Origin: an uncultured Tenacibaculum sp.
GTDB taxonomy: Bacteria; Bacteroidota; Bacteroidia; Flavobacteriales; Flavobacteriaceae
NCBI RefSeq assembly: GCF_947504135.1
Contig: NZ_CANNGG010000004.1
Coordinates: 186,001 to 250,000 of the forward strand
Length of the DNA: 64,000 bases
Reading direction: 5' to 3'
In this document: in pieces, positions 1 through 64,000 of the stretch
Position numbering within the stretch: the stretch's first letter is position 1
How the letters are laid out: each line of letters opens with the position of its first letter
Translations under genes and position numbers: made by a program
Notes under the pieces: generated by a model
What the model was told of the DNA's origin: nothing
Databases searched by the model: none
The model's input: only the letters and a program-made list of their open reading frames with translations

Positions 1-205
1 TTTTCTTTTCTCCTGTTCCAAATTTCAACTGATAAATAGCTCTCTGCTGCTCTGATTCACCAATTATTTTCGTTTCAATTTTAGAATTTTGTAAGTCAAA
101 ATACAAAGGCTCTATATCTGTTAGGGTAATCCACCTTCCAGATATAGAGTCTTCTTTAATTTTTAAATAGTTTTCTTCTAAAAAAGAGCTACTAATGTGT
201 GACAT
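1..205 (-). CDS. Partial CDS (N-terminus only), probable M14-type metallopeptidase
   Basis: Minus-strand frame opens MSHISSSFLEENYLKIKEDSISGRWITLTDIEPLYFDLQNSKIETKIIGESEQQRAIYQLKFGTGEKK and runs off the window start; the IGES..RAIY.LKFGTG pattern resembles Bacteroidetes M14 peptidases. Confidence 0.55.
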   Translation of the reverse strand, partial: MSHISSSFLEENYLKIKEDSISGRWITLTDIEPLYFDLQNSKIETKIIGESEQQRAIYQLKFGTGEKK

Positions 206-206
206 A

Positions 207-1673
207 TTATAATGAAAACCAATCAGCTACTAGCTGTTTTTCAATAGGTTCAACAGTTTTATGTACATAATCGTTTTTACCCATATCGTACTCATAGTCT
301 TTTGACCATTCTTCAATATTTTCAGCTAACGATTTTAACGAATCACAAACAAATTGTACTTCTTCGTTTGTAATAGTTGGGTGTACAGATAAACGTACCC
401 AACCTGGTTTTTCAGTATTACAACCTTCTAAAATTTGTCCTTTAATTTCATTAGATTTAGTTTGATCTACATTTAATAAAAAGTGTCCGTAGGTTCCAGC
501 ACATGAGCAACCTCCTCTGGTTTGAATACCGAAACGATCGTTTAATAATTTAACGACTAAGTTAAAATGGTATTTTTCAAAGTAAAAAGAAAAAATACTT
601 AAGCGATCTTTATGGTTTGGAGCCAAAATTTGAACTCCCTCTAGATTTTCTAAACAATTAAAAATGATCGGATTTATTTCATCTTCACGTTCTTTAATTT
701 TGTCGGTACCCATTTGGTCTTTTACTTGAATACACAATGCTATTTTTATCGTTTGTAAAAAAGCAGGTGTACCTCCATCCTCACGAGTTTCAACATCATC
801 AAAATAATCATGTTGCCCCCAAGGGTTTGTATAACTAACAGTTCCTCCACCTGGATTATCAGGTACCATATTTTTGTATAGCTTCTTGTTAAAAATTAAC
901 ACACCTGAAGTACCTGGTCCTCCTAAAAATTTGTGTGGAGAAAAGAAAATAGCATCTAAGTATTCATCTTCTTTTTCTGGATGCATGTCAATATCAACAT
1001 ACGGTGCAGAGCAAGCAAAGTCTACAAAGCATAAACCTCCATACTTATGAATTAAAGAAGCTACTTTATGATAATCGGTTTTAATACCTGTAACGTTAGA
1101 ACCTGCTACAATCGAAGCTATTTTAATAGGTCTATCTAAGTACTTTTTTATAGTTTCTTCAAACTTATCTAAACACACTAAACCTTCATTATTACATGGT
1201 ACAACTTCTACATCGGCAATAGTTTCAATCCAAGAAGTTTGGTTTGAGTGATGTTCCATATGACTAACAAAAACAATAGGTCTTTTTTCATCAGGAACTT
1301 GGGTGTTTTCTTTAAGGTTTTCAGATACTTTAAGTCCTAAAATACGTTGAAATTTATTTACAACCCCCGTCATACCAGAGCCTTCAGTTATCAAAACATC
1401 ATCAGCAGAAGCATTTACATGGCGTTTTATAATATTACGGGCTTCATGATATGCAAGTGTCATAGCAGCTCCTGAAGTAGAAGTTTCTGTATGTGTGTTT
1501 GCTACAAAAGGGCCGAATTTATGTAAAAGTTGCTCTTCGATAGGCCTGTATAACCTTCCACTAGCAGTCCAATCGGTATATACCATTTTTTTTTCACCAT
1601 AAGGTGTTTGAAAATTTTGGTCTATTCCTACAATATTTTTTCTGAACTTATCAAAATACTGTTCTAAATCCAT
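207..1673 (-). CDS. Aminotransferase class V / cysteine desulfurase-like PLP enzyme
   Basis: 488 aa; EGSGMTG, HMEHHSN, DFACSAPY, SPHKFLGGPGTSGVL (PLP lysine) and RGGCSCAG motifs. Confidence 0.85.
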   Translation of the reverse strand: MDLEQYFDKFRKNIVGIDQNFQTPYGEKKMVYTDWTASGRLYRPIEEQLLHKFGPFVANTHTETSTSGAAMTLAYHEARNIIKRHVNASADDVLITEGSGMTGVVNKFQRILGLKVSENLKENTQVPDEKRPIVFVSHMEHHSNQTSWIETIADVEVVPCNNEGLVCLDKFEETIKKYLDRPIKIASIVAGSNVTGIKTDYHKVASLIHKYGGLCFVDFACSAPYVDIDMHPEKEDEYLDAIFFSPHKFLGGPGTSGVLIFNKKLYKNMVPDNPGGGTVSYTNPWGQHDYFDDVETREDGGTPAFLQTIKIALCIQVKDQMGTDKIKEREDEINPIIFNCLENLEGVQILAPNHKDRLSIFSFYFEKYHFNLVVKLLNDRFGIQTRGGCSCAGTYGHFLLNVDQTKSNEIKGQILEGCNTEKPGWVRLSVHPTITNEEVQFVCDSLKSLAENIEEWSKDYEYDMGKNDYVHKTVEPIEKQLVADWFSL

Positions 1674-1796
1674 AGTTTAAAATCTGAGTTGTTTGTTTGG
1701 TGATAAAATTACTAGTATGCTATTAGGTAGTCTAAAATAATTATAATATTAACGTATTTATAACATTTTGTTAGAAGCTCACAATTTTTAAGTTCT

Positions 1797-3191
1797 TTAC
1801 GCTATTATTTCTTTTATTTCAGAAATAACTCTTTCAGCTAAAGCATCTGCATTTTCCTGACTAGTACTTTCTGTATAAATTCTGATGATAGGCTCAGTGT
1901 TTGACTTACGTAGGTGCACCCACTCTTCAGCAAAATCAATTTTTACACCATCAATCGTGTTTACGTCTTCGTTTTTATAGTTGGTAGCCATAGTTTCTAA
2001 AATCTTATCAACATCAATTTGTGGTGTTAACTGGATTTTATTTTTACTCATAAAATAACTAGGATATGAATCTCTTAGCTCTTTACAAGACATTTTTTTA
2101 TGTGCTAAGTGTGATAAAAATAACGCTACACCAACTAATGAATCACGTCCGTAGTGAGATGCTGGATAAATAATACCTCCATTTCCTTCTCCTCCAATAA
2201 CGGTGTTGGTGTCTTTCATCATTTGTACTACGTTTACCTCTCCTACTGCACTTGCAGTGTAAGTTCCTCCATGTTTTTCGGTAACATCACGTAATGCTCT
2301 TGAAGATGATAAATTAGAAACGGTATTTCCACCATTTAATTGACCTAAAACATAATCGGCACAAGCAACTAAGGTATATTCTTCACCGAACATAGAACCA
2401 TCCTCAGAAATTAAGGCTAAACGATCTACATCAGGATCAACCACAATACCAAAATCGGCTTTTTTCTTTACAACCAATTCAGAAATATCTGTTAAATGTT
2501 CTTTTAAAGGCTCTGGATTGTGTGGAAAGTGTCCGTTAGGCTCACAGTACAACTCGATACACTTTACACCTAATTCTTTTAATAAAGCAGGAATTGCGAT
2601 TCCTCCTGTAGAATTCACACCATCTACAACAACTTTAAATTTCGCTTTTTTAATGGCTTTTGTATCAACTAAATCAAGTTTTAAAACTTCTTTAATGTGT
2701 TTTTTAATATAGTTTTTCTTTTTTCTGTATGATCCTAAATCGTCTACTTCAGCGAACTCAATGGTTGCATCGTTTTCAGCAATTTTTAAAATCTCTGCTC
2801 CGTCTTCACCATTTAAAAACTCTCCTTTTTCATTCAACAATTTTAAGGCATTCCATTGTTTTGGATTGTGTGAGGCAGTTAAAATAATACCACCGTCAGC
2901 TTTTTCTAAAGGAACGGCAACTTCCACCGTTGGTGTAGTTGACAATCCTAAATCGATAACATCTATTCCTAAACCAACTAAGGTATTGGCTACTAAATTA
3001 CTTATCATTTTGCCCGAAATACGAGCATCTCTACCAACAACAATGGTTATTTTTTCTTTTTCTGCGTTTTTCTTTTTAATAAATGTTCCGTATGCTGCCG
3101 CAAATTTTACCGCATCAATTGGAGTTAAATTATCACCTGTATTTCCGCCTATGGTACCTCTAATACCTGATATAGATTTTATAAGTGTCAT
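1797..3191 (-). CDS. glmM: Phosphoglucosamine mutase / phosphohexomutase
   Basis: 464 aa; SGIRGTIGG start, TASHNPKQWNALK phosphoserine loop, DPDVDRLALI metal loop, GEGNGGIIYP, RKSNTEPIIRIYTE. Confidence 0.85.
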   Translation of the reverse strand: MTLIKSISGIRGTIGGNTGDNLTPIDAVKFAAAYGTFIKKKNAEKEKITIVVGRDARISGKMISNLVANTLVGLGIDVIDLGLSTTPTVEVAVPLEKADGGIILTASHNPKQWNALKLLNEKGEFLNGEDGAEILKIAENDATIEFAEVDDLGSYRKKKNYIKKHIKEVLKLDLVDTKAIKKAKFKVVVDGVNSTGGIAIPALLKELGVKCIELYCEPNGHFPHNPEPLKEHLTDISELVVKKKADFGIVVDPDVDRLALISEDGSMFGEEYTLVACADYVLGQLNGGNTVSNLSSSRALRDVTEKHGGTYTASAVGEVNVVQMMKDTNTVIGGEGNGGIIYPASHYGRDSLVGVALFLSHLAHKKMSCKELRDSYPSYFMSKNKIQLTPQIDVDKILETMATNYKNEDVNTIDGVKIDFAEEWVHLRKSNTEPIIRIYTESTSQENADALAERVISEIKEIIA

Positions 3192-3269
3192 ATTAATTTT
3201 TTAATTGATGAGCAAATATATTGATTTACGAGTTAAGAATTATGAATTACGAATTTTATAATGGAAACA

Positions 3270-3302
3270 AAAAAACCGCTAAGCTTTACAGCTTAACGGT
3301 TT
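3270..3302 (-). terminator. Rho-independent terminator after rpsA
   Basis: aaaccgctaagct-ttac-agcttaacggttt hairpin (one G-U) next to a homopolymer tract. Confidence 0.6.
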
Positions 3303-3326
3303 ATAATTTTTAAGAAGTTGTTAGGA

Positions 3327-5078
3327 TTATTTTCCTTCCATTTTCTTCTTTAACTCAGCTAATCCACCGATGTCTCCTAAAGTAGTTTTTTCTACTTCTT
3401 GAGCCTTAGCAGCAGCAGCTTTAATGTTCTTTTGCTCTTCTTCTCTAAAGATAGAAGTGTGAGAAACAACAATTCTACGGTATTCTTTACTAAACTCAGT
3501 TACTTGGAATTTAGCTTCGTCACCTTTAGCTAATTTACCACCGTCTTCTTTTTCTAAGAAACGAGTTGGAGCGAAAGCTTCAATTCCGTCAGCAAATACT
3601 ACAGTTGCACCTTTATCATTTTTCTCTTTAATAGTACCTTCGTGCATAGACCCGATAGCATACGTAGCTTCATGAGCATCCCAAGGGTTATCTTGAGTTT
3701 GCTTGTGACCTAAGTTTAACTTACGGTTTTCTACGTCTAATTCTAATACTTGTACTTCTAATTGATCACCAACAGTTACGAAATCTGATGGGTGCTTAAT
3801 TTTCTTAGTCCAAGATAAATCAGAGATATATACTAATCCATCGATACCTTCTTCTAACTCTACGAATACACCAAAGTTAGTGTAGTTACGTACCGTACCA
3901 GTGTGTTTAGAACCTACTGGGTATTTAGTAGTGATATCAGTCCATGGATCTGGGTGTAATTGCTTCATACCTAAAGACATTTTACGCTCTTCGCGATCTA
4001 ATGTTAAGATTTGAGCTTCTACTTCATCACCAACTTTTACGAAATCTTGCGCAGAACGTAAGTGAGTTGACCATGACATTTCAGAAACGTGGATTAATCC
4101 TTCTACTCCTTCTTCAACCTCTACAAATGCACCATAATCAGCTAAAACAACTACTTTACCTTTTACTTTATCACCAACTTTTAAATCAGAGTTTAAAGCT
4201 TCCCATGGGTGAGCAGATAATTGTTTTAAACCTAATTGAATTCTAGACTTGTTATCATCAAAGTCTAAGATTACAACGTTTAATTTTTGATCTAATTCAA
4301 CAACTTCGTTCGGGTGGTTGATACGAGACCAAGATAAATCAGTAATGTGAATTAATCCGTCAACACCTCCTAAGTCAACAAATACACCGTAAGAAGTTAC
4401 GTTTTTAACAACTCCTTCTAATACTTGTCCTTTTTCTAATTGACCGATAATTTCACGTTTTTGATCTTCTAAATCAGCTTCGATTAACGCTTTGTGAGAT
4501 ACTACTACGTTCTTAAATTCGTGGTTGATTTTAACAACTTTGAATTCCATAGTTTTCTCTACGTATTGATCGTAGTCACGGATAGGCTTCACATCGATTT
4601 GAGAACCTGGTAAGAAAGCTTCAATACCAAATACATCAACGATCATACCTCCACGAGTTCTACACTTAACAAAACCGTTAACGATTTCACCAGTTTCGTG
4701 TGCGTTGTTAACACGATCCCAAGCTTTGATTACACGTGCTTTTTTGTGAGATAATACTAATTGACCAGATGAATCTTCTCTTTTGTCAACTAATACTTCT
4801 ACTTTGTCACCCACTGCTAAATTTGGGTTATAACGGAACTCGTTTAACGAAATTACTCCTTCTGATTTAGAGTTGATGTCGATAATAGCATCACGATCAG
4901 TAATACGTACTACTTCACCTTCAATTACGTCACGCTCGTTAACGAAACCTACAGTTCCTTCTAACGCAGTTTCAAATTCTTTTAATTTAGCCTCATCTAC
5001 AGCTTCAATACCTTGTTCGTACTTGTGCCAATCAAAGTCAGCTAAAAAATCTTGTGGGTTTACTTTTGTTTCAGACAT
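3327..5078 (-). CDS. rpsA: 30S ribosomal protein S1
   Basis: 583 aa with multiple S1 RNA-binding repeats (VTSYGVFVDLGGVDGLIHITDLSW, VLADYGAFVEVEEGVEGLIHVSEMSW, etc.). Confidence 0.95.
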   Translation of the reverse strand: MSETKVNPQDFLADFDWHKYEQGIEAVDEAKLKEFETALEGTVGFVNERDVIEGEVVRITDRDAIIDINSKSEGVISLNEFRYNPNLAVGDKVEVLVDKREDSSGQLVLSHKKARVIKAWDRVNNAHETGEIVNGFVKCRTRGGMIVDVFGIEAFLPGSQIDVKPIRDYDQYVEKTMEFKVVKINHEFKNVVVSHKALIEADLEDQKREIIGQLEKGQVLEGVVKNVTSYGVFVDLGGVDGLIHITDLSWSRINHPNEVVELDQKLNVVILDFDDNKSRIQLGLKQLSAHPWEALNSDLKVGDKVKGKVVVLADYGAFVEVEEGVEGLIHVSEMSWSTHLRSAQDFVKVGDEVEAQILTLDREERKMSLGMKQLHPDPWTDITTKYPVGSKHTGTVRNYTNFGVFVELEEGIDGLVYISDLSWTKKIKHPSDFVTVGDQLEVQVLELDVENRKLNLGHKQTQDNPWDAHEATYAIGSMHEGTIKEKNDKGATVVFADGIEAFAPTRFLEKEDGGKLAKGDEAKFQVTEFSKEYRRIVVSHTSIFREEEQKNIKAAAAKAQEVEKTTLGDIGGLAELKKKMEGK

Positions 5079-5260
5079 TCTGAAAATAATTTGTATCTTT
5101 TTGTTAACCAGATTTTTAACGATGCTAACGCCAAGAGAAATTAAACTTTATAAAAAAAATTAAACCTTTTTTAAATCTGTACTCGTAAAAAGGCGTGCAA
5201 ATTTACGAATAATTATTGAAGTAACCTAAAATGTTTTGAGCTTAAGTAAGTTAAGATATG

Positions 5261-6610
5261 TTATAGCTTTATTAGTTCATCTATAATAAACCTATATGTT
5301 AATAGAATAGTTATATTTTGTTTGGTGAGCCCATTCAAATTTGGAGATAATTCAGCAATATCTTGTAAATATTCAAAGCTAGTTTTGTTTGGAGTATCAT
5401 AAATAACACCCCAGTCTAACCCTAAAAGCACGTCGTGTCTTTTGAATTTAAATTTAGTTCCAATTACAAAGTGTATCTGATTTCCATCTAAAATAGTGTT
5501 TCTCAATTTTGTTAATGAAACCTTTTTGTTTTCGTAGGCTAAATTATTTGTTCTAAAACCTCCTGATAATTCTAATGTTGGACTTATTTGATGTGAATAC
5601 CCTACTCCAAAGTTAATAACCGATTTATTACCATTGACCCAGGAAAAAGCTGAGTTTCCGGATTTTATATTTGCGACTTTATAATCAGATATTCCAGTGT
5701 GATAACTGGTACTTAACCATAATTTACTATTTTTATTTACTAGAAAACTATATCCGATAGAAAACTCCCAAGGAGTTCGTATCTCTGGAGATATATCATT
5801 ATCTACAATTTGCCTGCCTAAACTATGGTCACTATCTATTCTGGTTAATTCTCCTGTATAGTATCCATCTTTTAAAATTCTCAAATACTTTGGAGTAGTT
5901 ATTGTAAAACCAAAGTCGTGTTTATTAGTATCGTATAAAAAACCTATTTTTGTTATAAAACCTGTGTTATCATAACTGCTAGTTTGTTCAGAGTTAAAGT
6001 AGCTATTAGAAGTGTTATTAGCTGTATTTAGTTCTTCTAAAAATACTTTTTTTCTATATTCAAAGTTAGAAATACTTAGAAACTGACTAATACCTAGGTA
6101 AATATTTGGTGTTAATTTAAAACTTGTTCCAACTCCAAACCAATCATCTTCGCCTTTGTATTCATATTCAAAGTACTGTGTATTTAAAAGGTTACTGTTT
6201 GTGGTTTCTCTTTTTGCATTAAAAAAATCTGTTAACTCGCTTTTAGTTATTTTAATAAATGCTAATTCAATATTTTTTAAATTAAATTTAAAAGATATAA
6301 GAGAAGGTTTTAGTCCATAATTAGTATTTATTTCGCTGCTTTCCCTTGCTCCCCAAAAGCTATTAAAACCAAAGCTACGAATTACAGGCTGAAATAGAGA
6401 TATACTTACTTGAGAAGGAACTTTGTGTATTCCTGCAGGGTTATAAAAAGTCATACTTTCATCATCTGCTCCAGCAGCTATAGCACCTCCTAACATAGAT
6501 CCTCGTATACCAAACTGTTCAGTATTGTACAAAAAGTTTTGAGCTTTTATGCACTTAATGGGTAAAACCATTAAAAAGAGGATGATAATATTTTTTTTCA
6601 TTAACTTCAT
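5261..6610 (-). CDS. Outer-membrane protein, OmpP1/FadL-like
   Basis: 449 aa; signal peptide; FYNPAGI motif and beta-strand-rich C-terminus. Confidence 0.65.
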   Translation of the reverse strand: MKLMKKNIIILFLMVLPIKCIKAQNFLYNTEQFGIRGSMLGGAIAAGADDESMTFYNPAGIHKVPSQVSISLFQPVIRSFGFNSFWGARESSEINTNYGLKPSLISFKFNLKNIELAFIKITKSELTDFFNAKRETTNSNLLNTQYFEYEYKGEDDWFGVGTSFKLTPNIYLGISQFLSISNFEYRKKVFLEELNTANNTSNSYFNSEQTSSYDNTGFITKIGFLYDTNKHDFGFTITTPKYLRILKDGYYTGELTRIDSDHSLGRQIVDNDISPEIRTPWEFSIGYSFLVNKNSKLWLSTSYHTGISDYKVANIKSGNSAFSWVNGNKSVINFGVGYSHQISPTLELSGGFRTNNLAYENKKVSLTKLRNTILDGNQIHFVIGTKFKFKRHDVLLGLDWGVIYDTPNKTSFEYLQDIAELSPNLNGLTKQNITILLTYRFIIDELIKL

Positions 6611-6633
6611 TTTTTCAAAGCCTCTGTTAGTGT

Positions 6634-7251
6634 TTAATCTACTAATTTAACCTCCACCTTAAAGAAATTGTCAAAAATTTCAAAAATATTTTCGGCTTCT
6701 TTTTTTCGTACTGAAATAGTGTATTCGCAGTCTAACTCTAGTTTTTGATTGATGATGTCTAAGTTTCGTTCTTTAATGATACGTTGTACTTTGTTCATCA
6801 TATCGTAACCAAATTTCAGCTTATAATGAATATCAATAGTTTTTTCTACAATTTCTGAAGCTTCTAAAGCCAATTGCGCAGAAGTACGATAGGCATTAAT
6901 CAATCCTCCTACTCCCAATTTAGTTCCGCCAAAATAACGTACTGAAACAATTAAAATATTAGTTACATCAAAAGATTGTATTTGTCCGTAAATTGGTTGG
7001 CCTGCAGAGTTGCTAGGTTCACCGTCGTCATTGGCACGAAAACGGATGTTTTCAGTTCCTAACTGCCATGCATAACAATGATGACGCGCTGTATGGTGCT
7101 GTTTGCGAAGTTCTTCTAATCGTTCTTTAATATCCTCTTCAGAAAAAACAGGAAACGCATAGCCGAAAAACTTACTGTTTCGGTCTTTAAACAAGGTTTC
7201 CTCAGAAGGTTTTGTAATGGTTTTATAAGTGTCTTTTATCTCATTCATCAC
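6634..7251 (-). CDS. YigZ/IMPACT family protein
   Basis: 205 aa; ARHHCYAW, DDGEPSNSAGQPI and VRYFGGTKLGVGGL motifs. Confidence 0.9.
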   Translation of the reverse strand: MMNEIKDTYKTITKPSEETLFKDRNSKFFGYAFPVFSEEDIKERLEELRKQHHTARHHCYAWQLGTENIRFRANDDGEPSNSAGQPIYGQIQSFDVTNILIVSVRYFGGTKLGVGGLINAYRTSAQLALEASEIVEKTIDIHYKLKFGYDMMNKVQRIIKERNLDIINQKLELDCEYTISVRKKEAENIFEIFDNFFKVEVKLVD

Positions 7252-8111
7252 GCCGAAACTACTAATAAAATACTAATTATGGCAAGTCCAATACCAATCC
7301 AATTCTTTTTAACGAGCTTTTCTTTAAAAAACAACAGGGCAAATACCGTTGTTAAAACGACTACCGAAACATTGTTAATAGTAAAAATAGTAGCGCTTTC
7401 AAGTCCTTTTGTTTGTAATGCTTTTAGTAAAAATTCCATCGAATAATAATTAGGAACTCCCAGTGCAATTCCTCCAACAAGTGTTTTCCATTCTAACTTA
7501 ACCTTCTTGTTGACAAATTGTAGTAAACTAAAGAAGATTCCAAAAAGTAAGGCACAACCAAAAATGGTAGATAAAAACATGGGTACGGCTCCTTTAGAAA
7601 CATAGGTATCCTCTGTGTACTTCAACAAAGTATCGATGCTTCCAGACCCTAAAAAGAGTAACATAGGAAACAATAAGTTTTTAAATTTTACAGGAGCAGT
7701 ATCACTTTTTGCTGAAGATAAATACACTGCTACCAGCGCAAGTATAATCCCGATAAATTTTACAAAATCAATACTTTCATTGTAGAGGAAAATTCCTAAA
7801 ACAACAGGAATTACGACCGACATTTTTCCTGCTATAGAAGCAACAGAAAGCCCATTTTTTTGAGCTGTGATTCCCATTACAAGAAATACGGTAATAAATA
7901 AGAAACCTAAGAGGGTAGCTCCTAAAAACCAAGGTTGTTGTGGAATTTCTGTTACAGAAAGTGAAATTTCTGAATGCACAAAGCCGAAGCATAATGCTAC
8001 CGCATAGTTTAAAACAATGGCTTGAAATGTATTTACTTTGTAAACATCAAACAATTTAAAGATTACAAAGAGTAAACTTGTTATAAAAACACTGAAAATT
8101 AAAAATATCAC
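7248..8111 (-). CDS. EamA/DMT family transporter
   Basis: 10-TM-like. ORF track starts at 8165, but a GTG at 8111 overlaps the upstream TGA (GTGA) and follows AAAGGAG, so it is the likelier start. Confidence 0.75.
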   Translation of the reverse strand: MIFLIFSVFITSLLFVIFKLFDVYKVNTFQAIVLNYAVALCFGFVHSEISLSVTEIPQQPWFLGATLLGFLFITVFLVMGITAQKNGLSVASIAGKMSVVIPVVLGIFLYNESIDFVKFIGIILALVAVYLSSAKSDTAPVKFKNLLFPMLLFLGSGSIDTLLKYTEDTYVSKGAVPMFLSTIFGCALLFGIFFSLLQFVNKKVKLEWKTLVGGIALGVPNYYSMEFLLKALQTKGLESATIFTINNVSVVVLTTVFALLFFKEKLVKKNWIGIGLAIISILLVVSA

Positions 8112-8719
8112 GCTATAAACTCCTTTCTTTTTAGTAAATCTACCACATCTTCTGTTTTCGGACAATTATTCCACACATGAATACCTAACTGTTGTGCAGC
8201 ATTGGTGTTTTCTTGGGTATCGTCTATAAAAATAGTTTCAGAAGCTTGTAAATTATTTTCGTTTAAAACAAACTCAAAAATGTTAGTATTTGGTTTTCTT
8301 AGATTGATTTCGTGCGATAAGTAAAACTGTTCAAAACAACTTTTAAATTCATTATAAAGCTCTTCTCCCCAATCGTTTTGAATCCAAGAAATATGCATAT
8401 CGTTTGTGTTACTTAATAAAAACAATCGGTAATCATTCGTTGCAGCAAGTTTCTTCAAAAAATCTAAGCGATGTTTCGGGAAATCTAACAAAATAGCATT
8501 CCAAGAGTAGATTAATTTTTCTTTAGGAATATTGAATTTATTGTAGAAAAAATCAATAAAATCATCCGTAGAAATTAATCCCATTTCATACTGATAGTAT
8601 TGTTGCATCATTTCTTCACTAATCTCAGTAACTCCAAGATTTGCCAGTTCTTTGTATGTTGCTTCTTTATCTAAATTGATGAATACATCACCAAAATCAA
8701 AAATGATGTTTTTAATCAT
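8108..8719 (-). CDS. HAD family hydrolase
   Basis: 203 aa; IIFDFGDVFIN, LLSNTND, RKPN, FIDDTQENTNAA motifs. Confidence 0.9.
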   Translation of the reverse strand: MIKNIIFDFGDVFINLDKEATYKELANLGVTEISEEMMQQYYQYEMGLISTDDFIDFFYNKFNIPKEKLIYSWNAILLDFPKHRLDFLKKLAATNDYRLFLLSNTNDMHISWIQNDWGEELYNEFKSCFEQFYLSHEINLRKPNTNIFEFVLNENNLQASETIFIDDTQENTNAAQQLGIHVWNNCPKTEDVVDLLKRKEFIA

Positions 8720-9761
8720 TCTTATATATTCTTAATAGGTCGTTAGTTATTTTTTCTTCGGAAGAAAGTTTCGCATTGAAAACAGGGTGCTTCACTCCTG
8801 CTCCAAAGTTTACATCGCCTATGAAAACTCTGGCTTCATCCCATAAATTAGCTTCGATAAATGTTTGCAAGGTGTGCGCACCTCCTTCAATAATTACCGA
8901 TTGTAGTTGATGTTTATGCAATACATCGCAAATTTGCTCCGCTACTTTAGAAGAAAAGTCTATTTCTTCGTAAAAAACTTCTTGTTTCTCTTTTCTCGTT
9001 TCTCTTCTCTCTTTTCTATCAACAAGAACAATCGTTTTAACGTTTCCATCTAGAACAGTCGTTTCTGAAGGAATTCGTAAGTTTTTATCAATAACAATTC
9101 TCACAGGGTTATTTCCAAACCAACTACGAACAGTTAATGATGGATTATCAGCTATCACCGTATTGGTTCCTACTAAAATGGCATGCTCTTCACTTCGCCA
9201 TTTATGAACTAACTGTTGAGAATAAGCGTTTGAAATCCACACAGGTTTTTGCTCATCTTTGGTCAAAGGAGCTATAAATCCATCCTTGGTTTCTGCCCAT
9301 TTTAAGATAATATACGGGCGCTTTTTGTTTTGAACTGTAAAAAAACGTTTATGATGTTCTTTACAAGCTTCTTCACAAACACCAACTATTACATTTCTTC
9401 CTGCTTTTTTAAGACGTTCAATACCTTTACCTGCTACTAAACTATTGGTGTCTACACTACCTATTACTATATTAGGAATTCTTTTTTTTATGATCAAATC
9501 AGCACACGGTGGTGTTTTTCCGTGATGAGAGCAAGGTTCTAGTGTAACATAAATAGTAGCTTCTTTTAATAATTCTTGATTTTGCACAGAATTGATAGCG
9601 TTGACTTCTGCATGAGGACCGCCATAAGGTGATGTAAATCCTTCACCAATAATTTTATTATCATGAACAATTACAGCGCCAACAGATGGATTGGGACGTG
9701 TTGTACCAATGCCGTTTTTAGCTAATTGTAAGCAACGTTGTATGTATTTTTTGTGGTTCAA
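8712..9761 (-). CDS. ribD: Bifunctional diaminohydroxyphosphoribosylaminopyrimidine deaminase / 5-amino-6-(5-phosphoribosylamino)uracil reductase
   Basis: 349 aa; HAEVNAI and TLEPCSHHGKTPPCADLII deaminase motifs followed by a RibD C-terminal domain. Confidence 0.93.
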   Translation of the reverse strand: MNHKKYIQRCLQLAKNGIGTTRPNPSVGAVIVHDNKIIGEGFTSPYGGPHAEVNAINSVQNQELLKEATIYVTLEPCSHHGKTPPCADLIIKKRIPNIVIGSVDTNSLVAGKGIERLKKAGRNVIVGVCEEACKEHHKRFFTVQNKKRPYIILKWAETKDGFIAPLTKDEQKPVWISNAYSQQLVHKWRSEEHAILVGTNTVIADNPSLTVRSWFGNNPVRIVIDKNLRIPSETTVLDGNVKTIVLVDRKERRETRKEKQEVFYEEIDFSSKVAEQICDVLHKHQLQSVIIEGGAHTLQTFIEANLWDEARVFIGDVNFGAGVKHPVFNAKLSSEEKITNDLLRIYKND

Positions 9762-9765
9762 ATTG

Positions 9766-10230
9766 TTATAATTTTATTTTTAAATCTTCAATTTGATCAA
9801 TTGGGTACACATGCGAAAAACCTAACACTTTATATTTTAAACCTCCTTTAAATTGAACTTTTATACTTTGATTTAGTAAAGAAGAAAGAAGCCCGCCTAA
9901 AACACCGTTTTTATTATTCTCAAAAACTCTTTTAGAAGGAATCACTACTTTTAAAGGAATAGAAAATTCTTTACGAGCAGGAACTTTAAATTCTTCTGAA
10001 GATACCTGAGCAACTTGAACCTGATTTACTAAAACTTTAATTTCATCTGTAGCAATTTTACCACCAATATCATTAGGATTTTTAAAATATGCATTTACCC
10101 CTACTCTAATAGTATCGGTAGTAGCCGATAGTAGTTTTATATCATCAATTTTTAAGAAGATAGGTTTTTGTTTTACAGAACAACTTATTACAAAAAGTAT
10201 AAAAGGTAAAAAATATATGATTTTCTTCAT
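9766..10230 (-). CDS. LEA type 2-like lipoprotein
   Basis: 154 aa; lipobox-like FVISCSV; VGVNAYFKNPNDIGG. Confidence 0.65.
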   Translation of the reverse strand: MKKIIYFLPFILFVISCSVKQKPIFLKIDDIKLLSATTDTIRVGVNAYFKNPNDIGGKIATDEIKVLVNQVQVAQVSSEEFKVPARKEFSIPLKVVIPSKRVFENNKNGVLGGLLSSLLNQSIKVQFKGGLKYKVLGFSHVYPIDQIEDLKIKL

Positions 10231-10282
10231 GAAAACTCGTGTTTTTTTGGGTACTTTGCTTTAGCAAAAGTACTATATTCTT

Positions 10283-10774
10283 ATGATACCTTCTGATTTT
10301 ATTATTAGAGAAGTAAAACCGCAAGATAATGCGGAGTTAGCATCAGTTATACGCGGTGTGTTAATCGAATTTGGAGTACCTAAAGTAGGAACTGCTTATG
10401 AAGATAAAGCTACCGATGAGATGTACGAAACTTACCAAAAAGATAAGGCTGGTTATTTTGTAGTAGAGCATCAAGGAAAAGTTGTAGGAGGCGCTGGTTT
10501 TGCTCCTTTAGACAAGTTTGAAGGTAACGTATGTGAGTTTCAAAAAATGTACTTCTTGCCTATAGCTAGAGGAAAAGGTTTAGGAAGTAAATTAATTGAT
10601 TATTGCTTGGATAGGGCTAAACAACAAGGTTATGAGCAATGTTATTTAGAAACCATGCCATACATGGAAGCTGCGAGAGCTTTATATATGAAAAACGGAT
10701 TTGTAAATCTTGATAAGCCTATGGGAAACACAGGCCATTATTCGTGTAATGTTTGGATGCTAAAAGATTTATAA
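10283..10774 (+). CDS. GNAT family N-acetyltransferase
   Basis: 163 aa; MYFLPIARGKGLGSKLIDYCL acetyl-CoA motif. Confidence 0.9.
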   Translation: MIPSDFIIREVKPQDNAELASVIRGVLIEFGVPKVGTAYEDKATDEMYETYQKDKAGYFVVEHQGKVVGGAGFAPLDKFEGNVCEFQKMYFLPIARGKGLGSKLIDYCLDRAKQQGYEQCYLETMPYMEAARALYMKNGFVNLDKPMGNTGHYSCNVWMLKDL

Positions 10775-10790
10775 AATAAACTAAAAGTCA

Positions 10791-11639
10791 ATGCAGTTAA
10801 AAGATTTTAGATTACAATTTACTAAAGAATTAAAAAGTATATTTCCTAAAACAGAAATAGATACTTTCTTTTTTTTGTTGATAGAAGAATATTTAGGATT
10901 ACAACGAATAGACTTTACTTTACAACCAACTTTAGAGATCCCTTCAAAAAAGTGTGATCTTTTAGATACAGCTCTTGCTAGATTACAAAAAGAAGAGCCT
11001 ATTCAGTACATATTAGGAAAAACAGAGTTTTACGGATATCCCTTTAAGATAAATGAAAACACACTAATTCCGAGACCAGAAACCGAAGAACTAGTTGAAT
11101 GGATTCTTAATGAGGTAAAAGATAATAAACAACAGTTATCTATTTTAGATATAGGAACAGGTACCGGTTGTATTCCTATTAGCCTAAAGAAGAATATACC
11201 AAGTGCTAACGTAAGCGCTATTGATGTATCTGAGGAAGCTTTAAAAGTAGCTAAGGAGAATGCTTCGTTAAACAAAGCTGAAATTACTTTTATACTTCAA
11301 GATATATTACAAACTGAGAACTTATCTAGACAATACGATGTGATAGTATCTAATCCACCTTATGTGCGCGAATTAGAAAAAGTAGAAATCAAAAACAATG
11401 TTTTAGAAAACGAACCACATTTAGCGTTATTTGTTGATGATGATAATCCCTTGATTTTTTATAAAAAAATAGCCGATTTAGCCATTAAGTCGTTAACTAA
11501 AAATGGATTGCTTTTTTTTGAGATTAATCAGTATTTAGGCCCTGAAACTATAGAAATGTTAAAGCGTAAAGGTTTTACTAAAGTTGAACTTCGAAAAGAT
11601 TTGTTTGGCAACAATCGAATGATTAAAGCAACTTATTAA
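10791..11639 (+). CDS. prmC: Peptide chain release factor N5-glutamine methyltransferase
   Basis: 282 aa; IPRPETEELVEWIL, LDIGTGTGCIPISL, SNPPYV motifs. Confidence 0.93.
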   Translation: MQLKDFRLQFTKELKSIFPKTEIDTFFFLLIEEYLGLQRIDFTLQPTLEIPSKKCDLLDTALARLQKEEPIQYILGKTEFYGYPFKINENTLIPRPETEELVEWILNEVKDNKQQLSILDIGTGTGCIPISLKKNIPSANVSAIDVSEEALKVAKENASLNKAEITFILQDILQTENLSRQYDVIVSNPPYVRELEKVEIKNNVLENEPHLALFVDDDNPLIFYKKIADLAIKSLTKNGLLFFEINQYLGPETIEMLKRKGFTKVELRKDLFGNNRMIKATY

Positions 11640-11675
11640 ACATAAAACCTTTACAGGGGAAATTGATATTAAGTA

Positions 11676-12320
11676 TTATTCTATTCTAAAGAATCTTTTA
11701 AAGAAAGATCCTTTTTTCTTTTCAGCAGCTCCAGAAGTTTCTGAAAGATTACCTAAGTTATCTGTAATCAACCTTTCTATGTAAGTATCATAATCAGTGT
11801 TTTTAGAATCTAAAAAACCTTTTAAAAACTTTTCAGAAGCTTCAATTCCATTAAGATCTTCAATTTCTCTTAATCTCTTATACAAAGGAATGATTTCTTG
11901 TATAGCTTTCCTCGGTGCTGGTTTTCGTAATGCTTTGTAGTTTACAACCTGTCCTTTATCATTTTCTTTTACAACAAAATCAGTCATTACCCAGTAATAT
12001 CTACCTGTTTTAGCCATGTTTTTAACGAAAGCAATTATGTTTTGTTTCTTTTGAATTCGCTCCCACATTAATTTGAAAATTACTCTTGGCATATCTGGAT
12101 GTCTTACAACATTATGACCAGATCCTACTAATTCGTATTCTTCATAACCAGAAGACTCAACAAAGTCTTCGTTACAGTATTCAATTACACCTCTAGTGTC
12201 TGTAATACTTAAAAGAATGGCGTTTTCATCTAGTGTAATTTCTCGGTCTACAGGGGTTGGGGTTGGTAGTTTTGGATTTCTTTTTAAGGTTTCCCACTTT
12301 TTCTCAGAGTTAGTTGTCAT
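11676..12320 (-). CDS. Aer-like PAS domain protein
   Basis: 214 aa; ITDTRGVIEYCNEDFVESSGYEEYELVGSGHNVVRHPDMPRVIFKLMWERI PAS signature; no MCP signalling domain. Confidence 0.8.
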   Translation of the reverse strand: MTTNSEKKWETLKRNPKLPTPTPVDREITLDENAILLSITDTRGVIEYCNEDFVESSGYEEYELVGSGHNVVRHPDMPRVIFKLMWERIQKKQNIIAFVKNMAKTGRYYWVMTDFVVKENDKGQVVNYKALRKPAPRKAIQEIIPLYKRLREIEDLNGIEASEKFLKGFLDSKNTDYDTYIERLITDNLGNLSETSGAAEKKKGSFFKRFFRIE

Positions 12321-12694
12321 ATAATTAAATTGATTTATGTTTTCATAATTTATAAAATGTGTTTTGTTTACGTTTAGATTATCGGGTGATAAAACAACTG
12401 AGAAAAAAAATCATTTTGATGAAGTATTCTTAACACAGCTGCTACAAACCTAAAGATCAATTTATTTTTAAAACATGACAAAAATCATACTCTATTAATA
12501 AAAATAGTTTATAAAATTAAGTTAGAGTTAATTTAAAGTTAAATACAGGTCTTTGGATTATATAATATATTCTTAATTAGTTTTTTAGTTTTGTTTATTG
12601 CTTTTTTTTAACAAAAAACTTACATTATTCATTTTAAAATAATTTTTTTTCTTTTTTTTAAAAAAACTTTTTTTAGTGGAAAGTTATATATAAA

Positions 12695-12922
12695 TTGGAT
12701 TTACAAAAACTACTTTTAGAAACAAAAGCAATTGATATTTTAGGTTTGAAAGAAAACATTAACGACATTCACTTCAAGTTAGATAACCACATACATATTG
12801 TTAATATATCTCCTAGTGGAGAGTATTTTATTTATCTGGCTGTTGATTCTAACAAGGCTAATTTAACCCTTACTAGGACTATGCTAAGAAAATACAAACA
12901 AGAATTAAATGAAGTCTTATAA
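12695..12922 (+). CDS. Short roadblock/LC7-like protein, apparently an N-terminally truncated paralog of 13872..14246
   Basis: HIHIVNISPSGEYFIYLAVDSNKANLTLTRTMLRKYKQELNEVL aligns with QVHVINIAPSGTYFIYLAVDSKEANLGITKALLNKYKVDLNNAL; TTG start in the ORF track. Confidence 0.5.
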   Translation: MDLQKLLLETKAIDILGLKENINDIHFKLDNHIHIVNISPSGEYFIYLAVDSNKANLTLTRTMLRKYKQELNEVL

Positions 12923-13169
12923 AACTATTGATATTCAAAAAACAACAAATGATATTGAATTCCAGGATTTTATATTTTTTTTTCAAAATGAATACAAAAC
13001 TAAAGTTCTGCTAGATAATTCAACAATCGATGAAAAAGAAACAGCTAAATCTATTAATAATACAAATAATTTAAAAGAAGCTGTTTACGATTTCTTTTTC
13101 CAACCTAGGTTTGAAAACATTCTTGACTTAGTAAAGTTTAAAAACAAACAAAAACCACAAGGTGATTAA
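12909..13169 (+). CDS. Small hypothetical protein, overlaps the preceding ORF
   Basis: 86 aa; ATG overlaps the end of 12695..12922; C-terminal DFFF..-DLVKF weakly resembles 14257..14448. Confidence 0.5.
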   Translation: MKSYKTIDIQKTTNDIEFQDFIFFFQNEYKTKVLLDNSTIDEKETAKSINNTNNLKEAVYDFFFQPRFENILDLVKFKNKQKPQGD

Positions 13170-13176
13170 TACTCAC

Positions 13177-13213
13177 AAAAAAAGACTAGATTAAAAAAAT
13201 CTAGTCTTTTTTT
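13177..13213 (+). terminator. Rho-independent terminator
   Basis: aaaaaaagactaga-ttaaaaaaa-tctagtcttttttt hairpin plus T-tract. Confidence 0.75.
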
Positions 13214-13415
13214 CACCCTCTTTTAAAAAAGTTTTCTGTTAAAGATATCACAAAAAGATAAAACAAAATTAATTCACTAAAATAAAGACTTATTTTTGTG
13301 TCCCTATAAAATCTAGTCTTTTTTTTTACCCTCTTTTAATAAAGTTTTCTGATAAAGATATCACAAAAAAAGATAAAACAAAATTAATTAACTAAAATAA
13401 AGACTTACTTTTGTG
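13197..13415 (+). repeat. Two tandem copies of a ~105 bp noncoding unit (13197-13300 and 13309-13415)
   Basis: Both read aaatctagtcttttttt..accctctttta.taaagttttctg.taaagatatcacaaaa..gataaaacaaaattaatt.actaaaataaagactta.ttttgtg with few differences. Confidence 0.92.
13406..13413 (+). promoter_or_regulatory. Candidate Bacteroidetes -7 box TACTTTTG (TAnnTTTG); the upstream copy has TATTTTTG at 13291-13298
   Basis: Matches the TAnnTTTG consensus at the 3' end of each repeat copy; no clear -33 TTG seen. Confidence 0.5.
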
Positions 13416-13493
13416 ACTCTATTTAAAATAGGTGTGTCTAAATCAGTGCATAGGAAACAAAATTTAGTATTAACTACACGTTAATGCTTACAG

Positions 13494-13829
13494 TTGAACA
13501 TAATGGAGGAAATAAACTTACAAATGTTAGTCGAAGAATCGGAGGCTAACAAAGGACTTGTATTCGATTCTGAAGGTCATATTATAGATTCTTACAATGT
13601 TACTAACGAACATAATGTAGCAGCAATGTTAGCTGTTATGGTTACAATGTCTCATGAATTTTTCGAAGACGTTTTAGAATCTGATAAGCTTAATCAGCTA
13701 GTATTAAACTCAAATAATGAACTAGTGGTAATAAATAAATATAGCAACAAACATATTGTTTGTTTAATGGCTGATGACATATCTAAGGTAGCTATAATGA
13801 AACTAACCTTAAAAAAACTAGCTCTATAA
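13494..13829 (+). CDS. Roadblock/LC7 domain-like protein
   Basis: GLVFDSEGHIIDSYNVTNEHNVAAMLAVMVTMSHEFFEDVLESDKLNQLVLNSNNELVVINK pattern; likely start MEEINLQ at 13503. Confidence 0.6.
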   Translation: MNIMEEINLQMLVEESEANKGLVFDSEGHIIDSYNVTNEHNVAAMLAVMVTMSHEFFEDVLESDKLNQLVLNSNNELVVINKYSNKHIVCLMADDISKVAIMKLTLKKLAL

Positions 13830-13871
13830 TTTTATATAGAAATATATTAATACAATTAATTATATATCAAA

Positions 13872-14246
13872 ATGAAGGAAATTTTAAATGATTTTATCGA
13901 AAACTTAAGAACTAATGTTCCAGGGTTTATTGCAGTGTCTGTTACAGATGTAGGTTCAGGGGAAGCTTACGAATCTTTTACAGTAGATCCTAATTTCGAT
14001 CCTACTCTTGCTTCTGCATACAACTTAGGGGTAGTAAAAGCTAAATTAAAAGCAATTGAAGCTTTAAAATTAAACGAAGAAATACAGGATATTACAATTA
14101 CATTATCTAGTCAAGTACACGTTATAAACATTGCGCCAAGTGGTACTTACTTTATTTATTTAGCTGTAGATTCTAAAGAAGCTAACTTAGGTATTACTAA
14201 AGCTTTATTAAACAAATATAAAGTAGATTTAAATAACGCGTTATAA
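13872..14246 (+). CDS. Roadblock/LC7 domain-like protein
   Basis: 124 aa; VPGFIAVSVTDVGSGEAYES....VVKAKLKAIEALKLNEEIQDITITLSSQVHVINIAPSGTYFIYLAVD. Confidence 0.6.
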   Translation: MKEILNDFIENLRTNVPGFIAVSVTDVGSGEAYESFTVDPNFDPTLASAYNLGVVKAKLKAIEALKLNEEIQDITITLSSQVHVINIAPSGTYFIYLAVDSKEANLGITKALLNKYKVDLNNAL

Positions 14247-14256
14247 AAATATACTT

Positions 14257-14448
14257 GTGAAAAATACAGATCATTTACCTATAAAAAAAGGCTTAAAGAA
14301 AGACTTAAATAACAAGTTAAGAACCTTTAGAGAGTATAGGTTTTCTGAAGGAATAATAGAGGCTCAAGAAAAAAAGAGCAAAGATTTCTTTGGCTTTTTA
14401 TTTAAAGAATACGATAGTATGAATGATTTAGTAAAAGATATATTTTAA
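14257..14448 (+). CDS. Small hypothetical protein
   Basis: 63 aa; GTG start; same strand, 10 nt after the roadblock-like gene; terminator follows. Confidence 0.5.
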   Translation: MKNTDHLPIKKGLKKDLNNKLRTFREYRFSEGIIEAQEKKSKDFFGFLFKEYDSMNDLVKDIF

Positions 14449-14473
14449 AAGTGCTTAGGTAAGCACTTTTTTT
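14447..14473 (+). terminator. Rho-independent terminator
   Basis: aaaagtgctta-gg-taagcacttttttt. Confidence 0.8.
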
Positions 14474-14584
14474 ATTTAATACTAGTTTTGTTTTTTTAGT
14501 GTTTTTTTTTAAAAAAAACATGCTAAATTGTAACTAATATTTTTATATCAGTAAAGACTTATTTAACAAAAAGTAAAATAGCTC

Positions 14585-15502
14585 ATGAAAAAATACGATG
14601 TAATTATCTTAACAGATAAGAGGTATGTAAATCCGATTGAAATTAACGCATACACTAAAAACGTACTTGATGAAGATAATTATGTGAAAATAGCTCTTGA
14701 AAACCAAGGTTTAAAAGCAACTCGTCTCTCATGGGATGACACTACTTTTGATTGGTCTACAACAAAATATGTTTTATTTAGAACCACTTGGGACTATTTT
14801 GATCGATTTTCTGAATTTTCTGAATGGTTAAACAATGTGAGTCAGCAAACTATTCTATTAAATTCAGAAAAAATTATTCGTTGGAATATTGACAAGCATT
14901 ACTTACAAGATTTACAACAAAACGGAGTGCATATTTGTGAATCATATTTTATAGAACAAAGCACTACTAAAACCCTTAAAGAACTTTCAATTCAGTTTGG
15001 TTTAAAAGAGTTTGTTTTAAAACCGTGTATTTCAGGAGCAGCAAGACATACCTATAAAATCAATTCAGAAAACATAAACAAGTATGAAGAGACTTTTTCT
15101 TCGTTAATTACAGAAGAAGCTATGATTATTCAGCCTTTTCAGTATAACATAGTTGAAAAAGGAGAAATTTCGTTAATGGTTATGAATGGTAAGTTTACAC
15201 ATGCTGTTTTAAAAATAGCAAAATCAGGAGACTTTAGAGTACAAGACGATTTTGGAGGCTCGGTTCACACCTACGCACCTACTAAAGAAGAAATCACGTT
15301 TGCTGAAAATGCCGTTAAAGCTTGTATAGAAACTCCTATTTATGCACGAGTTGATGTTTATACTGATAATAATGGTAAATTAGCTATCGCTGAATTAGAG
15401 CTAATTGAACCAGAACTTTGGTTTAGAAATCACCCTGCAGCAGCAGACGAATTAGCCAAAGGAATAAAACAATTAATGAGTAAAAATGAAGAAGTTATTT
15501 AA
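14585..15502 (+). CDS. ATP-grasp / RimK-like protein (glutathione synthetase-like)
   Basis: 305 aa; KEFVLKPCISGAARHTYKI, MIIQPFQ, ARVDVYTDNNGKLAIAELELIEPELWF. Confidence 0.75.
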   Translation: MKKYDVIILTDKRYVNPIEINAYTKNVLDEDNYVKIALENQGLKATRLSWDDTTFDWSTTKYVLFRTTWDYFDRFSEFSEWLNNVSQQTILLNSEKIIRWNIDKHYLQDLQQNGVHICESYFIEQSTTKTLKELSIQFGLKEFVLKPCISGAARHTYKINSENINKYEETFSSLITEEAMIIQPFQYNIVEKGEISLMVMNGKFTHAVLKIAKSGDFRVQDDFGGSVHTYAPTKEEITFAENAVKACIETPIYARVDVYTDNNGKLAIAELELIEPELWFRNHPAAADELAKGIKQLMSKNEEVI

Positions 15503-16172
15503 AATATTAGGAGTATTATTACTTGTTGGAGCTATTCTATTAGCCGTTTTTTACTTTAAAAACAACGAAAGCCTTCCTACAGGCAAACAAGGACCTGAAG
15601 CAGATGCTTTAGCTACTAAAATGCTTGAAGCATTGAATTATGAAGCTTATAAAGATACTCGTTTTATTGAGTGGAGTTTTAGAGGAAAGCATTTTTATAA
15701 ATGGGACAAACAAAAAAATATTGTTGAAGTATCGTGGGATACCAATAAAGTAATCTTGCATACAAAAAGCCCCGAAAAAAGTGTTGTTTTAGTAAACGAA
15801 AAAGAAGTTAAAGACAACAAAATACTTCAAAAAGCAATAGACTACTTTAACAATGATAGTTTTTGGTTAGTAGCTCCTTATAAAGTATTTGAAAACGGAA
15901 TTGAGCGAAGAATTGTACAATATGAAGGTAAAGACGCTTTATTGATTACTTATACCACGGGAGGATCAACTCCGGGAGATTCTTATTTATGGATTTTAGA
16001 CGAAAACGGCAGACCTACCAGTTACAAAATGTGGGTTTCTATAATCCCAACAGGCGGAATGGAAGCCACATGGAGTGATTGGGTCACAACTGAATCTGGA
16101 GCAATATTACCAACAAAACATGAAATGGCTGTAGGAGTATTAGATATGGGAGATGTTAAAGGGTACAATTAA
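15486..16172 (+). CDS. Membrane-anchored hypothetical protein
   Basis: 228 aa; one N-terminal TM segment; overlaps the preceding gene by 17 nt. Confidence 0.7.
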   Translation: MKKLFKILGVLLLVGAILLAVFYFKNNESLPTGKQGPEADALATKMLEALNYEAYKDTRFIEWSFRGKHFYKWDKQKNIVEVSWDTNKVILHTKSPEKSVVLVNEKEVKDNKILQKAIDYFNNDSFWLVAPYKVFENGIERRIVQYEGKDALLITYTTGGSTPGDSYLWILDENGRPTSYKMWVSIIPTGGMEATWSDWVTTESGAILPTKHEMAVGVLDMGDVKGYN

Positions 16173-16196
16173 CCTAGTGAAAAATTATTATAATAA

Positions 16197-16224
16197 AAAA
16201 GAGCAGCTACATAGCTGCTCTTTT
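16197..16224. terminator. Bidirectional terminator hairpin
   Basis: aaaagagcagcta-cat-agctgctctttt between convergent genes. Confidence 0.75.
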
Positions 16225-16247
16225 AGTTTTTATATAACTCAAAAATA

Positions 16248-17111
16248 TTATTTACCGAAAGTATAAGTTATACCAAAATTAATTCCAAAAGAAGAATAAG
16301 GAACTTTTTGAGATAATTGCTTAGAAGTATCTGTGTTTCCTAAAGGTAACTCATCAACATACTCTATATTATCATGAAATAATGCAGCTGCAGAATTTCC
16401 TCCTGCTGTTAAAATATCTCTTACCTGATCGATATTTAATGTTGCTCCATTTTCTCTAATAGAAGCTGAAAACTCAGACATTTTAGAAGTATCTCTAGTA
16501 ACACTAATTCCCATATACTCAAATTCACCAAAAATAGCTACATTTTTAGATAAATCATGCTTATAACCAATTGCTGCAATAGCACCTAAAGGAAAACGTC
16601 CTTTAAAATCATGAACAAAATCAACATCTAAAGTTGTTTCTACTGGCACACCTGGTAATGTTCCTGCAGGTAATTTAATTCCATGCATTTTTCCAACAGC
16701 TTCAGTTTTACCTCCTATTTTTGTTAAAAAACCTACTCTACCATAGATGTTATTAGTAAACTTATAAATTAAAGAAGCAGATGCACCGTAAGCTCTACCT
16801 CTTGAGTAAATATCAATTTCAGGTTGACCTGCTAGATTTACTTTGTTTATAGTTTGATCTGCTCCATGTAAGTATCCAACACCAACTTCAACACCAAAAG
16901 TGTCGTTAAAAAAATACCCTCCTCTTAATTGAGTATGTAGTCCTTCACCATAACTACCGTAAGTGTTCTCTACTCCAGATGCAGTAGTTTCAGTACCAAA
17001 ACGTACACCAGCACTAGATATTGAATAACCTCCACTAGCAGAAACATAAAATTGAGCACTTGCACTCATTGTTGCTAAAATCATAGCAAGCATTAAAATA
17101 CTTTTTTTCAT
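16248..17111 (-). CDS. Outer membrane beta-barrel protein
   Basis: 287 aa; signal peptide; alternating hydrophobic strands; terminal FGINFGITYTFGK. Confidence 0.75.
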   Translation of the reverse strand: MKKSILMLAMILATMSASAQFYVSASGGYSISSAGVRFGTETTASGVENTYGSYGEGLHTQLRGGYFFNDTFGVEVGVGYLHGADQTINKVNLAGQPEIDIYSRGRAYGASASLIYKFTNNIYGRVGFLTKIGGKTEAVGKMHGIKLPAGTLPGVPVETTLDVDFVHDFKGRFPLGAIAAIGYKHDLSKNVAIFGEFEYMGISVTRDTSKMSEFSASIRENGATLNIDQVRDILTAGGNSAAALFHDNIEYVDELPLGNTDTSKQLSQKVPYSSFGINFGITYTFGK

Positions 17112-17245
17112 AATAAATTATTTGTTAACTTTAAATTGATAATTAAGTAAACAAACCTAATGAAAATATAGGATTAACAAAACTTTATAACTGTTAAATT
17201 ATTAGTATTATTGTAGTAAAAAGCATTTAAAAAAACACTTCTTTT

Positions 17246-18433
17246 TTGAATAAAAACATTTTAAATACTGAGGTTCAGGATTATATTAACCATAACCTAA
17301 CATCCAATATAGAGCAATTAATTTTTAAGGGAAGTCCCTTTAAAGATGTTTCTATACAAGAATTAGCCAATCAAATTATAGCAAAACAAAAATCAGAGAA
17401 AAAATTACCCACCTGGTTTCAAACAAAAAATATTTATTACCCCTCAAAAATTAATATTGAACAAACTTCTTCTGAAATAACAGCTGAGTACAAGTCTAAA
17501 TTAATTAACGGAGAGTCAATAATAGATATTACTGGAGGCTTTGGTGTTGATTGTTATGCTTTTTCAAAACATTTTAAAAATGTTGTGCATTGTGAAATTA
17601 ACAGTGATTTATCTGAAATTGTTGCTCATAATTACAAACAATTAGGTGTTTCAAATGTAGAAACAATAGCTGGTGACGGATTAGAACACTTAAAAAATAC
17701 ACCTCAAAAATTTGATTGTATTTATATAGATCCATCTCGTAGAAATGACATAAAAGGAAAAGTCTTTTTGTTAAAAGATTGTTTACCAAATGTACCTGAA
17801 AATTTAGATTTCTTATTTGATAAATCAGATACTATTTTAATTAAGAACTCTCCTATTCTAGATATAACTTCAACAATAAATGAATTAAAATTTGTTAAAG
17901 AAATTCACGTTATAGCTGTTAATAACGAGGTGAAAGAACTACTTTTTTTACTAAAAAAAGAGTTTAAAGATTTGGTTAAAATAAAAACGGTTAACTTTCT
18001 GAAAAACAAAATTCAAGAATTTAATTTTAATTCAGATAATGAAGTTAATTTTGGTTATTGTTTACCTCAGAAGTACTTATATGAACCTAATGCAGCTATT
18101 ATGAAATCTGGAGGTTTTAATCAGGTTGCAAGTCAGTTAAAAGTACACAAGATTCATCAGCATTCTCATTTGTATACTTCTAAAAAATTAATCAAAAGTT
18201 TTCCTGGAAGGGTTTTTGAAATTATTTCTGTTTTTCCATACAATAAAAAGAAACTAAAAAAGGAAATAAAGGTAGATAAAGCCAATATTACGACACGTAA
18301 TTTCCCTAAAAATGTAGCACAAATAAGAAAAGAAACTAAATTAAAAGATGGAGGGGATACATTTCTTTTTTTCTCAACAAATTTAAACAATGATTTAGTC
18401 GTTATTAATTGTATAAAAACCAATATTCTATAG
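17246..18433 (+). CDS. THUMP-like domain class I SAM-dependent methyltransferase
   Basis: 395 aa; IDITGGFGVDCYAFSKHF, DCIYIDPSRRN; C-terminal THUMP-like region. Confidence 0.75.
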   Translation: MNKNILNTEVQDYINHNLTSNIEQLIFKGSPFKDVSIQELANQIIAKQKSEKKLPTWFQTKNIYYPSKINIEQTSSEITAEYKSKLINGESIIDITGGFGVDCYAFSKHFKNVVHCEINSDLSEIVAHNYKQLGVSNVETIAGDGLEHLKNTPQKFDCIYIDPSRRNDIKGKVFLLKDCLPNVPENLDFLFDKSDTILIKNSPILDITSTINELKFVKEIHVIAVNNEVKELLFLLKKEFKDLVKIKTVNFLKNKIQEFNFNSDNEVNFGYCLPQKYLYEPNAAIMKSGGFNQVASQLKVHKIHQHSHLYTSKKLIKSFPGRVFEIISVFPYNKKKLKKEIKVDKANITTRNFPKNVAQIRKETKLKDGGDTFLFFSTNLNNDLVVINCIKTNIL

Positions 18434-18582
18434 TGTTACAAAAAAATAAAATTGTAAAACTGATAAAACTTTCTTATATTTAAGAAATGTTTTGTTTATT
18501 AGGGGATTCAAAGCATGTTAAAAGTCTTGATATTTAAATCAAGGCTTTTTTCTTTACCTTCCTTTTGTCTAAATTTGTTTTT

Positions 18583-19392
18583 ATGACAAAACAATCAAGC
18601 GCATATCATTCTGTTAAGTTATCTAAATACTCATCTATTAAACTAGAGGATAACCTAGTTATTGAAGCACCTTTACAAATTAATATAAATAATGAACCTT
18701 ATACCGTTGTTATGCGTACTCCTGGAAGTGATGAAGCCTTGATAAAAGGCTTATTATTTGCAGAAGATATTTGTAAGAAAAATGAAGACTTCAAACTAAG
18801 TGTTGTAAAAACAGAAGAAGATTTTTCTACCATAATGAATGTAACTATTGCGAAAGAAAAATTAGGAAAGGGCTATTTAAACAAACGTACTCTTTTATCT
18901 ATTTCTTCTTGTGGTATTTGCGGAAAAAAAGAATTAAAAGATTTAAAAGTATCAGGAAATTCTCTGGAAAATGAAGATTCTGAAAATATTAAATCTTTTA
19001 TTTATGTTGTAGATGATATGTTTTTAAAAATGAAAGAATTACAAAAAGTATTTGAAACAACTGGAGGAAGTCATGCCTGCGCAATTTTCAATAAAAAAAA
19101 TGTACTTTTAACCATACAAGAAGATATTGGTCGCCACAATGCAGTTGATAAATGTGTAGGTGATTTGATAAGTAATTCGAAACTTAAAGAAGCTAAATAC
19201 ATGTTGGTAAGCGGTAGGGTTTCTTACGAAATCGTATCGAAAGCTTTTTTAGCAAAAATCCCATTCATAATTGCTGTTTCTGCTTGTTCATCGTTAGCAG
19301 TAGATTTTGCTAAGGAATTCGGAATCTGTCTCATTGGTTTTAGCAGAGATGATAAAATGACTATTTATGCCAACCCACATTTTTTATCCTAG
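18583..19392 (+). CDS. fdhD: Formate dehydrogenase accessory sulfurtransferase
   Basis: MRTPGSDEALIKGLLF, SSCGICGKKEL, TGGSHACAIF, EDIGRHNAVDK; ATG at 18583 is preferred over the track start. Confidence 0.9.
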   Translation: MTKQSSAYHSVKLSKYSSIKLEDNLVIEAPLQININNEPYTVVMRTPGSDEALIKGLLFAEDICKKNEDFKLSVVKTEEDFSTIMNVTIAKEKLGKGYLNKRTLLSISSCGICGKKELKDLKVSGNSLENEDSENIKSFIYVVDDMFLKMKELQKVFETTGGSHACAIFNKKNVLLTIQEDIGRHNAVDKCVGDLISNSKLKEAKYMLVSGRVSYEIVSKAFLAKIPFIIAVSACSSLAVDFAKEFGICLIGFSRDDKMTIYANPHFLS

Positions 19393-19492
19393 CTTTAGGG
19401 ATCAAGAATAACTTTTTTATCAATATCTAACGATAAAAAAAAGATTTGTATTTTAGTGCACCAAAAACATTAACTAATCAACCCACATACTT

Positions 19493-20134
19493 ATGCCTTT
19501 TATAGAAGAAGAAAAGTTTAAGTTAATACAAGAAGACTTAGATAGTTCAAAATTAGAAAGAGAAAATGCTGAAAATAAATTAGCTAGCACTCAAGAAGAA
19601 TTTTCAGCATTTAAAAGAAGCTCAAGAGGATTATCAATCTTTTTAGGGCTTTTATTAGGAGTAGCTTCAGGAGCAGCATATTACTTTTATGCTTATGGTG
19701 GTAGCAGCGCTATCAACAACATAGATGTTGAAGCGGTAAAAAAACAAGAAGCATATAGAGTACTCGATAGTATTAGTAGAGCTGAAGCAAGAGCTTCTAG
19801 AAATAACAATGACATTGATGAAGCCTCTAATGGAGTTGATGCATCTAGTATAGATATTGAAAAAGCTACAAACGAAGTAGCAGAAGGAACTAGAGATGAA
19901 ACTATATACTCTGTTCAAATTGGTGTATTGTCTGACAAGCAATACCCTTTATTGTCTTCAAAGGTCATCCCTTCAATAGTTGCTAATGCCGAAGGTTACT
20001 TTAAGTACTCTTTAGGGTTATTCTTAACATTAGATGAAGCAAGAGAATTGAAAAAAGAACTGATTAAATTAGGGTTTGAAGATGCTTTTATAGCTTCATA
20101 TATAAACGGAGAACGTCAACAAATACATAACTAA
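19493..20134 (+). CDS. SPOR-like domain membrane protein
   Basis: 213 aa; coiled coil, TM, C-terminal YSVQIGVL...YFKYSLGLFLTLDEARELKKELIKLGFEDAFIASY. Confidence 0.65.
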   Translation: MPFIEEEKFKLIQEDLDSSKLERENAENKLASTQEEFSAFKRSSRGLSIFLGLLLGVASGAAYYFYAYGGSSAINNIDVEAVKKQEAYRVLDSISRAEARASRNNNDIDEASNGVDASSIDIEKATNEVAEGTRDETIYSVQIGVLSDKQYPLLSSKVIPSIVANAEGYFKYSLGLFLTLDEARELKKELIKLGFEDAFIASYINGERQQIHN

Positions 20135-20144
20135 ATAAACTAAA

Positions 20145-21662
20145 ATGTTAAACATTTTTTTTAAAAGAGCACTCATAGTAGTTTTACTAATGAGTGTTCA
20201 TTTTTTTTACGCTCAAACGAGCAGTATTCCAGAACAAAAAACACAAGTAGGTTTCGGACAAATAGACTTCCTGTCAATTAAAATGCCTGAAGGAGAACAA
20301 AATATGGACTACACAGGACTCCATTACAACCTAAAACTGAATAATTGGAGCTATGCAGGAGTTGGTTTATATGGAGCTGTTGGAGGTATTCGTGGCGGTT
20401 TCTTTACTTTGGGAATTAATGCCGGAATTCAAAAAAAAATAACTAATAAACTTTTTATAGATGCTGGTCTTCACTTTGGTGGCGGAGGTGGCGCATCTGC
20501 CCCTGATGGTGGAGGTGCATTCATTTTACCTCACCTTAATTTGGGGTATGACTTTAAACACTTTTCAGCAACAGCAGGATATAGTTATGTAGACTTTTTT
20601 GATGGAGGAACAATTAATAGTAGCCAAATTAATGTTGCTGTACAAGTACCTTTATCATTTAAAACAGCAAGATTTGAAGATAGAGAAAATACTTTTTCTG
20701 TTGAAAATCTAAAAAATTCTTCATGGAATACTTTAAGTAATCGAATTTCATTATTGGTTCACTTAAATAATGCCAAAGTAACCAAAGGTTCTTATGAAGG
20801 AAACACAATACGTTTAGCCGGTTTTGAGCTAAATTCTTATATCACAGATAACTTTTTCTTTTTCGTAAAAGCTGATGGTGCATACCATGGAATTAAAGCA
20901 GGTTATATGGATATTTTCTTAGGTAGTGGATATCATTTGTCAATGAATAAAAATCGTACGAATATTTTAACTAAATTTGGGGTAGGCGCCGGAGGCGGTG
21001 GCGGAGTGGATACCAAAGGAGGTTTTTTAATTTATCCTGATATTTCTTTAGAGCAAAAATTATTTGATAATGTTTACGCCTCAATTAATAAGGGATATAT
21101 GATGAGTCCTAACTCACACTTCGTTTCATCTACTTTCGGTTTAGGGCTAAAATATTATGTAGACAGAGATGGTATTTTACCTGAGGAAAGAAAATTTACA
21201 GAAGGTAAGTTTAAAGGTTTTGAAACTATTATTAAGCAAGACTTATACATAGATGCAGCAAGAGATGGCGGATTTAATCAAAACATGCATCAAATTTCAT
21301 TACAGCTAAATTTCTTCTTAAATAAGTATTTGTACGCAGCAGGTCAAACCTCATTTGCTGATTTTGGTGATGCAGGAGCTTATGCTGAAGGAGTTGTAGG
21401 ATTAGGAGCTCAAACCAATGAGTTTTTTAAGGGTAAAACCTCTCTTTTCGCGCAAGTATTAGGTGGTGCAGCCGGTGGTGGTGGCATTAGTACAGGACAA
21501 GGATTAATAATTAAACCTAGTATTGGAGTTAATCAAAAACTTACCAATAAGTTAAATTTAAGATTAGGAGCAGGTTATGTAAAAGCAAGAGGAGGAAGCT
21601 TAAGTAGCACTCAATTAAATTTAGGAATTTCGTATCGTTTTTCCTTTTTAAGTGTTAAGTAA
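20145..21662 (+). CDS. Hypothetical outer-membrane/secreted protein, glycine-rich
   Basis: 505 aa; signal peptide; repeated GGGGG(A/V) strand motifs. Confidence 0.65.
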   Translation: MLNIFFKRALIVVLLMSVHFFYAQTSSIPEQKTQVGFGQIDFLSIKMPEGEQNMDYTGLHYNLKLNNWSYAGVGLYGAVGGIRGGFFTLGINAGIQKKITNKLFIDAGLHFGGGGGASAPDGGGAFILPHLNLGYDFKHFSATAGYSYVDFFDGGTINSSQINVAVQVPLSFKTARFEDRENTFSVENLKNSSWNTLSNRISLLVHLNNAKVTKGSYEGNTIRLAGFELNSYITDNFFFFVKADGAYHGIKAGYMDIFLGSGYHLSMNKNRTNILTKFGVGAGGGGGVDTKGGFLIYPDISLEQKLFDNVYASINKGYMMSPNSHFVSSTFGLGLKYYVDRDGILPEERKFTEGKFKGFETIIKQDLYIDAARDGGFNQNMHQISLQLNFFLNKYLYAAGQTSFADFGDAGAYAEGVVGLGAQTNEFFKGKTSLFAQVLGGAAGGGGISTGQGLIIKPSIGVNQKLTNKLNLRLGAGYVKARGGSLSSTQLNLGISYRFSFLSVK

Positions 21663-21771
21663 TTTAAAAATTTAACCTTTCGTTAAACTTTGATAAATTA
21701 TCTTCGCTTTCCAAAACAAAAAGAATTAATATCTTTACTTTTTTCAAAAATTAGTAAGTCACAATTTATAT

Positions 21772-23115
21772 ATGCATATGATTAAAAAGAGAATAATATC
21801 TCCACTGCAAAAGTTTATTAAAACAGAAAGTGCTAGTGGTATTTTGCTATTAGCAGCTACTTTATTAGCCCTTATTTGGGCAAACTCTCCTTTTAAAGAC
21901 AGTTATCAAGCTCTTTGGGAATACAAAATAGGGTTCAAGTCTGAGCATTTTGAATTATACAAACCGCTTATACTTTGGATAAATGATGGCTTAATGGCAG
22001 TATTCTTCTTTTTAATTGGATTAGAAATTAAAAGAGAATTTTTAATAGGTGAATTAAACACTACAAAGAAACTAGCATTCCCACTTTTTGGAGCTGTAGG
22101 TGGAATGTTGTTTCCTGTTTTGTTTTTTGTTATTTTAAATGAAGATCCAGAAACAGCTCATGGTTGGGGTGTTCCTATGGCTACAGATATTGCTTTTTCG
22201 TTAGCTGTTTTAAATACTTTAGGTAGCAGGGTTCCTCTGAGTTTAAAAGTATTTTTAACTGCATTTGCAATTGTTGATGATATAGGTGCTGTATTAGTAA
22301 TTGCTCTTTTTTATAGCAGTAGTATTGATGTTACCTTAATTTCTATTTCGATAGGGTTGTTAGCTTTCCTTTATTTTATTGCTTATAGAGGTTTTTATTC
22401 TCATTATATAACCTTTATGTTTGGTACAGTTATTTGGGTATTATTCCTTAAAGCAGGAATACATCCAACTGTTGCGGGAATTTTAATGGCTTTTGCAGTT
22501 CCTATTAGACAAAAGGTAGACACACCTAAATTCATAGATAACTTATCGCAAATAATAAAAAACATTAAAAGTGCTAAGGATACCTCTATGCCAATACTTT
22601 CTAAGGAACAAATTTCTGAAATAGATAATTTAGATCATTGGATAGAAGATTATCAATCACCTCTTCAGCTTTTAGAGCACAAATTGCACGACATTGTTGC
22701 CTATGTAATTATTCCAATTTTTGCTTTAGCTAATGCCGGAGTTTTAATATTTGATAGCAATGCGCATTTAGATTCAGCATTAATAATACATATAGCTTTA
22801 TGCTTAATTTTAGGAAACAGTATTGGTATTACTACAATTATTACCATAGTTAAAAAGCTTAAAATAATAGAGATTCCTAAAGATATTAATATGCAACATA
22901 TTGTAGGTGTATCGTTTTTAGCAGGAATCGGGTTTACCATGGCAATTTTTATTGCTAGTTTGGCCTTTGCAAAAAGCCCAGAGTTTTTAGGATCAGCTAA
23001 AATCGGTGTTTTACTAGGGTCTCTTGTTTCAGCTATAATTGGATATCTGATATTAAGGTATAATAAAACTGATAACACTATGAATGATGAAGAGTTAAGT
23101 ACTAGCTCCAGCTAG
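21772..23115 (+). CDS. nhaA: Na+/H+ antiporter NhaA
   Basis: FFLIGLEIKREFLIGEL, PMATDIAFSLAVL, FLTAFAIVDDIGAVLVIALFY. Confidence 0.95.
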   Translation: MHMIKKRIISPLQKFIKTESASGILLLAATLLALIWANSPFKDSYQALWEYKIGFKSEHFELYKPLILWINDGLMAVFFFLIGLEIKREFLIGELNTTKKLAFPLFGAVGGMLFPVLFFVILNEDPETAHGWGVPMATDIAFSLAVLNTLGSRVPLSLKVFLTAFAIVDDIGAVLVIALFYSSSIDVTLISISIGLLAFLYFIAYRGFYSHYITFMFGTVIWVLFLKAGIHPTVAGILMAFAVPIRQKVDTPKFIDNLSQIIKNIKSAKDTSMPILSKEQISEIDNLDHWIEDYQSPLQLLEHKLHDIVAYVIIPIFALANAGVLIFDSNAHLDSALIIHIALCLILGNSIGITTIITIVKKLKIIEIPKDINMQHIVGVSFLAGIGFTMAIFIASLAFAKSPEFLGSAKIGVLLGSLVSAIIGYLILRYNKTDNTMNDEELSTSSS

Positions 23116-23124
23116 CACTTAATT

Positions 23125-25656
23125 CTAACTAATATTACTCCATATGCCACTTGTTTTGCGTAGTTTTTCATACGTTTTTAGCAAGTTGGCATTTTCTTTT
23201 TTAGATAAACTAGGATCTTCTTGAAGTAAATTTATGGCAGCTTTACGTGCTACATGTAATATTGGACTATCCTTAACAACATCCGCTATTTTAAGGTTTA
23301 ACACTCCACTTTGTTGTGTTCCCATAATATTTCCGGGACCACGAAGTTTTAAATCCACTTCGGCTATTTTAAAACCGTCTGTAGTTTCTACCATAGTTTG
23401 TAATCGAGTTTTTCCATCAGAAGATAATTTATAACTCGATAATAAGATACAGTAGCTTTGCTCAGCTCCACGCCCTACTCTACCTCGCAATTGATGCAAT
23501 TGACTTAACCCAAAACGTTCAGCACTTTCTATAACCATTACAGAGGCATTAGGCACATTTACTCCCACTTCAATAACTGTAGTAGCTACCATAATTTGAG
23601 TATCTCCTTTGGCAAATCGTTCCATTTCATAATCTTTATCAGCTGGTTTCATTTGACCATGAACAATACTTATTTGGTATTTTGGAGAAGGAAATTCTCG
23701 AGAAATACTCTCATAACCATCCATTAAGTCTTTGTAATCCATCGCTTCAGATTCTTGGATTAAAGGATATACCACATAAGCTTGTCTCCCTTTAGCTATT
23801 TCATCTTTCAAAAACTTAAAAACTCCTAAACGATTACTATCATAACGATGTACCGTTTTTATTTCTTTACGACCAGGAGGCAGTTCATCAATCACAGAAA
23901 TGTCTAAATCACCATATACCGACATTGCTAATGTTCTTGGTATAGGTGTTGCTGTCATCACTAAAATATGTGGAGGAACAATAGCCCCTCCAACCTCCCC
24001 TAAGGGGAGGCTTTTTAAAGTTTCTTTTATATTTTCTAGAACATTATCGGTGTTTCCAATAACTTCTTCATTGGTAAATCTAATTACCCTATATCCAAAA
24101 TCAGTTAAAATTTCAGTACGTAAATTGTCGGCTTCTTGTTGCTCAGGGTTTTCATGATATTTCCCATCTACTTCAACGATAAGTTTTTTCTCTAAACAAA
24201 CAAAATCAACTATAAATTCATCTATTATATGTTGTCTCCTAAACTTATATCCTAGTTGTTTTGTTTTTAAACTTTCCCATAAAGCTCGCTCAGCAGGTGT
24301 TGTTTGCTTTTTACGTTGCTCTTGTAGTTCTTTTAAAAGTTTATATGTTGAAGGACGAGCTGTCATATACTTCTTACGAACTTCTTCTCCCTTCCCTTTG
24401 GGAAGGGCTGGGGTTGGGCTCTTCTCCCATAACTTTCTTCGTTGTGCTACTCCAAAACGATGTTGCTCATCAATAATAGCAATCCCTAGATTTTTAAATT
24501 GTACTTTATCTTCTAAAATAGCATGAGTTCCTATCAAGATATGTAGCGAACCATCTTCCAAACTTTCATGAATTTCTCTACGCTTTTTTGTTTTGGTAGA
24601 CCCTGTTAATAATTCAACTCTAATATTGGTTTTCTCTAATAATTCTATAATCCCATTATAGTGCTGTGTTGCAAGTATCTCAGTCGGTGCCATAATTGTG
24701 GCTTGGTAGCCATTATCAATGGCTAACAACATAGTTAATAACGCTACAATCGTTTTTCCAGAACCAACATCACCTTGTAATAATCGATTCATGTGCGCTC
24801 CAGAACCAACATCTTTACGAATCTCTTTTAATACTCGTTTTTGAGCTCCTGTTAAGTCAAAAGGCAAATGATTATTATAAAAATTGGTAAACTCCTCTCC
24901 TACCTGTTCAAAAACGAATCCTTTTAGTTTTGATTTTCGTATGAGTTTTTTCTGTAGTAATTGTAACTGAATAAAGAATAATTCTTCAAACTTCAATCGA
25001 TATTGCGCTTTGGCTAATAATTCTTGATTCTTAGGAAAGTGAATATTTAATAACGATTCTTTTTTACCTAAGAACTGATGTTCTTCAATAAAATAAGCCG
25101 GAAAAGTTTCTTCTATTTCATTATACGCTTGTTGAAACAAGTTTTGAATCATCGTACGCATAACCTTGTTACTTATTCCTTTCGTGCTTAATTTTTCAGT
25201 AGAAGGATATACCGGTTGCATAGCCATTTGTAGCTTGCTTTTGTATTCTTTTACTGTCTCCATTTCTGGGTGTGGCATATTAGGAATACCATTATACCAG
25301 TTTAATTTCCCATAAATAACATATGGAGTATTTACTTTTAAACTATCTTTAATCCACTTTACACCTTTAAACCAAACCAATTCCATAGTACCTGTAGCAT
25401 CTGAAAAAGTAGCCACTAACCTACTTCCTCTTTTTTGCTTTACGGTTTTTACGCCCGTAATCTTACCTACTATTTGTACTTCAGCAGAGTTTTGCTGCAA
25501 CTGATTAATCGTATAAAACTGTGTTTTATCAATATATCTAAACGGAAAAAGATGTAATAAATCATTACAAGTCTTAATACCTAACTCGGTAAATAGTAAC
25601 TCTGCTCTGGCAACACTAATTCCTTTTATATATGTTACGGGGTGGTTTAAATTCAT
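23125..25656 (-). CDS. recG: ATP-dependent DNA helicase RecG containing an in-frame DUF559-like nuclease insertion
   Basis: LLQGDVGSGKTIVALL, IIDEQHRFGVAQR, MTATPIPRTLAMSVYGDLD, QLRGRVGRGAEQSYC flank the insert. Confidence 0.95.
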   Translation of the reverse strand: MNLNHPVTYIKGISVARAELLFTELGIKTCNDLLHLFPFRYIDKTQFYTINQLQQNSAEVQIVGKITGVKTVKQKRGSRLVATFSDATGTMELVWFKGVKWIKDSLKVNTPYVIYGKLNWYNGIPNMPHPEMETVKEYKSKLQMAMQPVYPSTEKLSTKGISNKVMRTMIQNLFQQAYNEIEETFPAYFIEEHQFLGKKESLLNIHFPKNQELLAKAQYRLKFEELFFIQLQLLQKKLIRKSKLKGFVFEQVGEEFTNFYNNHLPFDLTGAQKRVLKEIRKDVGSGAHMNRLLQGDVGSGKTIVALLTMLLAIDNGYQATIMAPTEILATQHYNGIIELLEKTNIRVELLTGSTKTKKRREIHESLEDGSLHILIGTHAILEDKVQFKNLGIAIIDEQHRFGVAQRRKLWEKSPTPALPKGKGEEVRKKYMTARPSTYKLLKELQEQRKKQTTPAERALWESLKTKQLGYKFRRQHIIDEFIVDFVCLEKKLIVEVDGKYHENPEQQEADNLRTEILTDFGYRVIRFTNEEVIGNTDNVLENIKETLKSLPLGEVGGAIVPPHILVMTATPIPRTLAMSVYGDLDISVIDELPPGRKEIKTVHRYDSNRLGVFKFLKDEIAKGRQAYVVYPLIQESEAMDYKDLMDGYESISREFPSPKYQISIVHGQMKPADKDYEMERFAKGDTQIMVATTVIEVGVNVPNASVMVIESAERFGLSQLHQLRGRVGRGAEQSYCILLSSYKLSSDGKTRLQTMVETTDGFKIAEVDLKLRGPGNIMGTQQSGVLNLKIADVVKDSPILHVARKAAINLLQEDPSLSKKENANLLKTYEKLRKTSGIWSNIS
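23980..24420 (-). mobile_element. ~441 bp in-frame insertion encoding a DUF559/Vsr-like endonuclease with palindromic ends
   Basis: Extra 147 codons SPTPALPKGKGEE...AERALWESLKTKQLGYKFRRQHIIDEFIVDFVCLEKKLIVEVDGKYH...GYRVIRFTNEEV...SLPLGEVGGAI; hairpins at 23994-24010 and 24389-24407. Confidence 0.8.
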
Positions 25657-25717
25657 TAAGAACGAAAATACAAAAAGCCATTAAAATCAACTATCTTTGC
25701 ACTCTTAAATTCATCAA

Positions 25718-26929
25718 ATGAGATTACATAGAAATTTAGTTTTCGCGGTTATTGATAGCTTACGCGATATTTTTAATGAAGATGTGTATGCAGACAAAGC
25801 TGTTGAAAAAGCTTTAAAGAGAGATAAACGCTGGGGAGCACGTGATAGAAAGTTTGTTGCTGAAACTATTTATGATGTGGTTCGTTGGAAACGATTATAT
25901 GCAGAAATAGCAAATGTAAAAGCACCGTATTCTCGTCCTGATTTATGGCGATTATTCGCTGTTTGGTGTGTACTAAAAGGAATTCAGTTACCAGATTGGA
26001 ATCAAATTGAACCTACTCCTACTAGACGTATTAAAGGAAAATTTGATGAATTATTGAAAATAAGAAAGTTTAGAGAGTCTATTCCTGACTGGATTGATGA
26101 AATTGGTGTACAAGAATTAGGTGAAGAGGTTTGGACCAAAGAAATAGCTGCTTTAAACAAACAAGCAGAGGTTATTTTACGTACAAACACTTTAAATACA
26201 ACCAAAGCTCATTTACAAAAACAGTTAGCTTCTGAAGGAATTGACACTGAATTTATTAAAGGATATGATGATGCTTTAAAATTAGTAGAAAGAGCTAATG
26301 TTTTTAAAACAGAGGCCTTTAAAAAAGGCTTTTTTGAAGTGCAAGACGCTTCTTCACAATTAGTAGCTGCTTATTTAGATGTAGAACCTGGCATGAAGGT
26401 TGTTGACACTTGTGCTGGTGCTGGTGGAAAGACATTGCACTTAGCTTCTTTAATGAAAAATAAAGGACAAGTTATAGCAATGGATATTTACGAAAGTAAA
26501 TTGAAAAAACTAAAGGTGCGCGCTCGTAGAAATGGAGTTCATAATATTGATACTCGTGTAATTGATTCAACAAAAGTAATTAAGAAGTTACAAGGGAAAG
26601 CTGATAGAGTATTAATTGACGCTCCATGTTCAGGTTTAGGAGTAATTAGAAGAAACCCTGACAGTAAGTGGAAATTACAACCTGAATTCTTAGATAAAAT
26701 TCGTGGTACACAACAAGAAGTTTTACAACAATACTCTAAAATGGTAAAACCAGGCGGAAAAATGGTGTATGCTACTTGCTCGGTATTGCCATCTGAAAAT
26801 CAACAACAAGTTGAATTCTTTTTAGCTTCTGATGCGGGGAAAGATTTTAAATTTGTAAAAGACGAAAAAGTACTATCACATAAATCTGGTTACGACGGAT
26901 TTTATATGGCTTTATTGGAAAGAAAGTAA
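25718..26929 (+). CDS. RsmB/NOP2-family RNA (cytosine-5) methyltransferase
   Basis: VVDTCAGAGGKTLHLA, DAPCSGLGVIRRNPD, VYATCSVLPSENQQQVEFFL. Confidence 0.92.
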   Translation: MRLHRNLVFAVIDSLRDIFNEDVYADKAVEKALKRDKRWGARDRKFVAETIYDVVRWKRLYAEIANVKAPYSRPDLWRLFAVWCVLKGIQLPDWNQIEPTPTRRIKGKFDELLKIRKFRESIPDWIDEIGVQELGEEVWTKEIAALNKQAEVILRTNTLNTTKAHLQKQLASEGIDTEFIKGYDDALKLVERANVFKTEAFKKGFFEVQDASSQLVAAYLDVEPGMKVVDTCAGAGGKTLHLASLMKNKGQVIAMDIYESKLKKLKVRARRNGVHNIDTRVIDSTKVIKKLQGKADRVLIDAPCSGLGVIRRNPDSKWKLQPEFLDKIRGTQQEVLQQYSKMVKPGGKMVYATCSVLPSENQQQVEFFLASDAGKDFKFVKDEKVLSHKSGYDGFYMALLERK

Positions 26930-26954
26930 GCTATAAAAAATAAAATATATTAAA

Positions 26955-26983
26955 AAAGGCTCGAGATATTATCTCGAGCCTTT
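26955..26983 (+). terminator. Rho-independent terminator
   Basis: aaaggctcgagat-att-atctcgagccttt. Confidence 0.75.
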
Positions 26984-27237
26984 CCTTTCAATCAACTATT
27001 AAAAACTAACTAATCACTAAACATTACCTGTTAAGTAACTATATGTTTATATGACGATTACTCTCTACTGTCGTTACATTAATTATTAGTCTTTAACATT
27101 ATTTTAAGAAGACCTAATTATTTATTAGTTAATTACTTTCTTTTCTACTCCTACACTACTCTCTGATTTACAGTCTATTTTGGATTTTGAGTTATTTATA
27201 ACTACATTTAACAGTAACTAACTAAAAACTATATTTT

Positions 27238-27669
27238 ATGAAAGATTCAAACAAACCCACTACACTTTTTTGGATTATTGGTGTTGTAGCCTTAGTTTGG
27301 AATGCTCTCGGAGTTATGCAATATTTAGGGCTGGCTTATATGACAGATGAAGTCAGAGCCGCTTTACCTGAGGCGGAAAGGGCTTTATACGAAAATATTC
27401 CTACTTGGGTTACTGCTGCTTTTGCAATTGCCGTTTTTGGTGGATTAATTGGTAGTGCTTTTTTATTAATGAGAAAAAAGTTAGCAAGACCTATGTTTTT
27501 AATTTCGCTAATAGCTATTATAGTTCAAATGCCGTATAACTTATTTATGAGCAAAGCAGCCGAAGTATACGAACCTGGAAGCATCATAATGCCTATAATG
27601 GTGATTCTTATTGGTGTGTTTTTATTAATGTATTCAAAAAAGACAATAGCGAAAGGCTGGTTGTCATAA
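27238..27669 (+). CDS. Four-TM hypothetical membrane protein
   Basis: 143 aa with four hydrophobic segments. Confidence 0.7.
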   Translation: MKDSNKPTTLFWIIGVVALVWNALGVMQYLGLAYMTDEVRAALPEAERALYENIPTWVTAAFAIAVFGGLIGSAFLLMRKKLARPMFLISLIAIIVQMPYNLFMSKAAEVYEPGSIIMPIMVILIGVFLLMYSKKTIAKGWLS

Positions 27670-27719
27670 TACTAAGAAATATAAAACTTTAAATGCTGTC
27701 TTTCTTAAGGTAGCTTTTT

Positions 27720-28196
27720 TTATTCAAATAGAACAAAAACAAATTCGGCAACACAGGCTGGTTTTTCTTGTCCCTTTATTTCTATCGTACAATCAAAAGT
27801 TAGCTTTTTACCATTCTGAAAATCTTCTATTAGTTTAACAGCACTAATTAAACGTAATTCACTATTTACAGGCACAGGGTTTGGAAAACGAACTTTATTT
27901 AATCCGTAGTTTAACCCCATAATTACACTTTTTACTTCAAATTGTTTAGAAATTAGTTCCGATAACATAGAAACAGACATGAATCCGTGCGCTATTGTTG
28001 TTTTTGTTGGAGAATATTTAGCAGCTTTTTCTTCATCGATGTGAATCCACTGTTTATCTAATGTAGCATTGGCAAAATCATTAATCATTTGTTGAGTTAC
28101 AGTATACCACTCTCCTACCGGTAACTGTTTTCCTTCTATATTAGAAAGTTCTTTTAAATTTTCAACAACTAATTTTTCATATCCTTTATTTACCAA
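27720..28196 (-). CDS. MaoC family dehydratase
   Basis: 158 aa; FANATLDKQWIHIDEEKA, IAHGFMSVSMLSEL. Confidence 0.9.
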   Translation of the reverse strand: MVNKGYEKLVVENLKELSNIEGKQLPVGEWYTVTQQMINDFANATLDKQWIHIDEEKAAKYSPTKTTIAHGFMSVSMLSELISKQFEVKSVIMGLNYGLNKVRFPNPVPVNSELRLISAVKLIEDFQNGKKLTFDCTIEIKGQEKPACVAEFVFVLFE

Positions 28197-28806
28197 ATAT
28201 ATCTTTTTTTATTCGAGGAAGCTCCAATTTATACTGTACAGCAATTGTTCTTACAAGAATAATTATTCCTGCAGAAATAACAAAAAGCACATCTTCATTG
28301 ATGTTTAAAGGATATAAAAGTAGGTATACAATTCCTCCTGCTAAACAGGCTGACGCATATATTTCTCTATGAAAAATTAACGGAATTTCATTTGTTAGCA
28401 CATCCCTAATTACACCTCCCATTACTGCGGAAGACATCCCCATAACTAAGGCTACAAATGGATGTAAATTAAAGTTTATTCCTTTTTGAACACCTAATAA
28501 CGTAAACACACTTATACCAATAGTATCAAACAAAAACATTGTTCTTCTTAACGGTGCTATTTTACTTCGAAATAAAAAAGTTGCTGCAACAGCTATTAAT
28601 ATTGTCCAGATATAGTTAATATCTCCAATCCAGTTTATAGGATGTGCATTAATAAGTACATCTCTAGTCATTCCACCTCCAACGGCAGTAACAAAAGCTA
28701 TGATAATGACTCCAAAAACATCAAACTTTTTTCTAATAGCAACTAATGCTCCACTAATAGCAAAGGCAAAAGTTCCAGCAATGTCTATGGCGTATATTAC
28801 ATCCAT
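28186..28806 (-). CDS. Trimeric intracellular cation channel (TRIC/UPF0126) family protein
   Basis: 206 aa; FAFAISGALVAIRKKFDVFGV, AVGGGMTRDVL, AVMGGVIRDVL. Confidence 0.9.
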   Translation of the reverse strand: MDVIYAIDIAGTFAFAISGALVAIRKKFDVFGVIIIAFVTAVGGGMTRDVLINAHPINWIGDINYIWTILIAVAATFLFRSKIAPLRRTMFLFDTIGISVFTLLGVQKGINFNLHPFVALVMGMSSAVMGGVIRDVLTNEIPLIFHREIYASACLAGGIVYLLLYPLNINEDVLFVISAGIIILVRTIAVQYKLELPRIKKDIFGK

Positions 28807-29925
28807 TTATATTGATATTTCAGAGAATTGTATTTGTAATGTTCTTTCTACTTCAGCTAAACGACTTCTTTCATTTTGAAGAATTAAAGCTAAAGAAACT
28901 CCTCTTTTCCCTGCTCTAGCAGTTCTACCACTTCGGTGTGTATAGTACTCTAGTTGTTCTGGTAATTGATGATGAATAACAAAAGCTAAGTTTTGAACAT
29001 CAATTCCTCTGGCTGAAACATCTGTTGACACCAATACTTGTAGGTTTCCGTTTTTAAAAGCACGCATTACCTTATCACGTTCTTTTTGTTGCATGTCCCC
29101 TTCAAGAGCTTCTACCGAAAACCCATCTTCTTGTAATTCTTTCGTTAGTTTTTGAGCTCCTGCTTTGGTTCTTGAGAAAATGATTCCTCTTTCAGTATGT
29201 CTTTTTTCCAAAAACTTAATAATAACATCGGTTTTTTCAGGGATCGTAGTTGTTACAAACTGATGTGTAATGTTGGCATTCACCAATACATTTTTGTTTA
29301 CTTCAACTTGTTTTGCTGAAGCATTCATGTATTTTTTTACAATGCTTCGAATTTCATCTGGCATTGTTGCCGAAAACAACCATGTTTTACGAGTACCAGA
29401 AGTATATTTTAAAATACGATTTAATTCTAATTTAAACCCCATACTAAGCATTTCATCTGCCTCATCAAGTACTAAGGTTTTAATATTTTTTAAATCTACA
29501 TCACCCCTTTCTATTAAATCAATCAAACGTCCTGGAGTTGCTACAATAATATGCGTGGTTCTTTTTAAATTGTTGATTTGGCGCTCTATTTTTTCTCCAC
29601 CATACACAGCTTCTACAAAAATTTTATCATCTACATATTTCGTAAATTTAAATAGTTGTTTCTTTATCTGTTGTACCAATTCTCTTGTAGGTGATAAAAT
29701 TAACGCTTGTATATTGTCTTTTGAAGCATCTATTTTATGTAAAATAGGTAAGCCATAAGCAGCAGTTTTCCCTGTACCTGTTTGTGCTAATCCTATAAAA
29801 TCTGAATTATTTTCAAGTAAATAAGGTATAGTTTCTTGTTGTACTTCAGTAGGAGTTGTTATTCCTAACTCTTTCAATCCCTTAACATATTCTTTTCGTA
29901 CTCCTAATGCGGTAAATGTTGTCAT
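28807..29925 (-). CDS. DEAD/DEAH box RNA helicase
   Basis: AQTGTGKTAAYGLP, LDEADEMLSMGF, FSATMP, HRSGRTARAGKRG. Confidence 0.95.
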   Translation of the reverse strand: MTTFTALGVRKEYVKGLKELGITTPTEVQQETIPYLLENNSDFIGLAQTGTGKTAAYGLPILHKIDASKDNIQALILSPTRELVQQIKKQLFKFTKYVDDKIFVEAVYGGEKIERQINNLKRTTHIIVATPGRLIDLIERGDVDLKNIKTLVLDEADEMLSMGFKLELNRILKYTSGTRKTWLFSATMPDEIRSIVKKYMNASAKQVEVNKNVLVNANITHQFVTTTIPEKTDVIIKFLEKRHTERGIIFSRTKAGAQKLTKELQEDGFSVEALEGDMQQKERDKVMRAFKNGNLQVLVSTDVSARGIDVQNLAFVIHHQLPEQLEYYTHRSGRTARAGKRGVSLALILQNERSRLAEVERTLQIQFSEISI

Positions 29926-29960
29926 TCTATAAATTTATAAGTGCAAAGATATTGTTTCTT

Positions 29961-30347
29961 TTACGGTAACAATAAGTTTGTTACCTCTTTCGTAATTCTT
30001 TTAGGCTTTTTTGTGTTAGCATCTAACAAACAAAATGTAGTTTGAGATTTTACTAACAAAGTTTCTCCTCTATACATTTCAAAATGACGTACAGATCTTA
30101 TCCCTTCTGTTTTTCCAACCCAAGTCCTAAGCGTAACTTCATCTCCTAATACGGCTTGATTTTTATAATCAACTTCATGTCTAATAACAAACCACACATA
30201 ATCGAAATTTTCAACATTTTTAGAAAGCTCTTTCCAATGAGCATCTGAAATGTTTTGCATCCATTGTACATATACCACATTGTTTACATGGTTATATTCG
30301 TCTATTTCTTCTGAAGTTACGATATGCTTTTGTTCAAATAAATTCAT
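29961..30347 (-). CDS. Acyl-CoA thioesterase (hotdog fold)
   Basis: 128 aa; YNHVNNVVYVQWMQN. Confidence 0.85.
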   Translation of the reverse strand: MNLFEQKHIVTSEEIDEYNHVNNVVYVQWMQNISDAHWKELSKNVENFDYVWFVIRHEVDYKNQAVLGDEVTLRTWVGKTEGIRSVRHFEMYRGETLLVKSQTTFCLLDANTKKPKRITKEVTNLLLP

Positions 30348-30436
30348 AAGACAAACTTACAGGATTGATGTTAATTATTACTTAAATCTAACTTTGTTTT
30401 TATTTTCGATGAATAATTCGTGTTAATTTAGTCAGC

Positions 30437-31774
30437 ATGAATACAATCGCCAACGACCTAGGTACAAAAAGTATTAGTCAACTTATTTTAAAACAAGCTA
30501 TCCCTGCTTCTATTGGAATTTTAGTAATGTCGATTAATATGATTGTTGACACCATTTTTGTGGGAAGATGGATTGGCGTACTCGCTATTGCTGCAATCAC
30601 TGTGGTATTACCTATTGCTTTTTTAATTTCTTCTATTGGTATGGGAGTTGGAATTGGAGGTAGCTCTATAATTTCTAGAGCCTTAGGAGCAAACAAAGAT
30701 AATAAAGCATTTGAAGTTTTTGGGAATCAAATTTCATTAACCATAGCATTATCTGTTTTATTCGTACTCTTAGGAACATTTTTTAGCACTCCTATTTTAC
30801 AGCTTTTTGGGGCTAATGGTGATATTATAATACCTGCAACTGAGTATTTTAATGTAATTGTTTGGGGCGTTCCTTTTTTGGCTTTTGCTATGATGGGGAA
30901 TCCTGTTGTTAGAGCAGTTGGGAAACCTAATTATGCTATGTTAACCATGTTGTTTCCTGCCATAGCCAATATTTTTTTAGATATAGTTTTTATAAAGTTT
31001 ATGAATTTAGGGATGTACGGTGCTGGTTTAGCAACCTCTATTTCATATGCTGTAAGCGGATTATTCATTTTATGGTTTTTTATTTCAAAAAAGACTGAAT
31101 TAAAAATTATTCCGAAGTATTTTAAGCTTAACTTTTCTATTGTAAAAGAGATTGTTTCTTTAGGAGGTGTAACAATAGTAAGACAAGGAACAATAAGTGT
31201 ATTAACTATAGTCTTAAACTATTCTCTTTTTAAGTATGGAGGCGAAATTTCAATTGCGATTTATGGTATTATTAACAGAGTTATGTTATTTGCTTTATTT
31301 CCTGTTTTAGGAGTTACGCAAGGTTTTTTACCTATTGCAGGATATAATTATGGAGCCAATAATACAGAAAGAGTAAAGGAAACTATAAATAAATCTATCC
31401 TTTTTGGTACAGGTATCGCTGTTTTAATTTTTATTCTGATAATGCTATTTCCATCTGAATTAGTTGGTGTTTTTACAGAAGACGAAAAACTATTAAAACT
31501 TACTCCAGATGCATTAATAGTAGCTTTCTTGGCAACACCAGTAATAACCACCCAATTAATCGGATCTGCCTACTTTCAAGCAGCAGGTAAAGCGTTGCCT
31601 GCACTATTATTAACACTTTTAAAACAAGGGTTCTTTTTAATTCCTTTAGTGTATATACTTCCTAAATTTTATGGCACAAATGGTGTATGGATGTCTTTTC
31701 CTATTGCAGATGTTTTATCCACTGCGCTTACCTATGCTTATTTGAAAAGAGAAGTGAAATTACACCTAAATTAA
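30437..31774 (+). CDS. MATE family efflux transporter
   Basis: 445 aa; 12-TM-like; PASIGILVMSINMIVDTIFVGRWIG. Confidence 0.92.
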   Translation: MNTIANDLGTKSISQLILKQAIPASIGILVMSINMIVDTIFVGRWIGVLAIAAITVVLPIAFLISSIGMGVGIGGSSIISRALGANKDNKAFEVFGNQISLTIALSVLFVLLGTFFSTPILQLFGANGDIIIPATEYFNVIVWGVPFLAFAMMGNPVVRAVGKPNYAMLTMLFPAIANIFLDIVFIKFMNLGMYGAGLATSISYAVSGLFILWFFISKKTELKIIPKYFKLNFSIVKEIVSLGGVTIVRQGTISVLTIVLNYSLFKYGGEISIAIYGIINRVMLFALFPVLGVTQGFLPIAGYNYGANNTERVKETINKSILFGTGIAVLIFILIMLFPSELVGVFTEDEKLLKLTPDALIVAFLATPVITTQLIGSAYFQAAGKALPALLLTLLKQGFFLIPLVYILPKFYGTNGVWMSFPIADVLSTALTYAYLKREVKLHLN

Positions 31775-32445
31775 TCTAAAATACTCTCTCCATTTAAATT
31801 TGTAGTTAGCACATCACTCATATAATTAAAAAAAGGACGAAGTGCTTTAAAAGAGTCATCTACTTTTGTTAGAAAATCGGGAGCTAATACTTCTTTGTCT
31901 GTAAAACGTTGAATAGCTATATATCCTTTTTTGCGAATCAAATCGATATCTGGATGTTGCTTATCAAATCCTTTAGGAGCTGTTTTAAGCTCATCTCCTT
32001 CTAATTTACCTCCAAAATGTTGTACGTAGTTCTTTTCTTTTAAAATTTCTCTAATTTCAGAAGCATCTACTTCAAATTCCTTTCGAATACGTAAAAGATC
32101 TTCTTTATTAGGCTCCCAGAATCCGCCAGCAACAAAACTATCGCCTGGGGAAATATGTAAATAATACCCTCCCCTTAATGCTGGTTTCTTTCTATGAAAA
32201 GAACCTCCAAAATGTGTTTTATACGGTGTTTTATCTTTTGAAAAACGTACATCTCTGTAAATTCTAAATAGCTTAAACTTATCTATCTCATCATGCTTGT
32301 TTAAATTATCTTGAATGGTTTTGTATACAGCTTTTGCGTTATTTTGAGCTTCTGTGAATCGAGGTTTATGCTCTGTAAACCATTCTCGATTGTTATTTTC
32401 TTTTAAGTCTTTTAAAAACTGAAATGTTTGTTTTTCTATTTGCAT
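31771..32445 (-). CDS. DUF2461 domain-containing protein
   Basis: QTFQFLKDLKENNNREWFTEHKPRF, RDVRFSKDKTPYKTHFG. Start MQIEKQTF (32445) is preferred because the ychF terminator occupies the track N-terminus. Confidence 0.88.
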   Translation of the reverse strand: MQIEKQTFQFLKDLKENNNREWFTEHKPRFTEAQNNAKAVYKTIQDNLNKHDEIDKFKLFRIYRDVRFSKDKTPYKTHFGGSFHRKKPALRGGYYLHISPGDSFVAGGFWEPNKEDLLRIRKEFEVDASEIREILKEKNYVQHFGGKLEGDELKTAPKGFDKQHPDIDLIRKKGYIAIQRFTDKEVLAPDFLTKVDDSFKALRPFFNYMSDVLTTNLNGESILD

Positions 32446-32481
32446 AGTAAGTAAGCGAATTTGAACATCTAAGATACAAAA

Positions 32482-32508
32482 AAACTCCACTAAAATTTAG
32501 TGGAGTTT
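32482..32508 (-). terminator. Hairpin in the ychF/DUF2461 gap
   Basis: aaactccactaaa-a-tttagtggagttt. Confidence 0.6.
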
Positions 32509-32529
32509 ATGCTTTATTAATGAAGAAAA

Positions 32530-33621
32530 TTATACGTTAAATCTAAAGTGCATAATATCACCATCTTTAACGATATACTCCTTTCCTTCTACTCTCATTT
32601 TACCTGCTTCTTTCACTTTAGCTTCACTACCAAATGATACATAATCATCATAACTAATAGTCTCAGCGCGGATAAACCCTTTTTCAAAATCAGTGTGAAT
32701 AACTCCTGCCGCTTGAGGTGCAGTAGCACCTACAGGAATTGTCCAAGCTCTTACTTCTTTTACACCTGCAGTGAAATAAGTTTGTAAGTTTAATAACTTA
32801 TAAGCCGAACGAACTAAACGAGAAACTCCTGCTTCTTCTAATCCGATATCAGCTAAGAACATCTGACGCTCTTCATAATCATCTAATTCTGTAATATCTG
32901 CTTCTGTACCTACTGCTAATACAATAACTTCAGCATTTTCATGTGCTACCGCTTCTTTTACTTTATCAACATAAGCATTTCCTGAAACTGCTGAACCTTC
33001 ATCAACGTTGCACACGTATAAAACTGGTTTTGCAGTAATAAACTGTAAAGGCTTTACAAATTCCTCTTCTTTTTCTGTAAACTCTATAGAACGAACAGAT
33101 TTTCCTTCTAATAATGTTTCTTCAACCTTTAATAGAATTTCTAATTCAACTTGTGCTTCCTTATTACCTGTTTTAGCTGTTCTTTTCACACGCTCTAAAC
33201 GCTTTTGAACAGTTTCTAAATCTTTTAACTGAAGTTCAATATCAATAGTTTCTTTATCACGAATAGGATCTACTGAACCATCAACATGTACTATATTATC
33301 GTTATCAAAGCAACGTAACACATGTAAAATAGCGTCTGTCTCGCGAATATTAGCTAAGAATTGGTTACCTAAACCTTCTCCTTTACTAGCTCCTTTTACT
33401 AAACCAGCAATATCTACAATTTCTACAGTTGCTGGTAAAACTCTTTCAGGGTTTACTAGTTCTTCTAGCTTTTCTAAACGAGTATCAGGTACATTTACTA
33501 CTCCTAAATTAGGTTCAATGGTACAAAACGGAAAGTTTGCACTTTGCGCTTTTGCGTTAGATAAACAGTTAAATAAGGTTGATTTCCCTACGTTTGGTAA
33601 TCCTACAATTCCAGCTTTCAT
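32530..33621 (-). CDS. ychF: Redox-regulated ATPase YchF
   Basis: [39 protein letters not shown]. Confidence 0.97.
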
Positions 33622-33679
33622 TCTATTGTTTTATTGAAATTTTGCGAGTGCAAATATAGATTATTATTCATAAAAAAAA

Positions 33680-33701
33680 ACCTCGAAATCTATCGAGGTT
33701 C
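33680..33701 (-). terminator. Terminator after ferredoxin
   Basis: aacctcgaaatctatcgaggtt with a long T-tract on the minus strand. Confidence 0.75.
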
Positions 33702-33724
33702 TAATATTTCTTAAGCTTTATTTA

Positions 33725-34075
33725 TTAATCGTTATGCATAAAACGTTGTTTTGCTAATAACTCTTCTTCTGTTTCTACATTATCTTCATCAGGAACACAA
33801 CAATCAACAGGACAAACAGCAGCACATTGTGGCTCTTCATGAAAACCTTTACATTCTGTACACTTGTCTACAACGATGTAATAAATTTCATCTGAAATTG
33901 GCTCTTGATCTTCATCCGCATTAGCAGATTTACCGTTTGGTAAAACGATATTCCCTGTTAAATCAGTTCCATCAGCATATTTCCAGTCATCTGCACCTTC
34001 GTAAATTGCTGTATTAGGACATTCAGGTTCGCAAGCCCCACAGTTTATACATTCATCAGTTATTATAATTGCCAT
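33725..34075 (-). CDS. 4Fe-4S dicluster ferredoxin
   Basis: [19 protein letters not shown] and [22 protein letters not shown]. Confidence 0.93.
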
Positions 34076-34146
34076 AATTAATCTCTTTCAGTTTTGTAAC
34101 TTTGCATTTGCAAAAATAGTTCCAATTTAATTTAGAACCAAAATAA

Positions 34147-35208
34147 ATGGATAGTATAAAAAGTAGAATTAACGCTTTTCATAAACTAGGAGAATTTTTA
34201 AGTCAATTTTCTCAAGAAAAAATAGAGAAAAAAGAACATATAGAACATAACGAATTGTTTTTTGATGGATTTAAGCATCAATTAAAAATAGCAGGAGAAA
34301 ATAACACCTGGTTTACCAGAGAAAACATATTATTCTCTATAGAAAATTGGGCAAAAGCACTCACTTCTGAAAACTTAACTCAGTGGATTGCTAACGAAAA
34401 CTTAGGTAACAACGAACCTAAATTAGTCGCTGTTATCATGGCTGGAAACATTCCGCTAGTAGGCTTTCATGACTTTTTATCAGTTCTAATTTCTGGGCAC
34501 TCGGTATTAGTTAAACAATCGTCTAACGATAAACATTTATTGCCTTTTTTAGCAAAATATTTAGAATATGTTGAACCTGAATTAAAAAGAAAAATCATGT
34601 TTACTGAAGAAAAGCTAACAGGGTTTGATGCGGTAATAGCTACTGGTAGTAACAATACAGCACGTTATTTTGAATACTACTTTAAAGATAAACCTAGTAT
34701 TATAAGAAAGAATAGAAATTCTGTTGCTGTTTTAACAGGAAATGAATCTGAAGAACAATTACAAAACTTAAGTGAAGATGTTTTTCGCTATTTCGGGTTA
34801 GGCTGCCGCTCAGTTTCTAAAATTTTCATTCCTAAAGGTTACAATTTTGATGCTTTTTTCAATGGAATGTATCAACAACATGAAATCATTAACAATATTA
34901 AATACGCTAATAATTACGATTACAACAAAGCAGTGTATTTAATGAGTGAGTTTGATATTTTAGAGAATGGTTTTTTAATGATTAAAGAAGATGAAAGCTA
35001 CGCCTCTCCTATCGCTTCTGTTTTTTATGAGTACTATGATAATGCAGATGATTTAAAGATTAAACTGTGGGAAGACAGAGAGCAAATTCAATGTGTTGTA
35101 GCTAATAATTTTATTGAAAATGAAATTGAATTCGGACAGACACAACATCCTAAGTTATGGGACTATGCCGATGGTGTAAACACACTAGATTTTTTAGCTA
35201 AAATTTAA
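34147..35208 (+). CDS. Acyl-CoA reductase (LuxC-like)
   Basis: 353 aa; VAVIMAGNIPLVGFHDFLSVLISGHSVLVKQSSND. Confidence 0.85.
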   Translation: MDSIKSRINAFHKLGEFLSQFSQEKIEKKEHIEHNELFFDGFKHQLKIAGENNTWFTRENILFSIENWAKALTSENLTQWIANENLGNNEPKLVAVIMAGNIPLVGFHDFLSVLISGHSVLVKQSSNDKHLLPFLAKYLEYVEPELKRKIMFTEEKLTGFDAVIATGSNNTARYFEYYFKDKPSIIRKNRNSVAVLTGNESEEQLQNLSEDVFRYFGLGCRSVSKIFIPKGYNFDAFFNGMYQQHEIINNIKYANNYDYNKAVYLMSEFDILENGFLMIKEDESYASPIASVFYEYYDNADDLKIKLWEDREQIQCVVANNFIENEIEFGQTQHPKLWDYADGVNTLDFLAKI

Positions 35209-35260
35209 AAGAGTCTCTACATAAATTTGCACCTTTGTGTAGCAAAACACAACAACACAA

Positions 35261-36325
35261 ATGAAAAAACATAACTTTAGTGCAGGGCCTTGTATTTTAC
35301 CTGAAGAAGTGCTCAAAAAAGCATCAGAAGCTGTTATTGACTTTAATAATGATAATCTATCTTTAATCGAAATTTCACACAGAAGTCAACCTTTTGTAGA
35401 TGTAATTGAAAAAGCAAGAAGCTTAGCATTAGAATTATTAGGTCTTGAAAATAAAGGCTACAAAGCATTGTTTTTGCAAGGAGGAGCCAGTATGCAGTTT
35501 TTAATGGTTGCTTATAACTTACTAAATAAAAAAGCAGCTTACCTAAATACAGGAACTTGGAGTAATAAAGCAATTAAAGAAGCTAAATTATTCGGCGAAT
35601 TAGTAGAAGTAGCTTCTTCAAAAGATAAGAACTTTAGTTATATTCCCAAAACATATGAAATCCCTACAGATGTAGACTATTTTCATTGCACAAGTAATAA
35701 TACCATTTATGGAACACAAATGAAGAGTTTTCCTGAAACTTCAGTTCCAATGGTATGCGATATGAGTTCTGATATTTTTTCTCGTCAACTGGATTTTTCA
35801 AAGTTTGATTTAATTTACGCAGGAGCTCAAAAAAATATGGGACCAGCTGGTACTACCCTTGTTGTAATAAAAGAAGACATTTTAGGAAAAGTTGAACGCC
35901 AAATTCCTTCAATGTTAAATTACCAAGTATTTCTTGACAAAGAAAGTATGTTTAATACACCACCTGTATTTGCAGTATATACTTCTATGTTAACCTTAGA
36001 GTGGTTAAAAGATTTAGGAGGTATCGAATTCATTGAAAAAGTGAATGAGAAGAAATCAGCTCTTTTATATAGTGAAATAGATAGAAATCCTTTATTTAAA
36101 GGAGTCGCTGCTATAGAAGACCGAAGTCATATGAATGCTACTTTTACCTTAGCTGATAAAAACTTGCAAGCTAAGTTTGATAAAATGTGGCAAGAAGCCA
36201 ATATTAATGGATTAAGCGGCCATAGAAGTGTTGGTGGTTATCGTGCAAGCATGTACAACGCTTTACCTTTATACAGTGTACAGGCTTTAGTAGATGTAAT
36301 GCAAGAACTAGAAAGAATAAGTTAG
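35261..36325 (+). CDS. serC: 3-phosphoserine/phosphohydroxythreonine transaminase
   Basis: HNFSAGPCILPEEVL, LFLQGGASMQF, YAGAQKNMGPAGTTLVVI. Confidence 0.96.
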   Translation: MKKHNFSAGPCILPEEVLKKASEAVIDFNNDNLSLIEISHRSQPFVDVIEKARSLALELLGLENKGYKALFLQGGASMQFLMVAYNLLNKKAAYLNTGTWSNKAIKEAKLFGELVEVASSKDKNFSYIPKTYEIPTDVDYFHCTSNNTIYGTQMKSFPETSVPMVCDMSSDIFSRQLDFSKFDLIYAGAQKNMGPAGTTLVVIKEDILGKVERQIPSMLNYQVFLDKESMFNTPPVFAVYTSMLTLEWLKDLGGIEFIEKVNEKKSALLYSEIDRNPLFKGVAAIEDRSHMNATFTLADKNLQAKFDKMWQEANINGLSGHRSVGGYRASMYNALPLYSVQALVDVMQELERIS

Positions 36326-36368
36326 ATACAACGTCATTTTTATAATGGCATTTTTAATATAAAGAACG

Positions 36369-37322
36369 ATGAAGATATTAGTGACCGATGGAATTTCCGT
36401 TAGCGGAATACAAGCTTTAGAAAACAAAGGTTTTGAAGTAATAAACACTAAAGTTGCACAAGAGCAATTAGAAAATTACATAAACGATCATGCTATTGAT
36501 GCTATTACAGTAGGTAATACTACACAAGTACGACAAGAGTTGATTGATGCTTGCCCAAGTATTAAACTTATTGCTTGCTTAGGAACCGAAATGGACAACA
36601 TTGATGTTGATTATGCTATTGATAATGGAGTTCATGTTGTGAATAGTGAAGATGCTTCTGCTACTTCAATTGCAGAACTAGTATTTGCGCATTTATTTGG
36701 AATGGTTCGTTTTTTACACCAGTCAAACCGTGAAATGCCTTTAGAAGGAGATATGCGCTTTAACGCCTTAAAAAAGCAATACTCGCAAGGAACTGAGCTA
36801 AGAGGTAAAACATTAGGTATTATTGGGTTTGATACTGTAGGACAAGAAGTTGCAAAAACTGCACTAGCTTTAGGTATGGAAGTGATAGCTACTGACGTAG
36901 AAATAGACAATGCAACTATCACTATTCCTTTTTTCGATGGTCAATCAGTAGATTTCTTTATTGAAACAGAAACTATAGATAATTTATTATCTAAATCAGA
37001 CTTTATTACGCTACACCTTCCTGCTCAAGAAGGATATGTTATAGAAACATCTTTGTTTGACAAAATGAAAAATGGTGTAGGAATTATAAACACTTCTCAT
37101 GGAGGTATTCTAAATGAAGTTGATTTAGTTAATGCTATTGATAGTGGAAAGGTTAAATATGCAGGATTGGACGTTTTTGAAAACCAACCAAGACCTGAAA
37201 TTCAACTATTAATGAATCCTGAAATATCGATGACACCTCATATTGGTGCTTCAACTGTTGAAGCACAAGATAGAGCTGGAATTGAACTTGCTAACAAAAT
37301 TATCGAATTACTAAGCGAATAA
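36369..37322 (+). CDS. serA: D-2-hydroxyacid / D-3-phosphoglycerate dehydrogenase
   Basis: GKTLGIIGFDTVGQEVAKTALALGMEVIATD, GLDVFENQP; next to serC. Confidence 0.85.
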   Translation: MKILVTDGISVSGIQALENKGFEVINTKVAQEQLENYINDHAIDAITVGNTTQVRQELIDACPSIKLIACLGTEMDNIDVDYAIDNGVHVVNSEDASATSIAELVFAHLFGMVRFLHQSNREMPLEGDMRFNALKKQYSQGTELRGKTLGIIGFDTVGQEVAKTALALGMEVIATDVEIDNATITIPFFDGQSVDFFIETETIDNLLSKSDFITLHLPAQEGYVIETSLFDKMKNGVGIINTSHGGILNEVDLVNAIDSGKVKYAGLDVFENQPRPEIQLLMNPEISMTPHIGASTVEAQDRAGIELANKIIELLSE

Positions 37323-37325
37323 TCT

Positions 37326-38564
37326 ATGGCAACTGTAAAACCGTTTAAAGCTGTTAGAGCCACCAGAGATAAAGTCGCTTTAGTATCTTCTAAATCGTAT
37401 GAAATTTATACTCCTGCAGAAATCGGTGCAAAACTCGATTTTAATCCATACACTTTTTTGCATGTAATTAATCCTGGATATAAATACCATAAACAAGATG
37501 TAACAGGAGAACAACGTTTTAAGTTGGTACACAATCGTTACTTAGAATTCAAAGAAAATGAAGTTTTTAAGCAAGATGAAACTCCTGCTTATTACATATA
37601 TCAAAAAATAACTCCAAATGATAATTTCTGTGGAATAATCGCAGCAACCTCTGTAGAAGATTATCATAATGAAGTAATAAAAAAGCACGAAGACACGTTA
37701 AAAGAACGTGAGTTACTATTTGAAAACTACTTAAAAAACACAGGTTTTAATGCAGAACCTGTACTACTCACCTACCCTGATAACAATGTGATTAATTCTA
37801 TTGTAAAGAAGTATCAAAAGAAAAGGGCTGAGTATGAGTTTTCTACATCTGATAAGGATTTACATTTTTTATGGGTGATAAGTGATGAGAAAGATGTTAA
37901 AGAAATAGCAATGGCCTTCAAAGATGTTAGTACCCTATATATTGCTGATGGGCATCATCGTTCAACATCTTCATGTTTATTGGCACAAAATTTGGCAGAG
38001 AACAATCCTGAACATACAGGAAAAGAAGACTATAACTTTTTCATGAGTTATCTATTACCTGAAAGTCAGGTAAAAATTTATGAATTCAATAGATTTATAA
38101 GAGACTTAAACGGATTAACTCCTGAAGAACTTTTAATGGAACTTGACACGCACTTTAGAATTGAGAATCGTGGACAAGAACTATACAGACCTAAAGAAAA
38201 GCATCATTTTAGTATGTATTTAAATGGTGAGTTTTATGCTTTATATTTACGTAAATCAGCTTATGAATTTACTGACTGTTTAAGTGAATTAGATGCTTAT
38301 ATTTTATATACAACCGTATTAGAACCTATTTTAGGAATTGAGGATATTAGAAACGCTTCTAAAATTGTATATTCTCAAGACAAATCTGACGGGTTAGAAT
38401 TAAAAACAAAGGTTGATAGTGGTGAATTTAAAGTTTCTTTTGGAATGTTACCTACTAATATTCAAGAGCTAAAAACTATTGTTGATGCTGGCTTAATGAT
38501 GCCACCGAAAACAACCTACATAGAACCTAAGTTAAGAAGTGCTTTAACTATTTATGAGTTTTAG
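37326..38564 (+). CDS. DUF1015 domain-containing protein
   Basis: 412 aa; IADGHHRSTSSCLLA. Confidence 0.9.
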   Translation: MATVKPFKAVRATRDKVALVSSKSYEIYTPAEIGAKLDFNPYTFLHVINPGYKYHKQDVTGEQRFKLVHNRYLEFKENEVFKQDETPAYYIYQKITPNDNFCGIIAATSVEDYHNEVIKKHEDTLKERELLFENYLKNTGFNAEPVLLTYPDNNVINSIVKKYQKKRAEYEFSTSDKDLHFLWVISDEKDVKEIAMAFKDVSTLYIADGHHRSTSSCLLAQNLAENNPEHTGKEDYNFFMSYLLPESQVKIYEFNRFIRDLNGLTPEELLMELDTHFRIENRGQELYRPKEKHHFSMYLNGEFYALYLRKSAYEFTDCLSELDAYILYTTVLEPILGIEDIRNASKIVYSQDKSDGLELKTKVDSGEFKVSFGMLPTNIQELKTIVDAGLMMPPKTTYIEPKLRSALTIYEF

Positions 38565-38588
38565 TGTAAAGTCTGATAAACAATTATT

Positions 38589-39257
38589 ATGATTACAGGA
38601 ATTAAAGAAAATCTTCAAAAAATAAAGTCAACACTACCAGAAAATGTAACGTTAGTTGCAGTATCTAAAACTAAACCTATTGCTGATTTACAAGAAGCTT
38701 ACGATGCTGGGCAGCGTATATTTGGTGAGAATAAAATACAAGAAATGGTAGCTAAATATGATGAATTACCTAAAGACATAAAGTGGCATATGATTGGTCA
38801 TTTACAACGTAATAAGGTTAAGTATATGGCACATTTTGTTGATTTAATTCATGGTGTTGACAGCTTTAAAACATTAAAAGAAATAGACAAACAAGCTAAA
38901 AAGCATAATAGAGTTATCAACTGTTTGTTACAAGCTAGGATAGCAAAGGAAGACACTAAGTTTGGGTTACCTTTTGAAGACATTGAAACTATTTTAGCTT
39001 CAGAAAAATTAAAAGAACTTAAAAATATAAAAATTGTTGGTTTAATGGGGATGGCTACTTTTACAGATAACCAAGAGCAATTACAAGAGGAATTTTCATC
39101 GTTAGCTATTTTTTTTAATAAGAATCAAGAAAGCTATCCTAATTTACAAACATTATCTATGGGAATGAGTGGTGATTATGAATTAGCCATAAAAAATGGC
39201 AGTACTATGGTACGAATAGGGAGCTCTATTTTTGGAGTTAGAAATTATATTGCTTAG
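38589..39257 (+). CDS. YggS family PLP-binding protein
   Basis: LVAVSKTKPI, FGENKIQEM, WHMIGHLQRNKVKY, LSMGMSGDYELAI. Confidence 0.95.
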   Translation: MITGIKENLQKIKSTLPENVTLVAVSKTKPIADLQEAYDAGQRIFGENKIQEMVAKYDELPKDIKWHMIGHLQRNKVKYMAHFVDLIHGVDSFKTLKEIDKQAKKHNRVINCLLQARIAKEDTKFGLPFEDIETILASEKLKELKNIKIVGLMGMATFTDNQEQLQEEFSSLAIFFNKNQESYPNLQTLSMGMSGDYELAIKNGSTMVRIGSSIFGVRNYIA

Positions 39258-39291
39258 ATTTACATAGATTAGCTTAAAAAAGGGGAGAGAT

Positions 39292-40389
39292 TTGTACGCT
39301 ATTTTAGACATTGAAACTACTGGAGGAAAATATAACGAAGAAGGAATTACAGAAATTGCCATCTATAAATATGACGGACATCAAATTATAGATCAATTCA
39401 TTAGCTTAGTAAATCCAGAAAGAGAAATTCAGGAATTTGTTGTAAAACTTACTGGTATTAATAATAAAATGCTACGAAATGCGCCCAAGTTTTATGAAAT
39501 AGCGAAAAGAATTGTTGAAATAACTCAAGATTGCATTATTGTAGCTCACAATGCTAATTTTGATTATCGTATTCTTCGTACCGAATTTGACAGGTTAGGT
39601 TATAAATACAAACGAAATACACTATGTACAGTTAGTTTAAGCAAAAAACTAATTCCAGAGTCACCATCTCATAGTCTAGGAAAACTCTGTAAGTTTTTAG
39701 GAATTCCTATGTCTGATCGTCATAGAGCAACAGGTGACGCATTAGCTACGGTACAATTATTTAAACTATTAATAGATAAAGATGTTGAGAAAGGTATCAT
39801 TCAACAATCTATAAAGTATTTTGACAACAGACATGAAAAGTTTCGTATTCAAAGAATATTAGATAGTTTGCCTGAAAAAGAAGGTCTTTTTTATGTTCAT
39901 AACCACGAAGGAACAATCATTTTTGTAGGGAGAGGTAAAAATATAAGGCAAGAAACTAACAAACTCTTTTTAAAAGAAACTAGAAAAGCATTAAAAGTAA
40001 TAAAAAGAGTTAGTAAAGTTTCTTATGAAGAAACTGGGAATATGCTTTTTACCCGTTTAAAATATCATTTAGAACTTGAAAAGCTAAAACCTAAGTACAA
40101 TATCATTAGAAAAAGAAAAATTACAGATAAAAACTTTAATCATGATAACATGCTTATTATTGATAAAGGTAGAACTCCGGGAGAGCATGCTGTAATTTTA
40201 ATTGAGAAAAATGAAGTTGTAGGATATACCTATACCAATCTTGCATTTCAAGAAAATCAATTGTCTATTCTAAAATCAATGCTAACTTCTATTGAACACA
40301 AAGAGCTAGCAAAAACAATAATCAAAAATTATTTACTAAAAAATAAAGTGTCTAAAATAGTACGATTACAAGTTGAAAATAATTTGTAA
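39292..40389 (+). CDS. DnaQ-like 3'-5' exonuclease fused to a GIY-YIG-like domain
   Basis: AILDIETTGGKYNEEGITEIAIY, VAHNANFDYRIL, HRATGDALATVQLF; C-terminal GLFYVHNHEGTIIFVGRGKNI. TTG start. Confidence 0.85.
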   Translation: MYAILDIETTGGKYNEEGITEIAIYKYDGHQIIDQFISLVNPEREIQEFVVKLTGINNKMLRNAPKFYEIAKRIVEITQDCIIVAHNANFDYRILRTEFDRLGYKYKRNTLCTVSLSKKLIPESPSHSLGKLCKFLGIPMSDRHRATGDALATVQLFKLLIDKDVEKGIIQQSIKYFDNRHEKFRIQRILDSLPEKEGLFYVHNHEGTIIFVGRGKNIRQETNKLFLKETRKALKVIKRVSKVSYEETGNMLFTRLKYHLELEKLKPKYNIIRKRKITDKNFNHDNMLIIDKGRTPGEHAVILIEKNEVVGYTYTNLAFQENQLSILKSMLTSIEHKELAKTIIKNYLLKNKVSKIVRLQVENNL

Positions 40390-40421
40390 TATTGCTATAA
40401 AGCATTCAAAAACCTGACCTT

Positions 40422-41237
40422 TTGGATAATAAAACACTTAATTGGAGAGAAAAATTACACGAAGTAATCTATGAAGCAGATACAACTGCTGGTAGGTTAT
40501 TTGATATTGCTTTATTATTTGTAATTTTAGCAAGTATTATATTAGTAATGCTTGAAAGTGTTGAAAGCTTTGACAATAAGCATCATAATTTCTTATACGT
40601 ATCTGAGTGGGTTATTACCATCTTTTTTTCAATTGAATACATCCTTCGAATAATTTCAATAAAAAAACCAACAAAATACATTTTTAGCTTTTATGGTATT
40701 ATAGATTTACTTTCTACTATTCCTATGTACCTAACGTTCTTTTTTGTGGGTACACATAGTAGTTTAATAGCATTAAGAGCATTACGTTTATTAAGAGTCT
40801 TCAGAATTTTAAAAGTCTCTAGATATATTGGGGAATCCAATCAATTAATAAAAGCTTTAAACGCTAGTAAAGCTAAAATTGGAGTATTTCTTTATTTTGT
40901 GTTGATTATCTGTATCATTTTAGGTTCCGTAATGTATTTTATTGAAGGGGCTGAAAACGGCTTTACAAGTATTCCTAGAAGCATTTATTGGTCAATAGTA
41001 ACACTTACAACCGTTGGTTATGGAGATATTGCTCCGCAAACCGCTTTAGGGCAATTTATTGCAAGTATTACAGTAATTATTGGTTATGCTATTATTGCGA
41101 TACCTACAGGAATTGTAAGTTCCGAAATGACTAAAAAAAAGGTACACCTAAACACTCAATCTTGCCCAAATTGCTCCTTTGAAGGACATAAAGATGATGC
41201 AAAATTTTGTTATCATTGCGGTACAAAACTGAACTAA
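40422..41237 (+). CDS. Voltage-gated-type potassium channel with C-terminal zinc ribbon
   Basis: RALRLLRVFRILKVSRY (S4-like), TLTTVGYGDIAP filter, C-terminal CPNCSFEGHKDDAKFCYHCGTKL. Confidence 0.9.
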   Translation: MDNKTLNWREKLHEVIYEADTTAGRLFDIALLFVILASIILVMLESVESFDNKHHNFLYVSEWVITIFFSIEYILRIISIKKPTKYIFSFYGIIDLLSTIPMYLTFFFVGTHSSLIALRALRLLRVFRILKVSRYIGESNQLIKALNASKAKIGVFLYFVLIICIILGSVMYFIEGAENGFTSIPRSIYWSIVTLTTVGYGDIAPQTALGQFIASITVIIGYAIIAIPTGIVSSEMTKKKVHLNTQSCPNCSFEGHKDDAKFCYHCGTKLN

Positions 41238-42164
41238 ATGTCTCAAAAAAACACATTAATTACGATTGTTGGTGCAACTGCTATTGGTAAAACAGCACTA
41301 AGCATTAAACTAGCTCAGCACTTTAATTGTGAAATTATTTCGTGTGACTCTCGTCAGTTTTATAAAGAAATGACTATAGGAACAGCAGTTCCAGATGCTG
41401 ATGAACTTGCTTCTGCTCCACATCATTTTATTCAAAACAGAAGTGTTTTTGAAAATTATTCAGTAGGACAGTTTGAAAAAGATGCATTAAAAACTCTAAA
41501 CGAACTATTTACTAAAAACCCTATTCAAATAATGGTAGGCGGAAGTGGTTTGTATGTAGATGCTGTTTTAAAAGGATTAGATTATTTTCCTGATGTAGAC
41601 TCACAAATAAGAGTAGATTTAACTACTGAGTTAGAAAACAAAGGTATAGAACACCTTCAAAACCAATTAAAAAACCTTGATTTAGAAGCTTACAACACAA
41701 TTGCTATAGATAATCCACATCGATTAATCCGTTCTTTAGAGATTTGTATAGGAACTGGAGAAACATACAGTTCTTTTAAAAATAAACCTAAAGCACCTCG
41801 TAATTTTCAATCTATAAAAATTGGATTGACAGCCGATAGAGAAATTATGTATGATCGTATTAATCGTCGTGTAGCTATTATGATTGAAAACGGTTTGATA
41901 GAAGAAGCTAAAAAACTACATCCTCATAAAAACCTAAACGCATTACAAACAGTAGGATATAGAGAGTTATTTGAATATTTTGAAGGTAACTTTGCTAAAG
42001 AATTTGCAATTGAAGAAATAAAGAAAAATTCTCGAAGATTTGCCAAACGCCAAGGAACTTGGTTTCGTAAAGACCCTGAAATTATTTGGTTCGATTTTCA
42101 AGAAGATGTAAATAACATTATCGCAACCATTGAGAGTAAAAAAATAAAATTTAACGAATTTTAA
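41238..42164 (+). CDS. miaA: tRNA dimethylallyltransferase
   Basis: IVGATAIGKTALSIKLA, EIISCDSRQFYKEMTIGTA, RRFAKRQGTWFRKD. Confidence 0.96.
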   Translation: MSQKNTLITIVGATAIGKTALSIKLAQHFNCEIISCDSRQFYKEMTIGTAVPDADELASAPHHFIQNRSVFENYSVGQFEKDALKTLNELFTKNPIQIMVGGSGLYVDAVLKGLDYFPDVDSQIRVDLTTELENKGIEHLQNQLKNLDLEAYNTIAIDNPHRLIRSLEICIGTGETYSSFKNKPKAPRNFQSIKIGLTADREIMYDRINRRVAIMIENGLIEEAKKLHPHKNLNALQTVGYRELFEYFEGNFAKEFAIEEIKKNSRRFAKRQGTWFRKDPEIIWFDFQEDVNNIIATIESKKIKFNEF

Positions 42165-42214
42165 GGGTCGTACATTAACCACTTTTTTATATTTGTCACA
42201 AAACACAGAAATTT

Positions 42215-42718
42215 ATGAAATTAAAAATCACATTTATACTCGCTTTATTTTTTATCGGATTTACAAATGCACAAACGAAAGTAGGTACAGTAGACAGTGA
42301 ATTAATAATTAGTAAAATGCCACAAATGAAAGGTGTTTTACAACGTGTAGAAAACTATGGTAAACAATTAGATTCTAGTTTTCAAATTAAAGCAACAGAG
42401 TATAAAACAAAGGTAGATTCTTTTAAAGCGGAAGAAAAAATAATGACGGATGATGATAAAAAAACACGTTTTCAAGAAATACAGGTGCTTGAACAAGAAA
42501 TGGCTAAATTTCGTCAAAACGGAACAGCAATGATGCAAATTCAAAGAGAACAAAGTTTACGCCCGTTATATAAAAAAGTAAGTGAAGTAATTGCTGAAGT
42601 AGCCAAAGAAAATGGTTATACCCAAATTTTAACAACTACAGGAAATGAATTTGGATATCTTGATGAGCGTTTTGATATTACAAAACTGGTATTAGACAAA
42701 CTAGGAATTAAAGAGTAA
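42215..42718 (+). CDS. OmpH/Skp family protein
   Basis: 167 aa; signal peptide; KVGTVDSELIISKMPQMKGV; coiled coil. Confidence 0.85.
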   Translation: MKLKITFILALFFIGFTNAQTKVGTVDSELIISKMPQMKGVLQRVENYGKQLDSSFQIKATEYKTKVDSFKAEEKIMTDDDKKTRFQEIQVLEQEMAKFRQNGTAMMQIQREQSLRPLYKKVSEVIAEVAKENGYTQILTTTGNEFGYLDERFDITKLVLDKLGIKE

Positions 42719-42724
42719 TTCTTT

Positions 42725-43546
42725 ATGTACCAAAAACAAAAAGACTTACAATTACAATACGAAGGATTTTTACAAACACCTTTTCTATGGCATGGAAAAG
42801 GTGTTTTTGATTTAGAACAATTTCCTACTTCAACAACTCGAACAACTTCGTTTAACCAAGAAATCACACAAAAATTACGTTTAGGAAAATTGGTAGAACG
42901 TTTTGTTTCATTTCAATTAAACCAAGATACTTCTGTATCAATCCTTGCTGAAAACATTCAAATTCAAAAAGAAAAAATTACCGTAGGTGAATTGGATTGT
43001 TTGCTATTAAAAAATGAGAAACCAATTCATTTAGAAGTTATATATAAATTCTATTTGTATGATGCTACTGTTGGTAACTCTGAAGTTGAACATTGGATTG
43101 GACCAAATCGACGAGATTCTCTTATTCAAAAGCTAACAAAGCTTCAAGAAAAACAATTACCACTACTCTACTCCAATCATACTAAAACTTATTTAGATGA
43201 ATTAAAGTTGAATGTAGATAAAATAATACAACAAGTATACTTTAAAGCACAATTATTTGTTCCTTTAAAAGACTTCGGAAAAAACTTTAAACAACTAAAT
43301 AATGAGTGTATTTATGGATTTTATATTTACCCGAAAGAGTTACCACAATTTTCCGATTGTAAATTCTATATTCCAACTAAACACAACTGGTTAGTAAATC
43401 CATATTCAAATATTAACTGGTTAACTTTTGAAACTTTTCAAAATAAACTTCAACAATTTTTAAATGAAGAAAATGCTCCTCTTTGCTGGCTAAAGAAATC
43501 AAACGGTGAACTTTTTAAATTTTTTGTGGTCTGGTGGAATAATTAG
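42725..43546 (+). CDS. DUF1853 family protein
   Basis: LGKLVERFVSFQL, GELDCLLLKNEKPIHLEVIYKFYLYD, WIGPNRRDSLIQKLTKL. Confidence 0.85.
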   Translation: MYQKQKDLQLQYEGFLQTPFLWHGKGVFDLEQFPTSTTRTTSFNQEITQKLRLGKLVERFVSFQLNQDTSVSILAENIQIQKEKITVGELDCLLLKNEKPIHLEVIYKFYLYDATVGNSEVEHWIGPNRRDSLIQKLTKLQEKQLPLLYSNHTKTYLDELKLNVDKIIQQVYFKAQLFVPLKDFGKNFKQLNNECIYGFYIYPKELPQFSDCKFYIPTKHNWLVNPYSNINWLTFETFQNKLQQFLNEENAPLCWLKKSNGELFKFFVVWWNN

Positions 43547-43588
43547 TGTATTTCAAATTACTTATTAAATTTGCCTACAAAAAAATCT

Positions 43589-43987
43589 ATGAAATATTTC
43601 AAACTCTCTTTTTTACTTCTATTCACTTTAACCACATTAACATCTTGTTTTGAAGTCGAAGAAGACATACTTTCTTGTATTGATGTCGACATAGCTTTTG
43701 AAAATGATTATTCTAAATTAGAAGCTGAAGTTTATTCGAGTAAGTATATAGAAGTTAACCTAATAAATGAATGTGACTTAGATACAAGAGTCACTGGAAT
43801 AAAAGTTGAAGGCCAACACCGTGAAGACTTTCAGGTTAAAGGTCTATCAATAGGTACAAATATAACAACAGCTACTTACTTTGATGTTGTTTTTACTCCT
43901 ACACATATAGGTACTAGAAATGTAATTATTGTAATAAAGCACGAGCTAGGAGAATTGGTAATTAACTTATCAGGTGAAGGAATATAA
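43589..43987 (+). CDS. Hypothetical lipoprotein
   Basis: ATG at 43589; lipobox TLTSCFE; C-terminal beta-rich domain. Confidence 0.7.
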   Translation: MKYFKLSFLLLFTLTTLTSCFEVEEDILSCIDVDIAFENDYSKLEAEVYSSKYIEVNLINECDLDTRVTGIKVEGQHREDFQVKGLSIGTNITTATYFDVVFTPTHIGTRNVIIVIKHELGELVINLSGEGI

Positions 43988-44000
43988 CTTTTAGTAGTAA

Positions 44001-44032
44001 AAAACGCTTAGAAATGATTTTCTAAGCGTTTT
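44001..44032. terminator. Bidirectional terminator hairpin
   Basis: aaaacgcttagaaa-tgat-tttctaagcgtttt between convergent genes. Confidence 0.8.
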
Positions 44033-44043
44033 AGTTTTTCTAA

Positions 44044-44718
44044 TTATAATTTTGCGAATAATTTTTCTGCAACTAATTCTGATGATGCTGGATTTTGTCC
44101 CGTAATTAAATTACTGTCTTCAATCACATATTCTTGCCAATCTCCTGCTTTACTATAGATTCCTCCATTATTTTTTAACTCATCTTCCACTAAAAATGGT
44201 ACAATTGAAGTTAATTGCACTGCATCTTCTTCTGTATTAGAAAAACCAGTTACTTTTTTATCTTTAACTAAAGGTTCTCCATTTACTTTAGCATCTTTTA
44301 ATACTATAGGTGCATGACAAACAGCTCCTACTGGTTTATTGTTTGTATAAAAAGTTTCTATTAAAGCTACAGAATCTTTATTTTCAGCTAAATCCCATAA
44401 AGGTCCATGTCCTCCAGGGTAAAAAATAGCATCATAATCACCTTCTTTAACTTCACTCAATTTCATTGTGTTTGCCAATACAGCTTGAAGTTCTTCATCT
44501 TTATTAAAACGATGTGTAGCTGGTGTTTGAAAATCTGGTTCGTTACTTTTTGGATCAATTGGAGGTTGTCCTCCTTTTGGAGATGCTAAAGTTACTTCTA
44601 CTCCTTTATCTTTTAATAAATAATAAGGTGCTGCAAATTCTTCAATCCAAAATCCTGTTTTTTCCCCTGTATCTCCTAGTTCTTCATGACTAGTAAGTAC
44701 AAATACTACTTTTTTCAT
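44044..44718 (-). CDS. DJ-1/PfpI type 1 glutamine amidotransferase-like protein
   Basis: DAIFYPGGHGPLWDLAE, VGAVCHAPIVL. Confidence 0.92.
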   Translation of the reverse strand: MKKVVFVLTSHEELGDTGEKTGFWIEEFAAPYYLLKDKGVEVTLASPKGGQPPIDPKSNEPDFQTPATHRFNKDEELQAVLANTMKLSEVKEGDYDAIFYPGGHGPLWDLAENKDSVALIETFYTNNKPVGAVCHAPIVLKDAKVNGEPLVKDKKVTGFSNTEEDAVQLTSIVPFLVEDELKNNGGIYSKAGDWQEYVIEDSNLITGQNPASSELVAEKLFAKL

Positions 44719-44795
44719 ATTATTTCTATTTTTAAGTTACCCCAAAATTAGAATATGAAAATTGTAAAAAAATTGATGTATGGTAATAAAGAGGC

Positions 44796-45365
44796 TTATA
44801 ATGTATCTTTTCGTATTCTACTTAAACTTTCGGTTGTTATTCCTAAATAAGATGCTAAATGATAGTTTTTAATTTGTTGCTCTATGTTTGGATAGGTTTG
44901 TAAAAACAAATGATACCTTTCTTTAGCTGATAATACTAAGTTATTTAAAATTCTCTTCTGAAATCGTACCGTTGAGCGTTCTAACTTTTTTCTAAAAAAA
45001 TGTTCTATTTTGGGTACTTTTTCATAGATACTATCCAAATCGCTCTTGGCTACTTTTAACACAGTAGCATCTGTAATACACTCAATAGAAAGTACAGATT
45101 CTGATTCGGAAAAATAACCTATATAATCACTAATCCACCAATCATTAATAGCAAATTGTATCGTGTGCTCTTTTCCTTTAGCATCCATAAAAAATGTTCG
45201 TAAACACCCTTTTACCACATAGTATTGATAGTATACTTTTTCGTTAGTATGTAAAATGGTATCCCCTTTTTTATAGGTTACTTCCGAAAAAATACTCTCA
45301 ACTACTTTTAATTCTTCATTTTCTAATTGAAGATCTTTAAATACATTACTAACAGATGTACACAT
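44796..45365 (-). CDS. Crp/Fnr family cyclic-nucleotide-binding-like regulator
   Basis: 189 aa; cNMP-binding fold and C-terminal HTH YLGITTESLSRIRK. Confidence 0.85.
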   Translation of the reverse strand: MCTSVSNVFKDLQLENEELKVVESIFSEVTYKKGDTILHTNEKVYYQYYVVKGCLRTFFMDAKGKEHTIQFAINDWWISDYIGYFSESESVLSIECITDATVLKVAKSDLDSIYEKVPKIEHFFRKKLERSTVRFQKRILNNLVLSAKERYHLFLQTYPNIEQQIKNYHLASYLGITTESLSRIRKDTL

Positions 45366-45375
45366 TATAAAAACA

Positions 45376-46533
45376 TTATAGTAGTAATCCCTCTAAATAG
45401 TGTTGCTCTATTTGATAAGTTTCTTTTAAATCTGAAATTTTAGCTTCAATACGTTTTTTATCTACTTTTTTAGATGATTTAGCACCTATCAACATTACAT
45501 TTTTACGTGTATGTTCGTTGCTTATAAATTCAAAAACTTTCGTAGTATAATTATTCTTCTCTAAAATTAAAGCGCGTATGGTGTCAGTAACCATTTCAAA
45601 CTGACGTTCTTTAAAAATTCCATATTTTAATAAGGGACTCTCCTGTTCTTTTCCTTTTACTTGTTTACGAATTTGTTTATGACAACACGGAGCACAAACA
45701 ATCAATTCTGCTTTTGAAACCAAACCTTTGTATATAGCATCATCTGTAGCTGTATCACAAGCATGTAAAGCTATTAAAATATCTATTTTATTGTTATCGT
45801 ACTCCTGAATTGGTTGTGCTACAAACAATAAGCCCTTAAAATCACACTTTTTGGCAATATCGTTACAGTAATTCACCAAACTTTCTCGTAGCTCAATACC
45901 TGTAACGCTTGCTGTATACCCTTTCTGATTCACCAAATAATCATACAAAGCAAAAGTTAAATAGCCTTTTCCTGAACCCATATCAACAATATTGATATGA
46001 TTAGGTAACTTAACCGATTGTATCTGCGCTTCGATAATTTCTAAATACTTGTTAATTTGACGGTATTTATCCGCCATTTTAGGAATTACCCTTCCTTCTT
46101 TATCTGTTACACCTAAGTGATACAAATACGCACTATTTTCTGCTCTCTTTTCTTTAGGTTTATCGTGTGTTTCAGGTAATTTATTTTTAAAACTTGGTTT
46201 TGTGGTTTTAAAGCTCACCTTTTTCTTTTTTGATATAAAGACCAACAAATCGTTCGATAGTGTAAATAAAGTTGCAGCTCTAAATTTTTCAGAAAGTAAA
46301 TTTGTTAATTCTTCTACACTTTCTTCAAAATCATAGTTTTTAACTTGGTCATTTGTAGTATATCTATATAAAAACTGAAAATGTTTTTCTCCTTTTAATT
46401 CAATTTGTCGAACATACACATTTGACAATTCGTCACTTTTACGAATAGGTTTACTTACCGTTAGTTTTACAAAATCATTTTTTTGAATACTATTTTGAAA
46501 TTCAGTAAACAGTTGATGTAAGGCTTCTTTCAT
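45376..46533 (-). CDS. Class I SAM-dependent methyltransferase
   Basis: VDMGSGKGYLTFALYDYL, ALHACDTATDDAIY, CAPCCHKQIR. Confidence 0.85.
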   Translation of the reverse strand: MKEALHQLFTEFQNSIQKNDFVKLTVSKPIRKSDELSNVYVRQIELKGEKHFQFLYRYTTNDQVKNYDFEESVEELTNLLSEKFRAATLFTLSNDLLVFISKKKKVSFKTTKPSFKNKLPETHDKPKEKRAENSAYLYHLGVTDKEGRVIPKMADKYRQINKYLEIIEAQIQSVKLPNHINIVDMGSGKGYLTFALYDYLVNQKGYTASVTGIELRESLVNYCNDIAKKCDFKGLLFVAQPIQEYDNNKIDILIALHACDTATDDAIYKGLVSKAELIVCAPCCHKQIRKQVKGKEQESPLLKYGIFKERQFEMVTDTIRALILEKNNYTTKVFEFISNEHTRKNVMLIGAKSSKKVDKKRIEAKISDLKETYQIEQHYLEGLLL

Positions 46534-46551
46534 GTTGCAAAAATACTATCT

Positions 46552-47139
46552 TTATTTTACTCTACTTTGTAAAACTTCTTCAATATCAGTAATTGTAAAA
46601 CCTTTAGCTTTTAGTAAGATTAAATAGTGATATAATAAATCGGCAGCCTCGTTTTTAAATAATTCATCATTATTGTCTTTCGCTTCAATAACTACTTCTA
46701 CAGCCTCCTCTCCTACTTTTTGAGCTACTTTATTAATGCCTTTTTTAAAAAGTTTATTTGTGTAAGACGTTTCAACATCATTATCTATTCTGTCAGAAAT
46801 AGTACTTTCTAGCGAATATAAAAAACCTTTAGAGGTTTCTTCTCCAAAACAAGAAGTTGTTCCTTTATGACAGGTTGGTCCTTCTGGAGTTACTTTAATC
46901 AATAAAGTATCATTATCACAATCTATTTGAATATCTTTTACCCATAAAAAATTTCCTGATTCTTCACCTTTTGTCCAAAGTCTATTTTTACTTCGGCTAT
47001 AAAAAGTAACTTTTCCTTCTTTTTGTGTTTTGGTAAAGGCTTCATTATTCATATGACCTAGCATTAACACCTGCAAAGTAGTATTGTTTTGAATAACAAC
47101 AGGAACTAACCCATTTCCTTTTGTAAAATCTATATTCAT
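46552..47139 (-). CDS. hisIE: Bifunctional phosphoribosyl-AMP cyclohydrolase / phosphoribosyl-ATP diphosphatase
   Basis: [43 protein letters not shown]. Confidence 0.95.
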
Positions 47140-47888
47140 CGTATAGGAATATTTTGTGTTTTTAATTCGTTTTTTAATGTTGGTATAGGGATTTCACTAA
47201 AGTGAAAAATGCTAGCAGCTAATCCCGCACTAGCTTCGGTTTTGGTAAATACTTCTGTAAAGTGCTCTGCTTTTCCTGCTCCCCCTGAAGCTATTACAGG
47301 AATATTTACCGTTTTACTAACTACATTGGTTACTTCAATGTCAAATCCTTTTTTGGTACCATCACTATTCATGGAGGTTAATAGAATTTCACCAGCTCCT
47401 AATTTTTCTACCTCTTTTGCCCAACTCACAGTTTCTAATTCGGTTTCAACAGTACCTCCTTTAGTGAACACTTTCCAATTACCATTTACATTTTTAGTAT
47501 CAATCGCAACCACAACAAACTGACTTCCGAATCGGTTTTTTAAATCAGTAATTAATTGCGGATTTTTAACTGCAGAAGAGTTGATACTCACTTTATCTGC
47601 ACCTGCTTGGATTAAAGCCACTGCATCCTCTACAGCACTAATTCCTCCACCAACAGTAAATGGAATATTAATTTCTTGTGCTATCGTTTTTACTAATTCT
47701 ACTAAAGTTTTTCTATTTTCTAACGTAGCCGTAATGTCCAGAAAAACCAACTCATCAGCTCCTTGTTTCACGTACTGTTTAGCCAATTCAACTGGATCTC
47801 CAGCATCTTTAATATCTATAAAATTAACTCCTTTTACAGTTCGTCCGTTTTTTATATCCAAACACGGGATAATTCTTTTCTTTAACAT
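47136..47888 (-). CDS. hisF: Imidazole glycerol phosphate synthase subunit HisF
   Basis: [23 protein letters not shown]. Confidence 0.97.
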
Positions 47889-47891
47889 GTT

Positions 47892-48608
47892 TTAGCTTAT
47901 AAATTCTTGTAATTCTTTTAAACTTATATTTCCTTCATAAATGGCTTTTCCTACAATGGCTCCTTCACAACCAATTTCTTTTAATCGATGTAAGTCATTG
48001 ATATTGGCTACTCCTCCACTGGCTATTAAGTTGACTGAGGTTTTACTCATAATTTCAAGATATAAATCTAAAGAAGCGCCTTGTAACATTCCATCTTTAG
48101 CTACATCGGTACAAATAGTATTCGCAATACCTATTTCTTGATATTCACTTATAAACTCAACAACATCAACTTCTGAGGTTTCTAACCAACCATTAGTTGC
48201 TATTTTCCTGTCTTTACAATCGGCTCCTAAAATTATTTTATCCTTTCCATATTTAGTCAACCATCCAATAAATGTATCCGGATTCTTTACAGCTATACTA
48301 CCTCCTGTTATTTGATTAGCGCCACTTTCAAATGCAATTCGAGCATCTTCATCTGACTTTAAACCTCCTCCAAAATCAATTTTTAAATTGGTTTTTGTTG
48401 CTATTTGTTCTACTATTTTATAGTTTATAATTTTACTCGATTTTGCCCCGTCTAAATCAACAACATGTAAGTATTCTATTCCGTTTGTCTCAAACTCTTT
48501 CGCTACTTCTAACGGGTTCTCGTTATATATTTTTTTGGTATTGTAGTCGCCTTTAGTCAAACGAACACATTTACCTTCTATGATATCTATTGCGGGTATA
48601 ATTCTCAT
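47892..48608 (-). CDS. hisA: Phosphoribosylformimino-5-aminoimidazole carboxamide ribotide isomerase
   Basis: [22 protein letters not shown]. Confidence 0.96.
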
Positions 48609-48620
48609 TTTAATTTCTTT

Positions 48621-49211
48621 TTATAACTCTAAAAAATTCTTCAATAATTGCTCTCCTACATCAGCTGATTTTTCAGGGTGAAACTGCATCGCATAAAAAT
48701 TATCTTTCTGTATAATGGTACTAAACGGAGTAATATAATCACAGGTTGCTAGTGTGTTTTCACATACTTCTGCATAATACCCATGAACGTAATACACATC
48801 ATCATTTAGAGTTATATTTTTTAGTAATTCAGCTGACTTTAATTCCGAAAAATTATTCCACCCTATGTGCGAGACTTTTTCTTTTGGAGGAAACTGTTTC
48901 GTACGTGCATCAAAAATGCCCAAACATTTGGTATTTCCTTCCTCTGAATATGTACACATTAGTTGTAGTCCTAAACAAATTCCTAATACCGGTTGTTTTA
49001 ATGAGGCTATTAATTCATCAAGATTTCTTTCTTTCAAGTATTGCATTGCTGAACCAGCTTCTCCAACTCCTGGAAATATTACTTTATCTGCCAATTGTAT
49101 TTCTGCTGGATTATCTGTGATAATACTTTCGTACCCCAAGCGAGTTAGCGAATTTTGTACAGATCGTATATTTCCTGCATTATATTTTATAATAGCTATC
49201 ATATTTTTCAA
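48621..49211 (-). CDS. hisH: Imidazole glycerol phosphate synthase subunit HisH
   Basis: NAGNIRSVQNSLTRLG, GICLGLQLM, FHPEKS. Confidence 0.96.
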   Translation of the reverse strand: MKNMIAIIKYNAGNIRSVQNSLTRLGYESIITDNPAEIQLADKVIFPGVGEAGSAMQYLKERNLDELIASLKQPVLGICLGLQLMCTYSEEGNTKCLGIFDARTKQFPPKEKVSHIGWNNFSELKSAELLKNITLNDDVYYVHGYYAEVCENTLATCDYITPFSTIIQKDNFYAMQFHPEKSADVGEQLLKNFLEL

Positions 49212-49286
49212 TTATCATTTATCAATCATCAGTTACCTATTATTCTCTTTAACCATTGTCTACCGATAATTGATTATTGTTCATTG

Positions 49287-50420
49287 TTATAAAACTCCTT
49301 TTGTTGATGGTAAAATCATCTTTTCTACATCTCTTTTTACAGCAACTTTTATAGCTTTTGCAAAAGCTTTGAAAATGGCTTCTATTTTATGGTGCTCGTT
49401 AATACCTTCTGCTTTAATATTCAAATTACATTTAGCACCATCTGTAAACGACTTAAAGAAGTGATAAAACATTTCCGTAGGCATTTTACCTATCATTTCT
49501 CGTTTAAAATCTGCTTCCCATACCAACCAGTTTCTACCACCAAAATCGATGGCTACTTGAGCTAAGCAATCGTCCATAGGTAAACAGAACCCGTAACGTT
49601 CAATCCCTAATTTGTTACCAAGAACTTTATTAAAAACTTCTCCCAAGGCAATCGCTGTATCTTCAATAGTGTGGTGCTCGTCTACTTCTAAATCACCTTT
49701 TACTTGTATATTTAGATCCATTTGACCATGACGTGCTATTTGATCTAACATATGATCGAAAAAAGCAATACCTGTATCAATCGTACTTTTCCCTGTTCCG
49801 TCTAAATTTACTTCTATTTTTATTTGAGTTTCATTAGTGTTTCTTTCAATAGAGGCAGAACGTTCTTCTAATTTTAAAAACTCATAAATAGTGTTCCAAT
49901 CGTTACTCTCTAAAGCTATAAAATCATCTAGTTCCTCTCTTTTTACAGTAATTTCATCAGTTCCTAAATTCGTTTCATCATTTATGTAAATTCCTTGAGC
50001 ACCTAAATTTTTAGCGAGTTCTACATCGGTTAAACGGTCACCAATCACAAAAGAGTTTTTCAAATCATATTCTTTAGAGAAATATTTTGTTAATAAGCCT
50101 GTGTTTGGTTTTCTTGTAGGTTGGTTGTCTTTAGCAAAGGTTCTGTCAATGATTTCTTCTGCGAACTCAATACCTTCTTCTTTTAAGGTATTCATCACAA
50201 AGTTGTGTACTGGCCAAAACGTGTTTTCTGGATATACCTCTGTTCCTAATCCATCTTGATTAGTAACTAACACTAATTCAAAGTCAAGTTCTTTGGCTAT
50301 TTTACTCAATCCTTGAAAAACCTTTGGATAGAATTGTAATTTCTCAAATGAATCTGTTTGTTCATCTGATGGTTCTTTGATTAACGTACCATCTCTATCT
50401 ATAAATAATATTTTTTTCAT
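49287..50420 (-). CDS. hisB: Bifunctional histidinol-phosphatase / imidazoleglycerol-phosphate dehydratase
   Basis: HAD domain [13 protein letters not shown] plus [31 protein letters not shown] at 50420 preferred. Confidence 0.95.
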
Positions 50421-50433
50421 CGTCTTTTTAAAT

Positions 50434-51492
50434 TTAAAGTGAATTTTCAACTTTATCAGATGTAACACTCAACTCCATTAATGCTGTCATTAATTTTTTG
50501 TTTTCTTTCTCACTTCCTACTGTAATTCGTATGCAATTATTTACCAAGCTATTCCTGTTTCTCGTTATAATTTTTTGAGCTACTAATTGAGTATATAACT
50601 CATTCGCATTTGTAACCTCTATTAGTATAAAATTAGCATCTGAAGGATATACTTTTTTAACCAGCTCAATTTCTTGCAGCTGCTTTTCTAATTTTTCCTT
50701 TTCATTGAGAATGATATTTTTCTCAATCTCAAACTGTGCTAAGTTATCTAACTTATTAAGTACAGCTTCTTGATTTAAAGCACTGATATTATAAGGTGAC
50801 TTCACCTTGTTGTATATATCAATGATTTCTTTACTAGCATAGGCTAATCCTACTCTAACACCTGCCAATCCCCATGCTTTACTAAAGGTTTGACTTATAA
50901 TTAAATTAGGGTAATTTTTTAATTGATTTATAAAAGATTCTTTAGAACTAAAATCAATATAAGCTTCATCAATAATTACAATTCCTTTAATTTTACTAAG
51001 AATAAACTCAATTGTTTCATCTTCAAAACAGTTACCTGTTGGGTTATTTGGTGAACAAATGAATATTATTTTTAAATTTTCATCTTCTAAATAACATTCT
51101 AAAACATCTGTATTTATCTGAAAATCTTGATTTAAAGCTAATTCAATCAATTCAACATCATTAATAGCTGCGGAAACATTATACATTCCATAAGAGGGTG
51201 TAAAAGTTAGTGCTTTATCTTTCCCTGGATTACAAAATATTCTAAATGCTAAATCGATTACTTCATCACTTCCATTTCCTATAAAGATTTGATTTTCGTT
51301 TACACCTTTAATTTCAGACAATCGTTTTTTAATAGCTGCTTGTTGTGGGTCTGGATAACGATTCAAGGTACCAAACGGATTCTCATTAGCGTCTAAATAC
51401 ACTTCAGCAACGCCTTTGAATTCATCTCTAGCAGAAGAATAGGCTTTTAGCTGTTGAATATTAGGTCGTACTATTTTTTCTAAATTAAACAT
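50434..51492 (-). CDS. hisC: Histidinol-phosphate aminotransferase
   Basis: [47 protein letters not shown]. Confidence 0.96.
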
Positions 51493-52774
51493 TATTAAGC
51501 TCTTTTAATCTAACTGTTATTGCATTTTTGTGTGCTTGTAAACCTTCGGCTTCCGCCATCAATTCTATAGCCTCGCCTAGGTTATCTATACCTTCTTTAG
51601 TTACTTCTTGAAAGGTTATTTTCTTTACAAAACTGTCTAATGAAACACCACTATAGTTTTTTGCATAACCGTTAGTTGGCAAGGTGTGATTGGTACCACT
51701 AGCATAATCACCTGCACTTTCACAACTGTAATTTCCTAAGAATACTGAACCAGCATTTACAATTCCTTCGATATATTCAGAAGCTTTTTCTGATGCTATA
51801 ATTAAGTGTTCTGGTGCATACTCGTTACTAAAGTCTATACATTCTTCTTTAGAATTAAAAACCACTGTAAAGCTATTTCCTATTGCTTTTTTAGCAATCT
51901 CTTTCCTTGGTAAATCTTTTAACTGTTTCTTTAATTCTACTTCCACATTTTTAGCAACTTCTTCGTTAGTAGTTACCAATACTGATTGACTATCTGCTCC
52001 GTGTTCTGCTTGTGATAATAAATCGGAAGCTACAAAAACAGGGTTTGATGTTTCATCTGCAATTACCAATACTTCACTAGGGCCTGCTGGCATATCAATA
52101 GCTACCCCTTGTTGTTGTACTAACTCTTTTGCCTTGGTTACAAATTGATTTCCTGGTCCTAAAATTTTATATACTTGAGGAATTGTTTCTGTTCCGTATG
52201 CCATGGCTCCAATTGCCTGTGCTCCGCCTACTTTAAAAATTTTAGTTACTCCTACCATAGAAGCAGTGTATAGAATAGCTGGGTTAATCTTACCTTCTTT
52301 ATTCGTTGGAGTACACAATACTATTTCTTTACAACCCGCTATTTTTGCTGGAACTCCTAACATTAAAATAGTAGAAAATAAAGGGGCTGATCCTCCAGGA
52401 ATATACAAGCCTACTTTTTCTACTGCTACACTTTTTCTCCAACAAGTTACTCCTTTTGTTGTTGTTACTTTTTTAGTTTCTTCTTTTTGAGAAGTGTGAA
52501 ATTTTTCAATATTAGATTTTGCTAATTGTATAGCTGATTTTAACTCGTCTGAAACTAATTTTTCTGCTTCTTCCAACTCTTTTTCAGATACTTTTAAAGA
52601 GTTTAAAGAGACTCCATCAAATAACTGTGTATATTTTTTTAAGGCTTTATCTTTATTAAGCTTTACATCATTTAATATTGTTTGTACTGTTTCCTGTAAA
52701 CTGTTTTCACTTAAAGTAACTCTTTTACACAGTAACTCCAAAGTTTTTTTTCCTGGATTTTTTATAATTTTCAT
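51485..52774 (-). CDS. hisD: Histidinol dehydrogenase
   Basis: VGLYIPGGSAPLFSTILMLGVPAKIAG, GPSEVLVIAD, LSQAEHGADSQS. Confidence 0.97.
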   Translation of the reverse strand: MKIIKNPGKKTLELLCKRVTLSENSLQETVQTILNDVKLNKDKALKKYTQLFDGVSLNSLKVSEKELEEAEKLVSDELKSAIQLAKSNIEKFHTSQKEETKKVTTTKGVTCWRKSVAVEKVGLYIPGGSAPLFSTILMLGVPAKIAGCKEIVLCTPTNKEGKINPAILYTASMVGVTKIFKVGGAQAIGAMAYGTETIPQVYKILGPGNQFVTKAKELVQQQGVAIDMPAGPSEVLVIADETSNPVFVASDLLSQAEHGADSQSVLVTTNEEVAKNVEVELKKQLKDLPRKEIAKKAIGNSFTVVFNSKEECIDFSNEYAPEHLIIASEKASEYIEGIVNAGSVFLGNYSCESAGDYASGTNHTLPTNGYAKNYSGVSLDSFVKKITFQEVTKEGIDNLGEAIELMAEAEGLQAHKNAITVRLKELNNV

Positions 52775-52824
52775 CTGTTTATTTTTATTGTTTTTAGCTA
52801 TAATTATTGGCTACTTTTATGTTA

Positions 52825-53682
52825 TTAAACAACCATCTTTTCTATTGGGCATACCAAAATTCCTTCAGCTCCATTGTTCTTTAACTCATCTATAATTTCC
52901 CAAAACTGATTTTTATTTAATACTGAGTGTACAGAACTCCACCCTTCTTCTGCCAAAGGAAGTACTGTTGGACTACGCATTCCTGGTAAAATATCAATGA
53001 TTTTGTCTAGCTTTTCATTTGGAGCATTTAGTAACACATATCTTGATTGTCTTGCTTTTAATACTGATTGAAGTCTAAATTGTAATTTGTTAAGTATTTT
53101 TTGTTGTTTCTCTTGAATCTTAGGTGAAACTGCCAATACAGCTTCCGATTTTAACAAAACTTCTACTTCTTTTAAGTTATTTTTAAATAAAGTTGAACCG
53201 CTAGATACAATATCACAAATTCCGTCTGCTAATCCAATATTTGGAGCTATTTCAACAGAACCATTAATGATGTGTAATTGTGTTTTTATATTTTTTTCTT
53301 CTAAAAACTTTAAAACGGTGTTTGGGTATGACGTTGCTATTTTTTTATTCTGAAAGTAGTTTATTCCTGTATATTCCTCATTTTTAGGAATTGCTAAGGA
53401 CACTTTACATTTTGAAAAACCTAATTTTTCTATAAACTGAATTCCATTGCCTTTTTCAATCAATAAATTTTCTCCGATAATGGCTATGTCAACTACTCCA
53501 TCTTTTAAATATTGAGGAATATCTCCGTTTCTTAAATAAAAGATTTCCAAAGGAAAATTGTTTGCAGAAGCTTTTAGTTGGTCTTTTCCATTATCTATAG
53601 AAATACCGCAGTCTTTCAGTATTTGTAAGGAATCTTCGTTAAGTCTTCCTGATTTTTGTATGGCTATTTTTAATTTACTCAT
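52825..53682 (-). CDS. hisG: ATP phosphoribosyltransferase
   Basis: IAIQKSGRLNEDSLQILKDCG; HisG C-terminal regulatory-domain length; first gene of the his operon. Confidence 0.95.
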   Translation of the reverse strand: MSKLKIAIQKSGRLNEDSLQILKDCGISIDNGKDQLKASANNFPLEIFYLRNGDIPQYLKDGVVDIAIIGENLLIEKGNGIQFIEKLGFSKCKVSLAIPKNEEYTGINYFQNKKIATSYPNTVLKFLEEKNIKTQLHIINGSVEIAPNIGLADGICDIVSSGSTLFKNNLKEVEVLLKSEAVLAVSPKIQEKQQKILNKLQFRLQSVLKARQSRYVLLNAPNEKLDKIIDILPGMRSPTVLPLAEEGWSSVHSVLNKNQFWEIIDELKNNGAEGILVCPIEKMVV

Positions 53683-53749
53683 TTTAATTTTGAATAGGTT
53701 TGAGTAAATCTTTTGAGAAGTATTTTCGTGGCGCCTTGTTGAAAATAAA

Positions 53750-53778
53750 AAACCCGTTTGATTTACTCAAACGGGTTT
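53750..53778 (-). terminator. his operon attenuator terminator
   Basis: Minus strand aaacccgtttga-gtaaa-tcaaacgggttt followed by tttattttc, between the leader peptide and hisG. Confidence 0.85.
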
Positions 53779-53809
53779 AAAATATATCTTGATTTTATTC
53801 AATACATTT

Positions 53810-53866
53810 TCAGCTCGCCTGAGTGCAAGTATGAAAATGATGATGATGTAATTGAATAAAATTCAT
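53810..53866 (-). CDS. hisL: His operon leader peptide (18 aa)
   Basis: ATG AAT TTT ATT CAA TTA CAT CAT CAT CAT TTT CAT ACT TGC ACT CAG GCG AGC TGA = MNFIQLHHHHFHTCTQAS*, just upstream of the attenuator and hisG. Confidence 0.88.
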   Translation of the reverse strand: MNFIQLHHHHFHTCTQAS

Positions 53867-53936
53867 TTCTTTGTTTTTGTTGGTACAAATATCTTTAATA
53901 AAAATTGAATTATGCAAATTATTTTTAATAAAAATT

Positions 53937-53962
53937 AAAAACCACCTGAATTACAGATGGTT
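53937..53962 (-). terminator. Terminator after typA
   Basis: aaaccacctg-aatta-cagatggttt with poly-T on the minus strand. Confidence 0.6.
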
Positions 53963-53990
53963 TCTATGTTTATACCTAAAGTAGGTTAAA

Positions 53991-55763
53991 TTATTTTACA
54001 AAATTAATTTTACGCATACGTAAACTCTCTGGAGTAACTTCTAAATACTCATCTGGTCTAATATACTCCATACATTCTTCTAAAGAAAAATCAATTTTTG
54101 GAGCAATTTTAACGCCGTCATCAGAACCTGAAGCACGTACGTTAGTTAACTTCTTTCCTTTAATTAAGTTTACAGCCATATCATCTGCTTTCGCATTTTC
54201 ACCTACCACTTGACCTTTGTATATCTCTTGGTTTGGATCAATAAAGAAACGTCCTCTATCTTGTAAACGGTCAATTGCATAAGCAGTTGCTTTTCCTGTT
54301 TCAGAAGAAACAATAGCTCCTTTTAATTCTTCTGCAAACTCTCCTTTATAAGGTCCATATTCGCTGAATCGGTGGTTTATAATTGCTTGACCAGCTGTTG
54401 CTGTTAATATTTTATTACGTAAACCAATTAACCCTCTTGATGGAATGGTAAATTCTAAGTGTTGTAAATCTCCTTTTGGCTCCATTACTAATAAGTCTCC
54501 TTTACGTAAAGAAACTAAGTTAATTGCTTTAGAAGCTACATCTTCAGGAACATCAATTGATAATGTTTCGTATGGTTCACACTTAACTCCGTCAATCTCT
54601 TTTAAAATTACTTGAGGACGACCTACTTGTAACTCATATCCTTCACGACGCATCGTTTCAATTAATACTGATAAGTGCAATACTCCACGTCCGAAAACGT
54701 TAAACTTATCCTCTGTATCAGTTTCATCAACACGTAACGCTAAGTTTTTCTCCATCTCTTTAAATAAGCGATCACGTAAGTGACGAGAAGTTACAAACTT
54801 ACCTTCTTTACCAAAGAATGGAGAGTTATTAATAGTAAATAACATACTCATAGTAGGTTGATCTACTTCAATTCTTGGTAATGCTTCTGGGTTATCTACA
54901 TCTGCAATAGTATCACCAATTTCAAAATCATCTAAACCTGTTACTGCACAAATATCTCCACTACGAACTTTATCTGCTTCAGCTTTACCCATTCCTTCAA
55001 AAACGTGTAATTCTTTAATGCGGACTTTTTTAGTAGTTCCATCTGCTTTACAAAGCATGTAGTCTTTATTCTTTTCTAAATCTCCACGATATACACGTCC
55101 AATAGCAATTCTTCCTTTAAATGAAGAATAATCTAACGATGTAATTTGCATTTGAGGAGATCCTTCACGATATGGTGCTTCTGGAATTGTTTCTAAAACA
55201 GCATCTAACAAAGGAACGATATCTTCAGTTGGTTTTTGCCAATCTGTACTCATCCAACCATTTTTAGCTGAACCGTAAATAGTTGTAAAGTCTAATTGAT
55301 CTTCATTTGCTTCTAAAGCAAACATTAAATCAAATACTTTTTCGTGTACTAACTCTGGTGTACAGTTTTCTTTATCTACTTTGTTTACTACTACAATAGG
55401 AGTTAACCCTAATTCAATAGCTTTTCCTAATACGAAACGTGTTTGAGGCATTGGTCCTTCAAAAGCATCAACCAATAATAAAACTCCATCTGCCATTTTT
55501 AGTACACGTTCTACTTCTCCACCAAAATCGGCGTGACCAGGAGTATCAATTACATTAATCTTCACCCCTTTGTAGTTTACGGATACATTTTTAGATAAAA
55601 TGGTAATACCACGTTCACGTTCTAAGTCGTTATTATCTAATAATAAATCAGTACGCTCTTTACGTTCATCTAAAATTTTAGCTTGATCTATAATTTTGTC
55701 TACCAAGGTTGTCTTACCGTGGTCAACGTGTGCTATAATAGCAATGTTTCTTATTGATTGCAT
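53991..55763 (-). CDS. typA: Translational GTPase TypA/BipA
   Basis: IAHVDHGKTTLVDKI, ERERGITILSKN, DTPGHADFGGEVERVL, NKVDKE. Confidence 0.97.
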   Translation of the reverse strand: MQSIRNIAIIAHVDHGKTTLVDKIIDQAKILDERKERTDLLLDNNDLERERGITILSKNVSVNYKGVKINVIDTPGHADFGGEVERVLKMADGVLLLVDAFEGPMPQTRFVLGKAIELGLTPIVVVNKVDKENCTPELVHEKVFDLMFALEANEDQLDFTTIYGSAKNGWMSTDWQKPTEDIVPLLDAVLETIPEAPYREGSPQMQITSLDYSSFKGRIAIGRVYRGDLEKNKDYMLCKADGTTKKVRIKELHVFEGMGKAEADKVRSGDICAVTGLDDFEIGDTIADVDNPEALPRIEVDQPTMSMLFTINNSPFFGKEGKFVTSRHLRDRLFKEMEKNLALRVDETDTEDKFNVFGRGVLHLSVLIETMRREGYELQVGRPQVILKEIDGVKCEPYETLSIDVPEDVASKAINLVSLRKGDLLVMEPKGDLQHLEFTIPSRGLIGLRNKILTATAGQAIINHRFSEYGPYKGEFAEELKGAIVSSETGKATAYAIDRLQDRGRFFIDPNQEIYKGQVVGENAKADDMAVNLIKGKKLTNVRASGSDDGVKIAPKIDFSLEECMEYIRPDEYLEVTPESLRMRKINFVK

Positions 55764-55992
55764 TCGTGCTTATTTTGAAGCTGCAAAAGTAGTGTTTTAT
55801 TGTTTACGATTAACGAAATTTTATTTATGAATTCGTAATATTTTATTTAAAGCTTTACAAAAAGTACTTTTTTTATAACATCTTTATACACTTTCTCTTT
55901 GCTTATTAAGGGATGCTGTAGTTTTAATTGATTGATTTCCCTTAATAATTTGGAAGAAATAAATACTCAATTTTTAGTTATTTAGAAATACA

Positions 55993-56301
55993 TTACTCTG
56001 GTTTTGTATCTTCTAACTCTTCATCATCTGCTCTAAAAGCACTAGGAAGTATGTCGGGTATTAATTTGATTAGTAAAGGCAAAAGTATGGCTCCTCCAGG
56101 AAGCATAAACACAGTAAAAGCAGGAATTGCTTTACAAATATCAAGTGTTTGTTCTTTTACTTTTGCCTTTTCTTCGTCTGTTAATGAAGTTGTTAGTGAT
56201 TTTCTAACAAGAAATAGAAGCTCCCTGCTTTCTTGAAGTTCTTTTGCTAATCTTTTTTTATTTTTATAGATAGCCTCTTTTATTTCATCAACTGTATTCA
56301 T
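55993..56301 (-). CDS. LETM1-like small membrane protein
   Basis: 102 aa; IPAFTVFMLPGGAILLPLLIKLIPDILPSAF resembles the LETM1 core. Confidence 0.65.
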   Translation of the reverse strand: MNTVDEIKEAIYKNKKRLAKELQESRELLFLVRKSLTTSLTDEEKAKVKEQTLDICKAIPAFTVFMLPGGAILLPLLIKLIPDILPSAFRADDEELEDTKPE

Positions 56302-57464
56302 TACAGCTTACGACGGGCTTTTTCAGTTTTGAGTAAATTCAATTCTCTTGAAGTTTGTCCTGCTACAGAAGTATTTTCTTCTGCTCTACGAATTAAGTAA
56401 GGCATTACATCACGAACAGGACCAAAAGGAACATATTTCGCTACATTATATCCTTCTTTAGCTAAATTAAAACTAATGTGATCACTCATACCATATAATT
56501 GACCAAACCACATACGTTTATCATCTACAGCAATATTGTGTTCTTTAGCTAAATCCATCAACAAATATGAGCTTTCTTCATTGTGAGTTCCTGCAAAGAT
56601 CGCCATATTTTTATGATCCATCATATAACGAACTGCTTCGTTATAATTGTCATCAGTAGCTTGTTTATCAACACAGATAGGAGATTCATAACCGTTTTCT
56701 TTGGCTCTTTCACGTTCTTTCTCCATATAAGCTCCACGAACCACTTTCATTCCAATATGATATCCTTTTTGGTGAGCTCTTTGATGTAAGTTTCGTAAAT
56801 ACTCCATACGGTCGTGACGATACATTTGTAGCGTATTGAAAACAATAGCCTTTTCTTTATTGTAGATTTCCATTAACTCTTCAATTAAATCATCAGCAGC
56901 ATCTTGCATCCAACTTTCTTCTGCATCTATCAATAACGGAACATCTTTTGCTTTTGCAGCCTTACATACAGTATGAAAACGTTCTAAAACTCTATCCCAC
57001 TCTACTTTTTCTTCTGAAGTTAATTCTTTTCCTTCAGTTAACTTTTGATATAAAACGAAACGTCCGAAACCTGTTGGTTTAAAAACAGCATAAGGTATAG
57101 ATTGTTTTTCTTCAGCAAAATCAATCGTTTTCAACGTCATTTTTAAAGCATCATCAAACTGAGCTTCATCTTCCTTTCCTTCTACTGAATAATCTAAAAC
57201 ACTGTGTACATTACCTTGTTCGTACATTTTTTCGATATTAGGTAAGCAATCATCTTCACTTACTCCTCCACAAAAATGATCAAAAACTGTTGAACGGATT
57301 AATCCTTCAACTGGTAAATGAGCTTTCAAAGCAAAATTAGTTACCGCAGTACCAATACGAACCATTGGTTGGCTTTGAATCATTTTAAATAAAAAATAGG
57401 CACGCTCTAGCTCTGAATCAGATTTTAATTTAAAAGCAGTTTCGGTGTTGTCAAAAAGTCTCAT
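56301..57464 (-). CDS. Proline dehydrogenase
   Basis: 387 aa; DHFCGGVSEDDCLPNI, KPTGFGRFVLYQKL, KVVRGAYMEKERERA, GQLYGMSDHISFNLA. Confidence 0.93.
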   Translation of the reverse strand: MRLFDNTETAFKLKSDSELERAYFLFKMIQSQPMVRIGTAVTNFALKAHLPVEGLIRSTVFDHFCGGVSEDDCLPNIEKMYEQGNVHSVLDYSVEGKEDEAQFDDALKMTLKTIDFAEEKQSIPYAVFKPTGFGRFVLYQKLTEGKELTSEEKVEWDRVLERFHTVCKAAKAKDVPLLIDAEESWMQDAADDLIEELMEIYNKEKAIVFNTLQMYRHDRMEYLRNLHQRAHQKGYHIGMKVVRGAYMEKERERAKENGYESPICVDKQATDDNYNEAVRYMMDHKNMAIFAGTHNEESSYLLMDLAKEHNIAVDDKRMWFGQLYGMSDHISFNLAKEGYNVAKYVPFGPVRDVMPYLIRRAEENTSVAGQTSRELNLLKTEKARRKL

Positions 57465-57567
57465 TGTCGAGGTGTATTAATGTCTTATATTTAAAGACAA
57501 ATATAAATTAGTAGAGTGATATATTTTAATTTTTTCTGTTTAATTTCGCTGTATATTTTTAATAACA

Positions 57568-58626
57568 ATGACTACAATTAACGCAGCAACATATCCTATT
57601 CATTTTGATGAAAAAGCTTATAACGAATTAACTTCTTTAGTTTCTAAAAAAAATTACTCCTCTGTATTTATTTTAGTTGATGATAATACTTTAGAACACT
57701 GTTATCCTCGATTTATGCAATTATTTGCTACAGATAAACCTATTGAAGTCATTCAAATTGATGCTGGTGAAGTTCATAAAAACATAGAAACTTGTATGGG
57801 TGTATGGAACGTGATGACTGAATTGGGCGCCGATAGAAAAAGTTTACTTATTACTTTAGGAGGCGGTGTTATTACAGATTTAGGTGGTTTTGTTGCTTCA
57901 ACGTTTAAAAGAGGGATTGATTTTGTGAACATCCCTACCACTTTATTGAGCATGGTAGATGCTTCTGTTGGGGGAAAAACAGGTGTTGACTTAGGTGTAT
58001 TAAAAAACCAGATTGGTGTATTTGCTAATCCTGAGTTAATTATTATTGACCCTGAATACTTACACACCTTAACTCCCAGAGAAATTCGTTCTGGTACTGC
58101 GGAAATTATTAAGTATGGAATGACCCACGACATCAAGTTATTTAATGAAATTAAAGATAATGATAAACTTAATATTGTTGATTTGATTCATCGTTCGATA
58201 GAAATTAAGAATGAAGTTGTTTTAGAAGACCCTAAAGAACAAGGTGTTCGTAAGGTTTTAAACTGGGGACATACTATTGGGCATGGTGTAGAGTCTTATT
58301 TTTTAGAGAACCCGAAAAAGGAAGCTCTAACACATGGTGAAGCTATTGCCATAGGAATGGTTTGTGAGGCTTATCTGTCTTCTGAAATTTTAGGTTTTTC
58401 AAAGGAAAAAGTATCAGAAATAAAAGAAGCCATTATTAAGGTTTACGGAAAAGTAACGATCGATAAAGACGATTTTCAGTCTATTATTGAGTTGATGAAG
58501 CATGATAAAAAGAATGTGGCTGGTGAAATAAACTTTGTTTTATTAAATGATTATGAAGATTTTAAAATCAACTGCAAAGCTTCCGAAGAACTGATTAAAG
58601 AAAGTTTAGCTTTTTATAACGCATAA
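57568..58626 (+). CDS. aroB: 3-dehydroquinate synthase
   Basis: LGGGVITDLGGFVASTFKRGIDFVNIPTTLLSMVDASVGGKTGVDLG. Confidence 0.96.
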   Translation: MTTINAATYPIHFDEKAYNELTSLVSKKNYSSVFILVDDNTLEHCYPRFMQLFATDKPIEVIQIDAGEVHKNIETCMGVWNVMTELGADRKSLLITLGGGVITDLGGFVASTFKRGIDFVNIPTTLLSMVDASVGGKTGVDLGVLKNQIGVFANPELIIIDPEYLHTLTPREIRSGTAEIIKYGMTHDIKLFNEIKDNDKLNIVDLIHRSIEIKNEVVLEDPKEQGVRKVLNWGHTIGHGVESYFLENPKKEALTHGEAIAIGMVCEAYLSSEILGFSKEKVSEIKEAIIKVYGKVTIDKDDFQSIIELMKHDKKNVAGEINFVLLNDYEDFKINCKASEELIKESLAFYNA

Positions 58627-58657
58627 AAAAAGAGCAACTTTAAAGTTGCTCTTTTTT
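58627..58657. terminator. Bidirectional terminator hairpin
   Basis: aaaaagagcaacttta-aagttgctcttttt between convergent genes. Confidence 0.8.
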
Positions 58658-58661
58658 TATT

Positions 58662-59549
58662 TTATTTGGTAACGGTAATTGGAATACTATCTTGAGAACC
58701 GTATAACTTGATCTCAGTAATATCGGCTGGCATATTTAATCCGTTTTTAATAATTACGTTTTTTACACTTTTAATAACATCACTTTTTATTTCTAAAGTA
58801 CCACGTTTGTATTCTTTAGTTTTTGTCCAAAAAATTACCTTTAAATTAACGGTACTAACACCTAAACTATCAACCGTAACAAAACATTGATGTTCATCGG
58901 TATTTATTACTCCTTTTGTGCTAATTACTGCATCAATAATTACTTTTTTTGCAGTATCAATATCGTCATCATAATCAATACCAACAACAAAATCTGAACG
59001 ATAAAATCCGTCTTCAGTATAGTTATAAACTGGTTTTTTTACAATGTCACTATTCGGAATATATACATCTCTTCCATCGAAGGTTTTTAGTTTACTAAAT
59101 CGAAACTCCATCATCTTTACTTTTCCAAAAATATCTCCGATTTTAACTGTATCATTTACATTGAAAGGTCTGTTAAAAGATAAAATAACACCTGAAATAA
59201 AATTTTCTCCAACATCTTTAAAAGCAAAACCTAAAATAACAGCTGATGCACCTGCTGCTGTTAATAAACCGGTTGCTATACTACCTAATCCTGCTATTTT
59301 TAACCCCAACATTAAAACCAGAGTAATTAACCCTATTTTAATAGTTTTACTTAAAAAATTTGTCATTAAAGGATCATGAGTTTTTTTAGATATCGTTTTT
59401 CTAAAAAGCGATGAAATAAAATTTGCTAACAAAATACCTAAAGCAATTATAATTATTGCGATTATAATACCGGGTATTTGAGACACAAACTCATTCCAAT
59501 ACTCTTCAGTTGCTGTTTTGATTTTATTTATAGTGTTATTAAAGTTCAT
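58662..59549 (-). CDS. Small-conductance mechanosensitive channel (MscS family)
   Basis: 295 aa; GFAFKDVGENFISGVILSFNRPFNVNDTVKIGD. Confidence 0.93.
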   Translation of the reverse strand: MNFNNTINKIKTATEEYWNEFVSQIPGIIIAIIIIALGILLANFISSLFRKTISKKTHDPLMTNFLSKTIKIGLITLVLMLGLKIAGLGSIATGLLTAAGASAVILGFAFKDVGENFISGVILSFNRPFNVNDTVKIGDIFGKVKMMEFRFSKLKTFDGRDVYIPNSDIVKKPVYNYTEDGFYRSDFVVGIDYDDDIDTAKKVIIDAVISTKGVINTDEHQCFVTVDSLGVSTVNLKVIFWTKTKEYKRGTLEIKSDVIKSVKNVIIKNGLNMPADITEIKLYGSQDSIPITVTK

Positions 59550-59602
59550 TTATTGTTTTTAATGTTATTACTTAGTATTGCTAGAAATTAGATTTACATA
59601 AA

Positions 59603-60103
59603 TTACATTACCAAGTCTTCTTTTAACTGTTCTACGGTACTTTTGCTCCAAGCGTTCAACATCCAACTTGTTTTTTCTAAAGAAGCAATATATCCTCCCA
59701 TTAAATCTATCGTTCCCTCATCTTCTGCTTCTTCCGCTTTTTTTATCACATTTGCCATTTGCTTTAATAATGTTTTATGATCATCTAATAAAATATAAAT
59801 CATATCACTATCTGTTTGAAAAGGACTTTCTTCTGATATATTTGCTATCTTTAAATACTTACTATATCTACTAATTGGATGATACTGTAAAGTTAAAATA
59901 CGTTCTGCGATCTCATCTATTTTAACTCTAGCATCACTATACATTTCTTCAAATTTTTCATGTAGTTCAAAAAAGTTTTTCCCCACAATATTCCAATGAA
60001 AATTTCTTAACTTTTGATAGTATATGTGATATTCAGCCAATAATTGGTTTAATTCTTTTGCTACTGGTAATACTTTTTCTGTTTGTATGTTTAAATAATT
60101 CAT
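59603..60103 (-). CDS. dps: Dps family ferritin-like DNA-binding protein
   Basis: LLAEYHIYYQKLRNFHWNIVGKNFFELHEKFEEMYSDARVKIDEIAERIL. Confidence 0.92.
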   Translation of the reverse strand: MNYLNIQTEKVLPVAKELNQLLAEYHIYYQKLRNFHWNIVGKNFFELHEKFEEMYSDARVKIDEIAERILTLQYHPISRYSKYLKIANISEESPFQTDSDMIYILLDDHKTLLKQMANVIKKAEEAEDEGTIDLMGGYIASLEKTSWMLNAWSKSTVEQLKEDLVM

Positions 60104-60139
60104 TATTTTATATGTTTTTTAGGTTAATAATAAGTTTAT

Positions 60140-60202
60140 TACAAAATTAATTTATATATACAGTGTTGTTTTGCTCTATCAATTTTGATGTTTGCTCATT
60201 TC
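60140..60202 (-). promoter_or_regulatory. dps promoter with paired direct repeats and TAATTTTGTA core
   Basis: Minus strand GAAATGAGCAAAC, then TGATAGAGCAAAA 21 bp on, then 25 nt, then TAATTTTGTA (60149-60140). Confidence 0.65.
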
Positions 60203-60224
60203 AAAAAATTAAAAAGAATTGTAT

Positions 60225-60257
60225 AAAAAAAGAGATGAATTAATTCACCTCTTTTTG
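60225..60257 (-). terminator. Terminator after 60277..60825
   Basis: aaaagagatgaattaattcacctctttt-type hairpin with flanking A/T tracts. Confidence 0.55.
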
Positions 60258-60276
60258 TTTATCGATTTCTTAAATA

Positions 60277-60825
60277 TTACATTTTAACTGTTTCGAAAAT
60301 TGCATATTCAAGCTTGTTAGTTTCTTTATTTCTATACTCAATAATAAAATCACCGTATTTATTAAAGTATCCTACTCCGTTAAACTCATCACCTTGTACT
60401 ACATAAAAATCGTTATTAATCGATCTATAAGCTCTGGCTGAAGTAACGTCTTCGTTATTAACTTTGCGGGTAATTAATAAATCTTTTTGATCAATTAAAA
60501 AACCATATTGTTTACCTTTATATTTAAAGTAATTTACTTTAGTTTTTGAATCGTAAAATGGATCTTTATCGTTATCAACCATAATTGTTTTTTCAACTGC
60601 AACAGGTGTTTCGATTACACCTTGATTCAACTGGTGTTTTTGTTTAGAGTCAAACTTTACTTTTTTCTCTTTTGTGGTTACAACTTTTACTTTGGTATCG
60701 TAAGTTTCACCTTTTTCGTTAACTTTTTTAGCTTTTTTAACCTCTGTGGTTTTGATTACTTCTGTTTGTGCGTTTACCGTCATAATACCTGCGATAAACA
60801 ATAAACCTACTATTAAATTTTTCAT
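60277..60825 (-). CDS. Secreted hypothetical protein
   Basis: 182 aa; signal peptide MKNLIVGLLFIAGIMTVNAQ. Confidence 0.75.
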   Translation of the reverse strand: MKNLIVGLLFIAGIMTVNAQTEVIKTTEVKKAKKVNEKGETYDTKVKVVTTKEKKVKFDSKQKHQLNQGVIETPVAVEKTIMVDNDKDPFYDSKTKVNYFKYKGKQYGFLIDQKDLLITRKVNNEDVTSARAYRSINNDFYVVQGDEFNGVGYFNKYGDFIIEYRNKETNKLEYAIFETVKM

Positions 60826-60946
60826 TTTTACTATGTTTAAATTAAAATTATAAGTAGCTTGTTTTTAAGATGTCTACTTTTTAACATCTGATATATTTTA
60901 AATCTCTATTCTTTTTTATGACTTTGAACTTAGGTTATTTGTCTTG

Positions 60947-61010
60947 TACAAAATTAGCTGAGATATATTAAGTTATTTAGCTCATTTAATTTTTGTTTTT
61001 TGTTCATTTC
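60947..61010 (-). promoter_or_regulatory. Promoter with paired direct repeats and TAATTTTGTA core, upstream of 60277..60825
   Basis: Minus strand GAAATGAACAAAA, then TAAATGAGCTAAA 22 bp on, then 25 nt, then TAATTTTGTA (60956-60947). Confidence 0.65.
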
Positions 61011-61136
61011 ATAATATAGAGGGTATTTTTCGTGTTTTAAATCAATTTTATGCAAACATATATGAGATACATTTAAAATATGTAAATAAAATTCGTGCTT
61101 GCATAATTTTGAGTTTGCTTAGCTGTTAAGGTTTGA

Positions 61137-61298
61137 TTATACTCTTTTTTTACCTGTAAGTAATGATATTACAAATAGTATTAAGAAAATAAAGAATGCG
61201 ATTTTAGCAAATCCTGTAGCTGCTCCTGCAATTCCACCAAAACCTAAGATTCCAGCAATAATTGCGATAATAATAAATGTGATTGTCCAACGTAACAT
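61137..61298 (-). CDS. DUF1328 (YtjA-like) membrane miniprotein, 53 aa, missing from the ORF track
   Basis: Minus strand [53 protein letters not shown]. Confidence 0.92.
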
Positions 61299-61344
61299 AA
61301 TTTTAGTTTTTAGGTTAATAATTTGAAGTACATCTTTTGTACAC

Positions 61345-61407
61345 TACAAAATTATAACCGATTAAGAGTCTTCTTTTACTCATTTGATAAGAATGTTAAC
61401 TCATTTG
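61345..61407 (-). promoter_or_regulatory. DUF1328 promoter with paired direct repeats and TAATTTTGTA core
   Basis: Minus strand CAAATGAGTTAAC, then CAAATGAGTAAAA 21 bp on, then 25 nt, then TAATTTTGTA (61354-61345). Confidence 0.7.
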
Positions 61408-61416
61408 AAAACAAGG

Positions 61417-61478
61417 AAATGAGCTAAAGTTTATTTCTTTTGAACAAACTTTACCTGGGTTCTTCATGTAAATTTGTA
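61417..61478 (+). promoter_or_regulatory. SRAP-like gene promoter with paired direct repeats and TAAATTTGTA core
   Basis: GAAATGAGCTAAA, then CTTTTGAACAAAC 21 bp on, then 25 nt, then TAAATTTGTA (61469-61478). Confidence 0.65.
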
Positions 61479-61547
61479 GTGGATTAATTGAGTAGTTACC
61501 AACTACTTGCAATGATTTTTTTATGAATGTAAATAAATAAGTATACG

Positions 61548-62177
61548 ATGAGTTATAAGCTATCTAACATAGCAAGTAAAGAAAGAATTAAAGATTTTAC
61601 TAAACTTAATTTTAAGTATCCGCATTTACATAAACCGAGGCGTAAGATTAATGGATTGAAAGAGCAGACAGTAAACATAATCACTATGGATAATCCATTA
61701 GAAATCACCCAAGGAATATGGGGAATGCTACCTCAGAATTACGCTGATAATTGGAATAAGTTTCAGCAAATAAAGCGTACGTTACACGTTAGAAGGGAAG
61801 AGATTAAGAAGAGTATTTTATTTAAAGAAGCATTGCTTTTTAGACGATGTTTGTTAATTGTTACTGGGTTTTACGCCCATAAAGTAATTGATGGCAGTAT
61901 TGAAAATTATTTAGTAGAAAAAGATAAACGAGAGCCTTTTTATTTAGCTGGGGTTTATAATACCACAGAAGACGGTTTTGTTACTTGCTCAGTAATCAAT
62001 ACAAATACAACAGAAGAATTAAATTCATTTAATAATCTGTATGAAATAATGCCACTTCAAATACCAAGAACCTTTAAAAAGATGTGGTTAGATCGTTCTA
62101 CCGATATGAGTGATGTAGAGTATTTAATTAACAATCCGTACGACGCTAAATACAATATTCAGAAGATAATAACTTGA
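61548..62177 (+). CDS. SRAP (SOS response-associated peptidase/HMCES)-like protein, probably catalytically degenerate
   Basis: NPLEITQGIWGMLPQNYADNW, RRCLLIVTGFYAHK, PFYLAGVYNT; fold pattern kept but active-site residues changed. Confidence 0.75.
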   Translation: MSYKLSNIASKERIKDFTKLNFKYPHLHKPRRKINGLKEQTVNIITMDNPLEITQGIWGMLPQNYADNWNKFQQIKRTLHVRREEIKKSILFKEALLFRRCLLIVTGFYAHKVIDGSIENYLVEKDKREPFYLAGVYNTTEDGFVTCSVINTNTTEELNSFNNLYEIMPLQIPRTFKKMWLDRSTDMSDVEYLINNPYDAKYNIQKIIT

Positions 62178-62217
62178 AAACAAAGAGAACTAACTATCTT
62201 ATAAAGCTAGTTCTTAC

Positions 62218-63015
62218 TTATTTTGCAAATTTATCTTCGATGTATTTTTTAGCTGTTTCGTAAATAGCGTCTACCTCTTTAATATTGAATCCGCTAAACT
62301 CTCCTAACGGATAACAAATAGTTGCATAGGTGCTAAAAAACTTGTATTCTTCGGATGATAACATCAACAATTTAGAGGTATGTGCCAATACTTTAATTGT
62401 TGTGTTTAACTCTTTATTTTCTTTTGCTGAAGGAAAAACTACATAGCTTCCAATAACTGGGTACTCTGAGTTTTCAAAAGGTGTAGTAGGAAAATTATCA
62501 ATAATACCTCCATCAGAATATAACATGTCATCTATTTTTATAGGGTTGAACAGTCCAGGTACTGCACATGAAGCCAATACAGGTTTTAACAGTTCTCCTT
62601 CATAAAAATATTGTGTAGCACATTTATTCAAATTGGTGGTCGATACCGTTAAAGGAATTTCTAATTCTTCAAAAGTTGACTTTATTTTATCTTGAATTAG
62701 CCTAGCATAATTATACGAATTGAAGATTCCGGGTTTAGCAATTGTAATCCACGAATATTGAAAAATTTCAGTAGTCCTAAAAAAATTTAATATTTCTTGA
62801 GGTTTGATACCCGATGCATACATAGATCCTACTAACGAACCAGAACTGCAGGCAGATATAGCGTTGATTTTAATATGTAATTCTTCTAACTTTTCTAGTA
62901 ATGCTACGTGAGCTACTCCTTTTTCTGCACCTCCGCTAAGCACTAAATTTATAGGGGTTTTAGGGTCTAAATCTTTTAATTTTTCAATAGAACACCCATA
63001 CTTTTCTTTTATCAT
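62218..63015 (-). CDS. Patatin-like phospholipase
   Basis: LVLSGGAEKGVAHVALLEKL, ACSSGSLVG (Ser nucleophile), SDGGIIDNFP. Confidence 0.88.
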   Translation of the reverse strand: MIKEKYGCSIEKLKDLDPKTPINLVLSGGAEKGVAHVALLEKLEELHIKINAISACSSGSLVGSMYASGIKPQEILNFFRTTEIFQYSWITIAKPGIFNSYNYARLIQDKIKSTFEELEIPLTVSTTNLNKCATQYFYEGELLKPVLASCAVPGLFNPIKIDDMLYSDGGIIDNFPTTPFENSEYPVIGSYVVFPSAKENKELNTTIKVLAHTSKLLMLSSEEYKFFSTYATICYPLGEFSGFNIKEVDAIYETAKKYIEDKFAK

Positions 63016-63033
63016 TTTTTGCTTTCTTCTTTG

Positions 63034-64000
63034 TTAAGCTATTTTAACTGCACTAGTTTCTTGCTTGTTTTTTAAAAATTCACTGGGGCTAATTCCGTAT
63101 TTACGTTTAAATATTTTAGAAAAATAACTTCTGCTTGAAAATCCTATCGAATATACAATTTGTGAGATGTTATAATCTGTTGAGTTCATTAAATCTCGAG
63201 CTTCCTCTAAGCGTACGTGTCTAATATATTCTATCACAGTTCTAGAAAACAACAATTTAAAACCTTCTTGCAATTTAGCCTGCGTTAGTCCAATTTCATT
63301 AGCTAATTCTTCTACATTATATTCTTCTGCAACATTATTAAGAATTTTTTGACCTGTTTTTCTAATCAAACTAATTTCTTTTTTTGTTAAGGTAGTTTCT
63401 GGTTTTCTTTTTCTTTTAACATCTTTATTGTGTTGCAACATGTGCTCTGATAAAATTTGGTATACAATACCTTCTTTTATCAAAATACGAATCATTCCCT
63501 TTTGTTTAATCTTATTATATTGCTTTATAAGATTTGCTAATTTTAAATTATAGGTTCCAAAATAAGCAAAAACATTTTCATGCTGTTGATCGTGAAAAAC
63601 TTCATAAAGTCTCTTATTCAATAAAGAAGCATTGTTTAAACGCTTCTTTAAAAACTTTACCCTATTTATTTGTATCTGATGGATTTTAAGTTTTATATTT
63701 TTTTGTAAATACATATAATTATATCCACCATCTTTACTAGTAATAATAACAGATTGATATTGCTCTAACTTTCTTTTTTTATTTTCTAATTCAAACCTAT
63801 GAAAACAATATCCTTCAGTAGTATAAGTAAAATGGATAGGATTATATTCTGAGGCAGTCATAATAAGTGTGATGTTATCTAAGAAAGTTATATCGTATTG
63901 TAAAATACTACCACCCCATTCAAAATTTAAGAACTTAATCTTACCTTTTGCTAATTTGCTATCAACGTCTAAAACGTATTCTCCCCATCTTTCTGTAATT
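63034..64000 (-). CDS. AraC family transcriptional regulator (5' end beyond the window)
   Basis: C-terminal AraC HTH (LANEIGLTQAKLQEGFKLLF...ISQIVYSIGFSSRSYFSKIFKRKYGISPSEF). Frame stays open upstream of the track Met for 46 codons (ITERWGEYVLDVDSKLAKGKIKFLNFEWGGSILQYDITFLDNITLI) to the window edge. Confidence 0.88.
   Translation of the reverse strand, partial: ITERWGEYVLDVDSKLAKGKIKFLNFEWGGSILQYDITFLDNITLIMTASEYNPIHFTYTTEGYCFHRFELENKKRKLEQYQSVIITSKDGGYNYMYLQKNIKLKIHQIQINRVKFLKKRLNNASLLNKRLYEVFHDQQHENVFAYFGTYNLKLANLIKQYNKIKQKGMIRILIKEGIVYQILSEHMLQHNKDVKRKRKPETTLTKKEISLIRKTGQKILNNVAEEYNVEELANEIGLTQAKLQEGFKLLFSRTVIEYIRHVRLEEARDLMNSTDYNISQIVYSIGFSSRSYFSKIFKRKYGISPSEFLKNKQETSAVKIA

Follow-up and report, generated by a model that had tools for sequence, protein, structure and literature searches.

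A strictly spaced tandem promoter element in Tenacibaculum and its proposed AraC-family regulator

What controls a group of neighbouring promoters that share one arrangement of direct repeats and core? The question is raised by a 64,000-nucleotide stretch from an uncultured Tenacibaculum (the window, G000:C4:186001-250000, in a genome of 2.62 Mb), where an earlier note had described such an arrangement before dps and three nearby genes. Comparison of sequences across relatives leads us to propose, with a probability of roughly 0.8, that the element serves as operator-promoter for a regulon run by an adjacent AraC-family protein (63034-64074, minus strand).

Promoter elements and genes of the cluster

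The direct repeats and cores that the earlier note had read at four promoters are all present in the sequence:

60140..60202, minus strand: site 1, dps promoter (far half-site 60190-60202, near half-site 60169-60181, core TAATTTTGTA 60140-60149)
60947..61010, minus strand: site 2, promoter of a 182-aa secreted protein (far 60998-61010, near 60976-60988, core 60947-60956)
61345..61407, minus strand: site 3, DUF1328 promoter (far 61395-61407, near 61374-61386, core 61345-61354)
61416..61478, plus strand: site 4, SRAP promoter (far 61416-61428, near 61437-61449, core TAAATTTGTA 61469-61478)

Each element is 63/64 bp long and carries direct half-sites of the TGAGNNAA type. Scoring with half-site and core matrices reproduced both the spacings given in the note, 21, 22, 21 and 21 bp for sites 1 to 4 (22 bp at site 2 only), and the fixed distance to the core, which in all four sites starts 32 nt from the start of the near 13-mer, equal to the hexamer plus 25 nt. 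The elements had been called identical, which is true of their architecture but not of their letters: the near half-sites differ (dps GATAGAGCAAAA versus SRAP TTTTGAACAAAC), and one core, that of SRAP, reads TAAATTTGTA. At site 1, 36 bp separate the core from the ATG of dps. The back-to-back sites 3 and 4 are 8 bp apart and form a bidirectional SRAP/DUF1328 promoter with four half-sites (61345-61478); similar back-to-back pairs are found in loci L045, L046, L048 and L049.

Because the pattern had been spotted after the fact, an out-of-sample position weight matrix was used, built from 16 sites of group-B Tenacibaculum (defined below) and other genera, with none from the genome itself or its close group. 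The four sites take ranks 1 to 4 in the 64-kb window, scoring 38.9, 27.2, 23.4 and 23.1; the next-best place reaches 17.0, and in 100 shuffled windows the top score was 17.5 and the mean best 9.4. A mere chance likeness among AT-rich promoters might be suspected from the base composition of the genome (31% GC) and from the way the pattern was picked, but this idea is already refuted by the ranking of the four sites above all shuffled windows, by a fifth site and by recurrence across genera, and we give it practically no weight.

The genes around the elements are as follows:

58662..59549, minus strand: MscS-type mechanosensitive channel gene, 53 bp downstream of dps on the same strand
59603..60103, minus strand: dps (Ferritin PF00210, Dps-type, 166 aa), target of site 1
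60277..60825, minus strand: gene for a 182-aa signal-peptide protein, target of site 2
61137..61298, minus strand: DUF1328 small membrane protein (53 aa), target of site 3
61548..62177, plus strand: SRAP/HMCES-like protein gene (PF02586), target of site 4
62218..63015, minus strand: patatin-like phospholipase gene, 18 bp downstream of the regulator gene
63034..64074, minus strand: AraC-family regulator gene (346 aa), with its start codon at 64074, past the window end (locus L014 3034-4074)

The MscS-type gene probably belongs to the dps operon, and in some relatives MscS-like genes are preceded by a site of their own (L249, L256, L259). The 182-aa protein has no match in Pfam or NCBIfam, and its homologues carry the site in relatives. 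DUF1328 is a target in most regulator-carrying Tenacibaculum loci. The patatin-like phospholipase gene is probably co-transcribed with the regulator gene, which links it to the system by association alone.

A pattern search of the genome found a fifth site at G000:C4:250148-250206 (plus strand), 148 bp beyond the window end, between the divergent AraC-family gene and an operon encoding a 157-aa outer-membrane-type protein, a DUF3185-like 66-aa protein and a DUF2383/PA2169 four-helix protein. Few places in the whole genome match, and they are well separated from noise: a model of 38 sites returns nine at E<4e-4, followed by a gap up to 0.0115. These nine are the five of the cluster and four unlinked sites:

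C2:106803, minus strand: before a YtxH / holin-like / DUF6327-like operon
C5:118409, minus strand: before an outer-membrane beta-barrel protein gene
C3:162127, minus strand: before genes for an ArsC-like protein and a lipoprotein
C2:105071, plus strand: before a glyoxalase-fold protein gene

The four-site cluster of the earlier note is therefore real but incomplete, since the note had missed the fifth site, the four unlinked ones and the neighbouring AraC-family gene. A catalase-peroxidase-like gene (732 aa; L190 8979-11177, G000:C2) lies just upstream of the site-bearing YtxH operon.

The protein encoded next to the cluster has at its C-terminus a domain typical of the AraC/XylS family, some 100 aa long and with two helix-turn-helix motifs. 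This domain matches PF12833 (E 5e-22) and PF00165 (E 3e-12), both past the cut-off, and in a structure model its fold matches AraC-type DNA-binding domains (3w6v, TM 0.90). The N-terminal half has no Pfam match and is beta-rich in the model, at uneven confidence. Over its full length the protein matches known folds weakly, at a TM of about 0.3-0.4, with a low TM to ToxT/Rns; it contains no LytTR domain.

Recurrence of the element with the regulator

Orthologs of the regulator are found in 24 of 71 other Tenacibaculum genomes at 49-82% identity, comprising six at 71-82% (group A) and 18 at 49-53% (group B). The same register (21-bp spacing, core at 32 nt) recurs at 24 sites in seven group-A loci, our own included, and at 38 sites in 18 group-B loci; these counts are not independent, because the matrices were iterated on the same loci. 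Block-shuffled sequence of the Tenacibaculum regulator loci yielded no element in this register. The half-site has drifted alongside the regulator, reading AAATGAGCAAA in group A and TATTTGAGTTAA in group B, and the regulator clusters of the two groups have few genes in common beyond the regulator, DUF1328 and DUF2383. One group-B cluster includes a bacterial topoisomerase IB gene (L060 10235-11338).

In Tenacibaculum, the genes downstream of sites encode DUF1328, Dps, DUF2383, YtxH, hemerythrin-like, SRAP, outer-membrane and secreted proteins. Near orthologous regulators, the element occurs in the same register in Lutibacter, Kordia, Cellulophaga, Maribacter and Aquimarina as well as in Tenacibaculum, and in these five other genera it stands before genes for Dps, DUF2383, YtxH, outer-membrane, SRAP, DUF1328 and secreted proteins. 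Conservation in orthologous promoters, on which the earlier idea of a regulon depended, is thus borne out by the same kinds of genes in Tenacibaculum and beyond. Croceivirga has a single weak site near its regulator ortholog, and around that of Ulvibacterium (L130) no site was found.

Many of the relatives' loci had been chosen via the regulator gene. For an unbiased count, exact half-sites TGAG[CT][ACT]AA alone were sought in four sets of loci, leaving core and spacing free. This gave 33 pairs at 21 bp and at most 1-2 per set at every other spacing from 8 to 60, and in 32 of the 33 pairs TAnnTTTG follows exactly 28 nt after the near TGAG; shuffled sequences gave close to zero. The fixed register claimed for four promoters therefore extends well past them. 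The consensus of the 13-bp half-site is approximately [TGC]A[AT][AT]TGAG[CT]NAA.

Two further scans were not tied to the choice of loci. Model R1, made from group-A sites only and run on 119 genomes, had its best match at E<=1e-3 in all 24 regulator-carrying Tenacibaculum (24/24) and in 5 of 47 others (Fisher 2e-14, ancestry ignored). Among the exceptions is G027, in which a comparable cluster of sites surrounds an AraC-family protein only 28% identical to the regulator of the window (L195 17077-18090). Another, the 88% complete metagenome-assembled genome G043, has a YtxH/hemerythrin/DUF2383/DUF1328 cluster with intact sites (L194, C220); no close regulator ortholog was found in it, and the regulator gene is absent from its usual place. 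G035 has one weak site, at DUF2383, without a close regulator ortholog, and the matches in G066 and G007 were rejected, as they proved on reading to be partial and without the architecture. Model R2, whose training set includes some sites from other genera, was applied to 200 genera of the family. At E<=1e-4 it found 15 of the 24 genera with a regulator at >=45% identity and 2 of 176 others, again with ancestry ignored; 25 of 33 strong R2 matches lie within 10 kb of a regulator gene, and nine of the 24 regulator-carrying genera have no strong match. For the genome under study, R1/R2 matches above E ~0.01 were counted as noise, and C1:59437 (R1 E 0.002) was discarded because it overlies a start codon and R2 gives only 0.115.

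An AraC paralog of 32-37% identity was also considered as a second user of the sites and rejected, with no sites within 20-kb regions around it in G035, G061, G009, G041 and G023. In our genome, a site lies about 6 kb from the 32-37%-identical paralog, and G190 and G236 have sites near 36%-identical AraC paralogs.

The dps genes allow a comparison within genomes. Tenacibaculum has two paralogs, dps1 (59-77% identical to the dps of the window) and dps2 (about 45%); among the genomes tested, dps1 is present in 20 of 20 with the regulator and in 2 of 24 lacking it, while dps2 occurs in both kinds. With a matrix trained without any dps site, the element was found 19-33 bp before the ATG in 18 of 18 group-B dps1 genes, all unlinked to the regulator, whereas seven dps2 genes from the same group-B genomes had no element upstream; nor had the dps1 genes of the regulator-less G005 and G011. 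For dps1 of G034 and G050, the closest site lies some 650-680 bp upstream and probably serves an intervening gene. The presence of dps1 with the operator and dps2 without it in the same genomes provides a ready-made control.

Proposed mode of action and alternatives

In Flavobacterium psychrophilum, the sigma-A box TAnnTTTG maps at -12 to -5 (PMC9723704). The core of the elements is an ordinary box of this type, present at a fixed distance in all four window promoters, which agrees with its earlier assignment to the Bacteroidetes -7 box. With the box at -12 to -5, the near half-site spans roughly -44 to -32, and the far half-site roughly -65 to -53. A -33 TTG, sought at 17-23 nt from the box, is missing from all 38 sites, but the half-site itself fills that place, so the lack is partly forced. 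Direct half-sites separated by about two helical turns (33 pairs at 21 bp), of which the near one overlies -35/-33 at a fixed distance from the core (32 of 33), make up the layout of an AraC-type class II operator. The note's reading of two same-face half-sites, the near one over -33, as class II-type activation is favoured by this comparative evidence of conservation and fixed register.

In the mechanism we propose, a dimer of the regulator would bind both half-sites on one face of the DNA, and the near half-site would stand in for the missing -33 TTG box. The protein bound there may contact RNA polymerase in a class II-type activation comparable to that at araI1/araI2. The beta-rich N-terminal domain would probably sense a signal of stress or stationary phase, which would then turn on the targets: Dps, DUF2383 and hemerythrin-like proteins for DNA and iron protection, SRAP for the handling of DNA lesions, and YtxH-holin-DUF6327, DUF1328, MscS and outer-membrane proteins for envelope and osmotic functions. 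It is from this gene content that we infer stress or stationary-phase control.

Could the same sites be used in another way, or by another protein? Some AraC-family proteins act as repressors, and a near half-site overlapping the -33 region might block polymerase until a signal arrives. We consider this unlikely, since a near half-site at -44 to -32, with -33 TTG in 0 of 38 sites, is the activation layout of araI1/araI2, and the fixed distance to the core suggests contact with polymerase. LytTR-type response regulators bind direct repeats about two turns apart, so the 21-22 bp repeats would suit them too, and the genome encodes 11 such proteins; the AraC gene would then merely be adjacent. However, none of the 11 LytTR genes is in the cluster, the nearest on the same contig being about 37 kb off, none is conspicuous in the gene lists of the inspected regulator clusters, and site presence tracks the AraC gene in two surveys, which makes a LytTR binder very unlikely. 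The strict register among all elements might also be expected of an extended promoter of an alternative sigma factor, with the far elements as sigma determinants. This seems highly improbable, as the core matches the usual sigma-A box TAnnTTTG (PMC9723704), a tandem duplicate at 21 bp that extends to -65 is not a sigma-factor element, and the distribution follows an AraC gene. The adjacent gene (63034-64074) thus remains the proposed activator of the regulon, as judged from sequence.

Relation to known regulons and significance

The regulation itself is of a known type, the AraC-family operator-promoter. At araI, the direct repeats are likewise spaced by 21 bp and overlap -35. E. coli AraC binds two adjacent half-sites at araBAD, the promoter-proximal one of which recruits RNA polymerase (PMC4760080). 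The system described here shares the AraC-family DNA-binding domain and the two adjacent half-sites, but differs in an unrelated half-site sequence, in the Bacteroidota sigma-A core TAnnTTTG and in having many target promoters instead of one operon. Within the AraC/XylS family, SoxS/MarA/RamA and ToxT/Rns each control several dispersed promoters through single or variably arranged boxes. They resemble our candidate in the dispersed targets and include the solved structures nearest to it, but the strict tandem pair in fixed register is particular to the present sites, and the full-length fold match is weak. The sigma-B regulon of Bacillus and the RpoS regulon of E. coli comprise Dps, YtxH and small membrane proteins under an alternative sigma factor; the kinds of genes overlap with those found here, where an AraC-type activator would instead act at sigma-A-type promoters.

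Flavobacteriaceae are not known to have RpoS or sigma-B, and little is understood of how their protective genes, dps among them, are turned on. The F. psychrophilum promoter map, from the same family and with the same -7 box TAnnTTTG, defined sigma-factor motifs, and its main text makes no mention of AraC, Dps or YtxH (PMC9723704). Literature searches found no earlier description, so a regulon of protective genes under an AraC-family protein is apparently undescribed.

Taken further, the sequence comparisons make it somewhat more probable than even that much of the Flavobacteriaceae has a regulon of the general-stress type under an AraC-family activator rather than an alternative sigma factor, controlled via a strictly spaced tandem operator that drifts with its regulator (AAATGAGCAAA versus TATTTGAGTTAA in the two ortholog groups). 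This joint drift of half-site and regulator is well suited to studies of operator/regulator co-evolution. For culturable strains, the result names one candidate regulator and offers an exactly defined operator, predicted start sites and a list of targets, from which the control of protective genes in this family may be approached.
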